From Chryseobacterium scophthalmum (GTDB lineage: Bacteria; Bacteroidota; Bacteroidia; Flavobacteriales; Weeksellaceae), in NCBI RefSeq assembly GCF_900143185.1, contig NZ_FSRQ01000002.1, forward strand, positions 496,001 to 560,000: a DNA stretch of 64,000 nt, read 5' to 3'. The position numbers and the translations under genes are program-made. Below, piece after piece: positions 1 through 64,000 of this stretch; the first letter of the stretch is position 1, and the number at the start of each line of letters is the position of its first letter. The notes under the pieces were generated by a model. The model had not been told where the DNA came from. It saw only the letters and a program-made list of their open reading frames with translations, and did no database searches.

Positions 1-126
1 GTAGCTGTTAAAATGTCTAGAAATGCAGCGAAAGGTGGAGCGGCAGCTCAAGATGATGATGAGGATGAAGAAGTTGCAACTGAAGAAGGAGCAGCTCCAG
101 AAGCGGCTGAAGCTTCAGCAGAATAA
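1..126 (+). CDS. rplY: 50S ribosomal protein L25 / Ctc family, C-terminal end only (partial)
   Basis: The window opens inside a reading frame of 41 codons that ends with TAA at 124-126. It reads VAVKMSRNAAKGG, followed by an acidic, alanine-rich tail. The end of flavobacterial L25/Ctc proteins, which bind 5S rRNA in the large subunit, looks like this: a final beta strand of the type VVAVKxSRNA and then a variable Ala/Glu-rich tail. The assignment rests on this short stretch and the lack of any other good match. An in-frame ATG at 13 is internal, not a start. A strong terminator follows 24 bases after the stop. Confidence 0.55.
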   Translation, partial: VAVKMSRNAAKGGAAAQDDDEDEEVATEEGAAPEAAEASAE

Positions 127-150
127 GAATTTTCTTACTCTAAATAAATT

Positions 151-179
151 AACCTGTCATTTTTTGGCAGGTTTTTTTG
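151..179 (+). terminator. Intrinsic terminator after the L25-like gene
   Basis: AACCTGTC (151-158) pairs with GGCAGGTT (166-173), with one G-U pair, and a run of T follows. It ends the upstream transcript and separates it from the desulfurase gene. Confidence 0.8.
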
Positions 180-283
180 TTTTAGATAAAAACGATCACT
201 CTATTAATCTGGCAGACTTTTAGATAAAAAATCGTAAATTTGATGCGTTCTAAATAAAGAACCTTTTAATTAAAATTGTAATA

Positions 284-1504
284 ATGTTTGACATTCAGGA
301 AATCAGAAGTCAGTTTTCTATATTAAATCAGGAGGTGAACGGTAAACCATTGGTTTATTTAGATAATGCAGCAACGTCTCAGAAACCCAACTCAGTACTT
401 GAGGTTTGGAATCAGTATTATACAGAACTCAACGCTAATGTACATCGCGGAATTCATACATTGAGCCAACTAGCAACCGAAGAAATGGAGCTTTCAAGAA
501 GAAAAATCCAGAAATTTATCAATGCTAAACATGATTTTGAAGTTATTTTTACCAAAGGAACAACCGAAGGTTTAAATCTTATCTCTTATATTTTAACTCA
601 AAAGTTAAAGAAAGATGACGAGATCATTGTCTCTTATCTCGAGCATCATTCGAATATCGTTCCATGGCAATTGCTTTGCGAAAGAACAGGTGCGAAACTT
701 CGCGTCATCCCAATTGATGAAAACGGAATTCTTCAGCTTGATTATTTAGACGAATTTTTAAGCGAAAAAACAAAAGTAGTTTCTGTTAATCAGGTTTCCA
801 ATGCTTTGGGAATTGTAAATCCTGTTGAAGAAATTATTGCTAAAACAAGAGCCAATTCAGATGCTTATATCGTGATTGACGGCGCTCAGTCGGCTCCTCA
901 TTTTACAATTGATGTGCAGAAATTAGACTGCGATTTCTTTGTATTTTCAGGGCATAAAATGTATGCTCCGATGGGAACGGGAATATTGTACGGAAAACAG
1001 GAAATTCTTGAAGATTTGCCACCTTTCCACGGTGGAGGTGAAATGATTGCGGTATGTTCGTTCGATGCAACAACGTATGCTGGTTTGCCTTTTAAATATG
1101 AAGCTGGAACGCCAAATGTAGGCGGAAATATTGCTTTAGGTGCTGCTATTGATTTCATTAAAAAAGTAGGACAGGAAAATATCCAAACTCACGAAAATGC
1201 TTTGCTGGAATATGCACAAAAACAACTTTTAGAGATTGAAGGTCTAAAAGTATATGGCGAAAAAGCTCACAGAACAGGTGTCGTTTCGTTTAATTTAGAA
1301 GGAATTGGCATTTCTTCGGATGTAGGAATGATTCTCGATAAAATGGGAGTTGCGGTAAGAACCGGACATCATTGTACACAACCAATTATGGATTTCTTTA
1401 ATATTGCAGGAACTGTAAGAGCAAGTTTTGCAGTTTACAATACATTTAATGAGATCGATTTGCTTGTAGAAGGTGTGAAAAAAGCAAAAAGAATGCTTTC
1501 TTAA
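284..1504 (+). CDS. sufS: Cysteine desulfurase, SufS/CsdA type
   Basis: A PLP-dependent aminotransferase-fold enzyme of 406 residues, the usual length for SufS. It takes sulfur from L-cysteine as an enzyme-bound persulfide and supplies it to the SUF iron-sulfur scaffold. The PLP lysine is Lys225 in FSGHKMYAPMGTG. The persulfide cysteine is Cys364 in RTGHHCTQP, the short group-II (SufS) context and not the long loop of IscS. The N-terminus VYLDNAATSQKP is typical. No sufBCDE genes are adjacent, so it is a single-gene unit, closed by a terminator directly after the stop. Confidence 0.92.
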   Translation: MFDIQEIRSQFSILNQEVNGKPLVYLDNAATSQKPNSVLEVWNQYYTELNANVHRGIHTLSQLATEEMELSRRKIQKFINAKHDFEVIFTKGTTEGLNLISYILTQKLKKDDEIIVSYLEHHSNIVPWQLLCERTGAKLRVIPIDENGILQLDYLDEFLSEKTKVVSVNQVSNALGIVNPVEEIIAKTRANSDAYIVIDGAQSAPHFTIDVQKLDCDFFVFSGHKMYAPMGTGILYGKQEILEDLPPFHGGGEMIAVCSFDATTYAGLPFKYEAGTPNVGGNIALGAAIDFIKKVGQENIQTHENALLEYAQKQLLEIEGLKVYGEKAHRTGVVSFNLEGIGISSDVGMILDKMGVAVRTGHHCTQPIMDFFNIAGTVRASFAVYNTFNEIDLLVEGVKKAKRMLS

Positions 1505-1513
1505 TAACTTAAC

Positions 1514-1546
1514 AGACTGTTTCTTTGAAGCAGTCTTTATTTTTTA
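1514..1546 (+). terminator. Intrinsic terminator after sufS
   Basis: AGACTG (1514-1519) and CAGTCT (1531-1536) form a stem followed by a T-rich run. It covers the TTG at 1525 that would extend the next reading frame, which argues against that upstream start. Confidence 0.75.
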
Positions 1547-1551
1547 ATACG

Positions 1552-2667
1552 ATGAAATACAAGATTTTTTATGCTTTTGCGCTATTGTTGTTCCCCCTGA
1601 TTTTTAGCGCAACAACAATTCCTTTTGAATATATTGATGGAAAAATAATCATCAATGTTGATATCAAAAATAAGAAACATAATTTCATATTTGATACCGG
1701 TGCTTTAACGATTATTTCTTCTGAACTAAAAGGTTCGTTGAACGAAAAAAAGAGCAACGCCATATTTGAAGGTACAGATGCTAATAATTCTACATCAAGG
1801 ATGGATCTTTTCTCAACCAACGAGTTGAAAATTGATGATCTGAAATTTAAAAATATAGACTTTTCATTTGCAGATACTAGCTGGATGGATTCTCGTGCGT
1901 GCAAGAAAATCAGTGGAATTTTCGGAGCGAATATGATGAACAATAAAGTTTGGCGAATAGATTTTAAACTTAAAAAAATTATTATTTCAGATAAAGTAAC
2001 AGAGAGTTCTGCTCAATCGATATCAATCCCATTTTCTGAAGAAAATTTCACTCACGTTCCTACAATCAGTGTCAATATAAGAAAGCAAAATTTCAATGTG
2101 TTTTTCGATACAGGAGCGGGTTCAGGTTTTACACTAAATTCAAGATCTTATCAATTAGTAAAAGACAATAATTTTTTGATTTTTGAAGGACTTTTATCTC
2201 AATCATTAAGCAGCATTAGTAAAGGCGAAAGACAGCTTGATGTGATGGAAGTTGAGGTTGATAATAAAATTTTGGGGAATCAGATTGTTGACACGAGTTC
2301 AGATTCACGAAATTTGGTGGGAACAAGATTCATGGAAAATTTTCTCATCGATTTAGATTTCGTCAACAAAAAAGTCATTCTCAATCCAACAGGAAAAACC
2401 GCAGAATATAATAGCTTCGGAATTGCTTTTGCTCCTGTAGAGAACCATTTGGTTATCGTTAATAAACTAAAAATTCCTCAGTTGTCAGAATTAAATGTTG
2501 CCGATAAAATTATTAAAGTAAATAATATTGATATTTCAAAAATCAATGCTGAAAAATTTTGTGAAGTTAAAAAGCTTATTGATAACAGTTCTGAAATGAC
2601 TATTCAAAACGAATCTGGAAAAGAATTTAAACTCGAGAAGAAAAATATTTTACAGTATTTAAATTAA
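1552..2667 (+). CDS. Retropepsin-like aspartic protease with C-terminal PDZ-like segment
   Basis: A secreted protein of 371 residues with two retroviral-type aspartyl motifs: FDTGALTIIS at about residue 47 and FFDTGAGSGFTLNS at about residue 185. This suggests two tandem aspartyl-protease half-domains in one chain. The C-terminal 60 residues (VADKIIKVNNIDISKIN) resemble the ligand-binding half of a PDZ domain. Flavobacterial proteins of this build are predicted periplasmic proteases with unknown substrates. I chose the ATG at 1552 because it gives a clean signal peptide (KIFYAFALLLFPLIFSA) and lies after the sufS terminator. The physiological role is unknown. Confidence 0.75.
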   Translation: MKYKIFYAFALLLFPLIFSATTIPFEYIDGKIIINVDIKNKKHNFIFDTGALTIISSELKGSLNEKKSNAIFEGTDANNSTSRMDLFSTNELKIDDLKFKNIDFSFADTSWMDSRACKKISGIFGANMMNNKVWRIDFKLKKIIISDKVTESSAQSISIPFSEENFTHVPTISVNIRKQNFNVFFDTGAGSGFTLNSRSYQLVKDNNFLIFEGLLSQSLSSISKGERQLDVMEVEVDNKILGNQIVDTSSDSRNLVGTRFMENFLIDLDFVNKKVILNPTGKTAEYNSFGIAFAPVENHLVIVNKLKIPQLSELNVADKIIKVNNIDISKINAEKFCEVKKLIDNSSEMTIQNESGKEFKLEKKNILQYLN

Positions 2668-2807
2668 TTTCAATTTAAAAAACAGCAATTTCATTTTGTA
2701 ATCAATTTTGTTACATTATAGATTTTAACAATTGTTCAAATTAGCTTTTTAGCGATTTTCTTAAGATTGTTTACGCTAATTTTGTCCGGTAAAATTTTAT
2801 TCAATCT

Positions 2808-3440
2808 ATGGAATTATTAGATAAATTAAACTGGAGATTTGCTACAAAAGCAATGAACGGGCAAAAAGTGCCACAGGAAAAACTAGATAAAATATTAGAG
2901 GCGGCAAGATTGGCGCCTACATCAAGCGGTTTGCAGCCTTTTGAGATCATTGTGATCAGCAATCAGGAAATCAAAGAACAGATCAAACCTCACGCTTGGA
3001 ATCAGCCTCAAGTTACAGATTGCTCACATCTTTTGGTTTTTGCAGCTTGGGATAATTATACCGAGGAAAGAATCAATAAAATGTTTGATTTAACCAACGA
3101 TGTAAGAGGTTTTAAAAATGAAGGCTGGGAAAATTACAGACAACAGATTTTGGCAATGTATCCTCCAAGACCAGCTGAAGAAAACTTCACACATGCAGCA
3201 AAACAGGCTTATATTTCTTTTGGTGCAGCGATTATAGCAGCAGCTTTCGAAGAGGTAGATTCTACGCCAATGGAAGGGTTTTCACCTGAAGCAGTAGATG
3301 AAATTTTAAATTTAAAAGAAAAAGGTTTAAGAAGTGTTCTTCTTTTGCCAATCGGTTACAGAGATACTGAAAACGATTGGTTGGTAAACCTTACCAAAGT
3401 GAGAAAATCGAAAGAAGATTTCATCACAGAACTTAATTAA
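2808..3440 (+). CDS. NAD(P)H-dependent nitroreductase family protein (NfsB-like)
   Basis: A protein of 210 residues with the FMN-binding nitroreductase fold. It has the N-terminal helix pattern RFATKAMNG and the segment RLAPTSSGLQPFEIIVI, where APTSSGLQP contacts FMN, and later AAKQAYISFGAAIIAAA. Enzymes of this family reduce nitroaromatics, quinones or flavins with NAD(P)H as homodimers. The substrate cannot be told from sequence. The gene appears to be transcribed alone and ends at a strong bidirectional hairpin. Confidence 0.88.
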   Translation: MELLDKLNWRFATKAMNGQKVPQEKLDKILEAARLAPTSSGLQPFEIIVISNQEIKEQIKPHAWNQPQVTDCSHLLVFAAWDNYTEERINKMFDLTNDVRGFKNEGWENYRQQILAMYPPRPAEENFTHAAKQAYISFGAAIIAAAFEEVDSTPMEGFSPEAVDEILNLKEKGLRSVLLLPIGYRDTENDWLVNLTKVRKSKEDFITELN

Positions 3441-3463
3441 CGGCTAATTTTTTTCTTCATAGA

Positions 3464-3505
3464 AAAATCCCTTTCAAAGGTATTTTTGAAAGGGATTTTA
3501 TTTTT
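3464..3505. terminator. Bidirectional terminator with a 15-bp perfect stem
   Basis: Positions 3464-3478 pair perfectly with 3485-3499 (AAAATCCCTTTCAAA against its complement) around a 6-base loop, with A/T runs on both sides. It can end the nitroreductase transcript and the opposing toxin transcript. A near copy lies at 4096-4128. Confidence 0.85.
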
Positions 3506-3815
3506 CTCGTTCTATCTTTTCTGGATTTTGTCTGTTGTCAAAAATCGGCAATTTTAATGAACAGATTATCATTATCAATAGAATAAATGATTTTATAATT
3601 TGATTCTACAATATAATGATACTCAATATTCCGGTTTTCCAGCAAAATTCTCTTTGACCTATTTTAGGATTGTAAATTAATTTATCGGGAGCTAAAAGAA
3701 TTTTAGTGATAATTTTTAATGCAACTTGATAACTCTTAGAAACTTCCTTGTAATAATTGAAAATTTCATCAATCTGTTTTTCAGAAAATTCAGACCAAAT
3801 AACTTCGTATTTCAA
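3498..3815 (-). pseudogene. RelE/ParE-family toxin, broken by two indels
   Basis: The first 60 codons read as a RelE/ParE ribonuclease or gyrase-poison toxin (MKYEVIWSEFSEKQIDEIFNYY, later NPKIGQRE). The open frame then runs into a tag and stops at 3606. Around 3644-3650 a shift of one base brings in ILLENRNIEYHYIVESNYK and NLFIKIADF, the conserved strands of the family. A second shift at the five-base A run 3540-3544 restores DNRQNPEKIEREK, the usual C-terminal motif, ending at 3498. The two indels cancel each other. As written, the product is truncated to 69 residues and lacks the catalytic C-terminal half. Confidence 0.7.
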
Positions 3816-4048
3816 TTTGAATATTTTGAAAGTAATTCGGAAGTTGTTTTAAATTTTTTATTTTCAAAATCATCTTCTGACTTTGAAATCCTTTCATTCA
3901 TTTCTTCAATAGTTAGCTTTTCAAGCTTATTTTCTTCCTCAATATTTTTAGCTTTTTTCAATAACTTTTCAAACTGAGCAATCACTTCCTCGCTTTGAAG
4001 CTTAAGAAAGTCTTGTATAAACTCTAATTTTCTTGATTGAATATCCAT
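3812..4048 (-). CDS. Putative antitoxin partner of the RelE/ParE-like gene
   Basis: A charged, helical protein of 78 residues rich in Glu and Lys (LQSEEVIAQFEKLLKKAKN). Its stop overlaps the toxin start by four bases (ATGA), the usual antitoxin-toxin coupling. Bacteroidetes RelE/ParE loci often have such small, poorly conserved upstream partners, which bind and neutralise the toxin and may repress the promoter. No DNA-binding fold can be named with certainty. With the toxin broken, the antitoxin may be a remnant or may act on toxins elsewhere. Confidence 0.6.
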   Translation of the reverse strand: MDIQSRKLEFIQDFLKLQSEEVIAQFEKLLKKAKNIEEENKLEKLTIEEMNERISKSEDDFENKKFKTTSELLSKYSN

Positions 4049-4095
4049 TTTAGAAATATTTGATAATCAAATGTATAAAAATAATTTTGGAATTG

Positions 4096-4128
4096 AAAAT
4101 CCCTCTCAATTAGTTTGAAAGGGATTTT
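4096..4128. repeat. Second copy of the 3464-3499 hairpin
   Basis: AAAATCCCTCTCAAT and TTTGAAAGGGATTTT nearly repeat both arms of the hairpin at 3464-3499. The two copies bracket the toxin-antitoxin pair. It can also act as a terminator. Confidence 0.65.
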
Positions 4129-4156
4129 ATTTATAATGAATTTTAAATTACGTAAA

Positions 4157-4236
4157 GTTTGTCATTCCGTAGGAATCTTGACAATGTATTTGCGTAATTT
4201 TTAAAGCTAAATTTAGATTCCTCAGGAATGACAAAC
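4157..4236. repeat. Palindromic dispersed element, copy 1 (80 bp)
   Basis: A 22-base left arm (4157-4178, GTTTGTCATTCCGTAGGAAT plus CT) is complementary at 20 of 22 bases to the right arm 4215-4236, with a 36-base centre. The same arms occur at 37328-37398. The following 4240-4279 (atctgtgtcaatccgtgaag) resembles repeat-derived intergenic sequence also seen near 24560 and 15620. Confidence 0.8.
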
Positions 4237-4283
4237 GTATTGAAAAATCTGTGTCAATCCGTGAAGATCTGTGGGAATAAAAT

Positions 4284-5315
4284 TTAATTATTCGGCTTCC
4301 AATCTACCACCGCTCTGATAAACGCTTCCGCATTTTCCAAAGGAATATTTGGTAAAATTCCGTGTCCTAAATTGGCAATATATCGGTCTTTTCCGAAACG
4401 GTTTATCATTTCATTCACCATTTTCTTAATTGTTTCAGGTGTAGAATGCAATCTTGCAGGATCAAAATTTCCTTGCAGTGTCATGGTGTGATTCGTCAAA
4501 GTTCTTGCAAATTCCGGCTTGATTGTCCAGTCAACTCCCAAAGCTGAAACTGGAGCCATTGTCATTTCTTCCAAAGCAAACCAGCATCCTTTTCCAAAAA
4601 CTACAACGTGTGTTAATGGGCTTAAAACCTCAACGATCTGGTTGATGTATTGCCAAGAAAATTCCTGGTAATCTTCTGGAGAAAGCATTCCACCCCAAGA
4701 ATCGAAAACTTGTACTGCAGAAACACCTTTTTCAACTTTTCTTTTCAGATAAGCAATCGTAGTGTCTGTAATTTTCTGAAGTAACAAATGTGCAGCTTCC
4801 GGTTGTTGGAAACAGAAAGATTTAGCAATATCAAAAGCCTTACTTCCTTTTCCTTCTACGCAATAGCAAAGAATCGTCCACGGAGAACCCGCAAAACCAA
4901 TCAATGGAATATCGTTGTCTAATTTGATTAAAGTCAGTTCTATGGCATCAAAAACGTATCCTAAAGTATCGTTCACATCAGGAACAATTATATTCTGTAC
5001 GTCTTCCATCGTTCTGATCGGATTATCCAACCATGGACCTACATTTTCCTTCATTTTAAAATCAATTCCCATTGCTTGAGGAACCACCAAAATATCAGAA
5101 AATAAAATCGCAGCATCCAAAGGATATCTTCTGATGGGCTGAACTGTAATTTCAGAAGCCAGTTCCGGAGTCTGACATCTTGTGAAGAAATCGTATTTGT
5201 CGCGAAGTGCAATAAATTCCGGCAAATATCGTCCTGCCTGTCTCATCATCCAAACCGGTGGTCTTTCTACAGTTTCACCACGAAGTGCTTTTAAATATAG
5301 GTCGTTTTTAATCAT
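4284..5315 (-). CDS. hemE: Uroporphyrinogen decarboxylase
   Basis: Converts uroporphyrinogen III to coproporphyrinogen III by removing four carboxyl groups, in the cytoplasm. The protein has 343 residues, the normal length. It carries the N-terminal signature [16 protein letters not shown], whose arginines bind the substrate, the catalytic-Asp region [12 protein letters not shown], and [12 protein letters not shown]. It is the last gene of the haem cluster, separated from hemD by a short gap of 37 bases and read in the same direction. Confidence 0.95.
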
Positions 5316-5352
5316 AATTTTAATTGATAATTGACGGTTTTTAGTTGATAGA

Positions 5353-6039
5353 TTATAAAATATCTTTTAGTAATCTATTTTTTATGACCGACAATATGTT
5401 TAATAAAGTATTTTCTGTACTCGTAAAAATCTCAGATTTTGTATGTTTTCTTACCTCTTTAGAAGTAGTTTCTCCTATTGAAAAAAGAATAGCATTTTCT
5501 AAAGAATTATTTTTCGCAAAACTACGAACTCCGCTCGGGCTAAAAAAAACTATTGCATGATATTTTTCATGTATCACAGGATTAAGTGCTTCGGTCTCAT
5601 AAACAGTCACTTTTTTGTACGAAATATTCTGCAGCGGAAGTTCCTTGTCTAAAACATCCAATGCTAAATTTCCACAAAAATGAATGAATTTTTCGTGAAC
5701 GCAGTTTTCAGTAATAAACTGAGATAATGTTTCAGCATTTTTTAAAACCTTAAAGGTTCCGAAACCGTTTTTACGAAGCTCTCTTTTGGTTTTTTCGCCT
5801 ACACAGTAAATCTTATTGTAGTTTTTTGCAGTAAAATCTTCATTAGGCTGAAATTTGTTTTCAAAAAAAGATTTTACACCGTTGGAACTTGTGAAAATAA
5901 GCGATCGGTCTTTCAGGTCAAAACGTTCTACCGAGATCGATTTTGTTTTTATTACCTCAATACAATCGACCGAAATATGATTTCCCAGTTTTTCAGAAAT
6001 GTATTTAGGATCGATGTTTTTGGTAAATAAAATGTTCAT
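5353..6039 (-). CDS. hemD: Uroporphyrinogen-III synthase
   Basis: A protein of 228 residues in the HemD position between hemC/hemA and hemE. It closes hydroxymethylbilane to uroporphyrinogen III. HemD sequences are poorly conserved. The supporting parts here are [12 protein letters not shown] near residue 48, [17 protein letters not shown] near residue 75 and [13 protein letters not shown] near residue 160, the three recurring HemD patterns. Its start codon overlaps the stop of the upstream amidase gene by one base, so the two are probably translationally coupled. Confidence 0.85.
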
Positions 6040-6698
6040 TAAGGTTTGTCTTTTAAATGTAAATCTGCGACTTGCTTTCTTACTTTTGTCATGAAGTCTT
6101 TTCCTGGATCTTCTTTTCCTGTGAAATAATTGGGATCAGATTCTTTCCATAATTTAGAATTTCTGAAAACTCCGTATTCTGAATGGCCAATAAGATATTC
6201 TATTTTGTATTTTTTGGTTAAATATCTTACCAGTTGTGCGTTGGCTTCCACTTGCTTTTCAGTAAGCGGTTGTTTTTTACTTCCTATATTTTCAACTCCG
6301 ATGGCGCAATAATTTAAACCAATTGTGTGTCTTGCAAATTGAGTTGGTTCCATCAACTGATAAATAGTTCCGTCCCGGTCTATAATGAATTGCGAAGAAA
6401 CATTTAAGGTGCTTTGTTTTTTTAAAGTATTTCTTGCGCTTTCAAGATGGGTTTTGTTGAAATATTTGTGGTTGCTTTCTACTGTTCCTCCCGCTGTATA
6501 ATGCAAAACAATCATTTTCGGAACAATCGTTGGCGTTTTTTGAGTTAAACCGTGATGTTCTTTTAAATATTCTAAACTTAATTGAATTCTTTCCGCAGAA
6601 TAAATGATCGGTTTATCGACGATTTTTAAGCTTGAATTCTGTGCCGAACTCAAGTTTAAAATAAATAAAAACAAAATGAAAACTACCTTTCTCATCAT
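6039..6698 (-). CDS. N-acetylmuramoyl-L-alanine amidase (Amidase_2 / PGRP type)
   Basis: A secreted protein of 219 residues with the signal peptide KVVFILFLFILNLSSAQ. The Amidase_2 zinc-site pattern is visible: MIVLHYTAGG (first His), the core HTIGLNYCAIGVENIG, GHSEYG and DPGKDF. Such enzymes cut the bond between MurNAc and L-alanine in peptidoglycan and often act in recycling or remodelling. It sits between the DUF1287 gene (3-base gap) and hemD (1-base overlap), so it shares the haem transcript although its chemistry is unrelated to haem. Confidence 0.85.
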   Translation of the reverse strand: MMRKVVFILFLFILNLSSAQNSSLKIVDKPIIYSAERIQLSLEYLKEHHGLTQKTPTIVPKMIVLHYTAGGTVESNHKYFNKTHLESARNTLKKQSTLNVSSQFIIDRDGTIYQLMEPTQFARHTIGLNYCAIGVENIGSKKQPLTEKQVEANAQLVRYLTKKYKIEYLIGHSEYGVFRNSKLWKESDPNYFTGKEDPGKDFMTKVRKQVADLHLKDKP

Positions 6699-6701
6699 AT
6701 A

Positions 6702-7283
6702 TTATTTTGAATATTGGTAATGTCCGGTAATTGTAAATTTAAACAGGCAATCTTCAATAACCTGTCCTGCGCCGATATTATGTACAATTAAATATCTTTT
6801 TCCGTCTGCCGATTTTTTGTTAACCACAATTCCGATATGTGTTAAATTTCCTGGAAGAAGCCACGTTACAATATCTCCGGGAGCATATAATTCAGGTTTG
6901 GTTTCGATTGATTTAGATTTTCCAAATTTCGCAAAGAAAACCATCAGGTTTGGAACTCTTCTATGATCAATATTCGTGTCTGGTTTTTTCAAACCAAACT
7001 TTTTAGGATATTTAGAAAAATTCTTCTTCATATCTTCATGCACTTCTTTTTGCAAATCAATTCCCAGTTTTCGATATGCTCTTATAATTACGTCGGTACA
7101 AACTCCTTTGTCTGAAGCTACATCACCATTCGGATACTTGATTGAATAATAAGCGGGATCGTAAGTCACTTTGTCTTTCGTCAAGCTCAAAGCCGCATCG
7201 GACAATTTTTGAGCAAATTGAGCTTGTGCTTTTCCAAAAAAAACAAAAAGTAATACAATGAATATTGAAAAGAATTTTTTCAT
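6702..7283 (-). CDS. DUF1287 family secreted protein (NlpC/P60-like cysteine peptidase fold)
   Basis: A protein of 193 residues with an N-terminal signal peptide ending near AQAQ. The DUF1287 landmarks are the nucleophile region DKGVCTDVIIRAYRKLGID and the histidine region PGDIVTWLLPG then LTHIGIVVN, so a papain-like Cys/His pair is present. The family is thought to hydrolyse cell-wall peptides, but I know of no defined reaction for this member. It lies directly before an amidase gene in one transcript, which supports a peptidoglycan role. Confidence 0.8.
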   Translation of the reverse strand: MKKFFSIFIVLLFVFFGKAQAQFAQKLSDAALSLTKDKVTYDPAYYSIKYPNGDVASDKGVCTDVIIRAYRKLGIDLQKEVHEDMKKNFSKYPKKFGLKKPDTNIDHRRVPNLMVFFAKFGKSKSIETKPELYAPGDIVTWLLPGNLTHIGIVVNKKSADGKRYLIVHNIGAGQVIEDCLFKFTITGHYQYSK

Positions 7284-7395
7284 GGGCTTAAAATTTGAAT
7301 TGAAAAACGAGTCTTGTAAAGTTCAAAAATTAATTTTAAACATGAAGATTCTTTAAGCATAAAGAAATGTTAAGATTCAGAAAATCTTAATTTTG

Positions 7396-7465
7396 CCTAA
7401 AACCTAAAACCTAAAACCTAAAACCTAAAACCTAAAACCTAAAACCTAAAACCTAAAACCTAAAA
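7396..7465. repeat. Ten perfect tandem copies of CCTAAAA (70 bp)
   Basis: The 7-base unit CCTAAAA (TTTTAGG on the transcribed strand) is repeated exactly ten times without error, beginning two bases past the hemC stop and 112 bases before the DUF1287 start. A perfect microsatellite of this kind can change copy number by slippage. It lies in the leader between hemC and the cell-wall genes and outside any coding frame. Confidence 0.97.
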
Positions 7466-7467
7466 GC

Positions 7468-8376
7468 TTAAAGCTGAGTTTTAATTTCAGTCATCAATTC
7501 TTTACCTCCGTTTTCTAAAACAATATTGGCAAATTTTTCGCCAAAATTTTCTTCTTCATTATATTCAAAACTTTCGTCGGTGGCGATATAGTTTTTTCCA
7601 TCCAAAGAGCAAAGAGCAGCCTTGAATCTGATCTGGTTTTCAATTTTTTCAGCAAAAGCTCCAATTGGTGCGGTACAACCTCCTTCAAGAGTACTCAGGA
7701 AATTTCTTTCAATCTCTACACAAATTTGAGTTTGCTTATGACTAATTTGTTTCAGAATATCGTTGATTTCTTTTTTGTCGGAATGTCCTGCAACGGCAAC
7801 CACACCTTGTGAAGGTGCAGGAATCATGAATGGAAGAAATTCGTAATCGATATCCATTTTCATTCTTTTAATTCCGGCCAGAGATAAAATGGTTGCATCA
7901 AAATCCTGTTCTTCAAGTTTCTGAAGTCTGGTCTGAATGTTTCCTCTGATGTCAAAAAATTCTGTATCGGGATAATTTTTAGACCAAAAAGCTCTTCTTC
8001 TTAAACTGCTTGTCGCCAATTTAAGTTCGTGAAATTCTTTATTCATTGCCGATTTTCTTTTGATCAAAACATCTTGTGGATGGTCTCTTTCAAGATAAGC
8101 GACGATTTCTATATTTTCGGGTAATTTTGTGGGTACATCTTTTAGGGAATGCACGGCAATATCAATTTCGTCATTCAGCAATGCGATGTCTAAATCTCTT
8201 GTAAAAACCCCTGTAATTCCTAAAGAATAAAGAGGCTGATTAAGATTTTTGTCGCCTGAAGAAACGATTGGGACAATCTCGGTAAGATAATTAAGGTTTT
8301 GCAAATGTCTTGCAACTTCTCTAGCCTGCCAAAGTGCAAGTGCAGAATTTCGGGTTCCTATTCTAATGCTTTTCAT
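7468..8376 (-). CDS. hemC: Hydroxymethylbilane synthase (porphobilinogen deaminase)
   Basis: Joins four porphobilinogen units to hydroxymethylbilane on a covalently bound dipyrromethane cofactor. The protein has 302 residues. Visible motifs are IRIGTRNSALALWQA at the start, AVHSLKDVPTKLPE (substrate arginine/lysine region), ATSSLRRRAF and IRGNIQTRLQKL, and the cofactor cysteine in TLEGGCTAPIGA. The start overlaps the end of hemA by 14 bases, so the two are translated in tandem. The tandem CCTAAAA array follows directly after the stop. Confidence 0.96.
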   Translation of the reverse strand: MKSIRIGTRNSALALWQAREVARHLQNLNYLTEIVPIVSSGDKNLNQPLYSLGITGVFTRDLDIALLNDEIDIAVHSLKDVPTKLPENIEIVAYLERDHPQDVLIKRKSAMNKEFHELKLATSSLRRRAFWSKNYPDTEFFDIRGNIQTRLQKLEEQDFDATILSLAGIKRMKMDIDYEFLPFMIPAPSQGVVAVAGHSDKKEINDILKQISHKQTQICVEIERNFLSTLEGGCTAPIGAFAEKIENQIRFKAALCSLDGKNYIATDESFEYNEEENFGEKFANIVLENGGKELMTEIKTQL

Positions 8377-9649
8377 TGAATTCGTTATTGGGTTGTTCGA
8401 CTAAAATTTCGTGCATTAATTTACTAATTTCCTCCGCTTTTAAAGGGTTGTCGATGATATATTTTGCAAAACGGTTGGTTATTTTCTGAATCATCTTCTC
8501 AGAAAGCTCCATGTCGTTGATATTGATGTACTTATTTTTTCTGTAAAAATTGTGCATTTCGTTACGCTCCATGTTTTTCAACACTGCTTTGAAATGATGA
8601 ATATTGGGCGCCAGTTTTCTCTTTTTTTCCCATTCCAGAAAATCTTTGGTCATTTCTTTAATGATAACCTCGGCTTTCGGGATCTCTTTTTCTCTTTGTT
8701 GAATAGTTTCCTGAATTTGTTTTGAAAGTTCATCAACATCGATCAAAGTAACATTATCGAGTTCTGAAACATTTTTATCAACATTATGAGGAATAGAAAG
8801 ATCAATAATCAGAATTTCTTTTCCGTTTTTTAAATGAGATTTGTTGATGATCGGATTTTTTGCTCCTGTAGCAACAATTAAAATGTCGGTGTTTTCTAAT
8901 TCCTTTTCAAAATCATTATAATCAATATTGGGAATATTGTATTTCTCAGAAATTTTTGCTGCTTTTTCCTGAGTTCGGTTAGCGATTTTTATTTTAGGCT
9001 GATAAACGTGTTTTACCAAATTTTCAACCGTATTCTGACCGATTTCACCAACTCCGAGAAGAAGAATATTTTTTTCGGTAATTCTTTTCTGATTGTTTAA
9101 AATATAATGTACTGCCGCATATGATACAGAAGCGGCTCCGTTTGAAATTCCGGTTTCGTTTTTTATTCTTTTAGAAATCTGAATTGCAGAATTAATCGAT
9201 CTTTCTAAAAAAGGATTCGAGTTTTGTCTTTCTTTTTTAAAACGGGCATATGCTTTTTTGATCTGTCCGATGATTTCAAAATCACCGATAATCTGACTTT
9301 CCAGTCCGGCTGCAACTCTGAATAAGTGATTTAAAGCTTCTTCTTTTGTCGCAATATTGGCAAATTGAAGAAAATCCGAAAGGTTTACGCCAATTGTTTT
9401 GCAATATTCTTCGGCTACAAAAAGATAATTGGAAGTCGTGGTATAAATTTCCGTTCTGTTGCATGTGGAAACCACAAATGCGTCCCCTAAATTTTCGTCG
9501 TGAATTCGGGCAACAAAGTTTTTAATATTGTCATCAAAAAATGCAAATTTCCCCCTTGTTTCTACATCGGCCTTTTCGTAACTGATGGATAATACGGCAA
9601 AATTTGACGTCTGATGTATATTGGAATACTGTATCATAAGCAGTCGCAA
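8363..9649 (-). CDS. hemA: Glutamyl-tRNA reductase
   Basis: First committed step of the C5 pathway to 5-aminolevulinate: reduction of glutamyl-tRNA to glutamate-1-semialdehyde with NADPH. The active-site cysteine is in VSTCNRTEIYT near residue 62, the Rossmann motif is LLGVGEIGQNTVENL, and a helical dimerisation domain forms the C-terminus. At 428 residues it is normal in length. The ATG at 9649 or the one at 9637 could be used; the latter fits the family start better. It heads the haem gene cluster. Confidence 0.95.
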   Translation of the reverse strand: MRLLMIQYSNIHQTSNFAVLSISYEKADVETRGKFAFFDDNIKNFVARIHDENLGDAFVVSTCNRTEIYTTTSNYLFVAEEYCKTIGVNLSDFLQFANIATKEEALNHLFRVAAGLESQIIGDFEIIGQIKKAYARFKKERQNSNPFLERSINSAIQISKRIKNETGISNGAASVSYAAVHYILNNQKRITEKNILLLGVGEIGQNTVENLVKHVYQPKIKIANRTQEKAAKISEKYNIPNIDYNDFEKELENTDILIVATGAKNPIINKSHLKNGKEILIIDLSIPHNVDKNVSELDNVTLIDVDELSKQIQETIQQREKEIPKAEVIIKEMTKDFLEWEKKRKLAPNIHHFKAVLKNMERNEMHNFYRKNKYININDMELSEKMIQKITNRFAKYIIDNPLKAEEISKLMHEILVEQPNNEFNEKH

Positions 9650-9877
9650 ATTTAAGCAAATTTTACTTAAAGATTCTCTGATTGTTTGTATGATAATTAT
9701 CGTAAAAAGCTATAAATTAAATATCTAAGATTTTATGACTTTTCTTAAAACTTACAAAAACAATTAATTAAGAAAAAATTTCAATTTTAATAAAATTTTA
9801 ACCAAATTATATAAAACTTTGTAATCGTTACTATTGTATAATTTATATCTTTGTAAACTTAAATCAAGGAGAAAATT
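9650..9877. promoter_or_regulatory. Divergent promoter region of hemA and mreB
   Basis: On the plus strand a TTTG at 9818-9821 and TATCTTTG at 9846-9853 match the Bacteroidetes -33/-7 elements, with a slightly long 24-base spacer. AAGGAG at 9866-9871 lies six bases before the mreB ATG, a real Shine-Dalgarno sequence and unusual in this phylum. The hemA promoter on the other strand could not be placed. Confidence 0.55.
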
Positions 9878-10903
9878 ATGAGTTTATTCGATATGTTTAC
9901 GCAAGAAATTGCGATAGACCTTGGAACTGCCAACACGCTTATCATCCATAATAATAAAATTGTTATTGATCAACCTTCTATTGTTGCAATAGAACGTTCT
10001 ACGGGAAAGCCGATTGCTGTTGGAGAACAGGCAAAACATATGCAGGGTAAAACTCATGAAGATATAAAAACTATCCGTCCATTGAAAGATGGAGTTATTG
10101 CAGATTTCCACGCTTCAGAGCACATGATCAAAGAATTTATCAAAAAAATTCCGGGAATCAAAGGAAGATTTATTCAGCCTGCTTTAAGAATTGTGATCTG
10201 TATTCCTTCAGGAATTACAGAAGTTGAAAAAAGAGCGGTAAGAGATTCTGCTCAGAAAGTAAACGCAAAAGAAGTACGTTTGATTTATGAGCCAATGGCT
10301 GCTGCAATAGGAGTTGGTATCGATGTACAGAAACCAGAAGGTAATATGATTATCGACATAGGTGGTGGTACTACCGAAATCGCTGTTGTTGCTTTGGGAG
10401 GTATTGTTTGTGATAAATCTGTAAAAATTGCAGGTGATGTATTTACTAACGATATTGCTTATTTTTTAAGAACGCATCATAACTTATACATCGGAGAAAG
10501 AACTGCTGAAAGAGTGAAAATTGAAGTAGGTTCTGCAGTTGAAGATTTAGATGTAGATATCGACGATATTCCAGTACAAGGTAGAGATCTTATTACCGGT
10601 AAACCAAAAGAAATTATGGTTGGGTATAAAGAAATCGCTCGTGCTTTGGATAAATCAATTATCAGAATTGAAGATTCTGTAATGGAAACTCTTTCTCTTA
10701 CGCCGCCGGAATTGGCTGCAGATATTTACAAAACAGGTATTTATCTTGCGGGTGGTGGTGCCTTGTTGAGAGGTCTTGCAGACAGATTACACAAGAAAAC
10801 GGGGCTTCCGGTTTTCGTGGCAGAAGATCCTTTGAGAGCTGTTGTTCGCGGAACGGGTATTGCACTTAAGAATATGGATAAATTCAATTTCTTAATTAAA
10901 TAA
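9878..10903 (+). CDS. mreB: Rod-shape determining actin homologue MreB
   Basis: An actin-like ATPase of 341 residues that polymerises under the inner membrane and guides the elongasome. Phosphate-1 motif IAIDLGTANTLI, phosphate-2 motif IIDIGGGTTEIAVVALGG and adenosine motif GIYLAGGGALLRGLADRL are all intact. It opens a five-gene operon mreB-mreC-mreD-pbp2-rodA with gaps or overlaps of a few bases after mreC. Confidence 0.97.
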   Translation: MSLFDMFTQEIAIDLGTANTLIIHNNKIVIDQPSIVAIERSTGKPIAVGEQAKHMQGKTHEDIKTIRPLKDGVIADFHASEHMIKEFIKKIPGIKGRFIQPALRIVICIPSGITEVEKRAVRDSAQKVNAKEVRLIYEPMAAAIGVGIDVQKPEGNMIIDIGGGTTEIAVVALGGIVCDKSVKIAGDVFTNDIAYFLRTHHNLYIGERTAERVKIEVGSAVEDLDVDIDDIPVQGRDLITGKPKEIMVGYKEIARALDKSIIRIEDSVMETLSLTPPELAADIYKTGIYLAGGGALLRGLADRLHKKTGLPVFVAEDPLRAVVRGTGIALKNMDKFNFLIK

Positions 10904-10934
10904 ATTTTTTAACTCTTTACGACTTTTTATCTAA

Positions 10935-11789
10935 ATGGGATTTTTGCTGAGATTATTTTCGAAGAATGCTCTTTTTGTATTCTTTATTTTCCTGCAAATT
11001 ATTGCTCTCATTTTGATATTCTCTAAGAATGCTATGCAGCAATCTTGGCTTGCAGGTCAGACTGCGGCTTTCAATTCCTGGGTTTCAGGATATATTGATG
11101 AAGGTGTTTCTTATTTAAAACTGAAACAGACCAATGAAGATCTTGTTGCTCAAAATAAGGCTTTAATGGTTGAGCTTTATGGAAAACAAGGCGCTGCAAA
11201 TCCTCAATTCAGAAAAGTACACGATACTTTGGGAGGCGGGCAAATCTATACTTTTGTAGATGGCGAAATTGTTTTCAACAGCATTAACAGAAGAAACAAT
11301 TATTTTACAATTAACCGTGGCACAAGAGACGGTGTTTATCCTCAAATGGGCGTAATGGCTCCAAAAGGAATTGCCGGAATTGTTATTAATTCTACCGACA
11401 GTTATGCTTTAGTGCAATCTGTTTTGAGTGTAAATAAAATCAGGATTAATGCTTCACTGAAAAACTCAGGATATTTCGGAACTTTAACGTGGAAAGGAGA
11501 TAATTCCCGATTGATGCATTTGGCAGATGTGCCAAAATATGTTTCCCTGAAAATTGGTGACACGATAGAAACCGACGGAAAATCAGCGATTTTTCCTAAA
11601 GGGGTTATGATTGGTAAAATTGCGGGCTACACCGTAGATAATAAAACAGGATTTTGGGATATTTCAGTAGAATTAAGTGAGAAAATGGGAGCTTTGAATA
11701 AAGTTTACGTTGTCAAAAATCTTAAAAAAGCTGAGGTTCAGAAAATTCAGGATACCATGCAAGCTGTAATAAAAAAAGAAAATGATTAG
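10935..11789 (+). CDS. mreC: Rod-shape determining protein MreC
   Basis: A bitopic membrane protein of 284 residues. A transmembrane helix near residues 10-30 (ALFVFFIFLQIIALILIF) is followed by a coiled-coil (YLKLKQTNEDLVAQNKAL) and a periplasmic beta domain with GTRDGVYPQMGVMAPKGIAG, the usual MreC core. It links MreB and MreD to the PBP2/RodA synthases. Its end overlaps mreD by 8 bases. Confidence 0.93.
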   Translation: MGFLLRLFSKNALFVFFIFLQIIALILIFSKNAMQQSWLAGQTAAFNSWVSGYIDEGVSYLKLKQTNEDLVAQNKALMVELYGKQGAANPQFRKVHDTLGGGQIYTFVDGEIVFNSINRRNNYFTINRGTRDGVYPQMGVMAPKGIAGIVINSTDSYALVQSVLSVNKIRINASLKNSGYFGTLTWKGDNSRLMHLADVPKYVSLKIGDTIETDGKSAIFPKGVMIGKIAGYTVDNKTGFWDISVELSEKMGALNKVYVVKNLKKAEVQKIQDTMQAVIKKEND

Positions 11790-12288
11790 CAGAACCGTAT
11801 TTACAGATCTTTTGATCATGGCTTTTCTGGTTGCATTACAGATTTTTGTATTGAACAGGATTACGCTGTTCGGTAAATTCACTCCGGTTTTATATCCGGT
11901 TTTTGTTATGTTTTATCCTTTTTTCAGAAATAAATTTCAGTTTTTAGCTTTAAGTTTCTTAATCGGTTTGTCAATTGATGCCTTTTTATATTCTTGGGGA
12001 ATCAATGCTTTGGCGACTACAATGATTGCTTATTTCCGTACGTTGATTTTCCGTACGTCTACAGATACTTCTACAGATTTCTTTTCATTTCAGTCTTTGC
12101 AATGGACGCAGTTTTTATTGTTTCTGTTTTCAAGTATCTTCCTGCATCAGCTTTTGGTGCAGTATATCGAGTTCTTTAAATTCAGCAGAATTTTTGAAAT
12201 CTTACTTAATGTGTTGGTAACTAGTGGAATTTCCTTTATATTTATCATAGTTTACGCATTAATCTTTAAAATCAAACAGAAAGTTTGA
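11782..12288 (+). CDS. mreD: Rod-shape determining protein MreD
   Basis: A small integral membrane protein of 168 residues with about five hydrophobic helices and little sequence conservation. The position between mreC and pbp2 and the pattern YPVFVMFYPFFRNKFQFLAL then GLSIDAF support the call. The start overlaps mreC and the stop overlaps the next start codon, so translation is coupled through the operon. Confidence 0.85.
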   Translation: MISRTVFTDLLIMAFLVALQIFVLNRITLFGKFTPVLYPVFVMFYPFFRNKFQFLALSFLIGLSIDAFLYSWGINALATTMIAYFRTLIFRTSTDTSTDFFSFQSLQWTQFLLFLFSSIFLHQLLVQYIEFFKFSRIFEILLNVLVTSGISFIFIIVYALIFKIKQKV

Positions 12289-14312
12289 ACACACGCCATA
12301 TAAAAATCTTAACGATTCTCGTTGTCATTGCTCTTATTTTTGTAGCAAGGCTTTCTTATTTACAGCTGTTTACAGATCGTTATGCACTGAATGCAGCCAA
12401 TACTTCCATCAAAACCGAATATGTAATTCCACAACGTGGAGTTATTTTCGACAGAAACGGGAAAATTATGGTGGGAAACCAGCCTGCTTATGAAATTTCT
12501 TTTACTCAGGCTTTGATGAAACCCGATTTTGATACTTTGGCTTTCTGTAGTTTAATGAAAATTGAGAAAGGAGATTTCATTAAAAGAATCAATTTAATTA
12601 AAGCTGAAAAATACTATTCCAAACTCACGCCGATGACTTTTATTAAAGATCTGAGCAGAGAAGAAATAGCAAGAGTTCAGGAAATTATATTTAAATATCC
12701 GGCTTTCAGTATCGTTCAGCGTCCGCAAAGACAATACGAAGTTTCTACTTCCGGAAATCTTTTGGGATATACAAGTGAAGTCAACGATAGGGAAATTAAA
12801 AAAGATTCTACTTATTACCTTCCGGGTGACCTTATCGGTAAAACTGGTGTTGAAAAATCTTATGAGAAAGAACTTCGTGGAATAAAAGGAATTAAATATA
12901 TCCAAAAAGATATCAAGCTCAGAAATGTTGGACCCTACAAAAACGGATCTTTAGACAGAGATGTTATTACTGGAAAAGACATTACTTTGACGATTGATTA
13001 TGATCTTCAGAGAATGGCTGAAGAAATGCTGGTGAACAAACATGGTGCAGTTGTGGCTTTAGATCCAAATAATGGTGAAGTTTTGGTTGCAGCAACCGGA
13101 CCGGATATTGATCCAAATCTTTTTACAGGACCAAACAAATCTAAAAATCTTTACGCCCTTTCGAAAGATACTATTTACGAAAACAAACCGACTTTCGACC
13201 GTTCTTTACAGGCGGGTTATCCTCCCGGATCTACTTTCAAATTGTTGACGGCTTTGGCAGCGATGCAAATGGGTGTGATGGATGAAAAGACAATTTTCCC
13301 ATGCGGTGGCGGATTTTTCTACAAAGGAAAAAGAATTAAAGGTCACGGTGGAGCAGATCCTTTGATTCCTTCAATTCAGGTTTCTAGTAATTGTTTCTTT
13401 ACTTACGCATTTATTGCAATCATTAAAAAATATCCTGGAAATCCATCAAAAGGTGTTGACGAATGGAAAAAAATCATGAGCAGCTTTGGTGTTGGTGAAT
13501 TTTTAAATAATGATTTTGCAGTAGGGGCAAAAGGAAGAATTCCTTCGGGGGATTTTTATGAAAGAAGATTTAAAGCCATCATCAAAGCAAATGGTTCTAC
13601 AAGACAAGATTACAAGAATTGGGATGAAATGTCAACCGGAGCAATTTACAACGGAATGGGGCAGGGTGATGTAATGGTAACGCCTTTACAGCTTGCTAAT
13701 TATGTTGCAGCAATTGCCAATAGAGGGTGGTATTTTACGCCACACATTGTAAAATCGATTGATGGTAGACCTAATCCCGATCCGAGATTCAAAAAGAAAC
13801 ATCATACTTTAGTTGATCCAAAACATTTCGAACCTGTTTTAAAAGGAATGGAAGCGGTAGTTTTAAGAGGAACTGCAAGAGGTTTGATGTCTAAAGATTT
13901 TACTCAGTTGGCAAAAACCGGAACTGCACAGGTTCCGCAAGGAAAAGATAATTCAATTTTCGTTTTAATTGCTCCTGCAGATAAACCAAAAATTGTGGTA
14001 GTTGCTGTAATGGAACATGCCGGATTTGGAGCAACTTGGGCAGGTCCCGCTTGTACGGTAATTGCCGAAAAATATATTACTGGAGATCTTAAACGTGAAC
14101 ATCTTTACAAAAAAATGATTACGTCAAGCTTTATGCCTGAATATAAAAGGCAATGGATTGTCGATCTGAAAAGAAAAGGTCTGTATAAAGAACCAAAGCC
14201 AGATTCTATAAAGCTTAAAAGAATACAGGATAGTTTGAATCTTGTGAAAAAAGCAAAAGAAAAGTTGCAAAAAGCCCAAAATGTTAAATCCCAAAAAACC
14301 GTAAAACCATGA
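12285..14312 (+). CDS. mrdA: Penicillin-binding protein 2, elongasome transpeptidase
   Basis: A protein of 675 residues with one N-terminal membrane anchor, a dimerisation domain and a transpeptidase domain. The active-site motifs are present: SxxK in GYPPGSTFKLL, SxN in QVSSNCFF and KTG in LAKTGTAQVP. It cross-links new peptidoglycan during cell elongation together with RodA. It starts with TTG inside the mreD stop (TTGA) and no other start fits the anchor. A lysine-rich tail of about 50 residues follows the transpeptidase domain. It is a target of beta-lactams of the mecillinam type. Confidence 0.94.
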   Translation: MNTRHIKILTILVVIALIFVARLSYLQLFTDRYALNAANTSIKTEYVIPQRGVIFDRNGKIMVGNQPAYEISFTQALMKPDFDTLAFCSLMKIEKGDFIKRINLIKAEKYYSKLTPMTFIKDLSREEIARVQEIIFKYPAFSIVQRPQRQYEVSTSGNLLGYTSEVNDREIKKDSTYYLPGDLIGKTGVEKSYEKELRGIKGIKYIQKDIKLRNVGPYKNGSLDRDVITGKDITLTIDYDLQRMAEEMLVNKHGAVVALDPNNGEVLVAATGPDIDPNLFTGPNKSKNLYALSKDTIYENKPTFDRSLQAGYPPGSTFKLLTALAAMQMGVMDEKTIFPCGGGFFYKGKRIKGHGGADPLIPSIQVSSNCFFTYAFIAIIKKYPGNPSKGVDEWKKIMSSFGVGEFLNNDFAVGAKGRIPSGDFYERRFKAIIKANGSTRQDYKNWDEMSTGAIYNGMGQGDVMVTPLQLANYVAAIANRGWYFTPHIVKSIDGRPNPDPRFKKKHHTLVDPKHFEPVLKGMEAVVLRGTARGLMSKDFTQLAKTGTAQVPQGKDNSIFVLIAPADKPKIVVVAVMEHAGFGATWAGPACTVIAEKYITGDLKREHLYKKMITSSFMPEYKRQWIVDLKRKGLYKEPKPDSIKLKRIQDSLNLVKKAKEKLQKAQNVKSQKTVKP

Positions 14313-15556
14313 AGTGGACAGAAGGAATAGATAAATTAGGTCTTGGGTTGTATTTTTTGCTTTGCTTATTTGCGATAGCCAATATTTACAGTGTAGACGA
14401 AGGTTTGGGTAAAAAACAATTGATCTTTTTCGGAATTTCAATTTTTGTAGGCTTAATTATTTTCTTCAGCAGAAGTAAGTTTTTCGAGAACATGTCGGGG
14501 ATTATTTATATTGGCGGAGTTTTGATGCTTGCTGGTCTTCATGTTTTCGGAACAGAAATTCTCGGACAGAAAAACTGGTATAAATTCGGAAGTTTCACGA
14601 TGCAGCCCGTAGAGTTTTCAAAAATAGGAACAGCTTTAATGTTGGCAAATTATGTCTCCGGAGCAGACTTTGATCTTAAAAATACAAAATCATTATTAAC
14701 AGCGTTGGCAATCATTGGTATTCCTGCGGTTGTTGTACTGTCAATTCCCGATGTTGGATCATTGCTTGTATTTACTGCATTTTTTATTGCGTTATACAGA
14801 GAAGGTCTTTCTGGGAAATTATTTTTGATTGGTGGACTTTTTGGGGCGGTATTTCTTATTGCGAATTACCTTAATGATCCATTGAAATGGAGCTTGTGGT
14901 ATTTCACGGTGTTTATTATTGTAATTGGTCTTTTATGGTTTTTATTTAATGCAGCTCTGCTTCGTAAAAATATTTACACCCTTTTACCGGGAGTAGGAGT
15001 GATTCTGTTATTGGCGGCATTGTCATTTATTTCGCCTGTTATTTTTGAAAAATTACCAAAACACCAACAGGAACGTGTCGAGGTTTTGTATAAAGGAGAA
15101 AGAGAATTCCGGGACACTTCAGGATATAATTTATTATATTCAAAAACAGCGATTGGTTCCGGAGGAATGTTTGGTAAAGGATTCCGTGAAGGTTCTGTAA
15201 CCCAGGGAAAGTTTGTTCCTGAGCAGGAAACCGATTATATTTTCTGTACCGTTGGAGAAGAATGGGGTTTTGTAGGAAGCGCAGTTCTTGTTTTTGCTTA
15301 TATGATTTTTATCGGGCGGATCTATTATCTTGCAGAAAAGCAGAAATCCATATTTAACCGGGTTTTCGGGTATTGTTTTGCTTCCATCCTGTTGATGCAC
15401 TTTTCGATTAATTTAGGCATGGTTATGGGCTTGTTTCCAACCGTTGGAATTCCGTTGCCATACTTCAGTTACGGTGGAAGTTCGTTGCTTGCCTTTTCTA
15501 TGATGACCTTTATTTTCTTTAAACTCAATTACGCAGACAAAAACAGTTTGGTTTAG
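14309..15556 (+). CDS. rodA: Peptidoglycan glycosyltransferase RodA
   Basis: A SEDS-family polytopic membrane protein of 415 residues that polymerises lipid II and partners PBP2. The conserved ends are FTMQPVEFSKIGTALMLA near residue 95 and GIPLPYFSYGGSSLLAFS near the C-terminus, with GEEWGFVGSA between. It overlaps pbp2 by four bases (ATGA) and closes the operon. The loop with EFRDTSGYNLLYSKTAIGSGG contains a family-typical region near the catalytic Asp. Confidence 0.95.
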   Translation: MKWTEGIDKLGLGLYFLLCLFAIANIYSVDEGLGKKQLIFFGISIFVGLIIFFSRSKFFENMSGIIYIGGVLMLAGLHVFGTEILGQKNWYKFGSFTMQPVEFSKIGTALMLANYVSGADFDLKNTKSLLTALAIIGIPAVVVLSIPDVGSLLVFTAFFIALYREGLSGKLFLIGGLFGAVFLIANYLNDPLKWSLWYFTVFIIVIGLLWFLFNAALLRKNIYTLLPGVGVILLLAALSFISPVIFEKLPKHQQERVEVLYKGEREFRDTSGYNLLYSKTAIGSGGMFGKGFREGSVTQGKFVPEQETDYIFCTVGEEWGFVGSAVLVFAYMIFIGRIYYLAEKQKSIFNRVFGYCFASILLMHFSINLGMVMGLFPTVGIPLPYFSYGGSSLLAFSMMTFIFFKLNYADKNSLV

Positions 15557-15690
15557 AGCTGGAAGTCAGGAGCGGGATGATGGAAGTTTACAATCATTCT
15601 TTAAACATTATATTTAAAATCTGCTCAATCTGCAAAATCAGCGAGATAAAATTTCTATTAATTTTCCATTAAATAAAATCATAAAAGTTT

Positions 15691-16272
15691 ATGAGAGAAG
15701 CTTACGTTATTGATGACAATTTCGATAATATAAATTTTGTACAACAGCCTTTAGAACTTGGCGAATATGAGAATTGTACTTTCCAAAACTGCAATTTTGA
15801 ATATGTAAATCTCTCAGAATTCAAATTTACCAACTGTGAATTTGTCGATTGTAATTTAAGCATGACCAAATTAGCCGGAACTGCTTTTCGTGATGTTGTT
15901 TTTAAAGACTGCAAAATGTTCGGAATGCATTTCGATGACTGTAATGAATTTGGAATGTCTTTCAGGTTTGACGGATGTGCTTTAAATAATTCGGTATTCT
16001 ATAAAACAACGATTAAAAGAACATTATTTAAAAATTCTAAACTGATTGAAGTTGATTTTGCAGAATGTGATCTTTCTAATTCTGTCTTGTCAAACTGCGA
16101 TTTTAGCGGAGCGACATTCGAAAAAACCAATTTAGAAAAAGCAGATTTAAGAACTTCATTCAATTACACCATCAATCCTGAATCTAACAGGCTTAAAAAG
16201 ACCAAATTTTCACTTTCTGAAGTTCATGGGCTCTTGCGTCGATTTGATATAGAAATTGATAAAAACAGCTGA
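15691..16272 (+). CDS. Pentapeptide-repeat protein
   Basis: A protein of 193 residues built from A(D/N)LxX-type pentapeptide repeats, for example CTFQNCNFEYVNLSEFKF, CEFVDCNLSMTKL and CDLSNSVLSNCDFSGATF, giving a right-handed quadrilateral beta helix. No signal peptide is seen. The fold is shared by McbG and Qnr, which mimic DNA and protect gyrase, but nothing here proves that role, and many genomes carry neutral members. Intergenic sequence before it (15600-15660) contains a repeat-like segment (atctgctcaatctgcaaaat). Confidence 0.85.
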   Translation: MREAYVIDDNFDNINFVQQPLELGEYENCTFQNCNFEYVNLSEFKFTNCEFVDCNLSMTKLAGTAFRDVVFKDCKMFGMHFDDCNEFGMSFRFDGCALNNSVFYKTTIKRTLFKNSKLIEVDFAECDLSNSVLSNCDFSGATFEKTNLEKADLRTSFNYTINPESNRLKKTKFSLSEVHGLLRRFDIEIDKNS

Positions 16273-16318
16273 TTTAAATTATTTAAAGAACTGAAATTTC
16301 ACATCGCATCAATAGGAA

Positions 16319-16332
16319 CGGGCTAAAGCCCG
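16319..16332. repeat. Short palindrome CGGGCT-AA-AGCCCG
   Basis: A 6-bp stem with a 2-base loop in the segment aacgggctaaagcccgattc. I recall sequence of this kind as a common intergenic repeat in flavobacteria, but no second copy was found in this window. Confidence 0.5.
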
Positions 16333-16393
16333 ATTCTACAGATAAAATTTGAATTTTTAATAGTTTCCACTTCAAGATAAAGTAAAGAAAACA

Positions 16394-16429
16394 ATATAAA
16401 AAAATTAAAGCCATCAAATCTGATGGCTT
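16394..16429 (-). terminator. Terminator of the NlpC/P60 gene
   Basis: AAGCCATCA (16408-16416) pairs with TGATGGCTT (16421-16429) around a 4-base loop. On the minus strand the stem is followed by a T-rich run. Confidence 0.8.
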
Positions 16430-16454
16430 CATTTATATAATCAATTATTTAAGA

Positions 16455-17144
16455 CTAAAAACTAGTAGATGCTAAGTTGTTGTAGTTATCTCCGTTTTCA
16501 TTGATTACTCTTTTTGCAAACCTGAATTTTGGTCCCCAATAAGAATCATTCAATGATGAGATCATTACCCCTTTTGATGTTGCTGCGTGAATAAACATTA
16601 TTTCACCTTCTTCAGTTACGTTTTCTACAATTCCTACGTGAGAAATTCTTTTTCCGTGAGAGAAGAAAATTAAATCTCCTTTCTGAAGGTTTTCTTTATC
16701 TATCGCTTCTCCTTCCTGAGATTGAGACGCTGCCACTCTTGGTAAAGTAAGGCCAGCTGCAGCTCCGAATACTGATAATACAAATGCTGAACAATCAATT
16801 CCTTTTCTTGTCATTCCTCCGTATCTGTAAGGAGTTCCAATATAAGTTTGAGCTTCTGCTAAGATATTATCAATTGTCTTATTATGTTTGATCGCTTTTG
16901 CGATTTCAGAATTTTTTAAAGAATTTTTTGCGTTTGCAAGTGCCACTGCTTTTTCAGAGATGAAAGAGTTGATTAACAACTTTTTATCATTCTCCATCTT
17001 AGTATCTATTGTAGCAAGTTTGGCATCTGTTTTGTATTCTTTAGTGTAAGTTGCCGGTTTTGAAACCACGTAATTGGTTACGCATGATTGTAGTGATATT
17101 GTTGAAACGAAAGCAACTAAATAAAACAAAACTCTTTTCTTCAT
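16455..17144 (-). CDS. NlpC/P60 family lipoprotein peptidase
   Basis: A lipoprotein of 229 residues (lipobox SLQSC at about residue 21). The C-terminal NlpC/P60 domain has the catalytic cysteine in KGIDCSAFVLSVFG and the histidine in RISHVGIVENV, preceded by the usual start AQTYIGTPYRYGG. These enzymes cut D-gamma-Glu-diaminopimelate links in peptidoglycan stems. Here it is anchored in the outer or inner membrane and read alone. The N-terminal 85 residues are helical, without a recognised SH3 domain. Confidence 0.9.
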   Translation of the reverse strand: MKKRVLFYLVAFVSTISLQSCVTNYVVSKPATYTKEYKTDAKLATIDTKMENDKKLLINSFISEKAVALANAKNSLKNSEIAKAIKHNKTIDNILAEAQTYIGTPYRYGGMTRKGIDCSAFVLSVFGAAAGLTLPRVAASQSQEGEAIDKENLQKGDLIFFSHGKRISHVGIVENVTEEGEIMFIHAATSKGVMISSLNDSYWGPKFRFAKRVINENGDNYNNLASTSF

Positions 17145-17482
17145 ATTTTTTAATTTCCGGTTGAAAAAGAAATATTTATTTCCCTAAAGCCTTACAAAAG
17201 TAGAGATTCTTGCTAAGGCGACCTCAGTATGATTATTATCAGGTTCTTGATTTAACACATTTTAACATCTTGCTTAACTATGTTAAAGAAATAATGGCTG
17301 TAATGCGCCTGTTTTAGTGATTGTGCATTTTTTTTTATTAAGATTTTTTAACAAAATATATTCGAATTCCTTTATTTATCAGAGTTTCTTATTTCTTGCA
17401 ATTCTAAAAATAGTATTAATAAGTTATAAAAAAAGTTCCCCGGAAAACCGGAGAACCTCACTAATATGGAACTTTACAGATG
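17145..17482. promoter_or_regulatory. Intergenic region with NlpC gene promoter and glnN terminator
   Basis: On the minus strand TACTTTTG (17195-17202) is a good -7 box for the NlpC gene, though no matching -33 was found. It is bracketed by an inverted pair GCCTTA (17189-17194) and TAAGGC (17214-17219). At 17428-17456 a stem GTTCCCCGG/CCGGAGAAC with a T run on the minus strand ends glnN. The remaining sequence is A/T-rich without further recognisable elements. Confidence 0.6.
17428..17456 (-). terminator. Terminator of glutamine synthetase III
   Basis: Read on the minus strand, GTTCTCCGG and CCGGGGAAC form a stem with one G-U pair and a TTTT loop, followed by seven T. It lies 27 bases past the stop. 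Confidence 0.85.
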
Positions 17483-19678
17483 TTATCTTGTAAATAACAT
17501 TTCTCTATATTTCGTCATTGGCCAAAGCTCATCATCAACCATCATTTCAAGATCATCAGAAGCATCTCTGATAATATCAAATAGAGGTTTTACTTTGTTG
17601 CAGTAATCTTCTGCCTGCGTCTGACTTTCTGTTACAGCTTTTGCTGCTTCTCTTGCTTTAATCAAATCTTCAACGCCTAATTTAATTTTAGAAACGTTTT
17701 CAGAGATATTTGTAATCAAACTCATTTGCTCTTTAGCCAATGTTTTAAATTCTTTATCTCCGAAGATTTCTTTAAGACCTTTTACATTCTCAATTAATCT
17801 GTTTTGATAATTTAAAGCGGAAGGAATGATGTGGTTTCTTGCGATATCACTCAATACTCTTGCTTCAATATCAATAACAGTAGAATATTTTTCTAGTTTG
17901 ATTTCGTTTCTTGCTTCTACTTCTCTGTGGTTGAAGATTCCTATTTCTTCGTAAAGATCTACAAACTTCTGGTTCATTTCCTGTTTCAATGCTTCAGGAG
18001 TGGTTTTCCAGTTGTTTAATCCTCTTTTTTCAGCTTCTATAGCCCAGTCTTCAGAATATCCGTCACCTTCAAACATAATGTTTTTACACTGTTTGATGTA
18101 TTCTCTCAAAACATTGAAAATTGCTTCGTCTTTTTTAAGACCTGTTTCAATTAAAGCATCAACTTCTTTCTTGAAATCGTTTAATTGTTTTGCAGCAATC
18201 GTATTCATTACGGTCATAGATTCTGCACAGTTTGCAGAAGAACCTACCGCTCTGATTTCAAATTTATTTCCTGTAAATGCAAATGGAGAAGTTCTGTTTC
18301 TGTCGGTGTTGTCCAACAAAATTTCAGGGATTTTTCCAACAACATTTAGTTTTAAATCTGTCTTTTCGTCTGGAGAAAGTTTTCCTTCAGTTACCTTTTC
18401 AAGCTCTTCCAAAACTCTGAACAACTGACTTCCGATAAACACAGAAATAATTGCTGGTGGAGCTTCGTTTGCACCCAATCTGTGGTCATTACTTGCCGAA
18501 GCAATACTTGCTCTCAAAAGATCTGCATATTCGTGTACTGCTTTAATAGCGTTTACGAAGAATGTTAAGAACTGTAAGTTTTTCTTAGGATTTTTTCCAG
18601 GGCTCAACAAGTTTTCACCTGTATCAGTGGCTAAAGACCAGTTGTTGTGCTTTCCGCTTCCGTTTACTCCTGCGAATGGTTTTTCGTGGAATAAGATGTG
18701 GAAATGGTGTCTGTGAGCAATTCTTGCCATAACGTCCATCAACAAAGAGTTGTGGTCAACAGCAACGTTTACTTCTTCAAACATTGGAGCTAGCTCAAAT
18801 TGGTTTGGCGCAACCTCATTGTGTCTTGTAGTAACCGGAATTCCCAATTTCATACATTCGATTTCCAACTCTTTCATAAAGTTCATTACTCTTGTAGGAA
18901 TTGAACCGAAATAATGGTCATCTAATTGTTGTCCTTTTGCAGGAGAATGTCCTAATAAAGTTTTACCTGTTAAAACTAAATCCGGACGAGATTGATACAA
19001 TGCTGAGTCAACCAAGAAATATTCTTGCTCCCAACCTAAAGTAGGAGTTACTTTCGTTACATTTTTGTCAAAATACTGCATTACGTTGGTTGCAGCTTCA
19101 TCTACAGCATTCAAAGCTCTTAATAAAGGCGCTTTGTAATCTAAAGTTTCTCCTGTGTAAGAAATAAAGATTGAAGGAATACACAAAGTAGTTCCCATGA
19201 TAAATGCCGGAGAAGTAGGATCCCAAGCTGTATAACCTCTTGCTTCAAAAGTATTTCTGATACCACCATTCGGGAAAGAAGATGCGTCCGGTTCTTGCTG
19301 AATCAATAAGTTTCCGCTGAATCTTTCGATGGCTCTTCCACCTTCAATTGGAGTGAAGAAAGAATCGTGTTTTTCTGCAGTAGTACCTGTTAATGGCTGA
19401 AACCAGTGAGTATAGTGGGTAACCCCTTTGCTCATTGCCCAGTCTTTCATTGCTACAGCTACCTGATCTGCGATGTGTCTCTGGATTTTTGTTCCTTTTT
19501 TCATCGCATCCAAAATAGATTGGAATGCCTCTTTTGTTAAATATTCTCTCATCGTTTCTTCAGAGAAAACATTTTGACAGAATAGTTCTGACAATTTCGC
19601 AGGAACTTCTATAGAATTATCTTTTCTAAAGTCCTTGAATGGTAAAGTTTCTAACGCTTTGAATCTTAAAGTTGACAT
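17483..19678 (-). CDS. glnN: Glutamine synthetase type III
   Basis: ATP-dependent ligation of ammonia to glutamate. The 731-residue length and the N-terminal segment STLRFKALETLPF are typical of the GSIII group of Bacteroidetes and cyanobacteria, not GSI (about 470 residues). Conserved blocks seen are GWEQEYFLVD, EVAPNQFELAPMFE, HNNWSLATDTGENLL and NRTSPFAFTGNKFEIRAVGS. I place the start at the ATG 19676-19678. The longer frame to 19852 adds 58 residues without conservation and runs through a likely promoter (a TAAATTTG box on the minus strand at 19700-19707). The family forms dodecamers. No P-II gene is adjacent. Confidence 0.95.
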   Translation of the reverse strand: MSTLRFKALETLPFKDFRKDNSIEVPAKLSELFCQNVFSEETMREYLTKEAFQSILDAMKKGTKIQRHIADQVAVAMKDWAMSKGVTHYTHWFQPLTGTTAEKHDSFFTPIEGGRAIERFSGNLLIQQEPDASSFPNGGIRNTFEARGYTAWDPTSPAFIMGTTLCIPSIFISYTGETLDYKAPLLRALNAVDEAATNVMQYFDKNVTKVTPTLGWEQEYFLVDSALYQSRPDLVLTGKTLLGHSPAKGQQLDDHYFGSIPTRVMNFMKELEIECMKLGIPVTTRHNEVAPNQFELAPMFEEVNVAVDHNSLLMDVMARIAHRHHFHILFHEKPFAGVNGSGKHNNWSLATDTGENLLSPGKNPKKNLQFLTFFVNAIKAVHEYADLLRASIASASNDHRLGANEAPPAIISVFIGSQLFRVLEELEKVTEGKLSPDEKTDLKLNVVGKIPEILLDNTDRNRTSPFAFTGNKFEIRAVGSSANCAESMTVMNTIAAKQLNDFKKEVDALIETGLKKDEAIFNVLREYIKQCKNIMFEGDGYSEDWAIEAEKRGLNNWKTTPEALKQEMNQKFVDLYEEIGIFNHREVEARNEIKLEKYSTVIDIEARVLSDIARNHIIPSALNYQNRLIENVKGLKEIFGDKEFKTLAKEQMSLITNISENVSKIKLGVEDLIKAREAAKAVTESQTQAEDYCNKVKPLFDIIRDASDDLEMMVDDELWPMTKYREMLFTR

Positions 19679-19894
19679 ATTGGGTTTGATTTTACAGTGC
19701 AAATTTACAAAAAATATGGTTTCAAAATAAAACACCCCTGTATTTTTCATGATATTTTTTATTAAATAGTTTAAAAATGAATTGACCCCTGTTTGTTTTA
19801 AGGGTGTTTGTTTTGTTGTTGGTTTAAATTGATTGTTCCTAAAAAGAAGCAAATCCAGCTTAGAATTTCTTATTTTTGAGTAAATCCAGCTTAA

Positions 19895-22390
19895 ATGATA
19901 AAAAAAACGGCACTCATTATTTCTTTTTTATTCTTTCAAATACTTTTCTGCCAGAATGCAGATCCTGTTTATTATGATCAGGATTGGAAAGTAACCACAA
20001 AAACAAATGCATCTTATTATAGATTGGTGCCGATGAAAGAAGTTGGCGAATTGGTTTTGATTCAGGATTTTTATATGAATGGAACGCCACAGTTTGAAGG
20101 CTATGCTTTTAAAAAAGATGAAAATGCTTACGTAGGAGACGTTGTTTGGTATGATGAAAACGGAAATGATGATAATTTTCGTCAATATCGAAACGATACA
20201 AAAAACCTCAGCTTAACTTATTACCACACCAATGGTAAGATCCGAAAAAAAGTACAGTATAAGAATGGAGTAAAACATGTCGAGACTGTAATTTACAGCA
20301 CTAACGGAACGGTTTTGATGAAAGGACTTTTTGAAAAAGGGAAACCAATCAGCGGAAGTTTTGAAAAAGTAAAAAATAGTGACAATTACGACTATAACGC
20401 AAAAGTTGAAGAAGTTTCTATGTCTGAAGATGAATCACAAAATAAAACGGATATTTTGGCTGTTCCGCCACCGCCACCACCGATTCCGGAAACGGTTGGA
20501 GTTGAACCACAAACTGTAGAGCTTTTGGCACCAATGCATGAGGTTGGAAGTTCTTCAAAAAAAGCCAAAAACAGAAAGACTGTCACTGAAAAAATATTTT
20601 GGAAAGATTCGAAGCAGGTTGCCCAGGAAATAGTTTATGAAATCAGTTCGTATGGTTTTAAACCTATCGGACAGAAGAATTTCGATAAATCAGGGAAGTT
20701 AATTCAATCTTTAAATGAAAGTCATTTTGAAAAATACGGAAACGGAATCGCAAATGGAACTGAATATACTTATTACCTCCACAATAATTTTGCAACGGGT
20801 TTAAAATCTGCTTCAAGTTTTATTAATGGAGAAAAATCGGGTAAGGAAACTTTGTATTTTCCGAAAGGTGAGATTTCTTATGAAACTAATTATCGCAATG
20901 GTTTGAAAGATGGTGAAGAAATAGAATTTTCTGAAAATGGAAAGTTGAAAAACAAAAGAACATATAAAGAAGGAGAATCATTTAATGGAAATTTTAATGA
21001 AAATGTAGGCGAACTTATTGTGAATTTAAATTATGTAAATGGCATTAAAGAAGGAGAAGCAATCGCAAAAAATGAAGATCAACAAATTGTAGCAAAAGGA
21101 ACTTATAAAAAAGGAGAACCGTACAATGGAATCTTTGTTGTTGAAACTGGCGATAATGTCGCGGAATTAATTTCAGTAGAAAATTTTAAGAAAAAAGGTT
21201 TGCAGAAAGTTTTCAGCTACAGATTAGAAAATTTACAAAAAACCTATACTGTCAAAAATGAAAAGCTAGACGGAATGACTACTTTTTATGATGATGGAAA
21301 AATCGTAGGAACTTTAGAGTATAGAAATGATGAGCCTTACAATGGAACTTTAGTTGGCGACGATAAAACTTCAGTTTTCAAAAACGGAAAACTTACTGAA
21401 GAGGTGTTTTTTGAAGATCGTTATAATAAGGATAACATTAAAAAACAAAAACTATATGAAAACGGAATTTTGGTAAAGGTTAAAGATTATTCTTTTACAA
21501 TCTCAGAAAAGCCACAGGGTTCTTACGAAGGTGTTTTTAAAAATGGAAAACCTTTTTCAGGATATTTTGAAACCGAATACAGTCATGAGTTTAAACAGGT
21601 TGATTATTTTGAAAACGGAATTCCAAAATTTCAATATTCGAATGATTATCTGAAAAATATGGATAATTACAGACATCAATATTATGATATCAAATCAACT
21701 TATAAAGACGGAAAAATATTTGATGGCGCAGAATATGTATTAAACGGAAAACGATTTGTAATCAGGTATTGGAAAAACGGAGTCTTAAAAAGTTTTGATT
21801 GGGATCTGTTTGCGATGCATTATTTTAACCGGATTCATTTTGAATTGAAAAATAATACAATTGAGATTAATGATATGCAGGCAAATAAAAAAGCAGTCAT
21901 TAAAATTGAAGCTTCGCAAAAAGAATTTAAAAAGGAGCTTTTTATTGATGGGAAATCGGTTGATATTATTTCAAACAATCCAATAAATCAAAGTAATAAA
22001 GAAGGTGTTATTCTTTATTTTGAAGAAAACGGAAAAATAATTTCCAAGAAAATGGATGCTGTAGATCAGTCTATACAACCGAGCGAAGGAACTGAATTGT
22101 TTTATAAAGCTTATATTTCTATTGATGAGGCTTCTTCTGTTCAGGAGGTTTTCAATAAATTATCAGAAAATATTCTTGGCAATAAATTGATGGAAGAAAC
22201 GGATGAAAACCGAATTGTTGCAGGATTACAAACTGACTCTTCAGGAAAACCAAAAGACGGAATTTTAATTACGCCAACTCAAAACAATACTTATACTTTA
22301 CAATTATATCTGAAAGGAAAGTTGATGAAAACCGTAGAGAAAATATCTTTCGATAAAGTAGAAGAAGAAATCAGAAATATAGAAGAATAA
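19895..22390 (+). CDS. Large secreted YwqK/MORN-like repeat protein
   Basis: An 831-residue protein with a signal peptide (ALIISFLFFQILFCQ). Many repeats of the kind YxNGxxxGxxxxYxxxGKxxxxxxYKxG are seen, for example SFINGEKSGKETLYFPKGEI and YRNGLKDGEEIEFSENGKLK. These resemble the MORN_2/YwqK pattern often labelled 'YwqK family antitoxin' in annotations, but no toxin is nearby. A proline run PPPPPPIPE near residue 190 separates the N-terminal and central parts. Beta-sheet ribbons of this type often hold surfaces or bind partners. The function is unknown. Confidence 0.7.
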   Translation: MIKKTALIISFLFFQILFCQNADPVYYDQDWKVTTKTNASYYRLVPMKEVGELVLIQDFYMNGTPQFEGYAFKKDENAYVGDVVWYDENGNDDNFRQYRNDTKNLSLTYYHTNGKIRKKVQYKNGVKHVETVIYSTNGTVLMKGLFEKGKPISGSFEKVKNSDNYDYNAKVEEVSMSEDESQNKTDILAVPPPPPPIPETVGVEPQTVELLAPMHEVGSSSKKAKNRKTVTEKIFWKDSKQVAQEIVYEISSYGFKPIGQKNFDKSGKLIQSLNESHFEKYGNGIANGTEYTYYLHNNFATGLKSASSFINGEKSGKETLYFPKGEISYETNYRNGLKDGEEIEFSENGKLKNKRTYKEGESFNGNFNENVGELIVNLNYVNGIKEGEAIAKNEDQQIVAKGTYKKGEPYNGIFVVETGDNVAELISVENFKKKGLQKVFSYRLENLQKTYTVKNEKLDGMTTFYDDGKIVGTLEYRNDEPYNGTLVGDDKTSVFKNGKLTEEVFFEDRYNKDNIKKQKLYENGILVKVKDYSFTISEKPQGSYEGVFKNGKPFSGYFETEYSHEFKQVDYFENGIPKFQYSNDYLKNMDNYRHQYYDIKSTYKDGKIFDGAEYVLNGKRFVIRYWKNGVLKSFDWDLFAMHYFNRIHFELKNNTIEINDMQANKKAVIKIEASQKEFKKELFIDGKSVDIISNNPINQSNKEGVILYFEENGKIISKKMDAVDQSIQPSEGTELFYKAYISIDEASSVQEVFNKLSENILGNKLMEETDENRIVAGLQTDSSGKPKDGILITPTQNNTYTLQLYLKGKLMKTVEKISFDKVEEEIRNIEE

Positions 22391-22673
22391 CCTTCGACTT
22401 CGATCAGGCAAAAAGTGTTTAAGAATTAAGTTGATTTTTAAAGATGTCACATTGAGCTAAGTTGAAGTGTCGTTGCTGATTAAAGCTTTCTCAATATGAA
22501 GAAAACTTATTCTCAATTTCTTTCGGAATAGAAGGGTTAATCTTAACTTTAAAAAACTTTTTAATGAGCAGTCAGTTTTTCTTGCTGAATGCTTAAATTG
22601 TTGATTTTTAACATTTTAAATTATTAAAAATAATTTTCGTAACTTAGCAGACTTTTTATAAAAATTTTAATAT
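22391..22673. other. Non-coding gap of 283 bases
   Basis: Nothing clear was recognised apart from A/T-rich stretches. The sequence up to about 22560 looks like decayed non-coding DNA, and the promoter of the following gene must lie in the last 100 bases. Confidence 0.4.
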
Positions 22674-24365
22674 ATGACAAATTCTAGAGCAAGAGAAACC
22701 ACCGAGGCAATTGAAAGACTATACATATCTATGAGACACCTGTTTTATAGAGGTTTTTTTAAGCCGAGTGGAGTTTCTGGAGAAAGCATTAGAAGTTTGT
22801 TGAAGACGATCAATCCGGAAATTTACGGTACCATGAGCATTCCAAGCAAATTGGAATTGGATGGTTTGATGTATGTTTTAGACAGACTTCCAGAAGGTAT
22901 TGAAGAATGCGCTTTCATTCATCTTACATCAGACGAAGGTTTTGATAAAGGAAGTTTCGAGCCAATCGTTCCTAAAAAGAGAAGAAGAAACTGTTACCGA
23001 ATCGATGAGCACCAAATGAATATTGAAGTTCTTTTGGGTCGTTCAGAAATCTATGATATTCTTACGCATTTAACATTCTTATTTATAGAAGCAGATAAAA
23101 TTCGTAACCTCGCATTTATTCAGGATGAAAACTGGAAGCCGACAAGAGCTTTCAAAATCATCGAAGAAGTGGTAAAAGGGGAGAAAAAATTCAGCAGAAG
23201 AGAAAAAGAAGTGGCGTTAATTCATCTTTCTTCTTTAATAGGAAGAACTTTTGATGAAACTTTAAATGCTTACAATACTTTTGGCGATGATGAAAATCCA
23301 GACAGGTTATTCAAAATTATTTACCATTTAGGAAAAGTAAGTCTTGAAGATGCTAAACAAAGCAGAGAGAGAGAAATTTATTTCAGTGCAATTCTTAAAG
23401 AAAGAGTAGGACACCATTATTTTGGAGAAAAATGGGCGAATAAAGTGAAAGAAGTTTTATTTGAAAATGATCTTCACATGCGTCCGTTACATATTATTTC
23501 GGCAAACATGCATTCCGTAAAAAATATGCTGTACGGGAATGATGCTTTAAAGAAAAAAGATACTAAAGAAGTAGATTACAAACTTTACGGAGATATTTCA
23601 GACAAAAAAGATCTTCGTGATAAAGTTTCAAAATACGCTTTGGAAGAAGGTTTAATTTACATCAACGATAAGAGCGGAAGTAATATCGATGTTCAGATCA
23701 TTGATCTAAGCAAAACAAATCTTAAAAATACTCCTTTCGGACATTTGAAATATGACGGAGATGATGTAATTATGGTTTTCGATTATGCATTTGGCGAACA
23801 GGCTTTTGAGGTAATGGATGAATTGTTGAGACCTTTCGAGCAAAAAGGCGAAGTCTATATGATGAAGGTAAAATCAGTTTCTATTATGGGGAAAGCCGGA
23901 ATTCTTGAAGGTGGAAAAGGAGACATCATGATCCCTACTTCTCATATTTTTGAAGGAACGGCAGATAATTATCCTTTTGAAAACGCTTTGAAATTGGAAG
24001 ATTTTAAAGATGATGAGTTAAAAGCTTTTGAAGGACCGATGATTACCGTTTTGGGAACATCCCTTCAAAACAGAGATATTCTTCAGTATTTTATGAATAC
24101 TTCTTGGAAAGCAATTGGTCTTGAAATGGAAGGTGCACATTATCAGAAAGCAATTCAGGTAGCATCAAAGATCAGACATCACATTGCGCCGGATCTTTTT
24201 GTGAGTTACGCTTACTATGCTTCAGATAATCCTTTAGAAACAGGAGCTACACTTTCTTCGGGAGGTTTGGGATTGACAGGTGTAAAACCAACTTATCTGA
24301 TTACTTTAAGGATCCTTGAAAAGATTTTACAAAGCGGAAAGAAAGAAATTACTGCTAAAAAATAA
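22674..24365 (+). CDS. Conserved Bacteroidetes protein with a nucleoside-phosphorylase-like C-terminal region (DUF6909-like)
   Basis: A 563-residue cytoplasmic protein. The first half is helical (RHLFYRGFFKPSGVSGESI, later KFSRREKEVALIHLSSLIG). The second half, from about residue 390, resembles the PNP/MTA-nucleosidase superfamily: MGKAGILEGGKGDIMIPTSH near residue 405, MITVLGTSLQNRD, and LEMEGAHYQKAIQVA, which matches the MEGAA-type ribose-binding motif. I recall related sequences as a domain of unknown function in flavobacteria, but the exact DUF number is from memory. No gene nearby indicates a substrate. It is followed by a good terminator and appears to be transcribed alone. Confidence 0.6.
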   Translation: MTNSRARETTEAIERLYISMRHLFYRGFFKPSGVSGESIRSLLKTINPEIYGTMSIPSKLELDGLMYVLDRLPEGIEECAFIHLTSDEGFDKGSFEPIVPKKRRRNCYRIDEHQMNIEVLLGRSEIYDILTHLTFLFIEADKIRNLAFIQDENWKPTRAFKIIEEVVKGEKKFSRREKEVALIHLSSLIGRTFDETLNAYNTFGDDENPDRLFKIIYHLGKVSLEDAKQSREREIYFSAILKERVGHHYFGEKWANKVKEVLFENDLHMRPLHIISANMHSVKNMLYGNDALKKKDTKEVDYKLYGDISDKKDLRDKVSKYALEEGLIYINDKSGSNIDVQIIDLSKTNLKNTPFGHLKYDGDDVIMVFDYAFGEQAFEVMDELLRPFEQKGEVYMMKVKSVSIMGKAGILEGGKGDIMIPTSHIFEGTADNYPFENALKLEDFKDDELKAFEGPMITVLGTSLQNRDILQYFMNTSWKAIGLEMEGAHYQKAIQVASKIRHHIAPDLFVSYAYYASDNPLETGATLSSGGLGLTGVKPTYLITLRILEKILQSGKKEITAKK

Positions 24366-24386
24366 TTTATTTTTAAATTAAATATG

Positions 24387-24417
24387 AACCTCGAATGTTT
24401 TGCATTTGAGGTTTTTT
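24387..24417 (+). terminator. Terminator after the phosphorylase-like gene
   Basis: AACCTCGAATG pairs with CATTTGAGGTT (24403-24413 region) with one G-U pair, and a T run follows. Confidence 0.8.
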
Positions 24418-24640
24418 ATTTAACCACGAATAGCAAAAATATTTTTCACAAATGACACTAATTTATTTGTGCTAAAAATTGTGTTTCTTAATTTGTGACA
24501 TTTATAATTATTAGCCTTGTCAAGGTTCAAAACCTTGACAAGGCTTCTTGAAAAAAATATACGCAGTCATCTGTGAAAATCTGTGCAATCTGTGAGAGAT
24601 TTAAAAAATATTATCTTTAGAAATCACAAAATTTAAAACA
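24418..24640. repeat. Repeat-rich intergenic segment
   Basis: Holds a perfect 15-bp inverted repeat at 24513-24545 (AGCCTTGTCAAGGTT, CAA, then its complement), a segment cacaaatgacactaat (24448-24463) with relatives around 25130-25190, and a piece atctgtgaaaatctgtg near 24567 that resembles 4246-4273. No coding signal is seen. Confidence 0.65.
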
Positions 24641-25114
24641 ATGAGCACAACTTCACAATTAAGCAAAAGATTTCGAGAAGTTTTACTGGATGGAAAATGG
24701 ATTGCCAATACCAATTTTAAGGAACAGCTTTCAGATGTTACATGGGAACAGGCAACTACAAAAATTGATTCTTTAAATACAATTGCAATGCTCACTTTTC
24801 ATATTGATTATTACATTGCAGGATTGGTGAATGTCTTTGAAGGAGGTGATTTGGAAATCAAAGATAAGTTCAGCTTTGATCTTCCTCCGATTGAATCTCA
24901 ACAGGAATGGGAAAATCTTTTAAATAAACTTTGGCAAGATTCTGAAAAGTTCGCCACTTTATTAGAGCAAATGCAGGATTCTAAATTAGATGAGGTTTTT
25001 GTTGATGAAAAATACGGAACTTATTTAAGAAACATCGACGGGATGATCGAGCATGCTTATTATCATTTAGGTCAGATTACTTTGATTAAAAAGATGATTT
25101 TATCTAAATACTAA
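24641..25114 (+). CDS. DinB superfamily protein (DUF1572-like)
   Basis: A 157-residue four-helix protein with the DinB/YfiT-like metal-site pattern: a first histidine in AMLTFHIDYY near residue 48 and two in EHAYYHLGQITLIK near the C-terminus. Members are putative metal-dependent hydrolases or thiol transferases in bacillithiol or related metabolism. The substrate is not known. It stands alone between two repeat-rich gaps. Confidence 0.8.
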   Translation: MSTTSQLSKRFREVLLDGKWIANTNFKEQLSDVTWEQATTKIDSLNTIAMLTFHIDYYIAGLVNVFEGGDLEIKDKFSFDLPPIESQQEWENLLNKLWQDSEKFATLLEQMQDSKLDEVFVDEKYGTYLRNIDGMIEHAYYHLGQITLIKKMILSKY

Positions 25115-25231
25115 TAACACGAATGTTTTCACTAATGACGCAATTATTAGTGTCTATTTGTATTTTCATTTGTGATATTTGTGTTTAATCTAATTTAACA
25201 ATCAAAACTAAAACTCATCTAAACTTCAACG

Positions 25232-25267
25232 AAAAACCTCATCAACGCTCCGTATTTGAGGTTTTTT
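25232..25267. terminator. Terminator-like hairpin before the M1 peptidase
   Basis: AAAAACCTCA (25232-25241) pairs with TGAGGTTTTT (25257-25266). It may end the DinB-like gene transcript. It resembles the stem at 24387-24417. Confidence 0.6.
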
Positions 25268-25304
25268 CAAAAATTACCTACCTTTAGAAAAATAAAATTT
25301 ATCA

Positions 25305-27146
25305 ATGAGAAAATCGTTTATCATCCTTTTTGCATTTGTTATTTCGCAGTTTCAGGCACAGCAAAACGCCTATTACCAGCAAGCTGCACAATATAAAATG
25401 GATATCGACGTCAATGCAGAACAATTTACTTATCAGGGAACTCAAACTTTAAAATACCGCAACAATTCGCCCGACGAACTCAATGTCGTGTATTTCCATT
25501 TGTATTGGAATGCTTTTAAGCCTAATTCAATGATGGATCAAAGAGTGGCTTCACAAGGGAAAAATGGAGATTCTAGATTACAAAAAGATGGAATTTCAAG
25601 ATTGGCTTCAATTCCTAAAAGTGAAGAAGGCGCACAAAATATTCACTGGATTAAACAAAACGGAAAAGAACTGAAATATGAAATTCAGGAAACAGTAATG
25701 AAAGTGTATCTGGATAAACCGATCAAAGCACATTCAAAAACAACTTTCACCATGGAATGGGATGCTGTGATTCCTCAGCAGATCAGAAGAGCAGGAAGAA
25801 ACAATAAAGAAGGTGTTGATATGACGATGACGCAATGGTATCCGAAAATCGCAGAATATGATTATGACGGTTGGGCAACTTTCGATTATGTGGGAAGAGA
25901 ATTTCACGCGCCGTTTGCAGATTTTGATGTAACGATCAAAATTAATAAAGATTATGTTGTTGGAGCAGGAGGTACGCTTTTAAATCCAAAAGAAGTAAAA
26001 GGGTATGATGCATCAGCACAGATTAAAGCTGATCAAAATAAAGCAACCTGGAAATGGACCGCCAAAAATATGCTCGATTTTGCCTGGGCTGCAGATAAAG
26101 ATTATTCGGTAGAAAGTTTTGATGTTCCTCAAGGTCCGAAAGTATATTTTGTGTATCTGAAAAATGATAAAACGAAAGCTTGGGGTGAAGCAAAATCCTA
26201 TGTCACCAAATATTTCCAGATTATGAATTCTAAATTTGGGAAATACGCTTATCCTTCTTACGCTTTCATTCAGGGTGGCGATGGCGGAATGGAATACGGA
26301 ATGTGTACCATGATTTTGGGTGAAGCAAAAAACATTGAGGATTTGATGGGCTTAATGGCTCACGAAGGTTCTCACTCTTGGTATCAGCAAATGTTAGCAA
26401 CTAACGAACCTGTGAGACCGTGGATGGATGAAGGTTTCACAAGTTATGCAGAAAGCTACGTGATGCATCAGTTATTTCCGCCGAAAGACAACAGACCGAA
26501 TGCTTTCGTTGAAAAGATTGATGCTTATAGAAAGTTTCTAAAAAAACAAATTGAAGAGCCTGCAGTTTGGTTAGGCGATCATCACGACAACGGAACAGCA
26601 TATTCTTATGCAAGTTATGTGAAAGGTGAATTGTATTTGGTGCAATTAGGATATATTGTTGGAGAAGAAAATTTATCTAAAATCATGACCGAATATTTCA
26701 GAGAATGGAGCATGAAACATCCTACCGATAGAGATTTTCTTCACATTGCACAGAAAGTTTCGGGAATGGATCTGAAATGGTTTCATCATTATTGGATCAA
26801 TACGACCAAAACCATTGATTACGCAATTAAAGACGTTCAATACGGTGACAAATCAACAACGATCACTTTAATTAATAATGGTCAGATTCCGATGCCTATT
26901 GATTTCTCTGTGATGACTGCAGATAAAAAAATGGTAAATTACCAAATTCCATTAAATATGACGCATGCATGGAAAACCGAATATACTTTCGGACCGTTCA
27001 CGACGTTACCATACTGGCCGTGGACGCAGAAAGAATATACGTTTACCATACCTTATAACAAATCTCAATTGAGCGTTTTAGGAATAGATCCTAGTCAAAG
27101 ATTGGCAGATGTGAATCCTGAAGATAATTTTGTTGAAGTGAAATAA
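25305..27146 (+). CDS. M1 family zinc metallopeptidase, secreted
   Basis: A 613-residue protein with a signal peptide (KSFIILFAFVISQFQAQ). The gluzincin site is LMAHEGSHSWYQQ, with HEGSH in place of the usual HExxH spacing HEXXH (the form is HEGSH), followed by WMDEGFTSYAESYV with the third zinc ligand Glu. The exopeptidase motif reads GGDGGMEYGMCTM rather than GAMEN. Substrates are unknown, and related flavobacterial proteins are annotated as M1 aminopeptidases. Length and C-terminal beta region fit. Confidence 0.9.
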   Translation: MRKSFIILFAFVISQFQAQQNAYYQQAAQYKMDIDVNAEQFTYQGTQTLKYRNNSPDELNVVYFHLYWNAFKPNSMMDQRVASQGKNGDSRLQKDGISRLASIPKSEEGAQNIHWIKQNGKELKYEIQETVMKVYLDKPIKAHSKTTFTMEWDAVIPQQIRRAGRNNKEGVDMTMTQWYPKIAEYDYDGWATFDYVGREFHAPFADFDVTIKINKDYVVGAGGTLLNPKEVKGYDASAQIKADQNKATWKWTAKNMLDFAWAADKDYSVESFDVPQGPKVYFVYLKNDKTKAWGEAKSYVTKYFQIMNSKFGKYAYPSYAFIQGGDGGMEYGMCTMILGEAKNIEDLMGLMAHEGSHSWYQQMLATNEPVRPWMDEGFTSYAESYVMHQLFPPKDNRPNAFVEKIDAYRKFLKKQIEEPAVWLGDHHDNGTAYSYASYVKGELYLVQLGYIVGEENLSKIMTEYFREWSMKHPTDRDFLHIAQKVSGMDLKWFHHYWINTTKTIDYAIKDVQYGDKSTTITLINNGQIPMPIDFSVMTADKKMVNYQIPLNMTHAWKTEYTFGPFTTLPYWPWTQKEYTFTIPYNKSQLSVLGIDPSQRLADVNPEDNFVEVK

Positions 27147-27171
27147 CTTTTAGTTTAAATAAATAATAATC

Positions 27172-27208
27172 AATCCCCGAAGAGTTTTTCTTTGGGGATT
27201 ATTTTTTG
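27172..27208 (+). terminator. Terminator after the M1 peptidase
   Basis: AATCCCCGAAG (27172-27182) pairs with CTTTGGGGATT (27190-27200), one G-U pair, then a T run. Confidence 0.85.
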
Positions 27209-27241
27209 ATAAGTTTGTATATTAAAAATCTATAATTAAAA

Positions 27242-27721
27242 ATGAAAATTTTCCCTTCCAGTATTTACGAATTTAAGCTTAATGATAGTAAAGAAAAAAC
27301 TTTAGAAAGATTAAAGAGAAGAACAGAAACTTCAGAAAAAAGTATCTCAACATTTATAGATAAGTCTTTTACAGGAAACATAAATCAGAATAAATTTCAG
27401 CTTTTTTTATCGAATATTGGAGGAGGCTCGTTTTGTAAATTGACAGGATTTTTGGATGATTCTGAAGGAGAAGTCTTGGTAGAAATCAAACGCAACTTTA
27501 AAATGTTACTATGTGTTTTGTATTTTCTTCCTATTTTAGGTTTGATCATTGAATTGATTTCAAATTCTAAAGCATTTCATCTCATTTTACTTTTAGTTTG
27601 TCCTTTGCAGATTTTAGCAATAAGATTTATTTTCATTGGTGTCTTTTTTAAAGTTTCATCCAGACAGGTTTTGGCAAGATTTTCAGATGTCCTTGATGCG
27701 GGTGCGATGATTAAGAAGTGA
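27242..27721 (+). CDS. Hypothetical protein with two membrane segments
   Basis: A 159-residue protein. The first 90 residues form a soluble part (KEKTLERLKRRTETSEKS, then FTGNINQNKFQLFLSNI), followed by two hydrophobic helices (MLLCVLYFLPILGLIIELI and HLILLLVCPLQILAIRFIF). No recognised family. It is the first of three small genes in one direction, 34 bases before the next. Confidence 0.55.
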   Translation: MKIFPSSIYEFKLNDSKEKTLERLKRRTETSEKSISTFIDKSFTGNINQNKFQLFLSNIGGGSFCKLTGFLDDSEGEVLVEIKRNFKMLLCVLYFLPILGLIIELISNSKAFHLILLLVCPLQILAIRFIFIGVFFKVSSRQVLARFSDVLDAGAMIKK

Positions 27722-27755
27722 TTTGTTTCTATATTAGAGAAAAATAAATTATAGA

Positions 27756-28304
27756 ATGAAAAAGATAATTTTTTTGATTTTAATATTTCTATCAACTCAA
27801 ATTTTTTCTCAAGGGATTACTAAAGAAAATTGTGATGGATATTTAAAACAAACAGGTTTAAAATATTTAGAATGTATTTATAAGTTTGAAAAAACGGATT
27901 CAAAAGATAAAATTTATCAATTCTATAAGTGGTCTGCATTTGGGAAAACAATTTTCACCAATGTCGAAAAAAGAAAATCTGGGTATTTTTTGACTTCTCA
28001 TGAGTTAAATCAGCCAATTTATAACGAAAAAACATCTGAGTTTGAATATCCTATTACTGTATGTCAAAACAGAAAGCTTACCGAAAAAGAATTCAAAAAT
28101 TTTGAAAATATTCTAAATAAGAATAAATTTTGGGAAAAGCAGACTTATAATTTGAAACCAATCTGTACAGACGGATTCGGAATTGTTTTCCAAGCGCTTC
28201 ATAATGGAGATTACAGGAATTATTCTAACGGTAACTGTGCTGCGCAAAATGAGTACTTAAATGTATTGTATGCTGAAATTAAAAAACTTTTAAAACTATA
28301 TTAG
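27756..28304 (+). CDS. Hypothetical secreted protein
   Basis: A 182-residue protein with a signal peptide (KKIIFLILIFLSTQIFSQ). Four or more cysteines are seen (NCDGYL, LECIYK, TVCQNRK, PICTDGF, GNCAAQ), which could form disulfides in the periplasm. No family is recognised. Its stop overlaps the possible GTG start of the next gene. Confidence 0.55.
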   Translation: MKKIIFLILIFLSTQIFSQGITKENCDGYLKQTGLKYLECIYKFEKTDSKDKIYQFYKWSAFGKTIFTNVEKRKSGYFLTSHELNQPIYNEKTSEFEYPITVCQNRKLTEKEFKNFENILNKNKFWEKQTYNLKPICTDGFGIVFQALHNGDYRNYSNGNCAAQNEYLNVLYAEIKKLLKLY

Positions 28305-28306
28305 TG

Positions 28307-28732
28307 ATGAAAACCTATACTTACTCTATTTGCCATCCGGATAAAAAAGAGATTGAATATAAAAAAGAAATACTCTCGCCGAAAAATGTTTTAGACATAG
28401 CAAAGAACTATCCTTGGATGGAGCGGTTGAAATTTTCAGACAGCCTAGATCAGGAATTGGTTTATTACAATCCGTCGTTAGATTTTACATGCATTCAGAA
28501 TGGGAGATCTTTTTGTTTAACATCGGATTATAATAAAGAAGAGGATTTAGAGTTTTCTTTATGGTATAACAGACCTAAAAATGTAAAAATCTTATTCGGT
28601 CTTTTGGGAAGGCGAGAAAAAATGGCTCTTGATGTGGTTTACTCAATTGATTTTGAAACTTCGTTACAACATCTTCAGTATTTTATAGATGGAGAATATG
28701 ATAAAATTGAAAGTCTTTTTCTTAAACGTTAA
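28307..28732 (+). CDS. Hypothetical protein
   Basis: A 141-residue soluble protein without a signal peptide. ATG at 28307 is preferred to the GTG at 28304 that overlaps the upstream stop. Pattern YSICHPDKKEIEYKKEIL at the start and YFIDGEYDKIESLFLKR at the end. It may be an immunity-like or small binding protein, but no family is recognised. It follows the secreted protein with almost no gap. Confidence 0.5.
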   Translation: MKTYTYSICHPDKKEIEYKKEILSPKNVLDIAKNYPWMERLKFSDSLDQELVYYNPSLDFTCIQNGRSFCLTSDYNKEEDLEFSLWYNRPKNVKILFGLLGRREKMALDVVYSIDFETSLQHLQYFIDGEYDKIESLFLKR

Positions 28733-28820
28733 TTATCGGAAATTGCAACTATCCCCATATTTAGTGACAAATTCTGTAACATTTTTAAACTTTTCTTTAC
28801 TAATATTCAAAAAGTAAATT

Positions 28821-30284
28821 ATGTTTAAAAGATTTTTGAAGTTGGAATGGAAAAGTTTTTTTAGAGGATCTTCGGTAGGGATCAATCTTGCCATGAAGAT
28901 TTTCAGAATTATCGGGATTTGCTTCTTCATTTTATGGCTTGCAATGATGTCTTTTATTGCGTACTTCTATGTACAGGAAGAAATGAAGGAAGATCCGTTG
29001 AAGGTTATTTCGCGTTTTATGATCATCGGCTGGTTGATCGATCTGGTTTTCAAATATATGATTCAGCAGATTCCGACGCAGAATATCAAGCCTTTTCTTA
29101 CGCTGAATATTCCTAAAAAAGTCGTTGTTAATTATACTTTAATTAAAACATTTCTTACGCCACTGAGTTGGTTTAATTCTATATTTATTGTAACCTTTTG
29201 CGGGATTTTGGCTTTCAATGGTTATGGTTTTCTGGGGATTTTCACTTGGTTTATAGGTGTTTCTTCGTTGTTTTACCTTAATAATTTCATCAATCTTTTA
29301 TTTAATGATAAAGAAAATATTGCAATCGGCGTAGGAGTTCTGATTGCTGGTTTTGCCGCTTTAAATTATTATGAAATTGTTCCTGTTTTATCTTACTCAG
29401 AAAAGTTTTTCTATAATCTTTACGAGAGACCTTATTTTGCGGTAGTTCCAGTAATACTCTTTTTCAGTCTTTGGAAGATCACCTTTAATTACATCCGAAA
29501 AAGCTTTTATCTGGATGAAGGTCTTGAAGCTAAAAAAGAAATCGGAAAAACCGAAAACATTGCTTTCCTTAATAAATACGGAGCCATCGGAACTTTTATC
29601 AATAACGATATTAAAATGCTGAAACGTAATAAAGTCACAAAAGGCGTTCTTATCGGAAGTTTTATGTTTATTTTTTACGGACTTCTGATGTTTTCTAATG
29701 ACATCTACAGAACACCAACCATGATGATGTTTATGGGGCTTTTTGTAACGGGAGGTTTCCAGTTTACTTTCGGGCAAAGGGTTCCGGCTTTTGACAGTGC
29801 ATATTATCCGTTGATGATGACGCTGAACGTTCCTTATAAAGAATACCTTAAAGGAAAATGGTGGCTGATGAATATTGTTACTGCAATTTCGATTGTCATT
29901 GCTTTGTTTTACGCCTATTTTGGCTGGAATGTTTACTTCGCATTTTTTGCTGCAGGATTATATAATATTGGTGTGAATTCTCAATTTACACTTTGGTCGG
30001 GAGCGTACAATAAAAATTTAATTGATCTTAATTCTAAAGAAAAAAGATTCGGACAAAAAAATACAATCACTTTCAAAGCATTTATTTTAATGATTCCAAA
30101 AATGCTTTTACCAATGGCTGTTTACGGATTGATGAATTATTTCTTCGGAATTTCTGTTGCCGTAATTTCTGTCGGAATTTTAGGTCTTTTAGGATTTATC
30201 TTCCGTGAAAAAATATTCGATATTATAATTACAAAATATAAAACTGAAAAGTACAGCACTTTGGAAGCGTTCAAAAAAGATTAA
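28821..30284 (+). CDS. DUF5687 membrane protein, ABC exporter permease partner
   Basis: A 487-residue protein with about ten to twelve membrane helices and the DUF5687 start MFKRFLKLEWKSFFRGSSVG. Members are predicted permeases of ABC-2-type exporters. The adjacent ATPase gene 169 bases downstream in the same direction supports this. The substrate is not known. Confidence 0.8.
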   Translation: MFKRFLKLEWKSFFRGSSVGINLAMKIFRIIGICFFILWLAMMSFIAYFYVQEEMKEDPLKVISRFMIIGWLIDLVFKYMIQQIPTQNIKPFLTLNIPKKVVVNYTLIKTFLTPLSWFNSIFIVTFCGILAFNGYGFLGIFTWFIGVSSLFYLNNFINLLFNDKENIAIGVGVLIAGFAALNYYEIVPVLSYSEKFFYNLYERPYFAVVPVILFFSLWKITFNYIRKSFYLDEGLEAKKEIGKTENIAFLNKYGAIGTFINNDIKMLKRNKVTKGVLIGSFMFIFYGLLMFSNDIYRTPTMMMFMGLFVTGGFQFTFGQRVPAFDSAYYPLMMTLNVPYKEYLKGKWWLMNIVTAISIVIALFYAYFGWNVYFAFFAAGLYNIGVNSQFTLWSGAYNKNLIDLNSKEKRFGQKNTITFKAFILMIPKMLLPMAVYGLMNYFFGISVAVISVGILGLLGFIFREKIFDIIITKYKTEKYSTLEAFKKD

Positions 30285-30348
30285 TTTTTGAAGACCCAAG
30301 GCAAAAGTTAAAAGAGCCAAGTTTAAAAAATTAAATATAAGACTTTGG

Positions 30349-30395
30349 GGACCTCGAAGAGGTCAAACTGAAATAGCCGTGGGTGGAACCCATGG
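30349..30395. repeat. Two short palindromes in the exporter gap
   Basis: GACCTCGAAGAGGTC (30350-30364) and CCGTGGGTGGAACCCATGG (30377-30395) lie next to each other between the permease and ATPase genes. Both resemble the small dispersed repeats of flavobacterial intergenic DNA, though no second copy was found here. Confidence 0.5.
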
Positions 30396-30453
30396 TAATT
30401 GAAATGTAAATTAATTATTTAATATCATCACCCATAATCAAACATTCAACAAC

Positions 30454-31185
30454 ATGATTACAATACAAAATTTAAAGAAAACTTACGGTACAGCAACCGT
30501 TCTTAATATAGAAAATCTTGAAATTACTAAAGGCGAAACCTTCGGTTTGGTAGGAAACAACGGAGCCGGGAAAACAACGCTTTTCAGCTTAATGCTTGAT
30601 TTGATTCAGCCTACAACAGGATTTGTAAGCGTTGATGGCATTAAAGTAAACGAATCTGAAGCCTGGAAAAACAAAGTCTCTGCCTTTATCGATGAAACCT
30701 TTTTGATTGGATACCTTACTCCTGAAGAATATTTCTATTTCATCGGCGAATTGAGAGGGCAGAATAAAGCTTCTGTAGATGAGTTTTTAAAGCAGTTTCA
30801 TGATTTATTCAACGGCGAGATTGTAAATGCAGGAAAATATGTTCGTGATCTTTCAAAAGGAAATCAGAAAAAAGTAGGAATTGTCGGTGCGTTAATCGGA
30901 AAGCCTGAGATCATTATTTTGGATGAGCCTTTTGCTAATCTTGATCCTTCTACACAGATCAAACTTAAAAATATGATCCGTGATTTTGCAAATGAAAACG
31001 GAGTAACATTTTTAATTTCGAGTCACGATCTTGCGCATACCACAGAAGTTTGTAATAGAATTGTGGTGGTAAATAAAGGCGAAGTTGTACGTGATATTCA
31101 GACAACTCCTGAAACATTACAAGATCTTGAAAAATATTTTGCAGATCAGGTGAAGCCTGTTTCTAATGTGGTGAGTGTTGAGTAA
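30454..31185 (+). CDS. ABC transporter ATP-binding protein
   Basis: A 243-residue ATPase. Walker A GNNGAGKTTLF near residue 35, signature LSKGNQKKVGIVGAL, Walker B IIILDEPFANLDP and the switch histidine in FLISSHDLAH are intact. It should power the DUF5687 permease encoded upstream; the pair forms a simple exporter of the ABC-2 type. Confidence 0.92.
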   Translation: MITIQNLKKTYGTATVLNIENLEITKGETFGLVGNNGAGKTTLFSLMLDLIQPTTGFVSVDGIKVNESEAWKNKVSAFIDETFLIGYLTPEEYFYFIGELRGQNKASVDEFLKQFHDLFNGEIVNAGKYVRDLSKGNQKKVGIVGALIGKPEIIILDEPFANLDPSTQIKLKNMIRDFANENGVTFLISSHDLAHTTEVCNRIVVVNKGEVVRDIQTTPETLQDLEKYFADQVKPVSNVVSVE

Positions 31186-31232
31186 TTTGTAAAAATAAAT
31201 TCTTATTTTTATGAAATCTTAATCACAATACC

Positions 31233-31613
31233 ATGAAGATTTTAAACCTGATTCTTTTTTGCGGAATCTTTTTTATTCCTTTAAAAATATATTCTCAGTC
31301 TAATTGCAATATGTCGGTGACGTATTCTGAAATGGCTTTTGAAAAATTTAAAAACGCTTACAAGTCAGATAATTTAGATAATGCGAAAGTCTTTATCAAA
31401 AAAGGGGTAGAAGATGCCGAACAAGCTTCTGCATACGCTTTGATTTGCGATTGCCCTTTAGCGAAGAATTATGCTTTAAATGCTGTTACCTTCGGAATAA
31501 AAGCAAGTAAAGCTGAAAATTTGGACGAAGCCAAAAAGCAGTCAAAAAAAGCGATGGATATGTCTTTGGATGTAATGACAGCAACACCTAATTGCAACCA
31601 GGACAAGAAATAA
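31233..31613 (+). CDS. Hypothetical secreted helical protein
   Basis: A 126-residue protein with a signal peptide (LILFCGIFFIPLKIYSQ). The mature part is helical and carries two similar segments (FKNAYKSDNLDNAKVFIKKG and IKASKAENLDEAKKQSKKA), suggesting a tandem helix repeat. Three or four cysteines are present. No family is recognised. Confidence 0.55.
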   Translation: MKILNLILFCGIFFIPLKIYSQSNCNMSVTYSEMAFEKFKNAYKSDNLDNAKVFIKKGVEDAEQASAYALICDCPLAKNYALNAVTFGIKASKAENLDEAKKQSKKAMDMSLDVMTATPNCNQDKK

Positions 31614-31620
31614 ATATTGA

Positions 31621-32340
31621 ATGACCACAACCTGTAAAAATTGCGGACATATTTTTGAAGGAAGATACTGCAATCATTGCGGTCAGTCTGCAAATACGCA
31701 TCGAATTGATGCTAAATTTCTTTGGGAAGATATCGAGCACGGTCTTCTGCATTATGATAAGGGAATTCTCTACACCGCAAAACAGCTTTTCCTGAAACCT
31801 GGATATATCATCAAAGATTATATCAAAGGAAAAAGAGTTCACCACTTCAAACCGATTTCTCTGTCGATTGTTATGGCAACGCTTTACGCATTGGTGTATC
31901 ACTTGACAAATGTGAATCTTGTCGTTAAAGATAACGGAACTTCAGGAGCTGTTTTTGAAGAAATTTTAGAACATTATTATTGGTTTGTCTTTATTACCAT
32001 TCCTATTTTTGCTTTAAGCACAGCGGTGTTTTTTAAGAAAGTAGGATATAACTTTTGGGAATATTTTATTTTTGAAGCACTAAAGGTTTCGCAGCGATTG
32101 ATTGTGCATATCTTGTTCTTACCCATTATTTTACTTTTTAATGATCCGGTTGCAACAAATTTTATTGTTAAATTATTATTGTTCATTGATCTTGCTTTAA
32201 TTTTCTGGACCAATTTGCAGTTCTTTAATCATCTTCCTAAATTCAAAGTATTTTACCTTACCATATTCAGTTACTTGTTATATTTGTCAATAACGACGGT
32301 GCTTTTAGCCCTGTTTATTCTTGCTTTTTTTAGAGAGTAA
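31621..32340 (+). CDS. DUF3667 domain-containing membrane protein
   Basis: A 239-residue protein. The N-terminus has a zinc ribbon of two CxxC pairs (TCKNCGHIFEG and YCNHCGQSANTHR), followed by HRIDAKFLWEDIEHGLLHYD, the DUF3667 signature, and four to five membrane helices. The function of this widespread Bacteroidetes family is unknown. It begins 7 bases past the upstream gene. Confidence 0.85.
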   Translation: MTTTCKNCGHIFEGRYCNHCGQSANTHRIDAKFLWEDIEHGLLHYDKGILYTAKQLFLKPGYIIKDYIKGKRVHHFKPISLSIVMATLYALVYHLTNVNLVVKDNGTSGAVFEEILEHYYWFVFITIPIFALSTAVFFKKVGYNFWEYFIFEALKVSQRLIVHILFLPIILLFNDPVATNFIVKLLLFIDLALIFWTNLQFFNHLPKFKVFYLTIFSYLLYLSITTVLLALFILAFFRE

Positions 32341-32415
32341 TTCCTTGTTCAAGTTAATTTAAAACAATTTAATGACGTGTTTTTTTAATGTTGTTTAAAA
32401 AAAATAAAAAAGTTT

Positions 32416-32443
32416 GTAACCTTTTCAAAATTTCACTGTCTTT
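32416..32443 (+). promoter_or_regulatory. ECF-type promoter candidate before the sigma-factor gene
   Basis: GTAACC (32416-32421) and GTCTTT (32438-32443) with a 16-base spacer, 22 bases before the sigma ATG. The spacing and the AAC and GTC cores fit ECF sigma promoters and suggest autoregulation. Confidence 0.45.
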
Positions 32444-32464
32444 ACTATAGAAACAGAATAAACC

Positions 32465-33025
32465 ATGAAGCTTTTGTTTAAAAATAAAAAAGAAGATTTG
32501 CTGAGCCGGCTGAAGAAGCAGGATCCTGCTGCGCAGAAAATCTTTTATGACCAAAGTGTAAAAAAATTCCTGAGTGTGGCAAAAAGCTACGTCAGCGATT
32601 TGTATCAGGCGGAAGATTGCGTGATCAAAGCATTTTGTAAAATTTTTAAACATATCGAAAGCTTTCGCGGTGAAGGAAATTTTGAAGGATGGGCAAGAAA
32701 AATTGTAGTCAACGAATGTCTCAATTTTATCAAAAGCCGTAAGACAGTTTTCTATCTGGATGATGTTCACGCCTCTGTTTTGGAAGATTTACACGAAGAG
32801 GCAATAGATTTTGATTTTAATGCTCAGGAACTTTTAGATCAGCTTCCGGATGCGTACAGAATGGTTTTCAACCTTTATGTGATTGAAGAATATTCGCATC
32901 AGGAAATTGCAGATACGCTAAATATTTCTTTGGCAGTAAGCAAAACCCAACTCTTCAGAGCAAAAGAAAAATTGAGAAAGATCTACTTTCAACAACAAAA
33001 AAAACTGAAAAATGAACACGTTTAA
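32465..33025 (+). CDS. RNA polymerase ECF sigma factor
   Basis: A 186-residue sigma-70 group IV factor. Region 2 (YQAEDCVIKAFCKIFKHI) contacts the -10 element and core polymerase. Region 4 (LPDAYRMVFNLYVIEEYSHQEIADTLNIS) has the helix-turn-helix for the -35 element. It overlaps the next gene by 14 bases, a usual layout for an ECF factor and its inhibitory membrane partner. Confidence 0.93.
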   Translation: MKLLFKNKKEDLLSRLKKQDPAAQKIFYDQSVKKFLSVAKSYVSDLYQAEDCVIKAFCKIFKHIESFRGEGNFEGWARKIVVNECLNFIKSRKTVFYLDDVHASVLEDLHEEAIDFDFNAQELLDQLPDAYRMVFNLYVIEEYSHQEIADTLNISLAVSKTQLFRAKEKLRKIYFQQQKKLKNEHV

Positions 33026-33614
33026 AAATAATTTAGAATATCAGATCAAAAAGCAAATCGATGAGCGGGAAGTCGCTCCGTCAAGAGATCTGTGGTCGGA
33101 AATTCAGGCTCAAACTGAAAATACAGGTTCAAAAAAATCTAAACTGAACTGGGTTTTGCTTGCCGCATGTTTTGTTTTGGTATTTGGCTTGGGAGTAGTT
33201 TTGTTTTTTAATAATGAAGCCGAACCAAAAATACAGGTTGCTGAAACGGTTAAAACTCCTTCTTTAAATAAAGAAAGTACAATAACACAACCTGAAAAAA
33301 TAAATTCACAGGAAACTATTGTAAAAGAAGATCAGGGAAAACTGACTCAGATAAAAAATAGTTCTTCGGAAGAAAAAATAGTTCCTGTAAAGAATAATTT
33401 ACCATTAATTAAAGAAAATCCTTCAGGAATTGCTTCTCAGATAACACTGAATCCGCCAACGAAAATTATGGCAAAATCTGATTCTGCGAAAATTCAGAAG
33501 AAAAAAAGATATGTAGATCCTTCTACACTGCTTTTCTCGGTAGAGCATAAAGATGTCATCGAAAAATCTAAGGATGGAAGCAATGTTGCGACGATCGACC
33601 TCAATACAAAATAA
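33012..33614 (+). CDS. Putative membrane anti-sigma-like partner
   Basis: A 200-residue protein with one membrane helix near residues 45-65 (NWVLLAACFVLVFGLGVVLF), a short cytoplasmic N-terminus and a Ser/Lys-rich periplasmic part. The N-terminus (QIDEREVAPSRDLWSEIQAQ) is similar to the ends of flavobacterial anti-sigma-like proteins. The position directly behind the sigma gene supports the role. A zinc anti-sigma motif is not seen, so direct binding is inferred. Confidence 0.6.
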   Translation: MNTFKNNLEYQIKKQIDEREVAPSRDLWSEIQAQTENTGSKKSKLNWVLLAACFVLVFGLGVVLFFNNEAEPKIQVAETVKTPSLNKESTITQPEKINSQETIVKEDQGKLTQIKNSSSEEKIVPVKNNLPLIKENPSGIASQITLNPPTKIMAKSDSAKIQKKKRYVDPSTLLFSVEHKDVIEKSKDGSNVATIDLNTK

Positions 33615-33642
33615 TCCAATTTAAACTAAAAAATATAATATC

Positions 33643-34680
33643 ATGATTAAGAAATTTATCATCACAGGAATGTTGTGCCTTGTTGCGACCTCAATAAATG
33701 CACAAAGAAAATCGTTAAGTTTAAATCTTCAGTCAAAAGAAGATACTACGGTAAGCCCGATTGTAAAAGAGAAAGTAGAAGAGTACGCTGCGAAAATCAA
33801 TACCATTATTCAGGAAGAAAAGAAACAGATGGAAAGTGAATTGTTGATTCTGCAGGCTAAAAATTTAGATAAAGCAGAATTCGACAAGCAAAAAGCTCAG
33901 GTTGCAGACAGCTATTCTCAAAAAATTGATGCAAGAATTGAAAGCTTAGGATTTGATTTAGATCAGGTAATTCAGAAGCAGGTAAGATATTCTCTTTTGA
34001 ATTCTGATGTAACTTCAAACGAAGAATTAAAAGAAAAATTATTGAAGAAGTTCCGTCCTACAAAAAATCTTGATGGATATTTCTCTTACGGAATCATGAC
34101 GTTGACGAATGATAAAGCAGATAATGATTTAGATAAAAATTTGGGTTACGCCAATAATCTTGAATTTGGTTTGAAATTCAATTATCAATTCAGCAGAACC
34201 AGTCCGTGGGGATTGATTTCAGGTTTAGGTTTTTCCTGGAGAACCGTTCGTACAGATAACAATATGATTTTTGCAAAACAAAACGGAGATGTTTTTCTTA
34301 CAAAATATGAAGGAAGTCTTGATAAAGCTAAATTAAGAACTGGCTACATTATGGTTCCGCTGGGTTTTCAATATAATTTTTCCAAGCTGAAAAGTGCAGG
34401 AATGGATGTTCAGTACAGACCTTATTCAGACGGTTTCAGAGTGGGAGCGAATGTTTATGGCGGAATTAAAATGGCATCGAATAATATTGTGAAAGGAGAT
34501 AGTCAGGGTTTCAGAGATAAATCAAATTATCAGGTAAATCCTTTTGTTTACGGAGCGCAGTTTACGCTTTCTTATGATAATCTTTCTCTTTTCGTGAAAA
34601 AAGATTTCAGCAATTACTTTAAAGACTCTTATTTTCCAAACGACAAAGCTTTGGTTTTCGGAGTTGCTTTGGGATGGTAA
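33643..34680 (+). CDS. Predicted outer-membrane beta-barrel protein
   Basis: A 345-residue secreted protein (signal peptide near ATSINAQ). A helical segment with charged repeats (about residues 25-120) is followed by alternating beta strands (YGIMTLTNDK, LGYANNLEFGLKFNYQF, and FGVALGW at the end) as in small barrels. It lies in the ECF sigma module and may be its output. No specific function is recognised. Confidence 0.6.
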   Translation: MIKKFIITGMLCLVATSINAQRKSLSLNLQSKEDTTVSPIVKEKVEEYAAKINTIIQEEKKQMESELLILQAKNLDKAEFDKQKAQVADSYSQKIDARIESLGFDLDQVIQKQVRYSLLNSDVTSNEELKEKLLKKFRPTKNLDGYFSYGIMTLTNDKADNDLDKNLGYANNLEFGLKFNYQFSRTSPWGLISGLGFSWRTVRTDNNMIFAKQNGDVFLTKYEGSLDKAKLRTGYIMVPLGFQYNFSKLKSAGMDVQYRPYSDGFRVGANVYGGIKMASNNIVKGDSQGFRDKSNYQVNPFVYGAQFTLSYDNLSLFVKKDFSNYFKDSYFPNDKALVFGVALGW

Positions 34681-34700
34681 TTTAAGCTAACAAATAAATA

Positions 34701-35729
34701 ATGAAAAAAGCTTTAGGATTAATTTGCTTGTTGTGTTTTGTGCTGAATGTAAATGCACAAAAGTTGAAAACTTCGCAGGACAGTACAAAAGTATTTTATG
34801 ATAAAATTTTTAAATCTTTAGAAGTTGCGTATCTATATAAGAAAGATTACGATTGGAAAAAATTAAAGACTGAGACCTTTAAAAACCTTGAAACGGCAAA
34901 AGATTTTAAAAGTTCTTTAAAAGAAGTGAAGGTTTTATTTGAGAAAATTGGGGCAGATCATTCTAAAGTAACTTATCAGGGGAAAAATTACGGTCCTTCA
35001 GTAGAAATTTCGTGGGAAAATTTTAACAAGCAATGGATGACAAAGTTTGCTACTAAACCACAATTCGAAGCAAAAGTTTTAGATGAAAAGTATGGTTATA
35101 TTTTGATGCCAAGTATTTCATTTAATGATTTTAGTTCTGAAAATGTTCATAAAATTGCTCAGCCTTTATATGACAAAATAGCAGAATTGAAAACGAATAA
35201 TAAATTGGAAGGTTGGATTGTAGATCTTCGTTTTAATACAGGTGGAAATTCTACACCAATGTTGTTAGCTTTATATGATTTGTTGGGAGATAATGTGGTT
35301 TGGGGAACTCTTGGTATAGATAAAAAGTTGATTAACTCGACTAAATTGAATAAAGGAGTTTACGATCAGGGAGAAAAGAAATCGGCTTATATAAAACCCA
35401 AAGGTGAGTTGATCGATAAATCTAAAGTTGCTGTACTTATTGGTGGATTAACGGCAAGCTCAGGTGAAGTGACCGCTTTAGCTTTTAAAGGAAGATCAAA
35501 CACAATTTTTATAGGAGAAAAAACCTTAGGAAAAACTACTTCCAATATGGTTGTAACACTACCTTTTGATGCAATAATGCCAATGAGTACAGGGTATGAT
35601 TGTGATAGAAATGGAAATTATTACAAGCAAATACCTCCGGATATTATCATTTCGAAAGAAGATAATTTTGATGATTTAATGCAAGACAAAAACATTCAGG
35701 AAGCCATACAATTTTTCACTAAAAAATAA
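34701..35729 (+). CDS. S41 family (C-terminal-processing-like) peptidase, secreted
   Basis: A 342-residue protein with a signal peptide (GLICLLCFVLNVNAQ). The S41 domain has the nucleophile serine in LTASSGEVTALAFKGR and the lysine in GEKTLGKTTSNM, plus GWIVDLRFNTGGNSTPML, the conserved catalytic-core block. No PDZ domain is apparent. It follows the barrel gene by 20 bases and belongs to the sigma-factor module. Confidence 0.85.
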   Translation: MKKALGLICLLCFVLNVNAQKLKTSQDSTKVFYDKIFKSLEVAYLYKKDYDWKKLKTETFKNLETAKDFKSSLKEVKVLFEKIGADHSKVTYQGKNYGPSVEISWENFNKQWMTKFATKPQFEAKVLDEKYGYILMPSISFNDFSSENVHKIAQPLYDKIAELKTNNKLEGWIVDLRFNTGGNSTPMLLALYDLLGDNVVWGTLGIDKKLINSTKLNKGVYDQGEKKSAYIKPKGELIDKSKVAVLIGGLTASSGEVTALAFKGRSNTIFIGEKTLGKTTSNMVVTLPFDAIMPMSTGYDCDRNGNYYKQIPPDIIISKEDNFDDLMQDKNIQEAIQFFTKK

Positions 35730-35802
35730 TTTCATGACAAACTAACGAATATCTCAATTTGGCATAAGAATTGAGTAATAAAAATCAACATTCACATTAA
35801 CA

Positions 35803-35847
35803 AACAAAAACACTCCGCAGAATCTTCTACGGAGTGTTTTTGTTTTA
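35803..35847. terminator. Bidirectional terminator between the S41 peptidase and fumC
   Basis: A 15-bp perfect stem (35803-35817 against 35830-35844, core CACTCCG/CGGAGTG) with A and T runs on each side. It can stop both converging transcripts. Confidence 0.9.
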
Positions 35848-35858
35848 TGTTGTGAGCC

Positions 35859-37253
35859 TTATTTCAAGCTTCCCACCATGTCTTCTGGTTTTACCCATTC
35901 GTCAAATTGTTCAGAAGTTACAAAACCAAGATTGATAGCTTCTTCTTTTAAAGTTGTTCCGTTTTTGTAAGCTGTTTTAGCAATCTTTGCGGCGTTTTCA
36001 TAACCAATATGCGTGTTTAATGCGGTTACCAACATCAAAGATTTGTCAACCAGTTCTTTAATTCTTTCATGATTCGGCTCGATTCCCACTGCACAATGGT
36101 CATTGAATGAAATACATGCATCGGCAATCAATTGGGCTGACTGTAAGAAATTGTAAGCCATTACCGGTTTGAAAACATTCAGTTCATAATTTCCCTGAGT
36201 TCCTGCAAAAGAAATTGTGGTATCATTTCCTAAAACCTGTGCACAAACCATTGTTAACGCTTCGTTTTGAGTAGGATTTACTTTTCCCGGCATAATAGAA
36301 GAACCCGGTTCGTTTTCAGGAATATGAATTTCACCAATTCCTGAACGAGGTCCAGAAGCTAATAATCTTATATCCTGAGCAATTTTATATAAAGAAACTG
36401 CCAATTGTTTTAAAGCTCCGTGAGTTTCTACAATAGCATCATGAGCAGCCAAAGCTTCAAACTTATTTTCAGCAGTTACGAAAGGAAGGTTGGTGAATTT
36501 TGCAATATATTCCGCTACTTTTACATCATAACCTTTTGGAGTGTTCAATCCTGTTCCTACCGCAGTTCCTCCTAAAGCAAGCTCAGAAAGATGAGGTAGT
36601 GTGTTTTTCAACGCTTTAATGCCGTAATTTAATTGGGCAACATATCCTGAGAATTCTTGTCCTAAAGTCAACGGAGTTGCATCCATCAAATGCGTTCTTC
36701 CGATTTTTACAATGTCTTTAAAAGACACTGCTTTTTCGTTCAACGTATTTTTTAGTTTCTCAACTGCAGGAAGGGTTACTTCAACCACTTTTTTGTAAGC
36801 TGCAATATGCATCGCAGTTGGATAAGTATCGTTGGAAGACTGAGATTTATTTACATCATCATTCGGGTGAACTTCTGATTTGTCGCCTAAAGTTCCGCCA
36901 TTATTTACATGTGCTCTGTTTGAAACCACTTCATTCACATTCATATTCGATTGTGTTCCAGATCCGGTTTGCCAAATCACCAAAGGAAATTGGTCATTCA
37001 GTTTACCGTCTAAGATTTCATCGCAAACTTTTGCGATCATATCTCTTTTTGAAGCCGGAAGAACTCCCAAATCCGTGTTGGTAAATGCTGCCGCTTTTTT
37101 TAAATAAGCAAAAGCTTCGATAATTTCGTGAGGCATAGAACCTTCCGGTCCGATTTTGAAATTGTTTCTAGAACGTTCTGTTTGTGCGCCCCAAAACTTA
37201 TCTGCAGGAACCTGCACTTCACCCATGGTGTCTTTTTCTATTCTGTAATTCAT
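35859..37253 (-). CDS. fumC: Class II fumarate hydratase
   Basis: Reversible hydration of fumarate to L-malate in the TCA cycle, iron-independent and oxygen-stable. The 464-residue homotetramer has the family signature [15 protein letters not shown], with the catalytic serine in the mobile loop, plus [13 protein letters not shown] and [20 protein letters not shown]. It is divergent from a class I fumarase across a 319-base gap. Confidence 0.97.
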
Positions 37254-37572
37254 TGTGATTGAAATATTTGTTTCTGTTTAGTTTTAAATTTTAATCATAA
37301 ACTGAAAACACAAAAATTATCTGTTCAGTTTGTCATTCCGTAGGAATCTAAACGATTTACATTAAATTCTTTGCTGAGATTCCTGCGGAATGACAAACTC
37401 GATGTCTATTAATTAAAACTTTCTTGATTTTATGATTAAAAAATCTTCCTATAAAATTACTCAATAATAAAAAACCTCGCAATTTATAATCATTATAAAT
37501 ACGATGATAAGTCGCTGATTTTGCTCATGTTTTTTTTCGTAAGCCGTATTTTTGCACTGAAATAGAAAGTAA
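37254..37572. promoter_or_regulatory. Divergent intergenic region between the fumarases
   Basis: Holds the palindromic element at 37328-37398 and a promoter for the class I gene: TTTG (37520-37523), 23 bases, TATTTTTG (37547-37554), 18 bases before the ATG. The A/T-rich segment 37480-37510 contains an imperfect palindrome (tataatcattata) that could be a regulator site. No fumC promoter could be placed with confidence. Confidence 0.6.
37328..37398. repeat. Palindromic dispersed element, copy 2 (71 bp)
   Basis: The 22-base arms 37328-37349 and 37377-37398 match at 21 of 22 bases, and the left arm is identical to the arm at 4157-4178. The centre is unrelated to copy 1 in sequence and differs in length. 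Confidence 0.85.
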
Positions 37573-39180
37573 ATGGATTTTAAATATCAAGATCCGTATC
37601 CAATTTTAAAAGATGATACGGAATACAAAAAATTGACTTCAGACTACGTGAAGGTTGAAAAGCATGGGGAAAGAGAAATTTTAACAGTAGATCCGAAAGG
37701 ATTGGAATTGCTGGCTGAAGAAGCAATGGCAGACGTTTCTTTCATGCTTCGTTCTTCGCATTTAGAAAGTTTGAGAAGAATTATCGATGATCCTGAAGCT
37801 ACGGATAACGACAGATTTGTTGCTTATAATTTATTGCAAAATGCTGCAGTTGCAGTGGAAGGTGCTTTGCCTTCGTGTCAGGATACCGGAACGGCGATTG
37901 TGATGGGTAAAAAAGGCGAAAATGTTTATACCGGTGTAGAAGACGGTGAATATTTAAGCAAAGGAATTTACAATACCTACCAAAAAAGAAACTTAAGATA
38001 TTCTCAGGTGGTTCCTTTAACGATGTTTGATGAGAAAAATTCTGGTTCAAATCTTCCGGCACAAATCGATATTTATGCTAAAAAAGGAAATTATTACGAA
38101 TTTTTATTCCTGACGAAAGGAGGAGGTTCTGCTAACAAAACTTTCCTTTATCAAAAGACAAAATCTTTATTGAACGAAAAATCTTTGGAAGCTTTTGTAA
38201 AAGAAAGAATTTCAGATCTGGGAACTGCGGCTTGTCCGCCTTATCACTTAGCTTTGGTGATCGGAGGAACTTCTGCAGAAGCCAATTTGGCTGCTGTGAA
38301 AAAAGCATCAGCAAAATATTATGACAATCTTCCAACTGAAGGAAATGAAGCAGGTCAGGCTTTCAGAGATTTGGAATGGGAAGCAAAAGTTCAGAAGATC
38401 TGCCAGGAAAGTGCCATTGGAGCACAGTTTGGTGGAAAATATTTAACGCATGACGTGCGTGTGATCAGACTTCCTCGCCACGCGGCTTCGTGCCCGGTTG
38501 GAATGGGAGTTTCTTGTTCGGCAGACAGAAATATTAAAGGGAAAATTACCAAAGACGGCATCTTCTTAGAGCAATTGGAGCAAGATCCGAAAAGATTTTT
38601 ACCGGCAACTCCGCCACATTTGGAAGAAGCGGTTGAAATTAATTTGAATAAGCCAATGCCTGAAATTTTGGCTGAATTGTCTAAATATCCAATCAAAACA
38701 AGACTGAAATTAAACGGAACTTTGATTGTTGCGAGAGATATTGCTCACGCAAAAATCAAAGAATTATTGGATGCCGGAAAACCAATGCCTGAATATTTCA
38801 AAAATCATCCGATTTATTATGCAGGACCGGCAAAAACTCCGGAAGGAATGGCTTCAGGAAGTTTCGGACCTACAACTGCGGGAAGAATGGATGTTTATGT
38901 AGACGAGTTCCAAAGTCATGGTGGAAGCATGGTGATGTTGGCAAAAGGAAACAGAACGGCAGATGTTACCAATGCTTGTCATAAATACGGAGGTTTCTAC
39001 ATCGGTTCGATCGGAGGTCCTGCTGCAATTTTGGCAAAAGACAATATTTTGTCGGTTGAGGTAGTAGATTTCCCTGAATTAGGAATGGAAGCGGTAAGAA
39101 AAATTGAAGTAAAAGATTTCCCTGCATTCATTATTACCGATGATAAAGGAAATGATTTTTTTGCAAATCTTGCCCATTAA
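37573..39180 (+). CDS. Class I fumarate hydratase, 4Fe-4S enzyme
   Basis: An iron-sulfur hydro-lyase of 535 residues of the one-subunit (FumA/FumB) type. The alpha-domain cysteine region is [14 protein letters not shown], then [14 protein letters not shown], and [13 protein letters not shown]; the beta domain carries [15 protein letters not shown]. It catalyses the same reaction as FumC but is oxygen- and iron-sensitive. Fe-S need implies a link to the SUF system. Neighbouring FumC suggests a switch between iron-rich and iron-poor or oxidative states, as inference. Start codon and promoter spacing are clear. Confidence 0.95.
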
Positions 39181-39360
39181 AATTTAGGATTAAAAGGTAG
39201 ATGTAAGAATTTTAGAGTAGCAATTGTTATCTAATATCTAAAATCTAACTTCTAATATCTCGATTAATTAGTTTAAAATAAAAATAAATTGCAAAATTTA
39301 GGTTCTATATCTTTTGATGAAAAAGAAAAAAGCCCTACTTTTGCTTAAAATTTAAGAAAC

Positions 39361-39651
39361 ATGATGTTATCAGCATTTTGGCCGTTTTACCAATTCCTTT
39401 GGACAATTTATTTCGTATGTATGTTCCTTGTAGGATTCTGGTGTATCTTAATGTTTTTCGGTTTTATCATTCCTTTGTGGTTAACTGAAGGTTTGAAAGA
39501 ATACTTTGGTAAAGTAAAGCCTTTTGATCCGGAACAGATCAGAAGTAAATTGCTTACTGAGCAAGAAGGTGTTGAAGTAATTTTCAGCCAGCCTAAAGGT
39601 CACGGTCCTTTCATTCACGAAAGCCACGGACACGATCACGGACATCATTAA
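39361..39651 (+). CDS. Small membrane protein with His-rich tail
   Basis: A 96-residue protein with two hydrophobic segments (FLWTIYFVCMFLVGFW and LMFFGFIIPLW) and a soluble tail ending HGHDHGHH. The tail could bind metal such as Ni, Zn or Cu. The family is not recognised. The frame starts at an ATG next to a second ATG. It is transcribed alone toward the bidirectional hairpin at 39717. Confidence 0.6.
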   Translation: MMLSAFWPFYQFLWTIYFVCMFLVGFWCILMFFGFIIPLWLTEGLKEYFGKVKPFDPEQIRSKLLTEQEGVEVIFSQPKGHGPFIHESHGHDHGHH

Positions 39652-39716
39652 TTGATTGTCATTGCTTTCTCACACGAATTCCGAGAAAGTAATATCAAAG
39701 CAAAACAACATATATT

Positions 39717-39748
39717 AAACCACTAAATTTATTTTAGTGGTTTTTCTT
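39717..39748. terminator. Bidirectional hairpin between the small membrane gene and the AraC gene
   Basis: AAACCACTAAA (39717-39727) pairs with TTTAGTGGTTT (39733-39743), with T and A runs on each side. Confidence 0.8.
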
Positions 39749-39750
39749 TT

Positions 39751-40650
39751 TTATCCCAATCTCAGTTTTTCCGGTGATACTCCGAATTTTTTCTTGAAGG
39801 CTCGGGTGAAATTCTGAACATATTCATAACCGCATTCTATTGCAATTTCTTTAATCATAATTCTATTGTTGACGATCATTTTTTTTGCTTTCAGCATTCT
39901 GAGTTCTGAAATGTAATTTACAATAGTCGTTTGATATTGTTCTTTAAATTCTTTTCTCAACTTATTCTGATTGATACCTATTAATTTAGAAATCTCTTCA
40001 ATTTTTAGATTTTTATGATAGTTTTCATCTAAAAATTTCTTGATCGTTTCAGGAGTTTTAGATAGATCTTCTTCGATATCTTTTTCATTAAACTGTTCGA
40101 ATATCAGAATTAAAAGTTTGATAATTTTAGCTTCAATAAAGAGTTTCTGCATTATTCCTTTTTTAGAATATCCCAAAATCTCCTTTAAGATCATATGCAT
40201 TTCCACCGTCATATTTGGTGGAGTCTGTTTATGAAGAAAAATAAAATTATTATTCTTCATGTTTTCCAGAATTTCTGCACTTTCAATAGTAGAATGAGGA
40301 TCAATTAAATCAAAAATGTATTTATAATTGACCTGTATCTGAATGTATTTTAAAACTTCCTGATTTTCTGTCCATAATTCAGCTCTGTTTTCCGAAGAAG
40401 AATAATGAAGGATGTACTGATTCTTTTTGAATTTAAATTGAGTGCCACAATCTGAAGCCTGCAAATTGATGTTCGGACTCAGCAAAAACAACAAATTAAA
40501 ACTAGATTCTCCTTCAACAAAATGAGATTGTAAGTAATTTTCATTCGTTGCATCTTCATTAAAAATCACTTTAATGTCCTCAGATTTAAATAGTAAGCCT
40601 CTTTTCGTCTGTTTCATTGTTCGAAGCGTTTTTGTTTCCATATTACTCAA
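39751..40650 (-). CDS. AraC-family transcriptional regulator, likely controller of the adjacent T9SS cargo genes
   Basis: A 299-residue protein with an N-terminal region without a recognised ligand fold and a C-terminal AraC/XylS double helix-turn-helix: first helix pair LKIEEISKLIGINQNKL, second IMIKEIAIECGYEYVQNFTRAFKKKFGVSPEKL. Starts at 40650, 40641 or 40614 are possible. It faces away from the cargo genes and its 5' leader contains the repeat pair at 40665-40694. This suggests activation of the cargo genes and control of its own gene, as inference. The inducer is unknown. Confidence 0.85.
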   Translation of the reverse strand: MSNMETKTLRTMKQTKRGLLFKSEDIKVIFNEDATNENYLQSHFVEGESSFNLLFLLSPNINLQASDCGTQFKFKKNQYILHYSSSENRAELWTENQEVLKYIQIQVNYKYIFDLIDPHSTIESAEILENMKNNNFIFLHKQTPPNMTVEMHMILKEILGYSKKGIMQKLFIEAKIIKLLILIFEQFNEKDIEEDLSKTPETIKKFLDENYHKNLKIEEISKLIGINQNKLRKEFKEQYQTTIVNYISELRMLKAKKMIVNNRIMIKEIAIECGYEYVQNFTRAFKKKFGVSPEKLRLG

Positions 40651-40664
40651 GTAAGAGCCTGCAT

Positions 40665-40730
40665 CCGATAAGTGAAAATTTGAAAATGATAACTAGGGAT
40701 TTAAGATGCAAGTTACTTTTGCAAAAGTAA
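40665..40730. promoter_or_regulatory. Operator repeats and divergent promoters for the AraC gene and cargo gene 1
   Basis: Direct repeats CCGATAAGT (40665-40673) and ATGATAACT (40686-40694) start exactly 21 bp apart, two helical turns. After 19 bases follows TACTTTTG (40714-40721), the -7 box of the cargo gene. Directly abutting, TACTTTTG lies on the minus strand at 40722-40729 as the likely -7 box of the AraC gene. The two boxes form an 18-bp palindrome (40713-40730). Confidence 0.6.
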
Positions 40731-40764
40731 ATTAAATTTAGAATAAATAAAAACAATATGTATT

Positions 40765-42845
40765 ATGTTTAGAAATTTATATTCTTCAGTTGCAAAACTC
40801 TGTTTAAGTGTTTTTGTGCTATCGATTGCATCAAGTGATTTTGTAAAAGCTCAACAATGGCAAAATGTGGGCTCATCAGCGAATGTTTCTGCAGGCGGAA
40901 GCAGTTATAATAATTTAGTGATTGATAATGTAGGGAACTATTATCTTTCGTATTATGATGTTTCAGTTCAGAAAGGTTCAGTTCAGAAATTTAACGGAAC
41001 TTCATGGTCTTATGTGGGAGGAAGTCCAGGAATTACCTCAAGTTATGCAACTTTCAATTCATTATCGATTAATTCTACGGGAACAGATCTTTATTATACC
41101 AATCAAGGAAATGGTTTAGAAGTTCGTAAGTTTAACGGTACTTCTTGGACACAATTGGCAAGCCCGACAACTTCAACGATTAATTATCACGCTTCAGCGG
41201 TTGCTCCGTCTGGAACATTGTTTACGTACAGCACTCAAAGTTCAGGAATTGTAAAAAGATTGGTGAATGGAGCTTGGGAACAAGTTGGAAATGCTGGTTT
41301 TTCTAATGGAGCCGCATTTGCGGAAATGGTCATTGGCACAAATAATAAAGTGTATACTTGTAATGTAGCGAGTGGAGTAAGGGTTTATGAAAATACAACA
41401 ACCGCTACAACTTCTGATAATTGGAACTTGGTAGGTGGAAGTATTGTAGATGCATCGTCATCAGGTGAACAGTATACTTCGGATATTGCAATCGATAACA
41501 ATAACAATTTGTATGTTGCCTATGTCTCAAACTCTGCAAATTCTAGAAAAGTAAATGTAAAGAAATTCAACGGCATTAGTTGGGAGCAGGTTGGGAATGC
41601 TTATTTTTCATCAGGAGGAGTTCAGCATGTTGCAATTGCAGTAACATCTGCAGGGAAACCTTATGTTGTAGCAAGTCGTTGGGAAGATGATAATTTTCTG
41701 AAAAACACTGCCTATCAATTAGATATAGCTACCAATACTTGGTCTACGTTTGGGGGTAATTTTATTTCTGATGATGAAGCTACTTATAACGATTTGGTGG
41801 TTGATAATGTAAATAATTTTCTTGTTTTAGCTTATTCTCAGGATTTTACAAAGGTTAAAAGAATTTCTATTGCCCCTTCAACTCCGGTTTGTAATAATAC
41901 AGATCCGGGAACCAATCCGGGAGATGTTGGTTGTGTAACCTTTAACTATAGAGGTCAATCGGTCACTTACACTACGGTAAGAGGAACGGATGGTAAAATC
42001 TGGCTTCAGCAAAATTTAGGAAGTACAAAGGTGGCAACTTCACTTACAGATTCAGATGCATATGGAGATCTTTTCCAATGGGGAAGATGGGATGATGGTC
42101 ATCAGCTGAGAAATTCATCTTTATCAGCTACAGCTCCTTCACCAAATAATCCTTCAGGGTTAAATGGAGGAAATGCAGCTTTCCATTCTGCGGCATATAA
42201 TTCGTCTTCAAACTTTTGGTCTGGAGGAACTGATTCTGATACCTGGACCGCAGAAAACGCTTCCGCTGCAACGGCAACAAAGGGGGCAGACCCTTGTAAA
42301 GCAATCGGCTTAGACTGGAGACTTCCAACCGTTGGGGAAATTGACGCAGCTATGACCGCAGAAAATATTTCAGAATATAATTCGGCACTTTCAAGTCATT
42401 TAAAACTGATTCCTGCAGGAATGAAGGATTATAGCGGTATTTTCTCTCCTGGAACACGACTTTATCTTTGGTCTTCATCAGCATCACCATATACAGGATC
42501 TGGTCAACATTTATATATCAGTGGATTTCAACTTTATCTAACAGCGCAAGCAGAGATGCGGGAATGTCTGTAAGATGTATAAAAGATGTTACCACCGGAT
42601 TGGGAACTTCAGAAATTAAAAAAGTAACCATCGGAGTTTATCCTAACCCAACCAATGGAATTTTAAATATTAAAACAGATTCTGAAGTTAATGCCGTAAA
42701 CGTAACCAATGTTGTCGGGCAAAGATTGAAAATTCAGTATTCGAATAATCAAATTAATATGCAAAACTTACCAAGTGGAGTTTATATTGTAGAAATGATA
42801 TTGAAAAACGGACAAAAAATTTCTAAGAAAGTAATTAAAAACTAA
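40765..42845 (+). pseudogene. T9SS-exported FISUMP protein, cargo gene 1, frameshifted
   Basis: Signal peptide, then propeller-like repeats with the pattern FNGTSWxxVG over about residues 35-360, a FISUMP domain (TYTTVRGTDGKIWLQQNLG, then LFQWGRWDDGHQ) and a T9SS type A sorting domain (IGVYPNPTNGILNIK to the end KKVIKN). One base is missing near 42526-42528 (a three-T run), so the first frame stops at 42573 and the sorting domain lies in another frame. Restoring the base gives 693 residues, exactly the length of the neighbouring paralogue. As written, the product would lose its sorting signal and stay unexported. Confidence 0.85.
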
Positions 42846-42944
42846 CATTCATTTAATATTTGACTCGCTTTAGACGGTTGTTTCTTTTTGAAATTGCCGT
42901 CTAATACTTTTATATTCAGATGAATGACAATCATCATGTTTGAT

Positions 42945-43001
42945 ATGATAACTAAAAAATGGGAAATGATAACTCTTTGTTTGTTTTCAAGATTAATTTT
43001 G
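42945..43001 (+). promoter_or_regulatory. Operator repeats and promoter of cargo gene 2
   Basis: Two perfect ATGATAACT repeats (42945-42953 and 42966-42974) start 21 bp apart, followed after 19 bases by TAATTTTG (42994-43001). The block has the same length (57 bp) and geometry as 40665-40721, and both genes also share the leader aatttagaataaataaaaa before the ATG. Confidence 0.65.
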
Positions 43002-43047
43002 CCGAAAATTATAAAATAATTTAGAATAAATAAAAATAGAATTATTT

Positions 43048-45129
43048 ATGTTTAAAAATTTACAATCAAAAATAAAAAGAATGGGAGCCGGATTTGGTGT
43101 CCTTTATATCGCAGTAGGTTTACTGAATGCTCAACAATGGGTTGATGTAGGTTCTGCAGGAAGTATTTCCACAGGTGGAAGTAGTTATAATAATCTGGCG
43201 ATTGATGTACAGGGAAATTATTATGTTTCTTACTATGATGTTTCAGTTACAAAAGGCTCGGTTCAAAAATTTAATGGAACTTCTTGGTCATATGTTGGAG
43301 GAAATGCAGGAATTACAACTGCCACAGCAACCTATAATTCGCTTTCATTAGATACGTCAGGAAATGTATATTATACCAATCAATGGGGTTATCCCAACTC
43401 AGGAATGGAAGTAAGAAAATTTGACGGAACATCATGGAGTTTACTTTCTCTTCCATTTACAGATACAACAAATTATCAGGCATCAGCAGTGGCTCCGAAT
43501 GGTATTCCGTATGTGTATGCATCTGTGGGTTCAGGAACTGTGAAAAGATTGGTTAACGGAGCTTGGGAACAAGTAGGTCCTACAAATATTGCAGGTGCAA
43601 ATCCAACTCATGCAGAAATGGTTATCGGAACAAACGGAAAGGTTTATGTTTGTCATATTGCATCCGGAGTAAGAGTTTTTGAAAATAATTTAACAGCTTC
43701 TTCAACGGATGCGTGGTCTTTAGTTGGTGGAGCTTCAGTGGGTAGTGCATTCACAGAGGGTGCAAATGCAACTTCAGATATTGCAATTGGATCAGACAAT
43801 ACTTTGTACGTTATATATTCATCCACAGCAGCAAATAACAGAAGGCTGAATGTGAAGAAATTTGACGGAACAAACTGGGTGCAAGTTGGTAACGCCGATT
43901 TTGGAATTTCAAACGACTTGTATAATGTTTCTATTGCGGTTACTCCTTCTGGTAAACTGTACACTGTAGCAAGCGGATGGGCTGTAAATGGTGGGAAAAA
44001 CACAGTTTACGAATTTGATTCAGCGAACAATACTTGGACAGCTTTTGGTGGAGATTTTGTATCAGATGGTACCGCTTTATATAATGATTTACAATATGAC
44101 GCAGTAAACAATACTTTGGTCCTTACTTATTCTCAAAATGGAGTAAGAGTGAAGAGGGTTCAATTGCCTACTACAACACCTACATGTAATAACGCAGATC
44201 CCGGAATGAATCCAGGAGATACAAGCTGTGTAACTTTTACTTACAAAGGTCAGCAAGTAACTTACACGACAGTAAGAGGATCTGATGGTAAAGTTTGGCT
44301 TCAGCAAAACTTAGGAAGTAGACAAGTGGCGACTTCTATGGCAGATTCAGAATCTTTCGGTGATCTTTTCCAGTGGGGAAGATGGGATGATGGCCATCAA
44401 AACAGAAATTCTGCTACAACAACAGTTCCGACAATCAATAATCCTACAGGTCTTTCTGGTATTACATCATTTATTTTAGGAAATAATCCTGCGTGGTGGT
44501 CAACAAATGCTTCAAATGATCTTTGGAATGGAGCGAATACTTCAGCAATAACCTCAGAAGTAAGTGTTGATCCGTGTAAGGCAATCGGTGCAGGCTGGAA
44601 ATTACCTTCTCAGGCAGACTGGGTTACTGTTGTAAGTGCAGAAGGGATGTCTAGTGCAGCAAATGCATTTACCAGCAAATTAAAATTACCTGCAGCAGGC
44701 TATAGAAGTCAAAGTTCAGGAGGATTCACTTATGTTGGTGAAAGAGGATATTATTGGAGCGGAGATGTAGCCAATTCTGGGGGGAAATATTTATATAATT
44801 CTACAGCTTTGGCTAATCCAAATTCTGGTGGACCAAGAGCTCAGGGTCAATCGATAAGATGTATAAAAGAGGTTACTACAGGCTTAGGAACTTCAGATAT
44901 CAAAAGAAATGTTATTGGAATTTACCCCAATCCTACGAACGGAATTTTAAATATTAAAACAGATTCTGATATCGATAAAGTAAACGTTACCAATGTTGTA
45001 GGACAAAAAATGAATGTACAGTTTTCAAATAATACAATCAATATGCAACAGCTTCAGAAAGGAGTTTATATTGTTGAATTACAATTGAAAAATGGGCAGA
45101 TAATTTCTAAAAAAGTAATTAAAAACTAA
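43048..45129 (+). CDS. T9SS-exported FISUMP protein, cargo gene 2
   Basis: A 693-residue secreted protein, full-length paralogue of the gene at 40765. Signal peptide ending near LNAQ, propeller-like repeats (VQKFNGTSWSYVGG, VRKFDGTSWSLLS, VKKFDGTNWVQVG), a FISUMP domain (TYTTVRGSDGKVWLQQNLG and LFQWGRWDDGHQNRN) and a T9SS type A sorting domain (IGIYPNPTNGILNIK, ending QIISKKVIKN). The sorting domain is cleaved as the protein crosses the outer membrane. FISUMP is a domain of unknown function found in surface proteins. The gene is probably an adhesin-like or carbohydrate-related cargo, but this is not shown. Confidence 0.85.
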   Translation: MFKNLQSKIKRMGAGFGVLYIAVGLLNAQQWVDVGSAGSISTGGSSYNNLAIDVQGNYYVSYYDVSVTKGSVQKFNGTSWSYVGGNAGITTATATYNSLSLDTSGNVYYTNQWGYPNSGMEVRKFDGTSWSLLSLPFTDTTNYQASAVAPNGIPYVYASVGSGTVKRLVNGAWEQVGPTNIAGANPTHAEMVIGTNGKVYVCHIASGVRVFENNLTASSTDAWSLVGGASVGSAFTEGANATSDIAIGSDNTLYVIYSSTAANNRRLNVKKFDGTNWVQVGNADFGISNDLYNVSIAVTPSGKLYTVASGWAVNGGKNTVYEFDSANNTWTAFGGDFVSDGTALYNDLQYDAVNNTLVLTYSQNGVRVKRVQLPTTTPTCNNADPGMNPGDTSCVTFTYKGQQVTYTTVRGSDGKVWLQQNLGSRQVATSMADSESFGDLFQWGRWDDGHQNRNSATTTVPTINNPTGLSGITSFILGNNPAWWSTNASNDLWNGANTSAITSEVSVDPCKAIGAGWKLPSQADWVTVVSAEGMSSAANAFTSKLKLPAAGYRSQSSGGFTYVGERGYYWSGDVANSGGKYLYNSTALANPNSGGPRAQGQSIRCIKEVTTGLGTSDIKRNVIGIYPNPTNGILNIKTDSDIDKVNVTNVVGQKMNVQFSNNTINMQQLQKGVYIVELQLKNGQIISKKVIKN

Positions 45130-45166
45130 TTCGGTTTTTAGAATTAAATACTGTTTCAAAAAAAGT

Positions 45167-45199
45167 AAAGGCTTAGATTATATAATCTAAGCCTTTTTA
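45167..45199. terminator. Bidirectional terminator, perfect 30-base palindrome
   Basis: Positions 45167-45196 are their own reverse complement around GATTATATAATC. The stem ends the cargo gene and the opposing thioredoxin gene. Confidence 0.85.
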
Positions 45200-45225
45200 T
45201 CAGCCAATATGTAGGCTTAATATTT

Positions 45226-45525
45226 TTACATATACTGTTCCAACAGTTGCGTCAATCGGTTCACGTCATGTACGCCGCTTTCTTTATATAACAATTCTCC
45301 TTTTTTGAAAACTGCTAAGGTAGGAACTCCACGCACTCCATACTGAGAAGCGATTGAAGGATATTGATCGACATCAATTTTTATAATTCTGGCTTTTTCG
45401 CCAACATTTTCTTTCACTGTATTCAGAACCGACGACTGTACTTTGCATGGTTGACACCAAGTAGCAAAAAAATCGATTAAGACCGGTCTTTCAGAATCTA
45501 TTATTTCTTGGAATTTTTGTGACAT
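45226..45525 (-). CDS. Thioredoxin with a WCQPC active site
   Basis: A 99-residue thioredoxin with the active site FFATWCQPCKVQ near residue 22 (Gln where the canonical form has Gly) and GVRGVPTLAVFKKGE with the cis-proline. It lies last in the operon of MBL-rhodanese, rhodanese lipoprotein and thioredoxin, 15 bases after the rhodanese gene. It may reduce persulfides or rhodanese-bound sulfur, as inference. Confidence 0.9.
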   Translation of the reverse strand: MSQKFQEIIDSERPVLIDFFATWCQPCKVQSSVLNTVKENVGEKARIIKIDVDQYPSIASQYGVRGVPTLAVFKKGELLYKESGVHDVNRLTQLLEQYM

Positions 45526-45540
45526 CGTATTTCGTTTTTA

Positions 45541-45906
45541 TTATTTTTCTTCCTGAATGGCTTTCACATTTTTCCAGGTGGTTCCGTCATAAACCTCAAC
45601 TCCGTTTTTCTTCAAAATTTCTACAGCCTGATCCGCCTGTATACCTTTGTTGCAGAAAACCACTACTTTTTTTCCTTTCAGATTTTCAATATTATTTTGA
45701 AGTTCAGCCAAAGGAATATTCACGGCGTCTTTCGCTGTTGCCTCAGAATATTGTTCTGGAATTCTTACGTCAACCAAAACCATGTCGGAGCTTTTTACAA
45801 CCTCCTTGATATTGGTTTTAATAGTATTGTCTGATACTGCTTTTGTTTTACAACTATTTAACGCAAATACTGAAATCAGAATTAGCGCACCTATTTTTAC
45901 TTTCAT
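45541..45906 (-). CDS. Rhodanese-like lipoprotein
   Basis: A 121-residue protein with lipobox ALNSC near residue 18 and a single rhodanese domain with the active cysteine in VVFCNKGIQADQA, after DMVLVDVRIPEQYSE. It would sit in the periplasm and carry sulfur as a persulfide. It begins one base after the end of the MBL-rhodanese gene. Confidence 0.85.
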   Translation of the reverse strand: MKVKIGALILISVFALNSCKTKAVSDNTIKTNIKEVVKSSDMVLVDVRIPEQYSEATAKDAVNIPLAELQNNIENLKGKKVVVFCNKGIQADQAVEILKKNGVEVYDGTTWKNVKAIQEEK

Positions 45907-47316
45907 CTACAATGTTTTAGATTGACATACAAAATCTGAAACAGGAAGTTTTTCTGTTTTTTTGATGCCGTTAAAACCGCCTTCTATTTCTGTGAAATTT
46001 CTGATTCCGTGTGAGTTAAGGATGCTTGCTGCAATCATGCTTCTGTAACCTCCTGCACAATGCAAAAAGAAATGTTCAGAATCATCAATGGTAGAAACCC
46101 AGTCGCTGATTGTATCCAAAGGTCTGCTGTAAGCGTTGTCGATATGTTCCGCTGAATATTCTCCGATTTTTCTTACATCAATCACTTTTGAATTTTCATT
46201 AAATGCTTCTGCAAATTCGGCAGGGGAGATTCTTTTTACTTCGTCGATTTCTTTTGTTGAATTTTTCCAGGCTTCAAAACCACCTTTTAAATATCCTAAA
46301 ACATTATCAAAACCAACTCTGCTTAATCTTGTTATAACTTCTTCTTCAGTTCCTTCGTCAGAAACCAGTAATAAAGGATGTTTTACATCTACGATAAGAC
46401 TTCCTACCCACGGTGCAAAATCACCTTTTAAACCGATATTGATTGCATTTGGAATATATCCTTTATGAAAATCTGCAGGTCCTCTTGTATCTAAAATCAA
46501 AGCTCCTGTTTCTTCAGCAAAACTTTCAAAATCTTCTACCGAAATAGGGTTTAAACCTCTATCCATCACCGTATCTAAGCTATCGTAACCACCTTTATTC
46601 ATGGCAACATTCATCCCGAAATATTTGGGTGGCGCAGTTAATCCGTCTAAAACTTCTCTTATAAATGATTCTTTATCAGGCTGATTCAGCGCATAATTTG
46701 TTCTTTTTTGATTCCCTAAAATATCTACGGTCTCTTTCTGCATATTTTTTCCGCAAGCCGAACCCGCTCCATGAGCCGGATAAACCGTAATACTGTCATC
46801 TAAAGGAAGAATTTTATTGTGTAAACTTTCATATAAAATTCCTGCAAGATCTTCCTGCGTAACGCTTCCCGCTTTCTGAGCAAGATCAGGTCGCCCTACA
46901 TCACCTAAAAACAAAGTATCTCCTGTGAAAATAGCAGTTTCTGTACCGTTTTCATCAATTAAAAGATAGGTTGTACTTTCCATCGTGTGACCCGGAGTGT
47001 GAAGTACTTTTATTTTGATCTTTCCGATTTCAAAAATCTGGTTGTCTTCAGCGATAATTGCTTCAAATTCAGGCTGTGCAGTGGGTCCGTAAACAATAGG
47101 AGCATTGGTTTTTTTACTTAAATCTAAGTGACCCGAAACAAAATCTGCATGAAAATGAGTTTCAAAAATATATTTTAAAGTGACATTGTCTTTTTCAAGA
47201 CGGTCAAGATATGGTTTTACTTCTCTCAGCGGATCTATGATTGCTGCTTCATTTTCTGATACGATATAATATGCGCCTTGTGCTAAACAGCCTGTATATA
47301 TTTGCTCAATTTTCAT
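45907..47316 (-). CDS. Metallo-beta-lactamase fold protein fused to two rhodanese domains (persulfide dioxygenase-like)
   Basis: A 469-residue protein. The MBL domain (residues 1-240) has THFHADFVSGH, with HxHxDH, and the later metal ligand sites HTPGHTMES, FTGDTLFLGDVGRPD and VYPAHGAGSACG. Rhodanese 1 (about 255-350) has LILDTRGPADFHKG but reads LLLVSDEGTEEE where the cysteine loop should be, so it lacks the active cysteine. Rhodanese 2 has FLHCAGGYRSM with a good active cysteine. MBL-rhodanese fusions oxidise glutathione persulfide or a related low-molecular-weight thiol to sulfite and thiosulfate. It heads the operon with the rhodanese lipoprotein and thioredoxin, fitting sulfide detoxification. 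Confidence 0.9.
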   Translation of the reverse strand: MKIEQIYTGCLAQGAYYIVSENEAAIIDPLREVKPYLDRLEKDNVTLKYIFETHFHADFVSGHLDLSKKTNAPIVYGPTAQPEFEAIIAEDNQIFEIGKIKIKVLHTPGHTMESTTYLLIDENGTETAIFTGDTLFLGDVGRPDLAQKAGSVTQEDLAGILYESLHNKILPLDDSITVYPAHGAGSACGKNMQKETVDILGNQKRTNYALNQPDKESFIREVLDGLTAPPKYFGMNVAMNKGGYDSLDTVMDRGLNPISVEDFESFAEETGALILDTRGPADFHKGYIPNAINIGLKGDFAPWVGSLIVDVKHPLLLVSDEGTEEEVITRLSRVGFDNVLGYLKGGFEAWKNSTKEIDEVKRISPAEFAEAFNENSKVIDVRKIGEYSAEHIDNAYSRPLDTISDWVSTIDDSEHFFLHCAGGYRSMIAASILNSHGIRNFTEIEGGFNGIKKTEKLPVSDFVCQSKTL

Positions 47317-47665
47317 CTTTAGGGTGAGAATTTTTTTTGTTCTTTAATCTACAAAAATCGGATTTTATTTTTTAATACCCGCTAAAATAAAATATCTGTT
47401 GTAATAGAATAAATCTATAAAGTCTTATTTAGTCTAAATTATAAAATAATATCGGTGTTTTAATGCTTCTTATTTAGCTTTTCAATCCTTGAATTAAAAA
47501 TTATTTTATGTTAAAGATTTGTTTAAATCAATTGAATACTATGTTTAGATATATGACTTTTGTCTTCAGTTATTACCAAAAAAGAACTTTCAAAGTAAAA
47601 AACTCAAGTGTATGTTCTTTTTTACTTTGAAAGTTTTGATAATGGATGATGTATAAGAATTAATT
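47317..47665. other. Intergenic gap before the persulfide operon
   Basis: A/T-rich sequence with a strong 18-bp inverted repeat at 47585-47635 (listed separately). The promoter of the MBL-rhodanese gene must be within the first 100 bases but was not resolved. No other elements were recognised. Confidence 0.5.
47585..47640. terminator. Terminator after the YadA-head-like gene
   Basis: An 18-base arm (AACTTTCAAAGTAAAAAA, 47585-47602) and its perfect complement (47618-47635), loop of 15 bases. It lies past the stop of the minus-strand gene that ends at 47666. Confidence 0.75.
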
Positions 47666-48835
47666 TTAGTTATCCAGTTGTTTCCAGGCAGACCCTGTCC
47701 AGCCGAAAAAATGCTGATCTTGAAAAACAATTGTTCCTTCACCACCATTTGGAATAGGAGTGACAGCGCCATCGGTCAAAGCATTGTCGGAATAATCTGT
47801 GGAAATTTTTAGAGCACCATCTATATCCAATGTCTCTGCGGGATCTATATTATTAATACCTATTTTTCCTGATGGTGCAGCTTCTGTTCCGGTAAGTTCT
47901 GTTCCGAAAATTGCACCTCCAATGTTGAGTTGATTGCTCCCAGAGCTAGAGGTTACATCTTGTTTAGCTCCGATAATGATATTATTGGTCGTACCATCTG
48001 CAATTTTATTTCCTGCTGTAAATCCGATTGCTATATTGTGGCTTCCTGTTTTATTATTGATGTTTGATAAAGTGCTGTGTCCGATCGCAATATTTTCATA
48101 ACCTGTTGTATTAAAAAGAAGGCTGCTTTGTCCTACTGCGATATTTCCATTGCCTGTCGTATTCGCAACCATAGCGTTATTACCTATTGCTACATTTAAG
48201 GCTCCTGAAGTGCTATTATATAAATTGTAACTACCTACCGCAACATTATGTGTACCTGTGGTGTTTTTTGTCAAAACCTGATTCCCTAATACTGTATTAC
48301 TGCTTTTATTACCTGTTCCCCTTCCTACGGTAATGTCATTCACGATTAAATCACCTCCTGTAATGGCTTTAATCTCATTCTTTGAATTTTTTGTATGATA
48401 AATTCGCACCTTTTCGGTATTATTAGTTTTCATTACAAAATCACTAGAATTTGTAGTTCCTATAAAATTATCTGCTGAAGCTGTGTTCCCAGAAATAGAC
48501 CAATTGTTTCCTGTGTTTACTTTTTGCCAAACATCACCATCAAAATAGAAAATTCCTATACTCGTTACATTTTTTGTTTTGAGACTTACATCTGCAATAT
48601 TTAATGGTGAGGTTACATATACAATAGCGGATTTTTGGTCAACGTTGTAAAGGCTATCCTTTGCTTTTAGTTCGGTTCCTGTAAGCCTTGGAACAATGAC
48701 TCCATCAATTTTTGAAAAATCTGATGGAGTTGCCATAATGTCTAAGGTTGCTTTTGGGCTTTCGGTGTTTATTCCCACTTGGGCAATCGAAATAATAGAA
48801 CCTAACATACTTATTATTAGTATTATTTTCTTCAT
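47666..48835 (-). CDS. Secreted surface protein with trimeric-adhesin-head-like repeats
   Basis: A 389-residue protein with a signal peptide (KIILIISMLGSIISIAQ). The segment about residues 180-290 has repeats of about 17 residues with the pattern N(V/I)A(V/I)G, for example HNVAVGSYNLYNSTSG, LNVAIGNNAMVANTTG and GNIAVGQSSLLFNTTG. These match the left-handed beta-roll of YadA heads and tail-fibre proteins. The start (QVGINTESPKATLDIM) and end (FFGWTGSAWKQLDN) follow a pattern common in flavobacterial surface proteins. No T9SS domain is seen. Confidence 0.7.
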   Translation of the reverse strand: MKKIILIISMLGSIISIAQVGINTESPKATLDIMATPSDFSKIDGVIVPRLTGTELKAKDSLYNVDQKSAIVYVTSPLNIADVSLKTKNVTSIGIFYFDGDVWQKVNTGNNWSISGNTASADNFIGTTNSSDFVMKTNNTEKVRIYHTKNSKNEIKAITGGDLIVNDITVGRGTGNKSSNTVLGNQVLTKNTTGTHNVAVGSYNLYNSTSGALNVAIGNNAMVANTTGNGNIAVGQSSLLFNTTGYENIAIGHSTLSNINNKTGSHNIAIGFTAGNKIADGTTNNIIIGAKQDVTSSSGSNQLNIGGAIFGTELTGTEAAPSGKIGINNIDPAETLDIDGALKISTDYSDNALTDGAVTPIPNGGEGTIVFQDQHFFGWTGSAWKQLDN

Positions 48836-49387
48836 TCTTTTTTATAAATTAAATTACAATACATGATAAATTACAAAAATCCATAATCAAGGTTTGTTTT
48901 TTTGAAGATGAGATTTTGAAATGACTTAGAGGTTTGCAAATTTAAATTACTGATAAACAGATTATGTGGTGTGATTTTGTTCTTGTGTGGTATTTATTTG
49001 ATGAAAATCACAAAATATTGAAAATGTATAAAAATTAATTATTTTAAAAATTTATTTCGGTATCAATAAATAAATCTGTTTTTTTTGATTAGGAATGAAA
49101 GGTTGAATTCAAAAAAAAGTATTTTAAGTATACCCGTTGTGCATTTTGTAAATTAAATAATTGATATTTAAACGATTGTATTTCTTTTCTAAATGAAATG
49201 CCTTTGTTTATCTTAAAGAAAGCATTTATTGTAAAAACTTTGTCTGTCTTGGCGATTAAAAAAAGCACAAGGATATACAAAGAGTTTAAAAAACTGAAAT
49301 AAAGTTGAACAAAGCCGTTTCACTTATTTTCGAAAAACAAAGATTCAAAATACACAACGGTTTCTAAGTATATAATTGTATGTTGTG
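48836..49387. other. Non-coding gap of 552 bases
   Basis: Sequence is about three quarters A/T with no recognisable promoter of the minus-strand gene at 48835. A short open frame at 49089-49280 on the minus strand has an unremarkable composition and no protein similarity and is probably accidental. It could hold the promoter of the surface protein gene. Nothing else was recognised. Confidence 0.4.
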
Positions 49388-50304
49388 TCACACAAGGTGA
49401 TTCTGCATTTCTACATCACGTGACCTTTCATTACGAAACGCTTCAGGAGTACAGTACATATATTTTTTAAAATATTTGTTAAAATTAGACTTGTCTGAAA
49501 AACCTAATCTCCCTCCGATTTCGTTTACCGTAAGGTCGGTACTCTTTAGTAGCCTTTCTGCCTCCAAAATTATACGTTCTTTAATAATTGTTCCTGTAGA
49601 CTTTCCAAATTTTGCTTTAGAAATTGTGCTTAGATAATGAGGTGTAATACACATTTCGTTTGCATATTCTTTTGGGAGTTTCCATTCTTTGAACTTCATG
49701 TCAATCAGTTCTTTAAAGTTTTGTGCCAATGTACTTTTATGGTTTTTTTTCAGTAAAATAGAATCGGTTCCTAGATTAAAATACCTTTTATACTTTACCA
49801 AGGCAGCTTTCAAATAAAGACAAATCAATTCTTTATATTCATTTTTAGACCTGCGATATTCGTTTTTAACAAGATTTGCCAAAGAAATCCATTCTTTAAT
49901 AGAAGATGCATCAACATCTATATATGGTACATCTCCAAGATTTATCAGATCGCTTTTTATCTTTCGGTTTCCGGTATAGATATGATTGTAAAAAGATTTT
50001 GTAAAATTAATCATAAAACCCTTCGCGTTTTTTAATTCTTCCCAAGAATGTATTTGTCCGTAAGTCATTAAAAAAATACGATTTTTTTAATTTTATAGGA
50101 AATTGAATCGATTGTGTGAGAGCCAAATCCAGACTCAATGATTAACAATGAATAAAAATCATGACGATGATTATGCCTTAAGCTTTTTACATGAACTGAA
50201 AAATCTTCTAAGCTACAGATATTAAAACCTTCTAATTGTTGGATGGTAGGAACTAAATTATTTACCGAGTATGTACATAAGTCATTGCTTTCTTCCACTA
50301 TCAA
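49388..50304 (-). pseudogene. AraC-family transcriptional regulator, frameshifted
   Basis: The N-terminal piece (50068-50304) has the cupin-like arm HNHRHDFYSLLIIESGFGSH and the C-terminal piece (49388-50068) the double helix-turn-helix (YANEMCITPHYLSTISKAKFG, then VNEIGGRLGFSDKSNFNKYF, trimmed here to their cores). Adding one base to the seven-T run 50082-50088 joins them as KKNRIFLMTYGQIHSWEEL, the usual cupin-arm strand of this family, giving 305 residues. The start is TTG at 50304 or GTG at 50298, since an in-frame stop lies upstream. As written, the reading frame is broken between the ligand arm and the DNA-binding domain. Confidence 0.75.
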
Positions 50305-50517
50305 AATTTTTTGTTAAAGATGCAGGTTATTTACTTCGGCAATTTACTGATAAGTATTTTATCGACATTTAGAAAATTGAGAATTGATTTAAACTAATGA
50401 TATTCAAATTCATATAGATCATTTAGCTATTTTTGTTTTTTTATAGAGTATTGCAATAATATAGTTGTTTTTTTAATATTCACTAAAAATCATATCTTTA
50501 AATCATAAAAATATCAA

Positions 50518-52044
50518 ATGGCAGACAAAACAAAATTTATCGAAGAACTTTCTACAAGATATACTCCAAAAGGAGAACATATTATTTTAGGAAAAGGAAT
50601 GTTGGATGGCGAAGTAGTTACTGAAGTCAATGTTACGATTCCTTTAAAAACTATCAACCGTCACGGTTTGATTGCCGGAGCTACCGGAACTGGAAAAACA
50701 AAAACACTTCAGGTTTTCGCCGAACAGCTTTCTCATGCAGGAATTCCGTCTTTGGTTTTAGATATCAAAGGTGATTTTTCGGGAATTGCAGAGGCGGGAC
50801 AAATGAATTCTATCATTGAAGAACGATATGCAAAAACACAGCTTCCGTATAATCCGCAGGCTTTTCCTGTTGAATTGATGAGCATTTCGGGTGGAAAAGG
50901 TGTGAAATTACGTGCAACGGTTACCGAATTTGGACCTGTTTTGTTAAGCAAGATTTTAGAATTGAATGATACTCAGCAAAGCATCATGTCGATTGTTTTT
51001 AAATATTGCGATGATAAAGGTTTGCCTTTAATTGATTTAAACGATTTAAAGAAAGTTCTGCAATATGTAACCGATAATCCGCAAGGTAAAGCAGAATTGT
51101 CTGCCAATTACGGTTCTATTGCTCCAGCTTCTTTAGGGGCAATGTTGAGGTCAATTGTTGCTTTAGAGCAGCAAGGTGCCGCAGATTTCTTTGGTGAACT
51201 GAGTTTCGATGTTCACGATTTGTTGGAAACACGTGATGGAAAAGGTGTTGTCAATATTTTAAGAGTTGCTGATATTCAAAACAAGCCACAACTGTTTTCA
51301 ACATTTATGCTTTCGCTTTTTGCTGAAATTTATATGAGTTTCCCTGAAGAAGGTGATAGTGGAAAACCAAAATTGGTTCTCTTCATTGATGAGGCGCATT
51401 TGATTTTTGATGAATCTTCAAAAGCACTGGTTTCGCAAATCGAAACGATGGTAAAACTGATTCGCTCTAAAGGTGTCGGGATTTACTTTATTACTCAGAT
51501 TCCTGGTGATGTTCCTGAAAATGTTCTTTCTCAATTGGGTTTAAAAATCCAGCATGCATTGAGAGGTTTTACCGCAAAAGATAAAAAAGAAATTTCTAAA
51601 GCGGTTGAAAATTATCCTACAACAGAGTTTTATAATGCTTCTGAGTTGATACAGAATTTAGGAATTGGGGAAGCTTTTATCACCGCTTTGGATGAAAAAG
51701 GAATTCCAACACCGCTTGTTCACACGTATCTGATTTCTCCTGAATCAAGAATGGATGTGTTGAATGATGCCGAAGTTTCAGAATTAACATCAAAGTCTGC
51801 ATTGGTTTCAAAATATGAAAAACCAATCGACAGCGAGTCTGCCTACGAAATTTTAGTAAGAAGAATGGAACAGGCTGTTGAAAATTCGGCTCCAACTCAA
51901 AAAACAAAACCAGTGAAAGAAGAACCGGGAATGTTTGAGCAGGTTCTTAAAAGCAGTGCAGGAAGAACTTTCGCCAATACTCTGATGAGAGAAGGTGCAA
52001 AAGCGATTCTGGGAATGTTTGGCTTGGGTGGAAGAAAAAGATAG
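50518..52044 (+). CDS. HerA-like ATPase (DUF853 / YjgR family)
   Basis: A 508-residue protein of the HerA/FtsK P-loop family. Walker A is IAGATGTGKTKTLQ near residue 54 and Walker B is LVLFIDEAHLIFDES. The DUF853 group has an unclear role, possibly DNA translocation, and does not need NurA here. No nuclease gene is adjacent on the same transcript, and the next gene (DEDDh exonuclease) is 125 bases away. No signal peptide. Confidence 0.85.
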   Translation: MADKTKFIEELSTRYTPKGEHIILGKGMLDGEVVTEVNVTIPLKTINRHGLIAGATGTGKTKTLQVFAEQLSHAGIPSLVLDIKGDFSGIAEAGQMNSIIEERYAKTQLPYNPQAFPVELMSISGGKGVKLRATVTEFGPVLLSKILELNDTQQSIMSIVFKYCDDKGLPLIDLNDLKKVLQYVTDNPQGKAELSANYGSIAPASLGAMLRSIVALEQQGAADFFGELSFDVHDLLETRDGKGVVNILRVADIQNKPQLFSTFMLSLFAEIYMSFPEEGDSGKPKLVLFIDEAHLIFDESSKALVSQIETMVKLIRSKGVGIYFITQIPGDVPENVLSQLGLKIQHALRGFTAKDKKEISKAVENYPTTEFYNASELIQNLGIGEAFITALDEKGIPTPLVHTYLISPESRMDVLNDAEVSELTSKSALVSKYEKPIDSESAYEILVRRMEQAVENSAPTQKTKPVKEEPGMFEQVLKSSAGRTFANTLMREGAKAILGMFGLGGRKR

Positions 52045-52169
52045 TGTTTTGAGTGGTCGGTTTTTGGATTTCTTAAAGTAATTTCATTATTTTAGCAGAA
52101 TTGCCTTTTAGTAAAATCAAAATTTCAAAAGGTTTGATTTTTGATTATAGAAGATTAAGTTAGATTATA

Positions 52170-53393
52170 ATGTATTCAATTATAGATATAGAAAGCAATG
52201 GTGCAGGTTTTAGAAAAGAATGCATTATAGATATCGCCATTTTCAAATATGATGGTCACAAAATCGTAGACCAGTTTATTTCGCTCGTTAATCCGGAAAG
52301 CGAGATTACTCCCTTTGTACAAAAGCTGACGAATATTAGCCCGAAAATGGTGAAAACTGCTCCGAAATTCCATGAATTGGCAAAAAGGGTAGTGGAAATT
52401 ACAGAAGGGACGACTTTGGTAGGACACAATATAGATTTCGATTACAGAATGCTTCGTCAATCTTTTCAAAGGTTGGGTTACGATTTTAAAATCAATACTT
52501 TAGATACAATTCCTTTAGCGAAAAAGCTGATTCCGGATGAGGTAAGTTATTCTTTGGGGAAACTGGTGAAATCATTAGGGATTCCGTTGGTTAACGCACA
52601 TCGTGCAGAAGGTGATGCAAGAGCAACTTTAGAATTGTTTAAATTATTACTTTCAAAAGATACGAATAACGAGATTATTCAGGAGCAACATGAGGAAACA
52701 AATGCTAAAACTTACATCAATAAAATCAAGTTGTTAACTCAGGATTTACCAAGCGAAAAAGGGTTTGTTTATTTCCAGAATGAAGCCGGAAAAATTATTT
52801 TTTCAGATTATGTGCAGGATATTAATAAGTTTTCTAAAAAGCTTTTTAATTCTAAATCAAAAAAATGGGAAAATATTCAGACTGAGGTTGAGCAAATCAA
52901 TTTTGAACTGACGGGAACTGATATTATCGCCAAGTTGATTTTAAATTCAAAAGGAATAAAAAAGAGAGAAACATTGCCTTTCGGGCTGTATTTTAGAAAT
53001 GATAAATATTTAGTAGAAAAAAATACTTTAAATAAAACCGAAAAACCGATTCTTAAATTTAAAGCTTTCACACAAGGCTCAAAAGCGGTACAGTTTATCA
53101 GCAAAATTGAAGAATTTAAAGATATCAATGTTTTCAAAAAGAAAATCGATTTTAGAAAAAGAAACGAGCTTTGGCTGGGAAGCGGAAGAAAGCTTGGTGA
53201 AAAACTTTTCCTGATCATTGATAACGGAAAAGTAACGTCGTATGGTTTTTACGAATTGTTTACTCAAATTCAGACCATGAGTAAAATTTCAAAACTGAAA
53301 ATAGACTTGCCTTTGCCGACTGGCGACCTCATCAATGATTTACAATTGGCGCTGCTTCGAGGTGATTTTGAGACGTTACCGTTACCAAAATAA
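52170..53393 (+). CDS. DEDDh exonuclease with degenerate GIY-YIG-like C-terminus
   Basis: A 407-residue protein. The N-terminal 175 residues are a DnaQ-type 3'-5' exonuclease: IDIESNGAG (motif I), LVGHNIDFDYRML (motif II) and AHRAEGDARATLEL (motif III with His). The rest resembles the exonuclease-UvrC/Cho type arrangement: SEKGFVYFQNEAGKIIFSD lines up with a GIY-YIG nuclease start, then ELTGTDIIAKLILNSK, but the second tyrosine motif is FSD, the arginine is not clear and the usual Glu reads as Asn. The C-terminal nuclease is therefore probably inactive. Role in DNA repair is plausible. Confidence 0.75.
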   Translation: MYSIIDIESNGAGFRKECIIDIAIFKYDGHKIVDQFISLVNPESEITPFVQKLTNISPKMVKTAPKFHELAKRVVEITEGTTLVGHNIDFDYRMLRQSFQRLGYDFKINTLDTIPLAKKLIPDEVSYSLGKLVKSLGIPLVNAHRAEGDARATLELFKLLLSKDTNNEIIQEQHEETNAKTYINKIKLLTQDLPSEKGFVYFQNEAGKIIFSDYVQDINKFSKKLFNSKSKKWENIQTEVEQINFELTGTDIIAKLILNSKGIKKRETLPFGLYFRNDKYLVEKNTLNKTEKPILKFKAFTQGSKAVQFISKIEEFKDINVFKKKIDFRKRNELWLGSGRKLGEKLFLIIDNGKVTSYGFYELFTQIQTMSKISKLKIDLPLPTGDLINDLQLALLRGDFETLPLPK

Positions 53394-53498
53394 AAGAACT
53401 TTTTTAGATGAATCTGTATTTTTGTCAAGAAGAAAAATTTTTTCAAATTAATGTTTTCGCAAAATAAATAGTACTTTTGCAAAAGAATAAAAAAAGCA

Positions 53499-53570
53499 AT
53501 GCAAAATTTTAAACAAAATAAAACTGGTAAAAAGGGAACTGTAAGGTTCTCTAAGGTTTGGAATATTTAA
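53499..53570 (+). CDS. Short leader reading frame before lysA
   Basis: A 23-codon frame, MQNFKQNKTGKKGTVRF followed by SKVWNI, with Lys at positions 5, 8, 11, 12 and 19. It begins 19 bases after a -7 box and ends one base before the proposed antiterminator arm. It could be a leader peptide for attenuation or a small protein. A/T-rich DNA also favours lysine codons, so lysine alone is weak evidence. Confidence 0.4.
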   Translation: MQNFKQNKTGKKGTVRFSKVWNI

Positions 53571-53601
53571 GGAGTTGCCTTGCATAAAAAATAATTATTG
53601 C

Positions 53602-53635
53602 GGCAGACTCTTTTCGGAAGAATCTGCCTTTTTTT
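53602..53635 (+). terminator. Leader terminator of lysA
   Basis: GGCAGA and TCTGCC form the base, an internal mismatch and a further four pairs follow, loop TTCGG, then seven T. It ends 16 bases before the lysA ATG. Confidence 0.75.
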
Positions 53636-53651
53636 ATGTAAAATTGAAATT

Positions 53652-54851
53652 ATGAATTCAAAAGAATTATTAAAGATCGCCAGCGAATTTGGCACACCGG
53701 TGTATGTTTACGATGCAGAATCGATTAAAATCCAATACGAGAAACTTACATCTTCTTTTTTAAAACACACAAAGTTCTTCTATGCTGCAAAGGCATTGAC
53801 CAACATTAATATTTTAAAATATGTAAAGAACTTAGGTGCTTCTTTGGATTGTGTTTCAATAAATGAAGTTAAATTAGGTCTAAAAGCAGGTTTCCCGAAA
53901 GAGAAAATCTTGTTCACTCCAAACTGTGTTGATTTGGCTGAAATTGAGGAAGCAATGACACACGGAGTTCATATCAATATCGATAACATCTCTACTCTTG
54001 AGCAATTCGGTAACAAATACGGAAACACCTATCCAATTTTGGTAAGAATCAATCCGCATATTTTTGCCGGGGGTAATTACAAAATCTCTACAGGTCATAT
54101 CGACTCTAAATTCGGAATTTCTATTCATCAGGTTCGTCATATTGAAAGAGTAATGAAATCTACCAATCTGAATGTAGAAGGTCTTCACATGCACACCGGA
54201 AGCGAAATCAAAGATCCTGATGTTTTCCTTCAGGCTCTTGATATTATGCTTGAATTATCTGAACATTTCCCGAATCTGAAATATCTGGATATGGGAAGTG
54301 GTTTCAAAATTCCTTACCAAGACAGCGAAGAAGAAACCGATGTGAAAACTTTAGGTAAAAAAGTAGAAAAAGTAATCGCAGAATTTTCAAAATCTACAGG
54401 GAAGAAATTCGAACTTTGGTTTGAACCTGGAAAATTTTTAGTTGGAAAAAGCGGTTATTTATTAGTGAAAGCTAATGTCATCAAGCAAACTACTGCAACC
54501 GTTTTTGTTGGAGTAAATTCAGGATTTAACCATTTAATTCGTCCGATGTTCTATGATTCTTACCATCAGATTGAAAATTTATCTAATCCAAAAGGAGCGG
54601 AAAGAATTTATACTGTTGTTGGAAACATCTGTGAAACCGATACCTTTGCTTGGGACAGAAAACTGAATGAAGTAAGAGAAGGCGATATTTTAGCATTCCA
54701 TAATGCAGGAGCTTATGGTTTTGAAATGAGTTCAAACTTTAATTCAAGATTAAAACCTGCGGAAGTTCTTTTCTTAGACGGAAAAGCGCATTTAATCAGA
54801 AAAAGAGATGAATTTGAGGATCTTTTGAGAAATCAGATTGAAATTCTTTAA
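53652..54851 (+). CDS. lysA: Diaminopimelate decarboxylase
   Basis: Last step of lysine synthesis: meso-diaminopimelate to L-lysine and CO2, PLP-dependent. The 399-residue protein has the PLP lysine in KFFYAAKALTN near residue 43, the stretch LHMHTGSEI, and the CExD-type motif VGNICETDTFAWD with the active cysteine near the other subunit. ATG at 53652 is used; a frame from 53598 would begin inside the terminator stem. Its transcription is probably controlled by the leader at 53472-53635. Confidence 0.95.
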   Translation: MNSKELLKIASEFGTPVYVYDAESIKIQYEKLTSSFLKHTKFFYAAKALTNINILKYVKNLGASLDCVSINEVKLGLKAGFPKEKILFTPNCVDLAEIEEAMTHGVHINIDNISTLEQFGNKYGNTYPILVRINPHIFAGGNYKISTGHIDSKFGISIHQVRHIERVMKSTNLNVEGLHMHTGSEIKDPDVFLQALDIMLELSEHFPNLKYLDMGSGFKIPYQDSEEETDVKTLGKKVEKVIAEFSKSTGKKFELWFEPGKFLVGKSGYLLVKANVIKQTTATVFVGVNSGFNHLIRPMFYDSYHQIENLSNPKGAERIYTVVGNICETDTFAWDRKLNEVREGDILAFHNAGAYGFEMSSNFNSRLKPAEVLFLDGKAHLIRKRDEFEDLLRNQIEIL

Positions 54852-54861
54852 GAATAATATG

Positions 54862-54888
54862 ACTCCACAAGAAATTGTGGAGTTTTTT
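54862..54888 (+). terminator. Terminator of lysA
   Basis: ACTCCACAA (54862-54870), GAAA loop, TTGTGGAGT (54875-54883) and a T run. Confidence 0.9.
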
Positions 54889-55030
54889 GTTTAATTTAAA
54901 TCTCAGAAAACAATCATTGATTCTTTTGGAAGCTTAACAATTGCTTACATTTGATTTCTATAAAATGGTTTAAAAATTTTGGTAAATAACTGCCAAAATA
55001 TATCTACAAATACAATAAAGAATAGTTATA

Positions 55031-56272
55031 ATGAGTAGTTCTCTGAAGAAATTCTATATCATCGCTTGGGCATTCGGTTTGGTCTTTTATTTTTTAGATT
55101 ATGTGATTCGGTCTGCTCCTGCGGTAATGATCCCTCAATTGGTTGATAATTTCAATACCACCGAGCTGAAACTTATCAGCATGATAGGAACTTATTACTA
55201 CACATATTCTACCTGTAGCTTGATTGCGGGGATTGCTCTAGACAAATTCGGGGCAAAAAAATCTCTTTTTGTAGGAACTTTAATTTTAGGAATTGGATGT
55301 CTGTTATTTTTACTTTCAACCCAGTTTGCGGGAGTTTCAGGAAGGCTTTTACAGGGAGCAGGTTGTGCTTTTGCTTTTCCGGGATGTGTTTATCTTGCGA
55401 GTAAAGGATTTTCTTCAAAATCTTTGGCAACAGCAATTGGAGTCACTCAATGTATAGGAATGTTGGGTGGAACAGCGGGACAGTTTGTAGTTGGACCATG
55501 GATAGAATCAGGAGTGAGTATTCATACTTTTTGGCTTTGGTCCGGAGTGGCAACTATTATTACAGCATTTTGTTTATTTTTTGTTATTCCTAAAGACCAG
55601 AAAAGCGAAAATTCTACCGATAATCAACCGAAACATTTAGGATATTTGGAACCATATAAAATCGTTTTTAAAAATCCTCAATCCTGGCTTTGCGGAATTA
55701 TTTCAGGATTACTTTTTGCTCCGACAACTATTTTTGCGATGACTTGGGCGGTTGCTTTTTTCGAAAAAGACAAACAGTTTGCTTTTCATGATGCGGCAGT
55801 AACGAGTGCAATGGTTGCTTTTGGTTGGGTTTTCGGGTGTCCTTTGCTCGGTTTTATTACAGATAAAATAGGGCGAAGAAAACCTGTTTTGATTGGTGGT
55901 GCAATTTTGATGATTTTAAGTTTGCTGCAGATGATTGTATTGCCAGATTTATATTCTGCAAAAGTGAGTATGTTTATTTTAGGATTAGGTTCGGGAGCGG
56001 CAATGATTCCGTATTCTGTGATAAAAGAAACCAATCCGGATTACGTGAAAGGAAGTTCTACAGGAGCAATTAATTTTATAACTTTTGGCGTGACTACATT
56101 GTTAAGTCCTGTGTTTAGTAGCTTTTTTGGTAAAGATTTAGGTTTATCTGATGCAAATATTCATTTTCAAAATTCACTTTTTTTCTGGATTGGAGGAATT
56201 GTTTTAGCAATTGTTATTTCACTAATGCTTAAAGAAACAGGAAGTAAGGTTCAGGTTGAAAATAAAATTTAG
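55031..56272 (+). CDS. Major facilitator superfamily transporter
   Basis: A 413-residue protein with about twelve membrane helices and two MFS loop motifs (GIALDKFGAKKS near residue 72 and GFITDKIGRRKP near residue 275). The N-terminal FLDYVIRSAPAVMIPQLVDN fits the MFS group of sugar-phosphate or anion carriers, but the substrate is unknown. It is read alone after lysA and may be regulated separately. Confidence 0.85.
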   Translation: MSSSLKKFYIIAWAFGLVFYFLDYVIRSAPAVMIPQLVDNFNTTELKLISMIGTYYYTYSTCSLIAGIALDKFGAKKSLFVGTLILGIGCLLFLLSTQFAGVSGRLLQGAGCAFAFPGCVYLASKGFSSKSLATAIGVTQCIGMLGGTAGQFVVGPWIESGVSIHTFWLWSGVATIITAFCLFFVIPKDQKSENSTDNQPKHLGYLEPYKIVFKNPQSWLCGIISGLLFAPTTIFAMTWAVAFFEKDKQFAFHDAAVTSAMVAFGWVFGCPLLGFITDKIGRRKPVLIGGAILMILSLLQMIVLPDLYSAKVSMFILGLGSGAAMIPYSVIKETNPDYVKGSSTGAINFITFGVTTLLSPVFSSFFGKDLGLSDANIHFQNSLFFWIGGIVLAIVISLMLKETGSKVQVENKI

Positions 56273-56282
56273 ATAAAAAAGA

Positions 56283-56310
56283 TAAGCTACTTTTTTTGGC
56301 TTAATTTTTT
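56283..56310 (+). terminator. Weak terminator after the MFS gene
   Basis: TAAGC and GCTTA pair around a T-rich loop with a following T run. The stem is short. Confidence 0.45.
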
Positions 56311-56332
56311 ATGTAGTTTTAAAAAATATTTT

Positions 56333-56815
56333 ATGAAAACACTAGTATTATTTATAGGGCTTTTTGTGGCAAATTTCGCGTTTGCTCAGGATCTTGAAGA
56401 CAGAGATGAATCTTTCATCGTAGAAAATAATAAAAATCTATTAAAAATAGACATTAAAGAACCTTTTATGCAGGTTGCTGTGAAAGGTTGCAACGATTTT
56501 CAGGCAGCAAGTTTTGAAGGAGGAGCTGCAGCTTACAAAACTATTCTCAGAAAATACATGTATACGTATCTGAATTCAGATTTTTATACTTTAACAGGCG
56601 ATTTTACATTTACACTCACCATTGATGCGATGGGCAGAGTAATTGATGTAGCCGGAGATCCCAAAGTTTTGAACAGTGATGTTTTCTTTGATGATATGCA
56701 ATATGTGGTAAGAAGAATTAAAAAAGACTGGAAACCTGCAATGTGTAACGGACAACCCGTAAAATCTGAAATGAAACTTAAGATGAGCTTCTCATCATTA
56801 TCTGCCGATATGTAA
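56333..56815 (+). CDS. Secreted protein with TonB-C-like domain (1 of 3)
   Basis: A 160-residue protein with a signal peptide (VLFIGLFVANFAFAQ). The C-terminal half ends in KKDWKPAMCNGQPVKSEMKL, matching the TonB C-terminal consensus WxPAxxNGxPV. It has no membrane anchor or proline-rich spacer, so it is not a normal TonB. It is followed by a similar gene after three bases. Confidence 0.65.
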   Translation: MKTLVLFIGLFVANFAFAQDLEDRDESFIVENNKNLLKIDIKEPFMQVAVKGCNDFQAASFEGGAAAYKTILRKYMYTYLNSDFYTLTGDFTFTLTIDAMGRVIDVAGDPKVLNSDVFFDDMQYVVRRIKKDWKPAMCNGQPVKSEMKLKMSFSSLSADM

Positions 56816-56818
56816 ATT

Positions 56819-57232
56819 ATGAAGAAATATTTTTTTGTATTTATTCTGTTAATAGGGTTTAAAAGTTTTGCTCAAGAACCTAAAGCTGAATCTGAAAAAT
56901 TTACTGTAACAGAGAAAGCTGAATTTCCAGGAGGTGATGATGCTTTCAGTAAAGAGTTTTTAAAAATGATTCATGGCTATATTGATATGGATAAATATGC
57001 GGTGAATGGTAAGTTTACTTTTCTTTTTGATGTCAGTACAGAGGGAAAAGTTGAGAATCTTAAGGTTTTGCCTAAAGTAAAAGACAGCGAATTGTTTATA
57101 GATGATATGAATTTCGCCATTAAAAGAGTTAAGAAAAAATGGAAACCTGCAATGCAGGATGGAAAACCTGTCGTTTCAAAAAAAGTAATTAAAATTAATT
57201 TTACTTCAGATCATTTTGATCATGGAGATTAA
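56819..57232 (+). CDS. Secreted protein with TonB-C-like domain (2 of 3)
   Basis: A 137-residue protein with a signal peptide (YFFVFILLIGFKSFAQ) and the segment KKKWKPAMQDGKPVVSKKVI with the same TonB-C-like pattern. It shares FPGGDDAF, a motif often seen at the beginning of flavobacterial TonB-C domains. It lies three bases after its paralogue. Confidence 0.7.
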   Translation: MKKYFFVFILLIGFKSFAQEPKAESEKFTVTEKAEFPGGDDAFSKEFLKMIHGYIDMDKYAVNGKFTFLFDVSTEGKVENLKVLPKVKDSELFIDDMNFAIKRVKKKWKPAMQDGKPVVSKKVIKINFTSDHFDHGD

Positions 57233-57261
57233 TTATTTTAAAATATATTAATAATTGAATT

Positions 57262-57289
57262 AGTCGTTGTATTTTGCAATGACTTTTTT
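57262..57289 (+). terminator. Terminator between TonB-C-like genes 2 and 3
   Basis: AGTCGTTG (57262-57269) pairs with CAATGACT (57277-57284) with one G-U pair, then a T run. Confidence 0.75.
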
Positions 57290-57303
57290 AATATTTTTTT
57301 ATC

Positions 57304-58026
57304 ATGAAAATTAAAATTTTTATTCTCGCTTTATCAATTTTTTGTAGTGCTATCAATGCACAGGTTTTATACAGTCATCCAAAAGGTCAGGATTTTTATG
57401 AAGGAGGAAGACAGGGCTTCAATAATGATATTAGAGAAGCTGTAGTAAAGAATAACATGAAACCTTGCGACAAAACAGAAGCATTATTTATGAGGTTTAT
57501 TATTTATCCGGATAATAAAGTGAAATATGTTGCAGATCCTGATACAATTGCTGTTGGAAATAATAAATGTATGAAGAATAAGGTCTTGGAGGTTATGAAA
57601 CATGTGAAAAATTGGAAAGCGGCAGAAGTAAACGGAAATAAAACACCAGCCATGTTCTGTAGCCTTTTTACAGATGACTTCTTATTTGATAAAGGATTTA
57701 GTGAAGAGGAATTCTCAAAACCCGTTTACATGTATAAAGATAAAGAAAGTGATATTAAGAAGTTTAGAGAAAATTTTGCTAAATGTTTTGATGTGAATGG
57801 GTATAAATCTAATATAGATTATTCTTTCACCATTAACTTTGATGTAGATACAAGCGGAGAAGCCGGCTTTTTTTATATTGATAATCAGTCTAACTTAGAA
57901 AAGTTTAATAAAATGGTTGTAGATTGCGCATCTAATACGAGTAAATCTTACTGGAAGCCAGGTTACTATAAAGGTGTGCCCATAAAACAGGTTTTCAGAA
58001 TGCCAATTAGATTTAATGCCAATTAA
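57304..58026 (+). CDS. Secreted protein with two TonB-C-like segments (3 of 3)
   Basis: A 240-residue protein with a signal peptide (FILALSIFCSAINAQ). Two segments have the pattern: VKNWKAAEVNGNKTPAMF near residue 103 and SYWKPGYYKGVPIKQVFRMP at the end. It seems to be a duplicated version of the domain. A terminator separates it from its two smaller relatives. Confidence 0.6.
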   Translation: MKIKIFILALSIFCSAINAQVLYSHPKGQDFYEGGRQGFNNDIREAVVKNNMKPCDKTEALFMRFIIYPDNKVKYVADPDTIAVGNNKCMKNKVLEVMKHVKNWKAAEVNGNKTPAMFCSLFTDDFLFDKGFSEEEFSKPVYMYKDKESDIKKFRENFAKCFDVNGYKSNIDYSFTINFDVDTSGEAGFFYIDNQSNLEKFNKMVVDCASNTSKSYWKPGYYKGVPIKQVFRMPIRFNAN

Positions 58027-58095
58027 TTCTATTTTATTTAAAAAAAGTCTTTTTAACTCTAAATCATTTGTCTGACAATCTGTCATAAGATTTTG

Positions 58096-58103
58096 TATCT
58101 TTG
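58096..58103 (+). promoter_or_regulatory. -7 box of the miaB promoter
   Basis: TATCTTTG matches TAnnTTTG. The nearest upstream TTTG (58067-58070) is 25 bases away, longer than usual. Confidence 0.4.
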
Positions 58104-58196
58104 CAAACTAATTTAATTTGAAATTAAAAATTTGCAGCCTGAAATTATTTTATTAGTTTCAAAAATTACTAATTTCAAATCTCAAATTTTGAAAAA

Positions 58197-59636
58197 GTGC
58201 AGGAAAAATATATAGACGAAACCAAACAGGGAGAAGCTTTTGCGATTGCAGAAAAAGATGGAAATTCTAAGAAGTTATTCTTGGAAAGCTATGGTTGTCA
58301 GATGAATTTCTCTGATTCTGAAATTGTTGCGTCAATTCTTAATGAGCAAGGCTATAATACCACTCTTAAAGTGGAAGAGGCTGATTTAATTCTTCTTAAT
58401 ACCTGTTCTATTCGTGAAAAAGCAGAGCAAACCGTAAGAATGCGTCTTGCTCAGTTTAAAAATCTAAAAAAAGAACGACCAAACATGACGGTCGGTGTTT
58501 TGGGTTGTATGGCTGAAAGGCTTAAAACCAAATTTTTAGAAGAAGAACAGCTTGTAGATTTGGTTGTTGGTCCCGATGCATACAGAGATTTACCTAATCT
58601 TTTAAAAGAAACTGAAGATGGAAGAGACGCAATCAACGTTATTCTTTCAAAAGAAGAAACGTATGCAGATATTAATCCAGTTCGTTTAGGCGGAAATGGC
58701 GTTACAGCTTTCGTAACGATTACAAGAGGTTGCGATAATATGTGTACTTTTTGTGTAGTTCCTTTTACCAGAGGTCGCGAGAGAAGTCGTGATCCGCATT
58801 CGATTATTGAAGAATGTAAAAGTTTGTGGGAAAACGGTTATAAAGAAATTACTTTGCTTGGTCAAAATGTCGATTCTTACCTTTGGTACGGAGGCGGTCC
58901 GAAAAAAGATTTTGCAAAAGCATCAGAAATGCAAAAATTAACAGCGGTTAATTTTGCTCAGCTTTTAGATATGGTTGCGGTTGCAGTTCCGCAAATGAGA
59001 ATCAGATTCTCAACTTCCAATCCTCACGAAATGACGGAAGAGGTTTTCAAAGTGATTGCTAAGCATGATAATGTTTGTAAATATGTTCATTTACCGGTAC
59101 AAAGCGGAAGCGATAGAATTCTGCAATTGATGAACCGTCAACATACGCGTCAGGAATATTTAGATTTAATTAAAAGAGGAAAAGAAATCGTTCCGGATAT
59201 TTCGTTTTCACAAGATATGATTATCGGATTTTGTACCGAAACCGAAGAAGATCATCAATTAACGATGAGCTTGATGCGTGAAGTAGAATACGATTACGGC
59301 TATATGTTCTCTTATTCTGAGAGACCGGGAACTCCGGCTCACAAGAAGATGGAAGATGATATTCCGGCAGATGTGAAGCAAAGACGTCTCGCAGAAGTAA
59401 TTGCTTTGCAGGGCGAGCTTTCAAGAAAAAGAATGGAAGGTTATGTTGGAAGAGTTCACGAAGTTTTAATTGAAGGAATTTCTAAAAAGAACAAAAACCA
59501 ATGGAAAGGAAGAAATTCTCAAAATGCGGTTTGCGTTTTTGATATGCAGGAAGGTCAGAAAATGGGTGACATTGTGAACGTTTTTGTATTTGACAATACA
59601 CAAGGCACACTTTTAGGGGAAACTGTAAAAAATTAA
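58197..59636 (+). CDS. miaB: tRNA-2-methylthio-N6-dimethylallyladenosine synthase
   Basis: A radical-SAM methylthiotransferase of 479 residues that adds the methylthio group at tRNA position A37. The N-terminal UPF0004 domain cysteines are in ESYGCQMNFSDSE, LNTCSIREKA and VLGCMAERLK. The radical-SAM cysteines are in RGCDNMCTFCVVPF. A TRAM domain closes the protein. It begins with GTG at 58197. It precedes the hypothetical gene and the sigma-54 activator in the direction of transcription. Confidence 0.95.
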   Translation: MQEKYIDETKQGEAFAIAEKDGNSKKLFLESYGCQMNFSDSEIVASILNEQGYNTTLKVEEADLILLNTCSIREKAEQTVRMRLAQFKNLKKERPNMTVGVLGCMAERLKTKFLEEEQLVDLVVGPDAYRDLPNLLKETEDGRDAINVILSKEETYADINPVRLGGNGVTAFVTITRGCDNMCTFCVVPFTRGRERSRDPHSIIEECKSLWENGYKEITLLGQNVDSYLWYGGGPKKDFAKASEMQKLTAVNFAQLLDMVAVAVPQMRIRFSTSNPHEMTEEVFKVIAKHDNVCKYVHLPVQSGSDRILQLMNRQHTRQEYLDLIKRGKEIVPDISFSQDMIIGFCTETEEDHQLTMSLMREVEYDYGYMFSYSERPGTPAHKKMEDDIPADVKQRRLAEVIALQGELSRKRMEGYVGRVHEVLIEGISKKNKNQWKGRNSQNAVCVFDMQEGQKMGDIVNVFVFDNTQGTLLGETVKN

Positions 59637-59705
59637 TTAGTTTTTAGTTGATCAGCTTTAAACTTTAGAATAAAAAATATTATCAATTAACAAATAAACA
59701 AGACA

Positions 59706-60137
59706 ATGGAAAAGTTTCAGAAGTATTGCCTTAGTGTTTTATTGGTAATTATCTGCAGTAATATTTCGGCACAAATCAGCAGTGGGAATCTTCGAAGTGA
59801 AGATTGCAAACAGCTGTATGAAATTTACAATCAATTTCTAAATTCTAAAGAAAGTCATGCGTTAGAAAAGATTTTTTTAAATGAAAAATCGAGACGCAAG
59901 TTCGCAATCAGTGACAAACAGAATGCGATAGATCTTTTAGGGAATATTTTCTCTAAGAAAAATCAAAACTATTCTCATCATAAAACAGGCATCGCATTTT
60001 CTGAAAAAGAAAAGCATTGTCAGATTTTAATCAATTTTTTAAAAGAAAGCAAAGAGAATGTCTTTGCTGAAGTTTTATATTTTAAAAGTAAAGTTTCGAA
60101 GATTAGAAACAAAGATTATTTGGATTTGGTTGCTTAA
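59706..60137 (+). CDS. Hypothetical secreted protein
   Basis: A 143-residue protein with a signal peptide (YCLSVLLVIICSNISAQ) and a charged helical mature part (EIYNQFLNSKESHALEKIFL). No family is recognised. It lies between miaB and the sigma-54 activator. Confidence 0.5.
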   Translation: MEKFQKYCLSVLLVIICSNISAQISSGNLRSEDCKQLYEIYNQFLNSKESHALEKIFLNEKSRRKFAISDKQNAIDLLGNIFSKKNQNYSHHKTGIAFSEKEKHCQILINFLKESKENVFAEVLYFKSKVSKIRNKDYLDLVA

Positions 60138-60221
60138 AATTTAAATCAAATTATTTCAACTAATTAAGAATCTACGATGATAAAGTAGACGAAATTTAAT
60201 CAAACAATCTAAATTTTACTC

Positions 60222-61514
60222 ATGAGTAACGAGCTTCAAAATATAAAAAACCGCTTCGGGATTATCGGAAATTTTCCGGCTTTAAACCGAGCTTTAGAAA
60301 AATCTATTCAGGTAGCACCCACCGATATTTCCGTTTTGGTCGTCGGGGAAAGTGGTGTCGGGAAAGAATTTATCCCAAAAATCATTCATTCAGAATCTAA
60401 AAGAAAACATCAGCCTTATATTGTCGTTAACTGTGGCGCAATTCCGGAAGGAACCATCGATTCTGAGCTTTTCGGGCACGAAAAAGGAGCTTTTACAGGA
60501 GCAACTGCAACCAGAAAAGGATATTTTGAAGTTGCCGATGGCGGAACTATTTTCCTTGATGAAGTTGGGGAATTGCCTTTGCAGACGCAGGTTCGTTTGT
60601 TGAGAGTTCTGGAAAGCGGGGAGTTTATGAAAGTAGGTTCTTCACAGGTACAAAAAACCAATGTAAGAATCGTTGCCGCAACCAATGTGAATATGATGAA
60701 AGCAATTCAGGACGGAAGATTCCGTGAAGATTTGTTTTATCGTTTGAATACGGTGCAGATTGATATGCCTGCTTTGAGAGAAAGAAAAGGCGATATTCAT
60801 TTGCTTTTCAGAAAGTTTGCAATCGATTTTGCCGAAAAATACAGAATGCCGGAACTTGAACTAGAACCAAGTGCAGTACATTACATCGAAAATTATACTT
60901 TCCCGGGGAATGTGCGTCAACTAAGAAATTTGGTTGAGCAAATGACGGTTGTAGAACGTGAGCGAAATATTTCGGTTGCAAAATTGACAGAGTATATTCC
61001 GATGGATGCCCATTTGCCAATGGTTGTGAACCAACCAACCGGACAAAAACAGACCGATTTTGGCAACGAAAGAGAAATTATGTATAAAATTCTCTTCGAT
61101 ATGCGGAATGATATTAATGATTTAAAATCCTTAACTTCGGAACTCATTAAGAATCGGGGAACTGCAGATCTGAGCAATCAGGAGAAAAATTTAATAAGCA
61201 GAATTTATACACCTGAACCTCAGCAAACTGCAAATGCTAATTCGTTGCTGTATTTTGAAAATAACAACAACGGGAATCAGAATGTTCAGAATCCTACAAT
61301 TATCTCAAATTCTGACGATACTTACGAAGATTTTGAAGATATTGAAGTGGAAGAAAACAGACCAGAATCTTTATCTCTTCAGAACAATGAGAAAGATCTA
61401 ATTGTGAAAGCTTTAGAAAAGCACAATGGAAGAAGAAACAGAGCGGCAGATGAATTGGGGATTTCTCAGAGAACTTTATATAGGAAAATAAAACAATATA
61501 ACTTAGAAGAATAA
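60222..61514 (+). CDS. Sigma-54-dependent activator without receiver domain (Fis family)
   Basis: A 430-residue enhancer-binding protein. The AAA+ domain starts almost at the N-terminus: Walker A GESGVGKEFIPK, the sigma-54 contact GAFTGA in HEKGAFTGATATRKG, Walker B GGTIFLDEVGELP and R-finger region GRFREDLFYRLN. The Fis-type DNA-binding helix is RNRAADELGISQRTLYRKIK at the end. There is no receiver, PAS or GAF domain, so activity must be set by other means, possibly by abundance or by a partner. It lies upstream of an LptE-like gene, in the conserved flavobacterial miaB-activator-lptE order. Confidence 0.92.
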   Translation: MSNELQNIKNRFGIIGNFPALNRALEKSIQVAPTDISVLVVGESGVGKEFIPKIIHSESKRKHQPYIVVNCGAIPEGTIDSELFGHEKGAFTGATATRKGYFEVADGGTIFLDEVGELPLQTQVRLLRVLESGEFMKVGSSQVQKTNVRIVAATNVNMMKAIQDGRFREDLFYRLNTVQIDMPALRERKGDIHLLFRKFAIDFAEKYRMPELELEPSAVHYIENYTFPGNVRQLRNLVEQMTVVERERNISVAKLTEYIPMDAHLPMVVNQPTGQKQTDFGNEREIMYKILFDMRNDINDLKSLTSELIKNRGTADLSNQEKNLISRIYTPEPQQTANANSLLYFENNNNGNQNVQNPTIISNSDDTYEDFEDIEVEENRPESLSLQNNEKDLIVKALEKHNGRRNRAADELGISQRTLYRKIKQYNLEE

Positions 61515-61529
61515 ACAACACCTAAAATC

Positions 61530-62237
61530 ATGAATGTAAATTTAACACCTAAACCAATAAATTTTAAATTTGGCGAGTACATCAACAAAGGCTTTGAACT
61601 TTTAAAGAAAGACTTTGGAGGAGTTTTCGTAGGCTTTTTAGTCACTTTCTTAATGTCTATTATCCCGTTTTGCGGTATTTTGGCAATGGGGAATTTCTAC
61701 AAATATCTGCGTAAATTAAAAAATAATCAAAACCCAAGCGCAGGCGAAATTTTTGATTTTAAAGACTTTATGTCTTATTTTACTTTACAGTTAATTATTA
61801 TTGGAGGAGTAATCGTTTTATACATTCCTTTTATAGTTTTCGGAGGTATCGCTGGTGCAACTGCAGATTCAAATGGAGAGGTAAGTCCTGTTTTTCCAAT
61901 CTTGATGTTCCCATATATGTTCGTCATGTTATTTGCGATTTATTATTTCCTGTTAAAAGGATTTTATATTTTGCCACTAATTAGCTTTAAAGGAATTACA
62001 GACATTAAAACCGCTTGGAATATCTCTAAAGTAATGACAAAAGGAAATCTTTTAAACATTTTCCTATTCTCATTAGTAGTGAGTATTTTGGCACAAATAG
62101 GTGTTATAGCTTGTGGAATTGGACTTTTCTTAACAATTCCTTTCGCATATACAGCGAATTACTTTGCTTACGAAGATGCGATTCAACAAATTGAATACGA
62201 CGAAATTACCGAAATCGGTATTACCGAAAAATATTAA
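61530..62237 (+). CDS. Hypothetical polytopic membrane protein
   Basis: A 235-residue protein with about five to six hydrophobic segments and cytosolic ends (LTPKPINFKFGEYINKGFEL). It resembles the DUF975/GlpF-like membrane proteins of unknown function in overall build only. It starts 15 bases after the activator and ends 19 bases before the LptE-like gene, so it is in the same operon. Confidence 0.6.
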   Translation: MNVNLTPKPINFKFGEYINKGFELLKKDFGGVFVGFLVTFLMSIIPFCGILAMGNFYKYLRKLKNNQNPSAGEIFDFKDFMSYFTLQLIIIGGVIVLYIPFIVFGGIAGATADSNGEVSPVFPILMFPYMFVMLFAIYYFLLKGFYILPLISFKGITDIKTAWNISKVMTKGNLLNIFLFSLVVSILAQIGVIACGIGLFLTIPFAYTANYFAYEDAIQQIEYDEITEIGITEKY

Positions 62238-62256
62238 GTTTAAAATTATTTAAAAA

Positions 62257-62781
62257 ATGAATCAGTTGAAAAATCTTTTCCTTTTAATCATATCTGTAGG
62301 ATTTTTAAACTCTTGCTATTCTTTTACAGGTTCATCTCTTACAGATGAAAAGACCGTACAAATCAATGAGTTTCCCAATAATGCAGCTTTAGTAAACCCT
62401 ACTTTGGCGCAGCAGTTTTCTACAGATATTCAAAACAGATTTTTGCAGCGTACCACTCTGAAAGGGACAAAACAAAATCCGGATATTTTGATTGAAGGTG
62501 AAATTACAGATTATTCAATTTCCCCAACTACGATCAGCTCTACAACACAGCAGACAACTGCGGGTGGAACGATTCAGGAATCTCAGAATAAATTGACAAT
62601 CACGGTGAAAGTTCGTTACGAAAACAAACTGCACCCAGAATTGAGCTTTGATAAAAATTTCTCTGATGAAGCAGTATTCAACAGTAATCTTTCTCAAAGT
62701 CAGATTGAAACTTCTCAGGTAAAACTTGTTACGGATAGAATTATCAATAAAATATTTAACGACATTGTAGCGAACTGGTAA
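62257..62781 (+). CDS. LptE-like lipoprotein (LPS assembly)
   Basis: A 174-residue lipoprotein with lipobox LNSC near residue 20 and CYSFTGSSL directly after it, then FPNNAALVNPTLAQQFSTDI, a pattern seen in flavobacterial LptE-like proteins, which plug LptD in the outer membrane. The ending is a helix (LVTDRIINKIFNDIVANW). LptE sequences are poorly conserved across phyla and the role is inferred from the pattern and the context. Confidence 0.8.
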   Translation: MNQLKNLFLLIISVGFLNSCYSFTGSSLTDEKTVQINEFPNNAALVNPTLAQQFSTDIQNRFLQRTTLKGTKQNPDILIEGEITDYSISPTTISSTTQQTTAGGTIQESQNKLTITVKVRYENKLHPELSFDKNFSDEAVFNSNLSQSQIETSQVKLVTDRIINKIFNDIVANW

Positions 62782-62782
62782 T

Positions 62783-64000
62783 ATGATGAATACTAGAGTT
62801 TTAGAATTATTAAAAAATCCGAAAAACATACAGTCAGAAGATCTGCATCTTTTGAAAGAAGAAATTAATTCTTTCCCTTATATTCAAAACATCCGTGCTT
62901 TGCATTTGTATGGTGTTCACCTTTTTGATAAAGAAAATTATCAGAAAGAATTGTCTACAACTGCGGCTTATACCACAGATAAGAAGATTCTGTATCAGTT
63001 GATTAACGGGAAAATTCAGCAAAGAAAAGCTGAATCTATTGAGAAAGAACCTCAAATTATTGCTGATAAACCTGAGGAAAATAAAACTCAGAATACCAAA
63101 GAGCCTTTTTGGTGGGTAAAAGAGAAAAAAACGTTCCCAAAACATGATTATAAAGCTGCTTCAGAAGATTTGGCTACTCCAAAAGCTGAAATAAAACATG
63201 TGGTTGTTAACGGTGAACGTAACAGAATTTTATTTGAAGGTGAAGAAAATTACCTGGAAGAAAAAAATGCAGATACCATCGATTTGGAATCTACGCTCGA
63301 ATCTGGAGTAATTGTAACTCAAAAATCTTCTTTCCCGATTAAACGTACTGTTGAAGCGGAAGAAACAACAAATGAAACACCTTCTGTAGAAACTTCTAAT
63401 GAAATTATTCATGAAGATATGGTTGATTCTGAAAAAAGTGCAGAAACTGAGGTTAATGTTCTTGAAACAGAATCTTTTGAACCTGAAACACAAGTTCTTA
63501 AAGAAGAACCTGTTGAAAATGAAATTCCAACGGAAAATATTGATAAAGAAAATGTTTTAGAAGTTGCAAAATCTGAAGTGATTATTCATGAAGATACAAT
63601 TGATTCTGATAAAGTTACAGAAAAAATCAGTGATGAATCTGAAGTAAGCTTCCTTGAAGTAGAATCTTTTGAACCTGAAACGGAAGTTAAGACAGAAGAA
63701 TCTATTGATAATGAAAATTCAGAAGAAAATGCTGAAAAAGAAGAAACTACTGAAGTTTTAAATCCGGAAGTCATCATCAATGAAGATGAAATTAATTCTA
63801 AAGATGTTGCTGAAAAAATCAATGATGAATCTGAATTAAGTTTCCATGGAACAGATGCTTTCTTACCGGAAGTTAAAATTGAAGCTCCCGTTTCAGAACA
63901 AATAAATCCTGCTGAAATAACAAATTCTAATATCAATAAGCATGAAGACGAAATGCGTCGTCTGATTGAAGAAGTTGAGAAAAAGATGAAAGCTGCTCAT
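62783..64000 (+). CDS. Acidic repeat-containing protein (partial, runs off the window)
   Basis: An open frame of at least 406 codons from ATG 62783 (or 62786) to the window end without a stop. The first 110 residues are an ordered helical part (MNTRVLELLKNPKNIQSEDL then FPYIQNIRALHLYGVHLF). After about residue 190 the protein is Glu/Ser-rich with three imperfect repeats whose cores read EIIHEDMVDSEKSAETEV, EVIIHEDTIDSDKVTEKI and EVIINEDEINSKDVAEKI. Such a gene usually lies between lptE and secG in flavobacteria. The function is unknown. It was found by translation of the terminal sequence. Confidence 0.75.
   Translation, partial: MMNTRVLELLKNPKNIQSEDLHLLKEEINSFPYIQNIRALHLYGVHLFDKENYQKELSTTAAYTTDKKILYQLINGKIQQRKAESIEKEPQIIADKPEENKTQNTKEPFWWVKEKKTFPKHDYKAASEDLATPKAEIKHVVVNGERNRILFEGEENYLEEKNADTIDLESTLESGVIVTQKSSFPIKRTVEAEETTNETPSVETSNEIIHEDMVDSEKSAETEVNVLETESFEPETQVLKEEPVENEIPTENIDKENVLEVAKSEVIIHEDTIDSDKVTEKISDESEVSFLEVESFEPETEVKTEESIDNENSEENAEKEETTEVLNPEVIINEDEINSKDVAEKINDESELSFHGTDAFLPEVKIEAPVSEQINPAEITNSNINKHEDEMRRLIEEVEKKMKAAH

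Follow-up and report, generated by a model that had tools for sequence, protein, structure and literature searches.

PchR, YbtA and AlcR stand under Fur control and are encoded in a divergent layout. The araI1-araI2 site of E. coli AraC has two direct half-sites with a 21-bp period, of which the proximal one reaches the -35/-33 region. AraC-family regulators of iron uptake include PchR, YbtA, AlcR, MpeR and DesR, and the first three are activators of siderophore genes (PMC7600106, in part). In Riemerella anatipestifer, the Fur box was predicted as the 19-bp ATTTAGAATTATTCTAAAT, is reported to lie no more than 100 bp from start codons, and Fur shifted four promoters in gel assays (PMC5609570, in part). 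At the core promoter of F. psychrophilum, TAnnTTTG occupies -12 to -5 (PMC9723704, in part), a numbering that we assume to hold in Chryseobacterium. Bidirectional prokaryotic promoters, as treated in passages of PMC12825309, have a shared pseudo-symmetric core and divergent starts, and in E. coli activating one arm can repress the other.

The locus described here lies in a 64-kb stretch of Chryseobacterium scophthalmum DNA, the whole of which was analysed and is called the window. It resembles PchR, YbtA and AlcR in that an AraC-family activator appears tied to iron control, whereas the apparent targets are T9SS surface proteins and not siderophore synthesis or TonB receptors. It shares with araI1-araI2 two half-sites at a 21-bp period and a proximal copy at the -35/-33 region; unlike E. 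coli AraC, it has the Bacteroidota -7/-33 core, a different half-site and no known ligand. The putative Fur boxes are of the 19-bp ATTTAGAATTATTCTAAAT type of the same bacterial family, but the Chryseobacterium sites consist of one strong half and an A-rich second half, and the gel shifts reported in the available text of PMC5609570 concerned four promoters other than the cargo and araC ones. As in bidirectional promoters, a pseudo-symmetric core would be shared by divergent starts, although the examples in the accessible part of PMC12825309 are E. coli -10 elements and here a mirrored Bacteroidota TAnnTTTG pair is found genus-wide. We propose, with a probability of about 70%, that the locus is a feed-forward switch in which Fur represses both araC and the cargo genes and AraC activates the cargo. 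Such a switch may be a variant of the known PchR/YbtA-type logic with T9SS surface-protein targets. A limited literature search found no published description of the AraC-cargo pair, and no papers on FISUMP or on a Fur box in Flavobacteria or Chryseobacterium. The main text of an Elizabethkingia iron paper (PMC7221216) does not mention Fur, AraC, FISUMP or T9SS, and the available portion of the MliR paper (PMC9478572) has an AraC-domain gene among MliR targets and no Fur box.

Regulator, cargo genes and repeat pairs

The regulator gene is on the minus strand at 39751..40641 and encodes 296 aa from the ATG at 40641. The initial annotation, which placed a divergent AraC gene at 39751-40650, assigned the family correctly (PF12833 68.5 bits, PF00165 52.6 bits, both above cut-off), and the TTG at 40650 is a possible alternative start. 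Residues 198-296 form a C-terminal double helix-turn-helix that matches solved AraC-family chains. The AF2 model has low confidence (mean pLDDT 66) and predicts a cupin-like N-terminal beta domain (strands 12-105) followed by the C-terminal helix-turn-helix helices; with this low-confidence model, Foldseek matches ToxT, CuxR, CsvR, Rns and cupins. By eye, a second ORF with an AraC-like C-terminus is seen at 49388-50068, near another secreted-looking protein at 47666-48835.

Two tandem T9SS cargo genes had been annotated on the plus strand, which holds for the second and needs amending for the first. Cargo gene 2 (43048..45129) is intact, with 693 aa, a predicted beta-propeller, a FISUMP-like region and a T9SS type A tail in frame (PF18962 46.2 bits, cut-off 27). 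Cargo gene 1 (40765..42573) has 602 aa as read and ends before its T9SS tail owing to a frameshift, the tail being in another frame in the ORF at 42468-42845 (PF18962 48.3 bits). Sequencing error may be the source of this frameshift. Among six two-gene loci, the first copy is broken in two (the window and L003) and intact in four (L001, L002, L004 and L029). The propeller of gene 2 is well predicted at approximately residues 40-370 (mean pLDDT 67 for the whole model), and the closest folds to the modelled domain are lectin and glycoside-hydrolase propellers. FISUMP (Fib_succ_major) matches in gene 2 are below cut-off (PF09603 23.4 bits against 33.9, TIGR02145 27.4 against 41.65), and a PDB sequence search with the cargo returned T9SS tails only, at E 0.06 and 0.11. 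Six of 30 loci (L009, L012, L017, L020, L024 and L027) carry a short cargo of 348-395 aa from which most or all of the propeller is gone, and all six retain the signal peptide, C-terminal part and promoter. Judged from these six of 30 loci, the outer cargo module is what appears to change beneath a constant promoter.

Before gene 1, repeat copy 1 (CCGATAAGT, 40665..40673) would cover approximately -61 to -53 of the cargo start and copy 2 (ATGATAACT, 40686..40694) approximately -40 to -32, the expected place of a -33 element, with numbering inferred from F. psychrophilum. The cargo -7 box (TACTTTTG, 40714..40721) begins 28 bp after copy 2 does. At gene 2, both copies are ATGATAACT (42945..42953 and 42966..42974), followed by a -7 box with no mirrored counterpart (TAATTTTG, 42994..43001); all of these elements are on the plus strand. 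The repeat positions, the 21 bp between copy starts and the 19 bp from copy 2 to either box are as first annotated. The two 57-bp blocks had also been called identical, and here the annotation fails, as only 36 of 57 columns agree: geometry is common to both, sequence is not. Upstream of gene 2, a third copy (ATGATAAGC) stands a further 21 bp away in L003, L004 and L029, and in the window (42924-42932) it has decayed to ATGACAATC.

Exact ATGATAACT occurs only three times on both strands of the window. The pattern GATAA-N16-GATAA-N21-TAnnTTTG, which was picked after the sites were seen, is found in two places only, namely the two blocks. A chance or compositional origin was rejected: 120 random sequences, each 64 kb long and matched in second-order composition, do not contain this pattern once. 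The bare 21-bp pair with up to three mismatches is not enriched (37 matches versus 46 for a reversed control), and single weak pairs alone therefore mean nothing.

An AraC genome scan gave 29 named orthologous loci, all titled Chryseobacterium, with a cargo homologue divergent to araC in every one. The initial annotation had called for a search of relatives for the repeat pair, its 21-bp spacing and the box 19 bp downstream, and these are kept in 36/36 cargo promoters (30 araC-facing ones from the window and the 29 loci, plus six second-copy ones), each with two GATAA spaced 21 bp apart and TAnnTTTG 28 bp after copy 2 begins. Counts of 180/180 and 108/108 follow from the search pattern and are set aside as evidence; in the unforced MAFFT alignment, which covers 20 of the 30 intergenic regions, the columns without variation include those of both GATAA, of the -7 letters and of the downstream block. 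For comparison, agreement with the window across 18 distant loci is 261/776 (34%) at araC fourfold sites and 189/540 (35%) in the 30 bp upstream of copy 1. In a clade of six genomes copy 1 reads GATTA, and both spacings are unchanged. All 36 promoters have what would be AraC/XylS-type direct-repeat half-sites, about two helical turns apart and beside the core promoter. The T located 13 bp after each copy's G is invariant in copy 1 and present in at least 90% of promoters in copy 2, a distance that, we infer, a single AraC monomer could span with its two helix-turn-helix motifs.

A Fur-box-like block and a mirrored core promoter

Just after the cargo start, an invariant block reads ATTTAGAATAA[A/T]TAAAAA. 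At gene 1 the Fur-box-like site (ATTTAGAATAAATAAAAAC, 40736..40754, without assigned strand) would lie at approximately +11 to +29 of the cargo and -37 to -19 of araC and scores 13.1-13.3 bits; at gene 2 (ATTTAGAATAAATAAAAAT, 43019..43037, likewise unstranded) it would lie at approximately +14 to +32 and scores 15.4-16.3 bits. Scores come from a matrix of all 11 Riemerella sites printed in the accessible text of PMC5609570, which matches the block in 36/36 promoters at 13.1-18.5 bits. In 18 of the 36 promoters the block contains ATTTAGAATAATTAAAAAT, one letter off a Riemerella site printed there, ATTTAGAATAATTAAAAAA. Agreement with the printed consensus is imperfect (14/19 letters for gene 1, 15/19 for gene 2), and p in shuffle tests of single promoters ranged from 0 to 0.03, so that not every value is very small. 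With a symmetrised matrix, the gene 2 site ranks as the second-best distinct place in the window and the gene 1 site as the fifth. The best place is ATTTATAATCATTATAAAT at 37482-37500, between two divergent fumarase-like genes (35859-39180) that we take to be fumarases of class II and class I, and the site would be consistent with a switch between them that responds to iron or peroxide. The same two fumarase-like genes adjoin araC in several other loci.

The block is also found elsewhere in the window's own genome, with 24 sites at up to one mismatch versus two for the reversed pattern, and the 21-bp Fur pattern at up to three mismatches has 40 sites versus 10 reversed. Five of the sites elsewhere in the genome are exact: three before TonB receptors, one between a T9SS-tail gene and a TonB receptor, and one before an ankyrin gene. 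Ten genes beside such sites, picked by eye, comprise six with a TonB-receptor plug, one PepSY_TM, two with T9SS tails (one below cut-off) and one with ankyrin repeats. Other block sites fall within coding regions or close to genes that have no evident connection to iron, and many of the nine promoters-with-mismatch sites are inside or distant from genes with no iron link. Three FUR-domain proteins in this genome score above the PF01475 cut-off; the block may be bound by any of the three, or by a PerR/Zur-like one. On contig 3 (approximately 304.4-305.7 kb; L075, L092 and L098), Fur-like boxes are shared by a TonB receptor and two more genes with T9SS tails, a hint from sequence that further T9SS cargo may be linked to iron. 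On contig 1 (808.7 kb; L109), an ankyrin-repeat gene has TAnnTTTG followed by a Fur-like block, like the cargo genes.

Directed towards araC, a mirrored -7 box (TACTTTTG, 40722..40729, minus strand) is the only TAnnTTTG on that strand in the stretch examined. A minus-strand TAnnTTTG 8-10 bp from the cargo box is present in 28 of 30 araC-facing promoters (missing in L020 and L025) and in 12/12 further araC-facing stretches, of which L223 and L225 repeat L026 and L027. Both boxes read TACTTTTG in the window's clade and TAATTTTG in most others. Among 13 cargo promoters that do not face araC (six second copies, L202, L203, L204, L205, L207, L213 and L227), only one, L207, has a mirror box, and it has no divergent gene. 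A mirrored core facing a divergent gene is the hallmark of a bidirectional promoter, and by its sequence this promoter would be one. Because the -7 box is mirrored, the putative Fur box would lie over the araC -33 region.

Separated genes, distribution and other readings of the elements

The promoter is 24-234 bp from araC in 35 of 38 genomes compared, and far from it in three (47.6 kb in G154, 45.7 kb in G205 and 56.4 kb in G255). In these three, the displaced cargo retains the pair, the 28-bp spacing, the -7 box and the block, and araC (approximately 50% identity) is still beside its usual neighbours. Unlinked second cargo copies in G244 (L207) and G253 (L227) likewise retain the pair, 28-bp spacing and -7 box, with no exact downstream block in L227; in L206 (G284) the pair is retained and the -7 box is degenerate. 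Where araC stands apart from the cargo (L210-L212), TAAATTTG precedes its start by 31 nt, a Fur-like block lies just upstream of this box, and there is no repeat pair. G219 has a split promoter, with the pair, -7 box and block and no mirror box on the cargo side and, on the araC side, TAACTTTG and a Fur-like block upstream of that side's own -7 box, without the pair. G271 has lost its first cargo gene, and what remains facing araC is the mirror box, the block and a single GATAA. As far as these promoters can be compared, it is the repeats that went with the cargo after gene separation and the putative Fur box that went with both genes.

These loci bear on whether the block is a Fur site at all. 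It lies between the cargo -7 box and the ATG and is extremely constant, and Bacteroidota have A-rich leaders in place of Shine-Dalgarno sequences (PMC6847099, in part), so that it could be a 5' leader element for translation or mRNA stability beneath an AraC-only switch. At the separated araC genes, however, the block is upstream of the -7 box, and hence outside that mRNA, and in opposite orientation to araC. Copies of it in the window's own genome also point both ways, some of them preceding -7 boxes, near TonB receptors, and it matches a Fur box backed by gel shifts in the same family, as the consulted part of PMC5609570 reports. The own-genome copies and the separated araC genes rule against the leader reading, which we consider unlikely.

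We give a still smaller chance to the repeats being an AraC site through which AraC represses the cargo or mainly its own gene. The repeats would fall in the araC leader, and there is precedent in PchR, which is reported to activate fptA and repress its own gene (PMC7600106, in part). Against this, the repeats keep a constant distance to the cargo -7 box and accompany cargo genes that have moved, the displaced araC genes have no repeat pair, and the -33 region, which shows no other evident -33 element, is taken up by copy 2, as is typical of activation.

Distribution across genomes was followed with model R1, a sequence-only model of the 92-position promoter built from the 36 sequences, including the window's two. 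In the window's own 4.47-Mb genome, R1 finds the two cargo promoters at E 4e-17 and 2e-15, the next best match being at 0.03, with no comparable third site among the 150 of 10533 first-look candidates that were scored. A large AraC regulon in this genome was thereby rejected, and the PchR/YbtA-type control of siderophore synthesis or uptake genes is not seen there. Of the 296 family genomes sampled, R1 matches 156 at E<=0.01. The window's genus accounts for 122 of these, and in none of the 122 is the best E above 6e-9; the remaining 34 are from other genera and match weakly (E 1.7e-5 to 0.01), and the one of them inspected (G064) has no repeat pair. The AraC protein is found at E<=1e-50 in 122 of the 296 genomes, all of the window's genus and with one match per genome, and these are the same genomes as the 122 with strong promoters; some are also among the 29 named loci, and thus not all are independent of R1. 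At least 20 genus members have neither an AraC nor a promoter match. Within the 20 listed members that have no AraC, a cargo homologue (E<=1e-30) is absent in 18, and the other two have shorter homologues with neither the FISUMP-like part nor the GATAA pair. L208 and L209, from two genus members that have no AraC, each encode a propeller protein that is shorter and ends in a T9SS-like tail, and a different putative regulator gene adjoins it.

That another DNA-binding protein recognises the GATAA repeats and the araC linkage is incidental is very improbable: the AraC-repeat contact is read from sequence, and GATAA is short and A/T-rich, but co-occurrence is 122/122 at the thresholds used, with one AraC match per genome and even where the genes are 46-56 kb apart, and the promoter is likewise unmatched in all 20 genus members listed as lacking AraC, of which 18 have no cargo homologue (E<=1e-30) and two a shorter one with no GATAA pair.

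The initial annotation had AraC activating both genes from the repeats. Strict spacing, perfect co-occurrence in the sampled genomes and repeats that stay with moved cargo all point the same way, so this part probably stands. It was nonetheless incomplete, having missed the Fur-box-like block downstream, the mirrored TAnnTTTG for araC and the frameshift in gene 1.

A proposed feed-forward switch and its meaning

In the feed-forward switch that we favor, AraC would bind two direct half-sites, each GATAA with a T 13 bp after the G, at a 21-bp period. With copy 1 starting at approximately -61 and copy 2 at approximately -40, the promoter-proximal copy would cover the cargo -33 region, as for class II activators, and AraC would recruit RNA polymerase to a TAnnTTTG core that appears to have no obvious -33 element of its own. 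The Fur box would be positioned directly downstream of the cargo start and, on the other strand, over the araC -33 region, and given these positions iron-loaded Fur would repress araC and cargo alike. Under iron scarcity Fur would leave, AraC would accumulate and the surface protein would be switched on, activation probably also involving a signal bound by the cupin-like domain. With twin AraC sites and a Fur site, production of the surface protein would thus call for both iron scarcity and an active regulator. The loop would be a coherent feed-forward one, with Fur on both arms and AraC on one. Strong cargo activation should lower araC transcription, since a single core would be shared by the two directions and the repeats would be crossed by the araC transcript; this bidirectional-promoter effect would add negative feedback on araC.

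We also put forward, tentatively and with more doubt than confidence, that AraC senses an iron- or heme-linked molecule or a glycan of the host or environment, and that the lectin-like propeller protein is a T9SS-exported scavenging or adhesion factor of iron starvation. The locus would then be a genus-wide iron module built from T9SS cargo and not from siderophores, with one symmetric core and one shared Fur box.

If the proposed feed-forward switch is right, it would provide a testable wiring diagram for the control of T9SS surface proteins in Bacteroidota and would tie T9SS cargo to iron starvation. The separated loci would form a natural series of a split or moved bidirectional promoter, in which each element follows the gene that it serves, and a half-site and spacing would be defined for a Chryseobacterium AraC-family protein.
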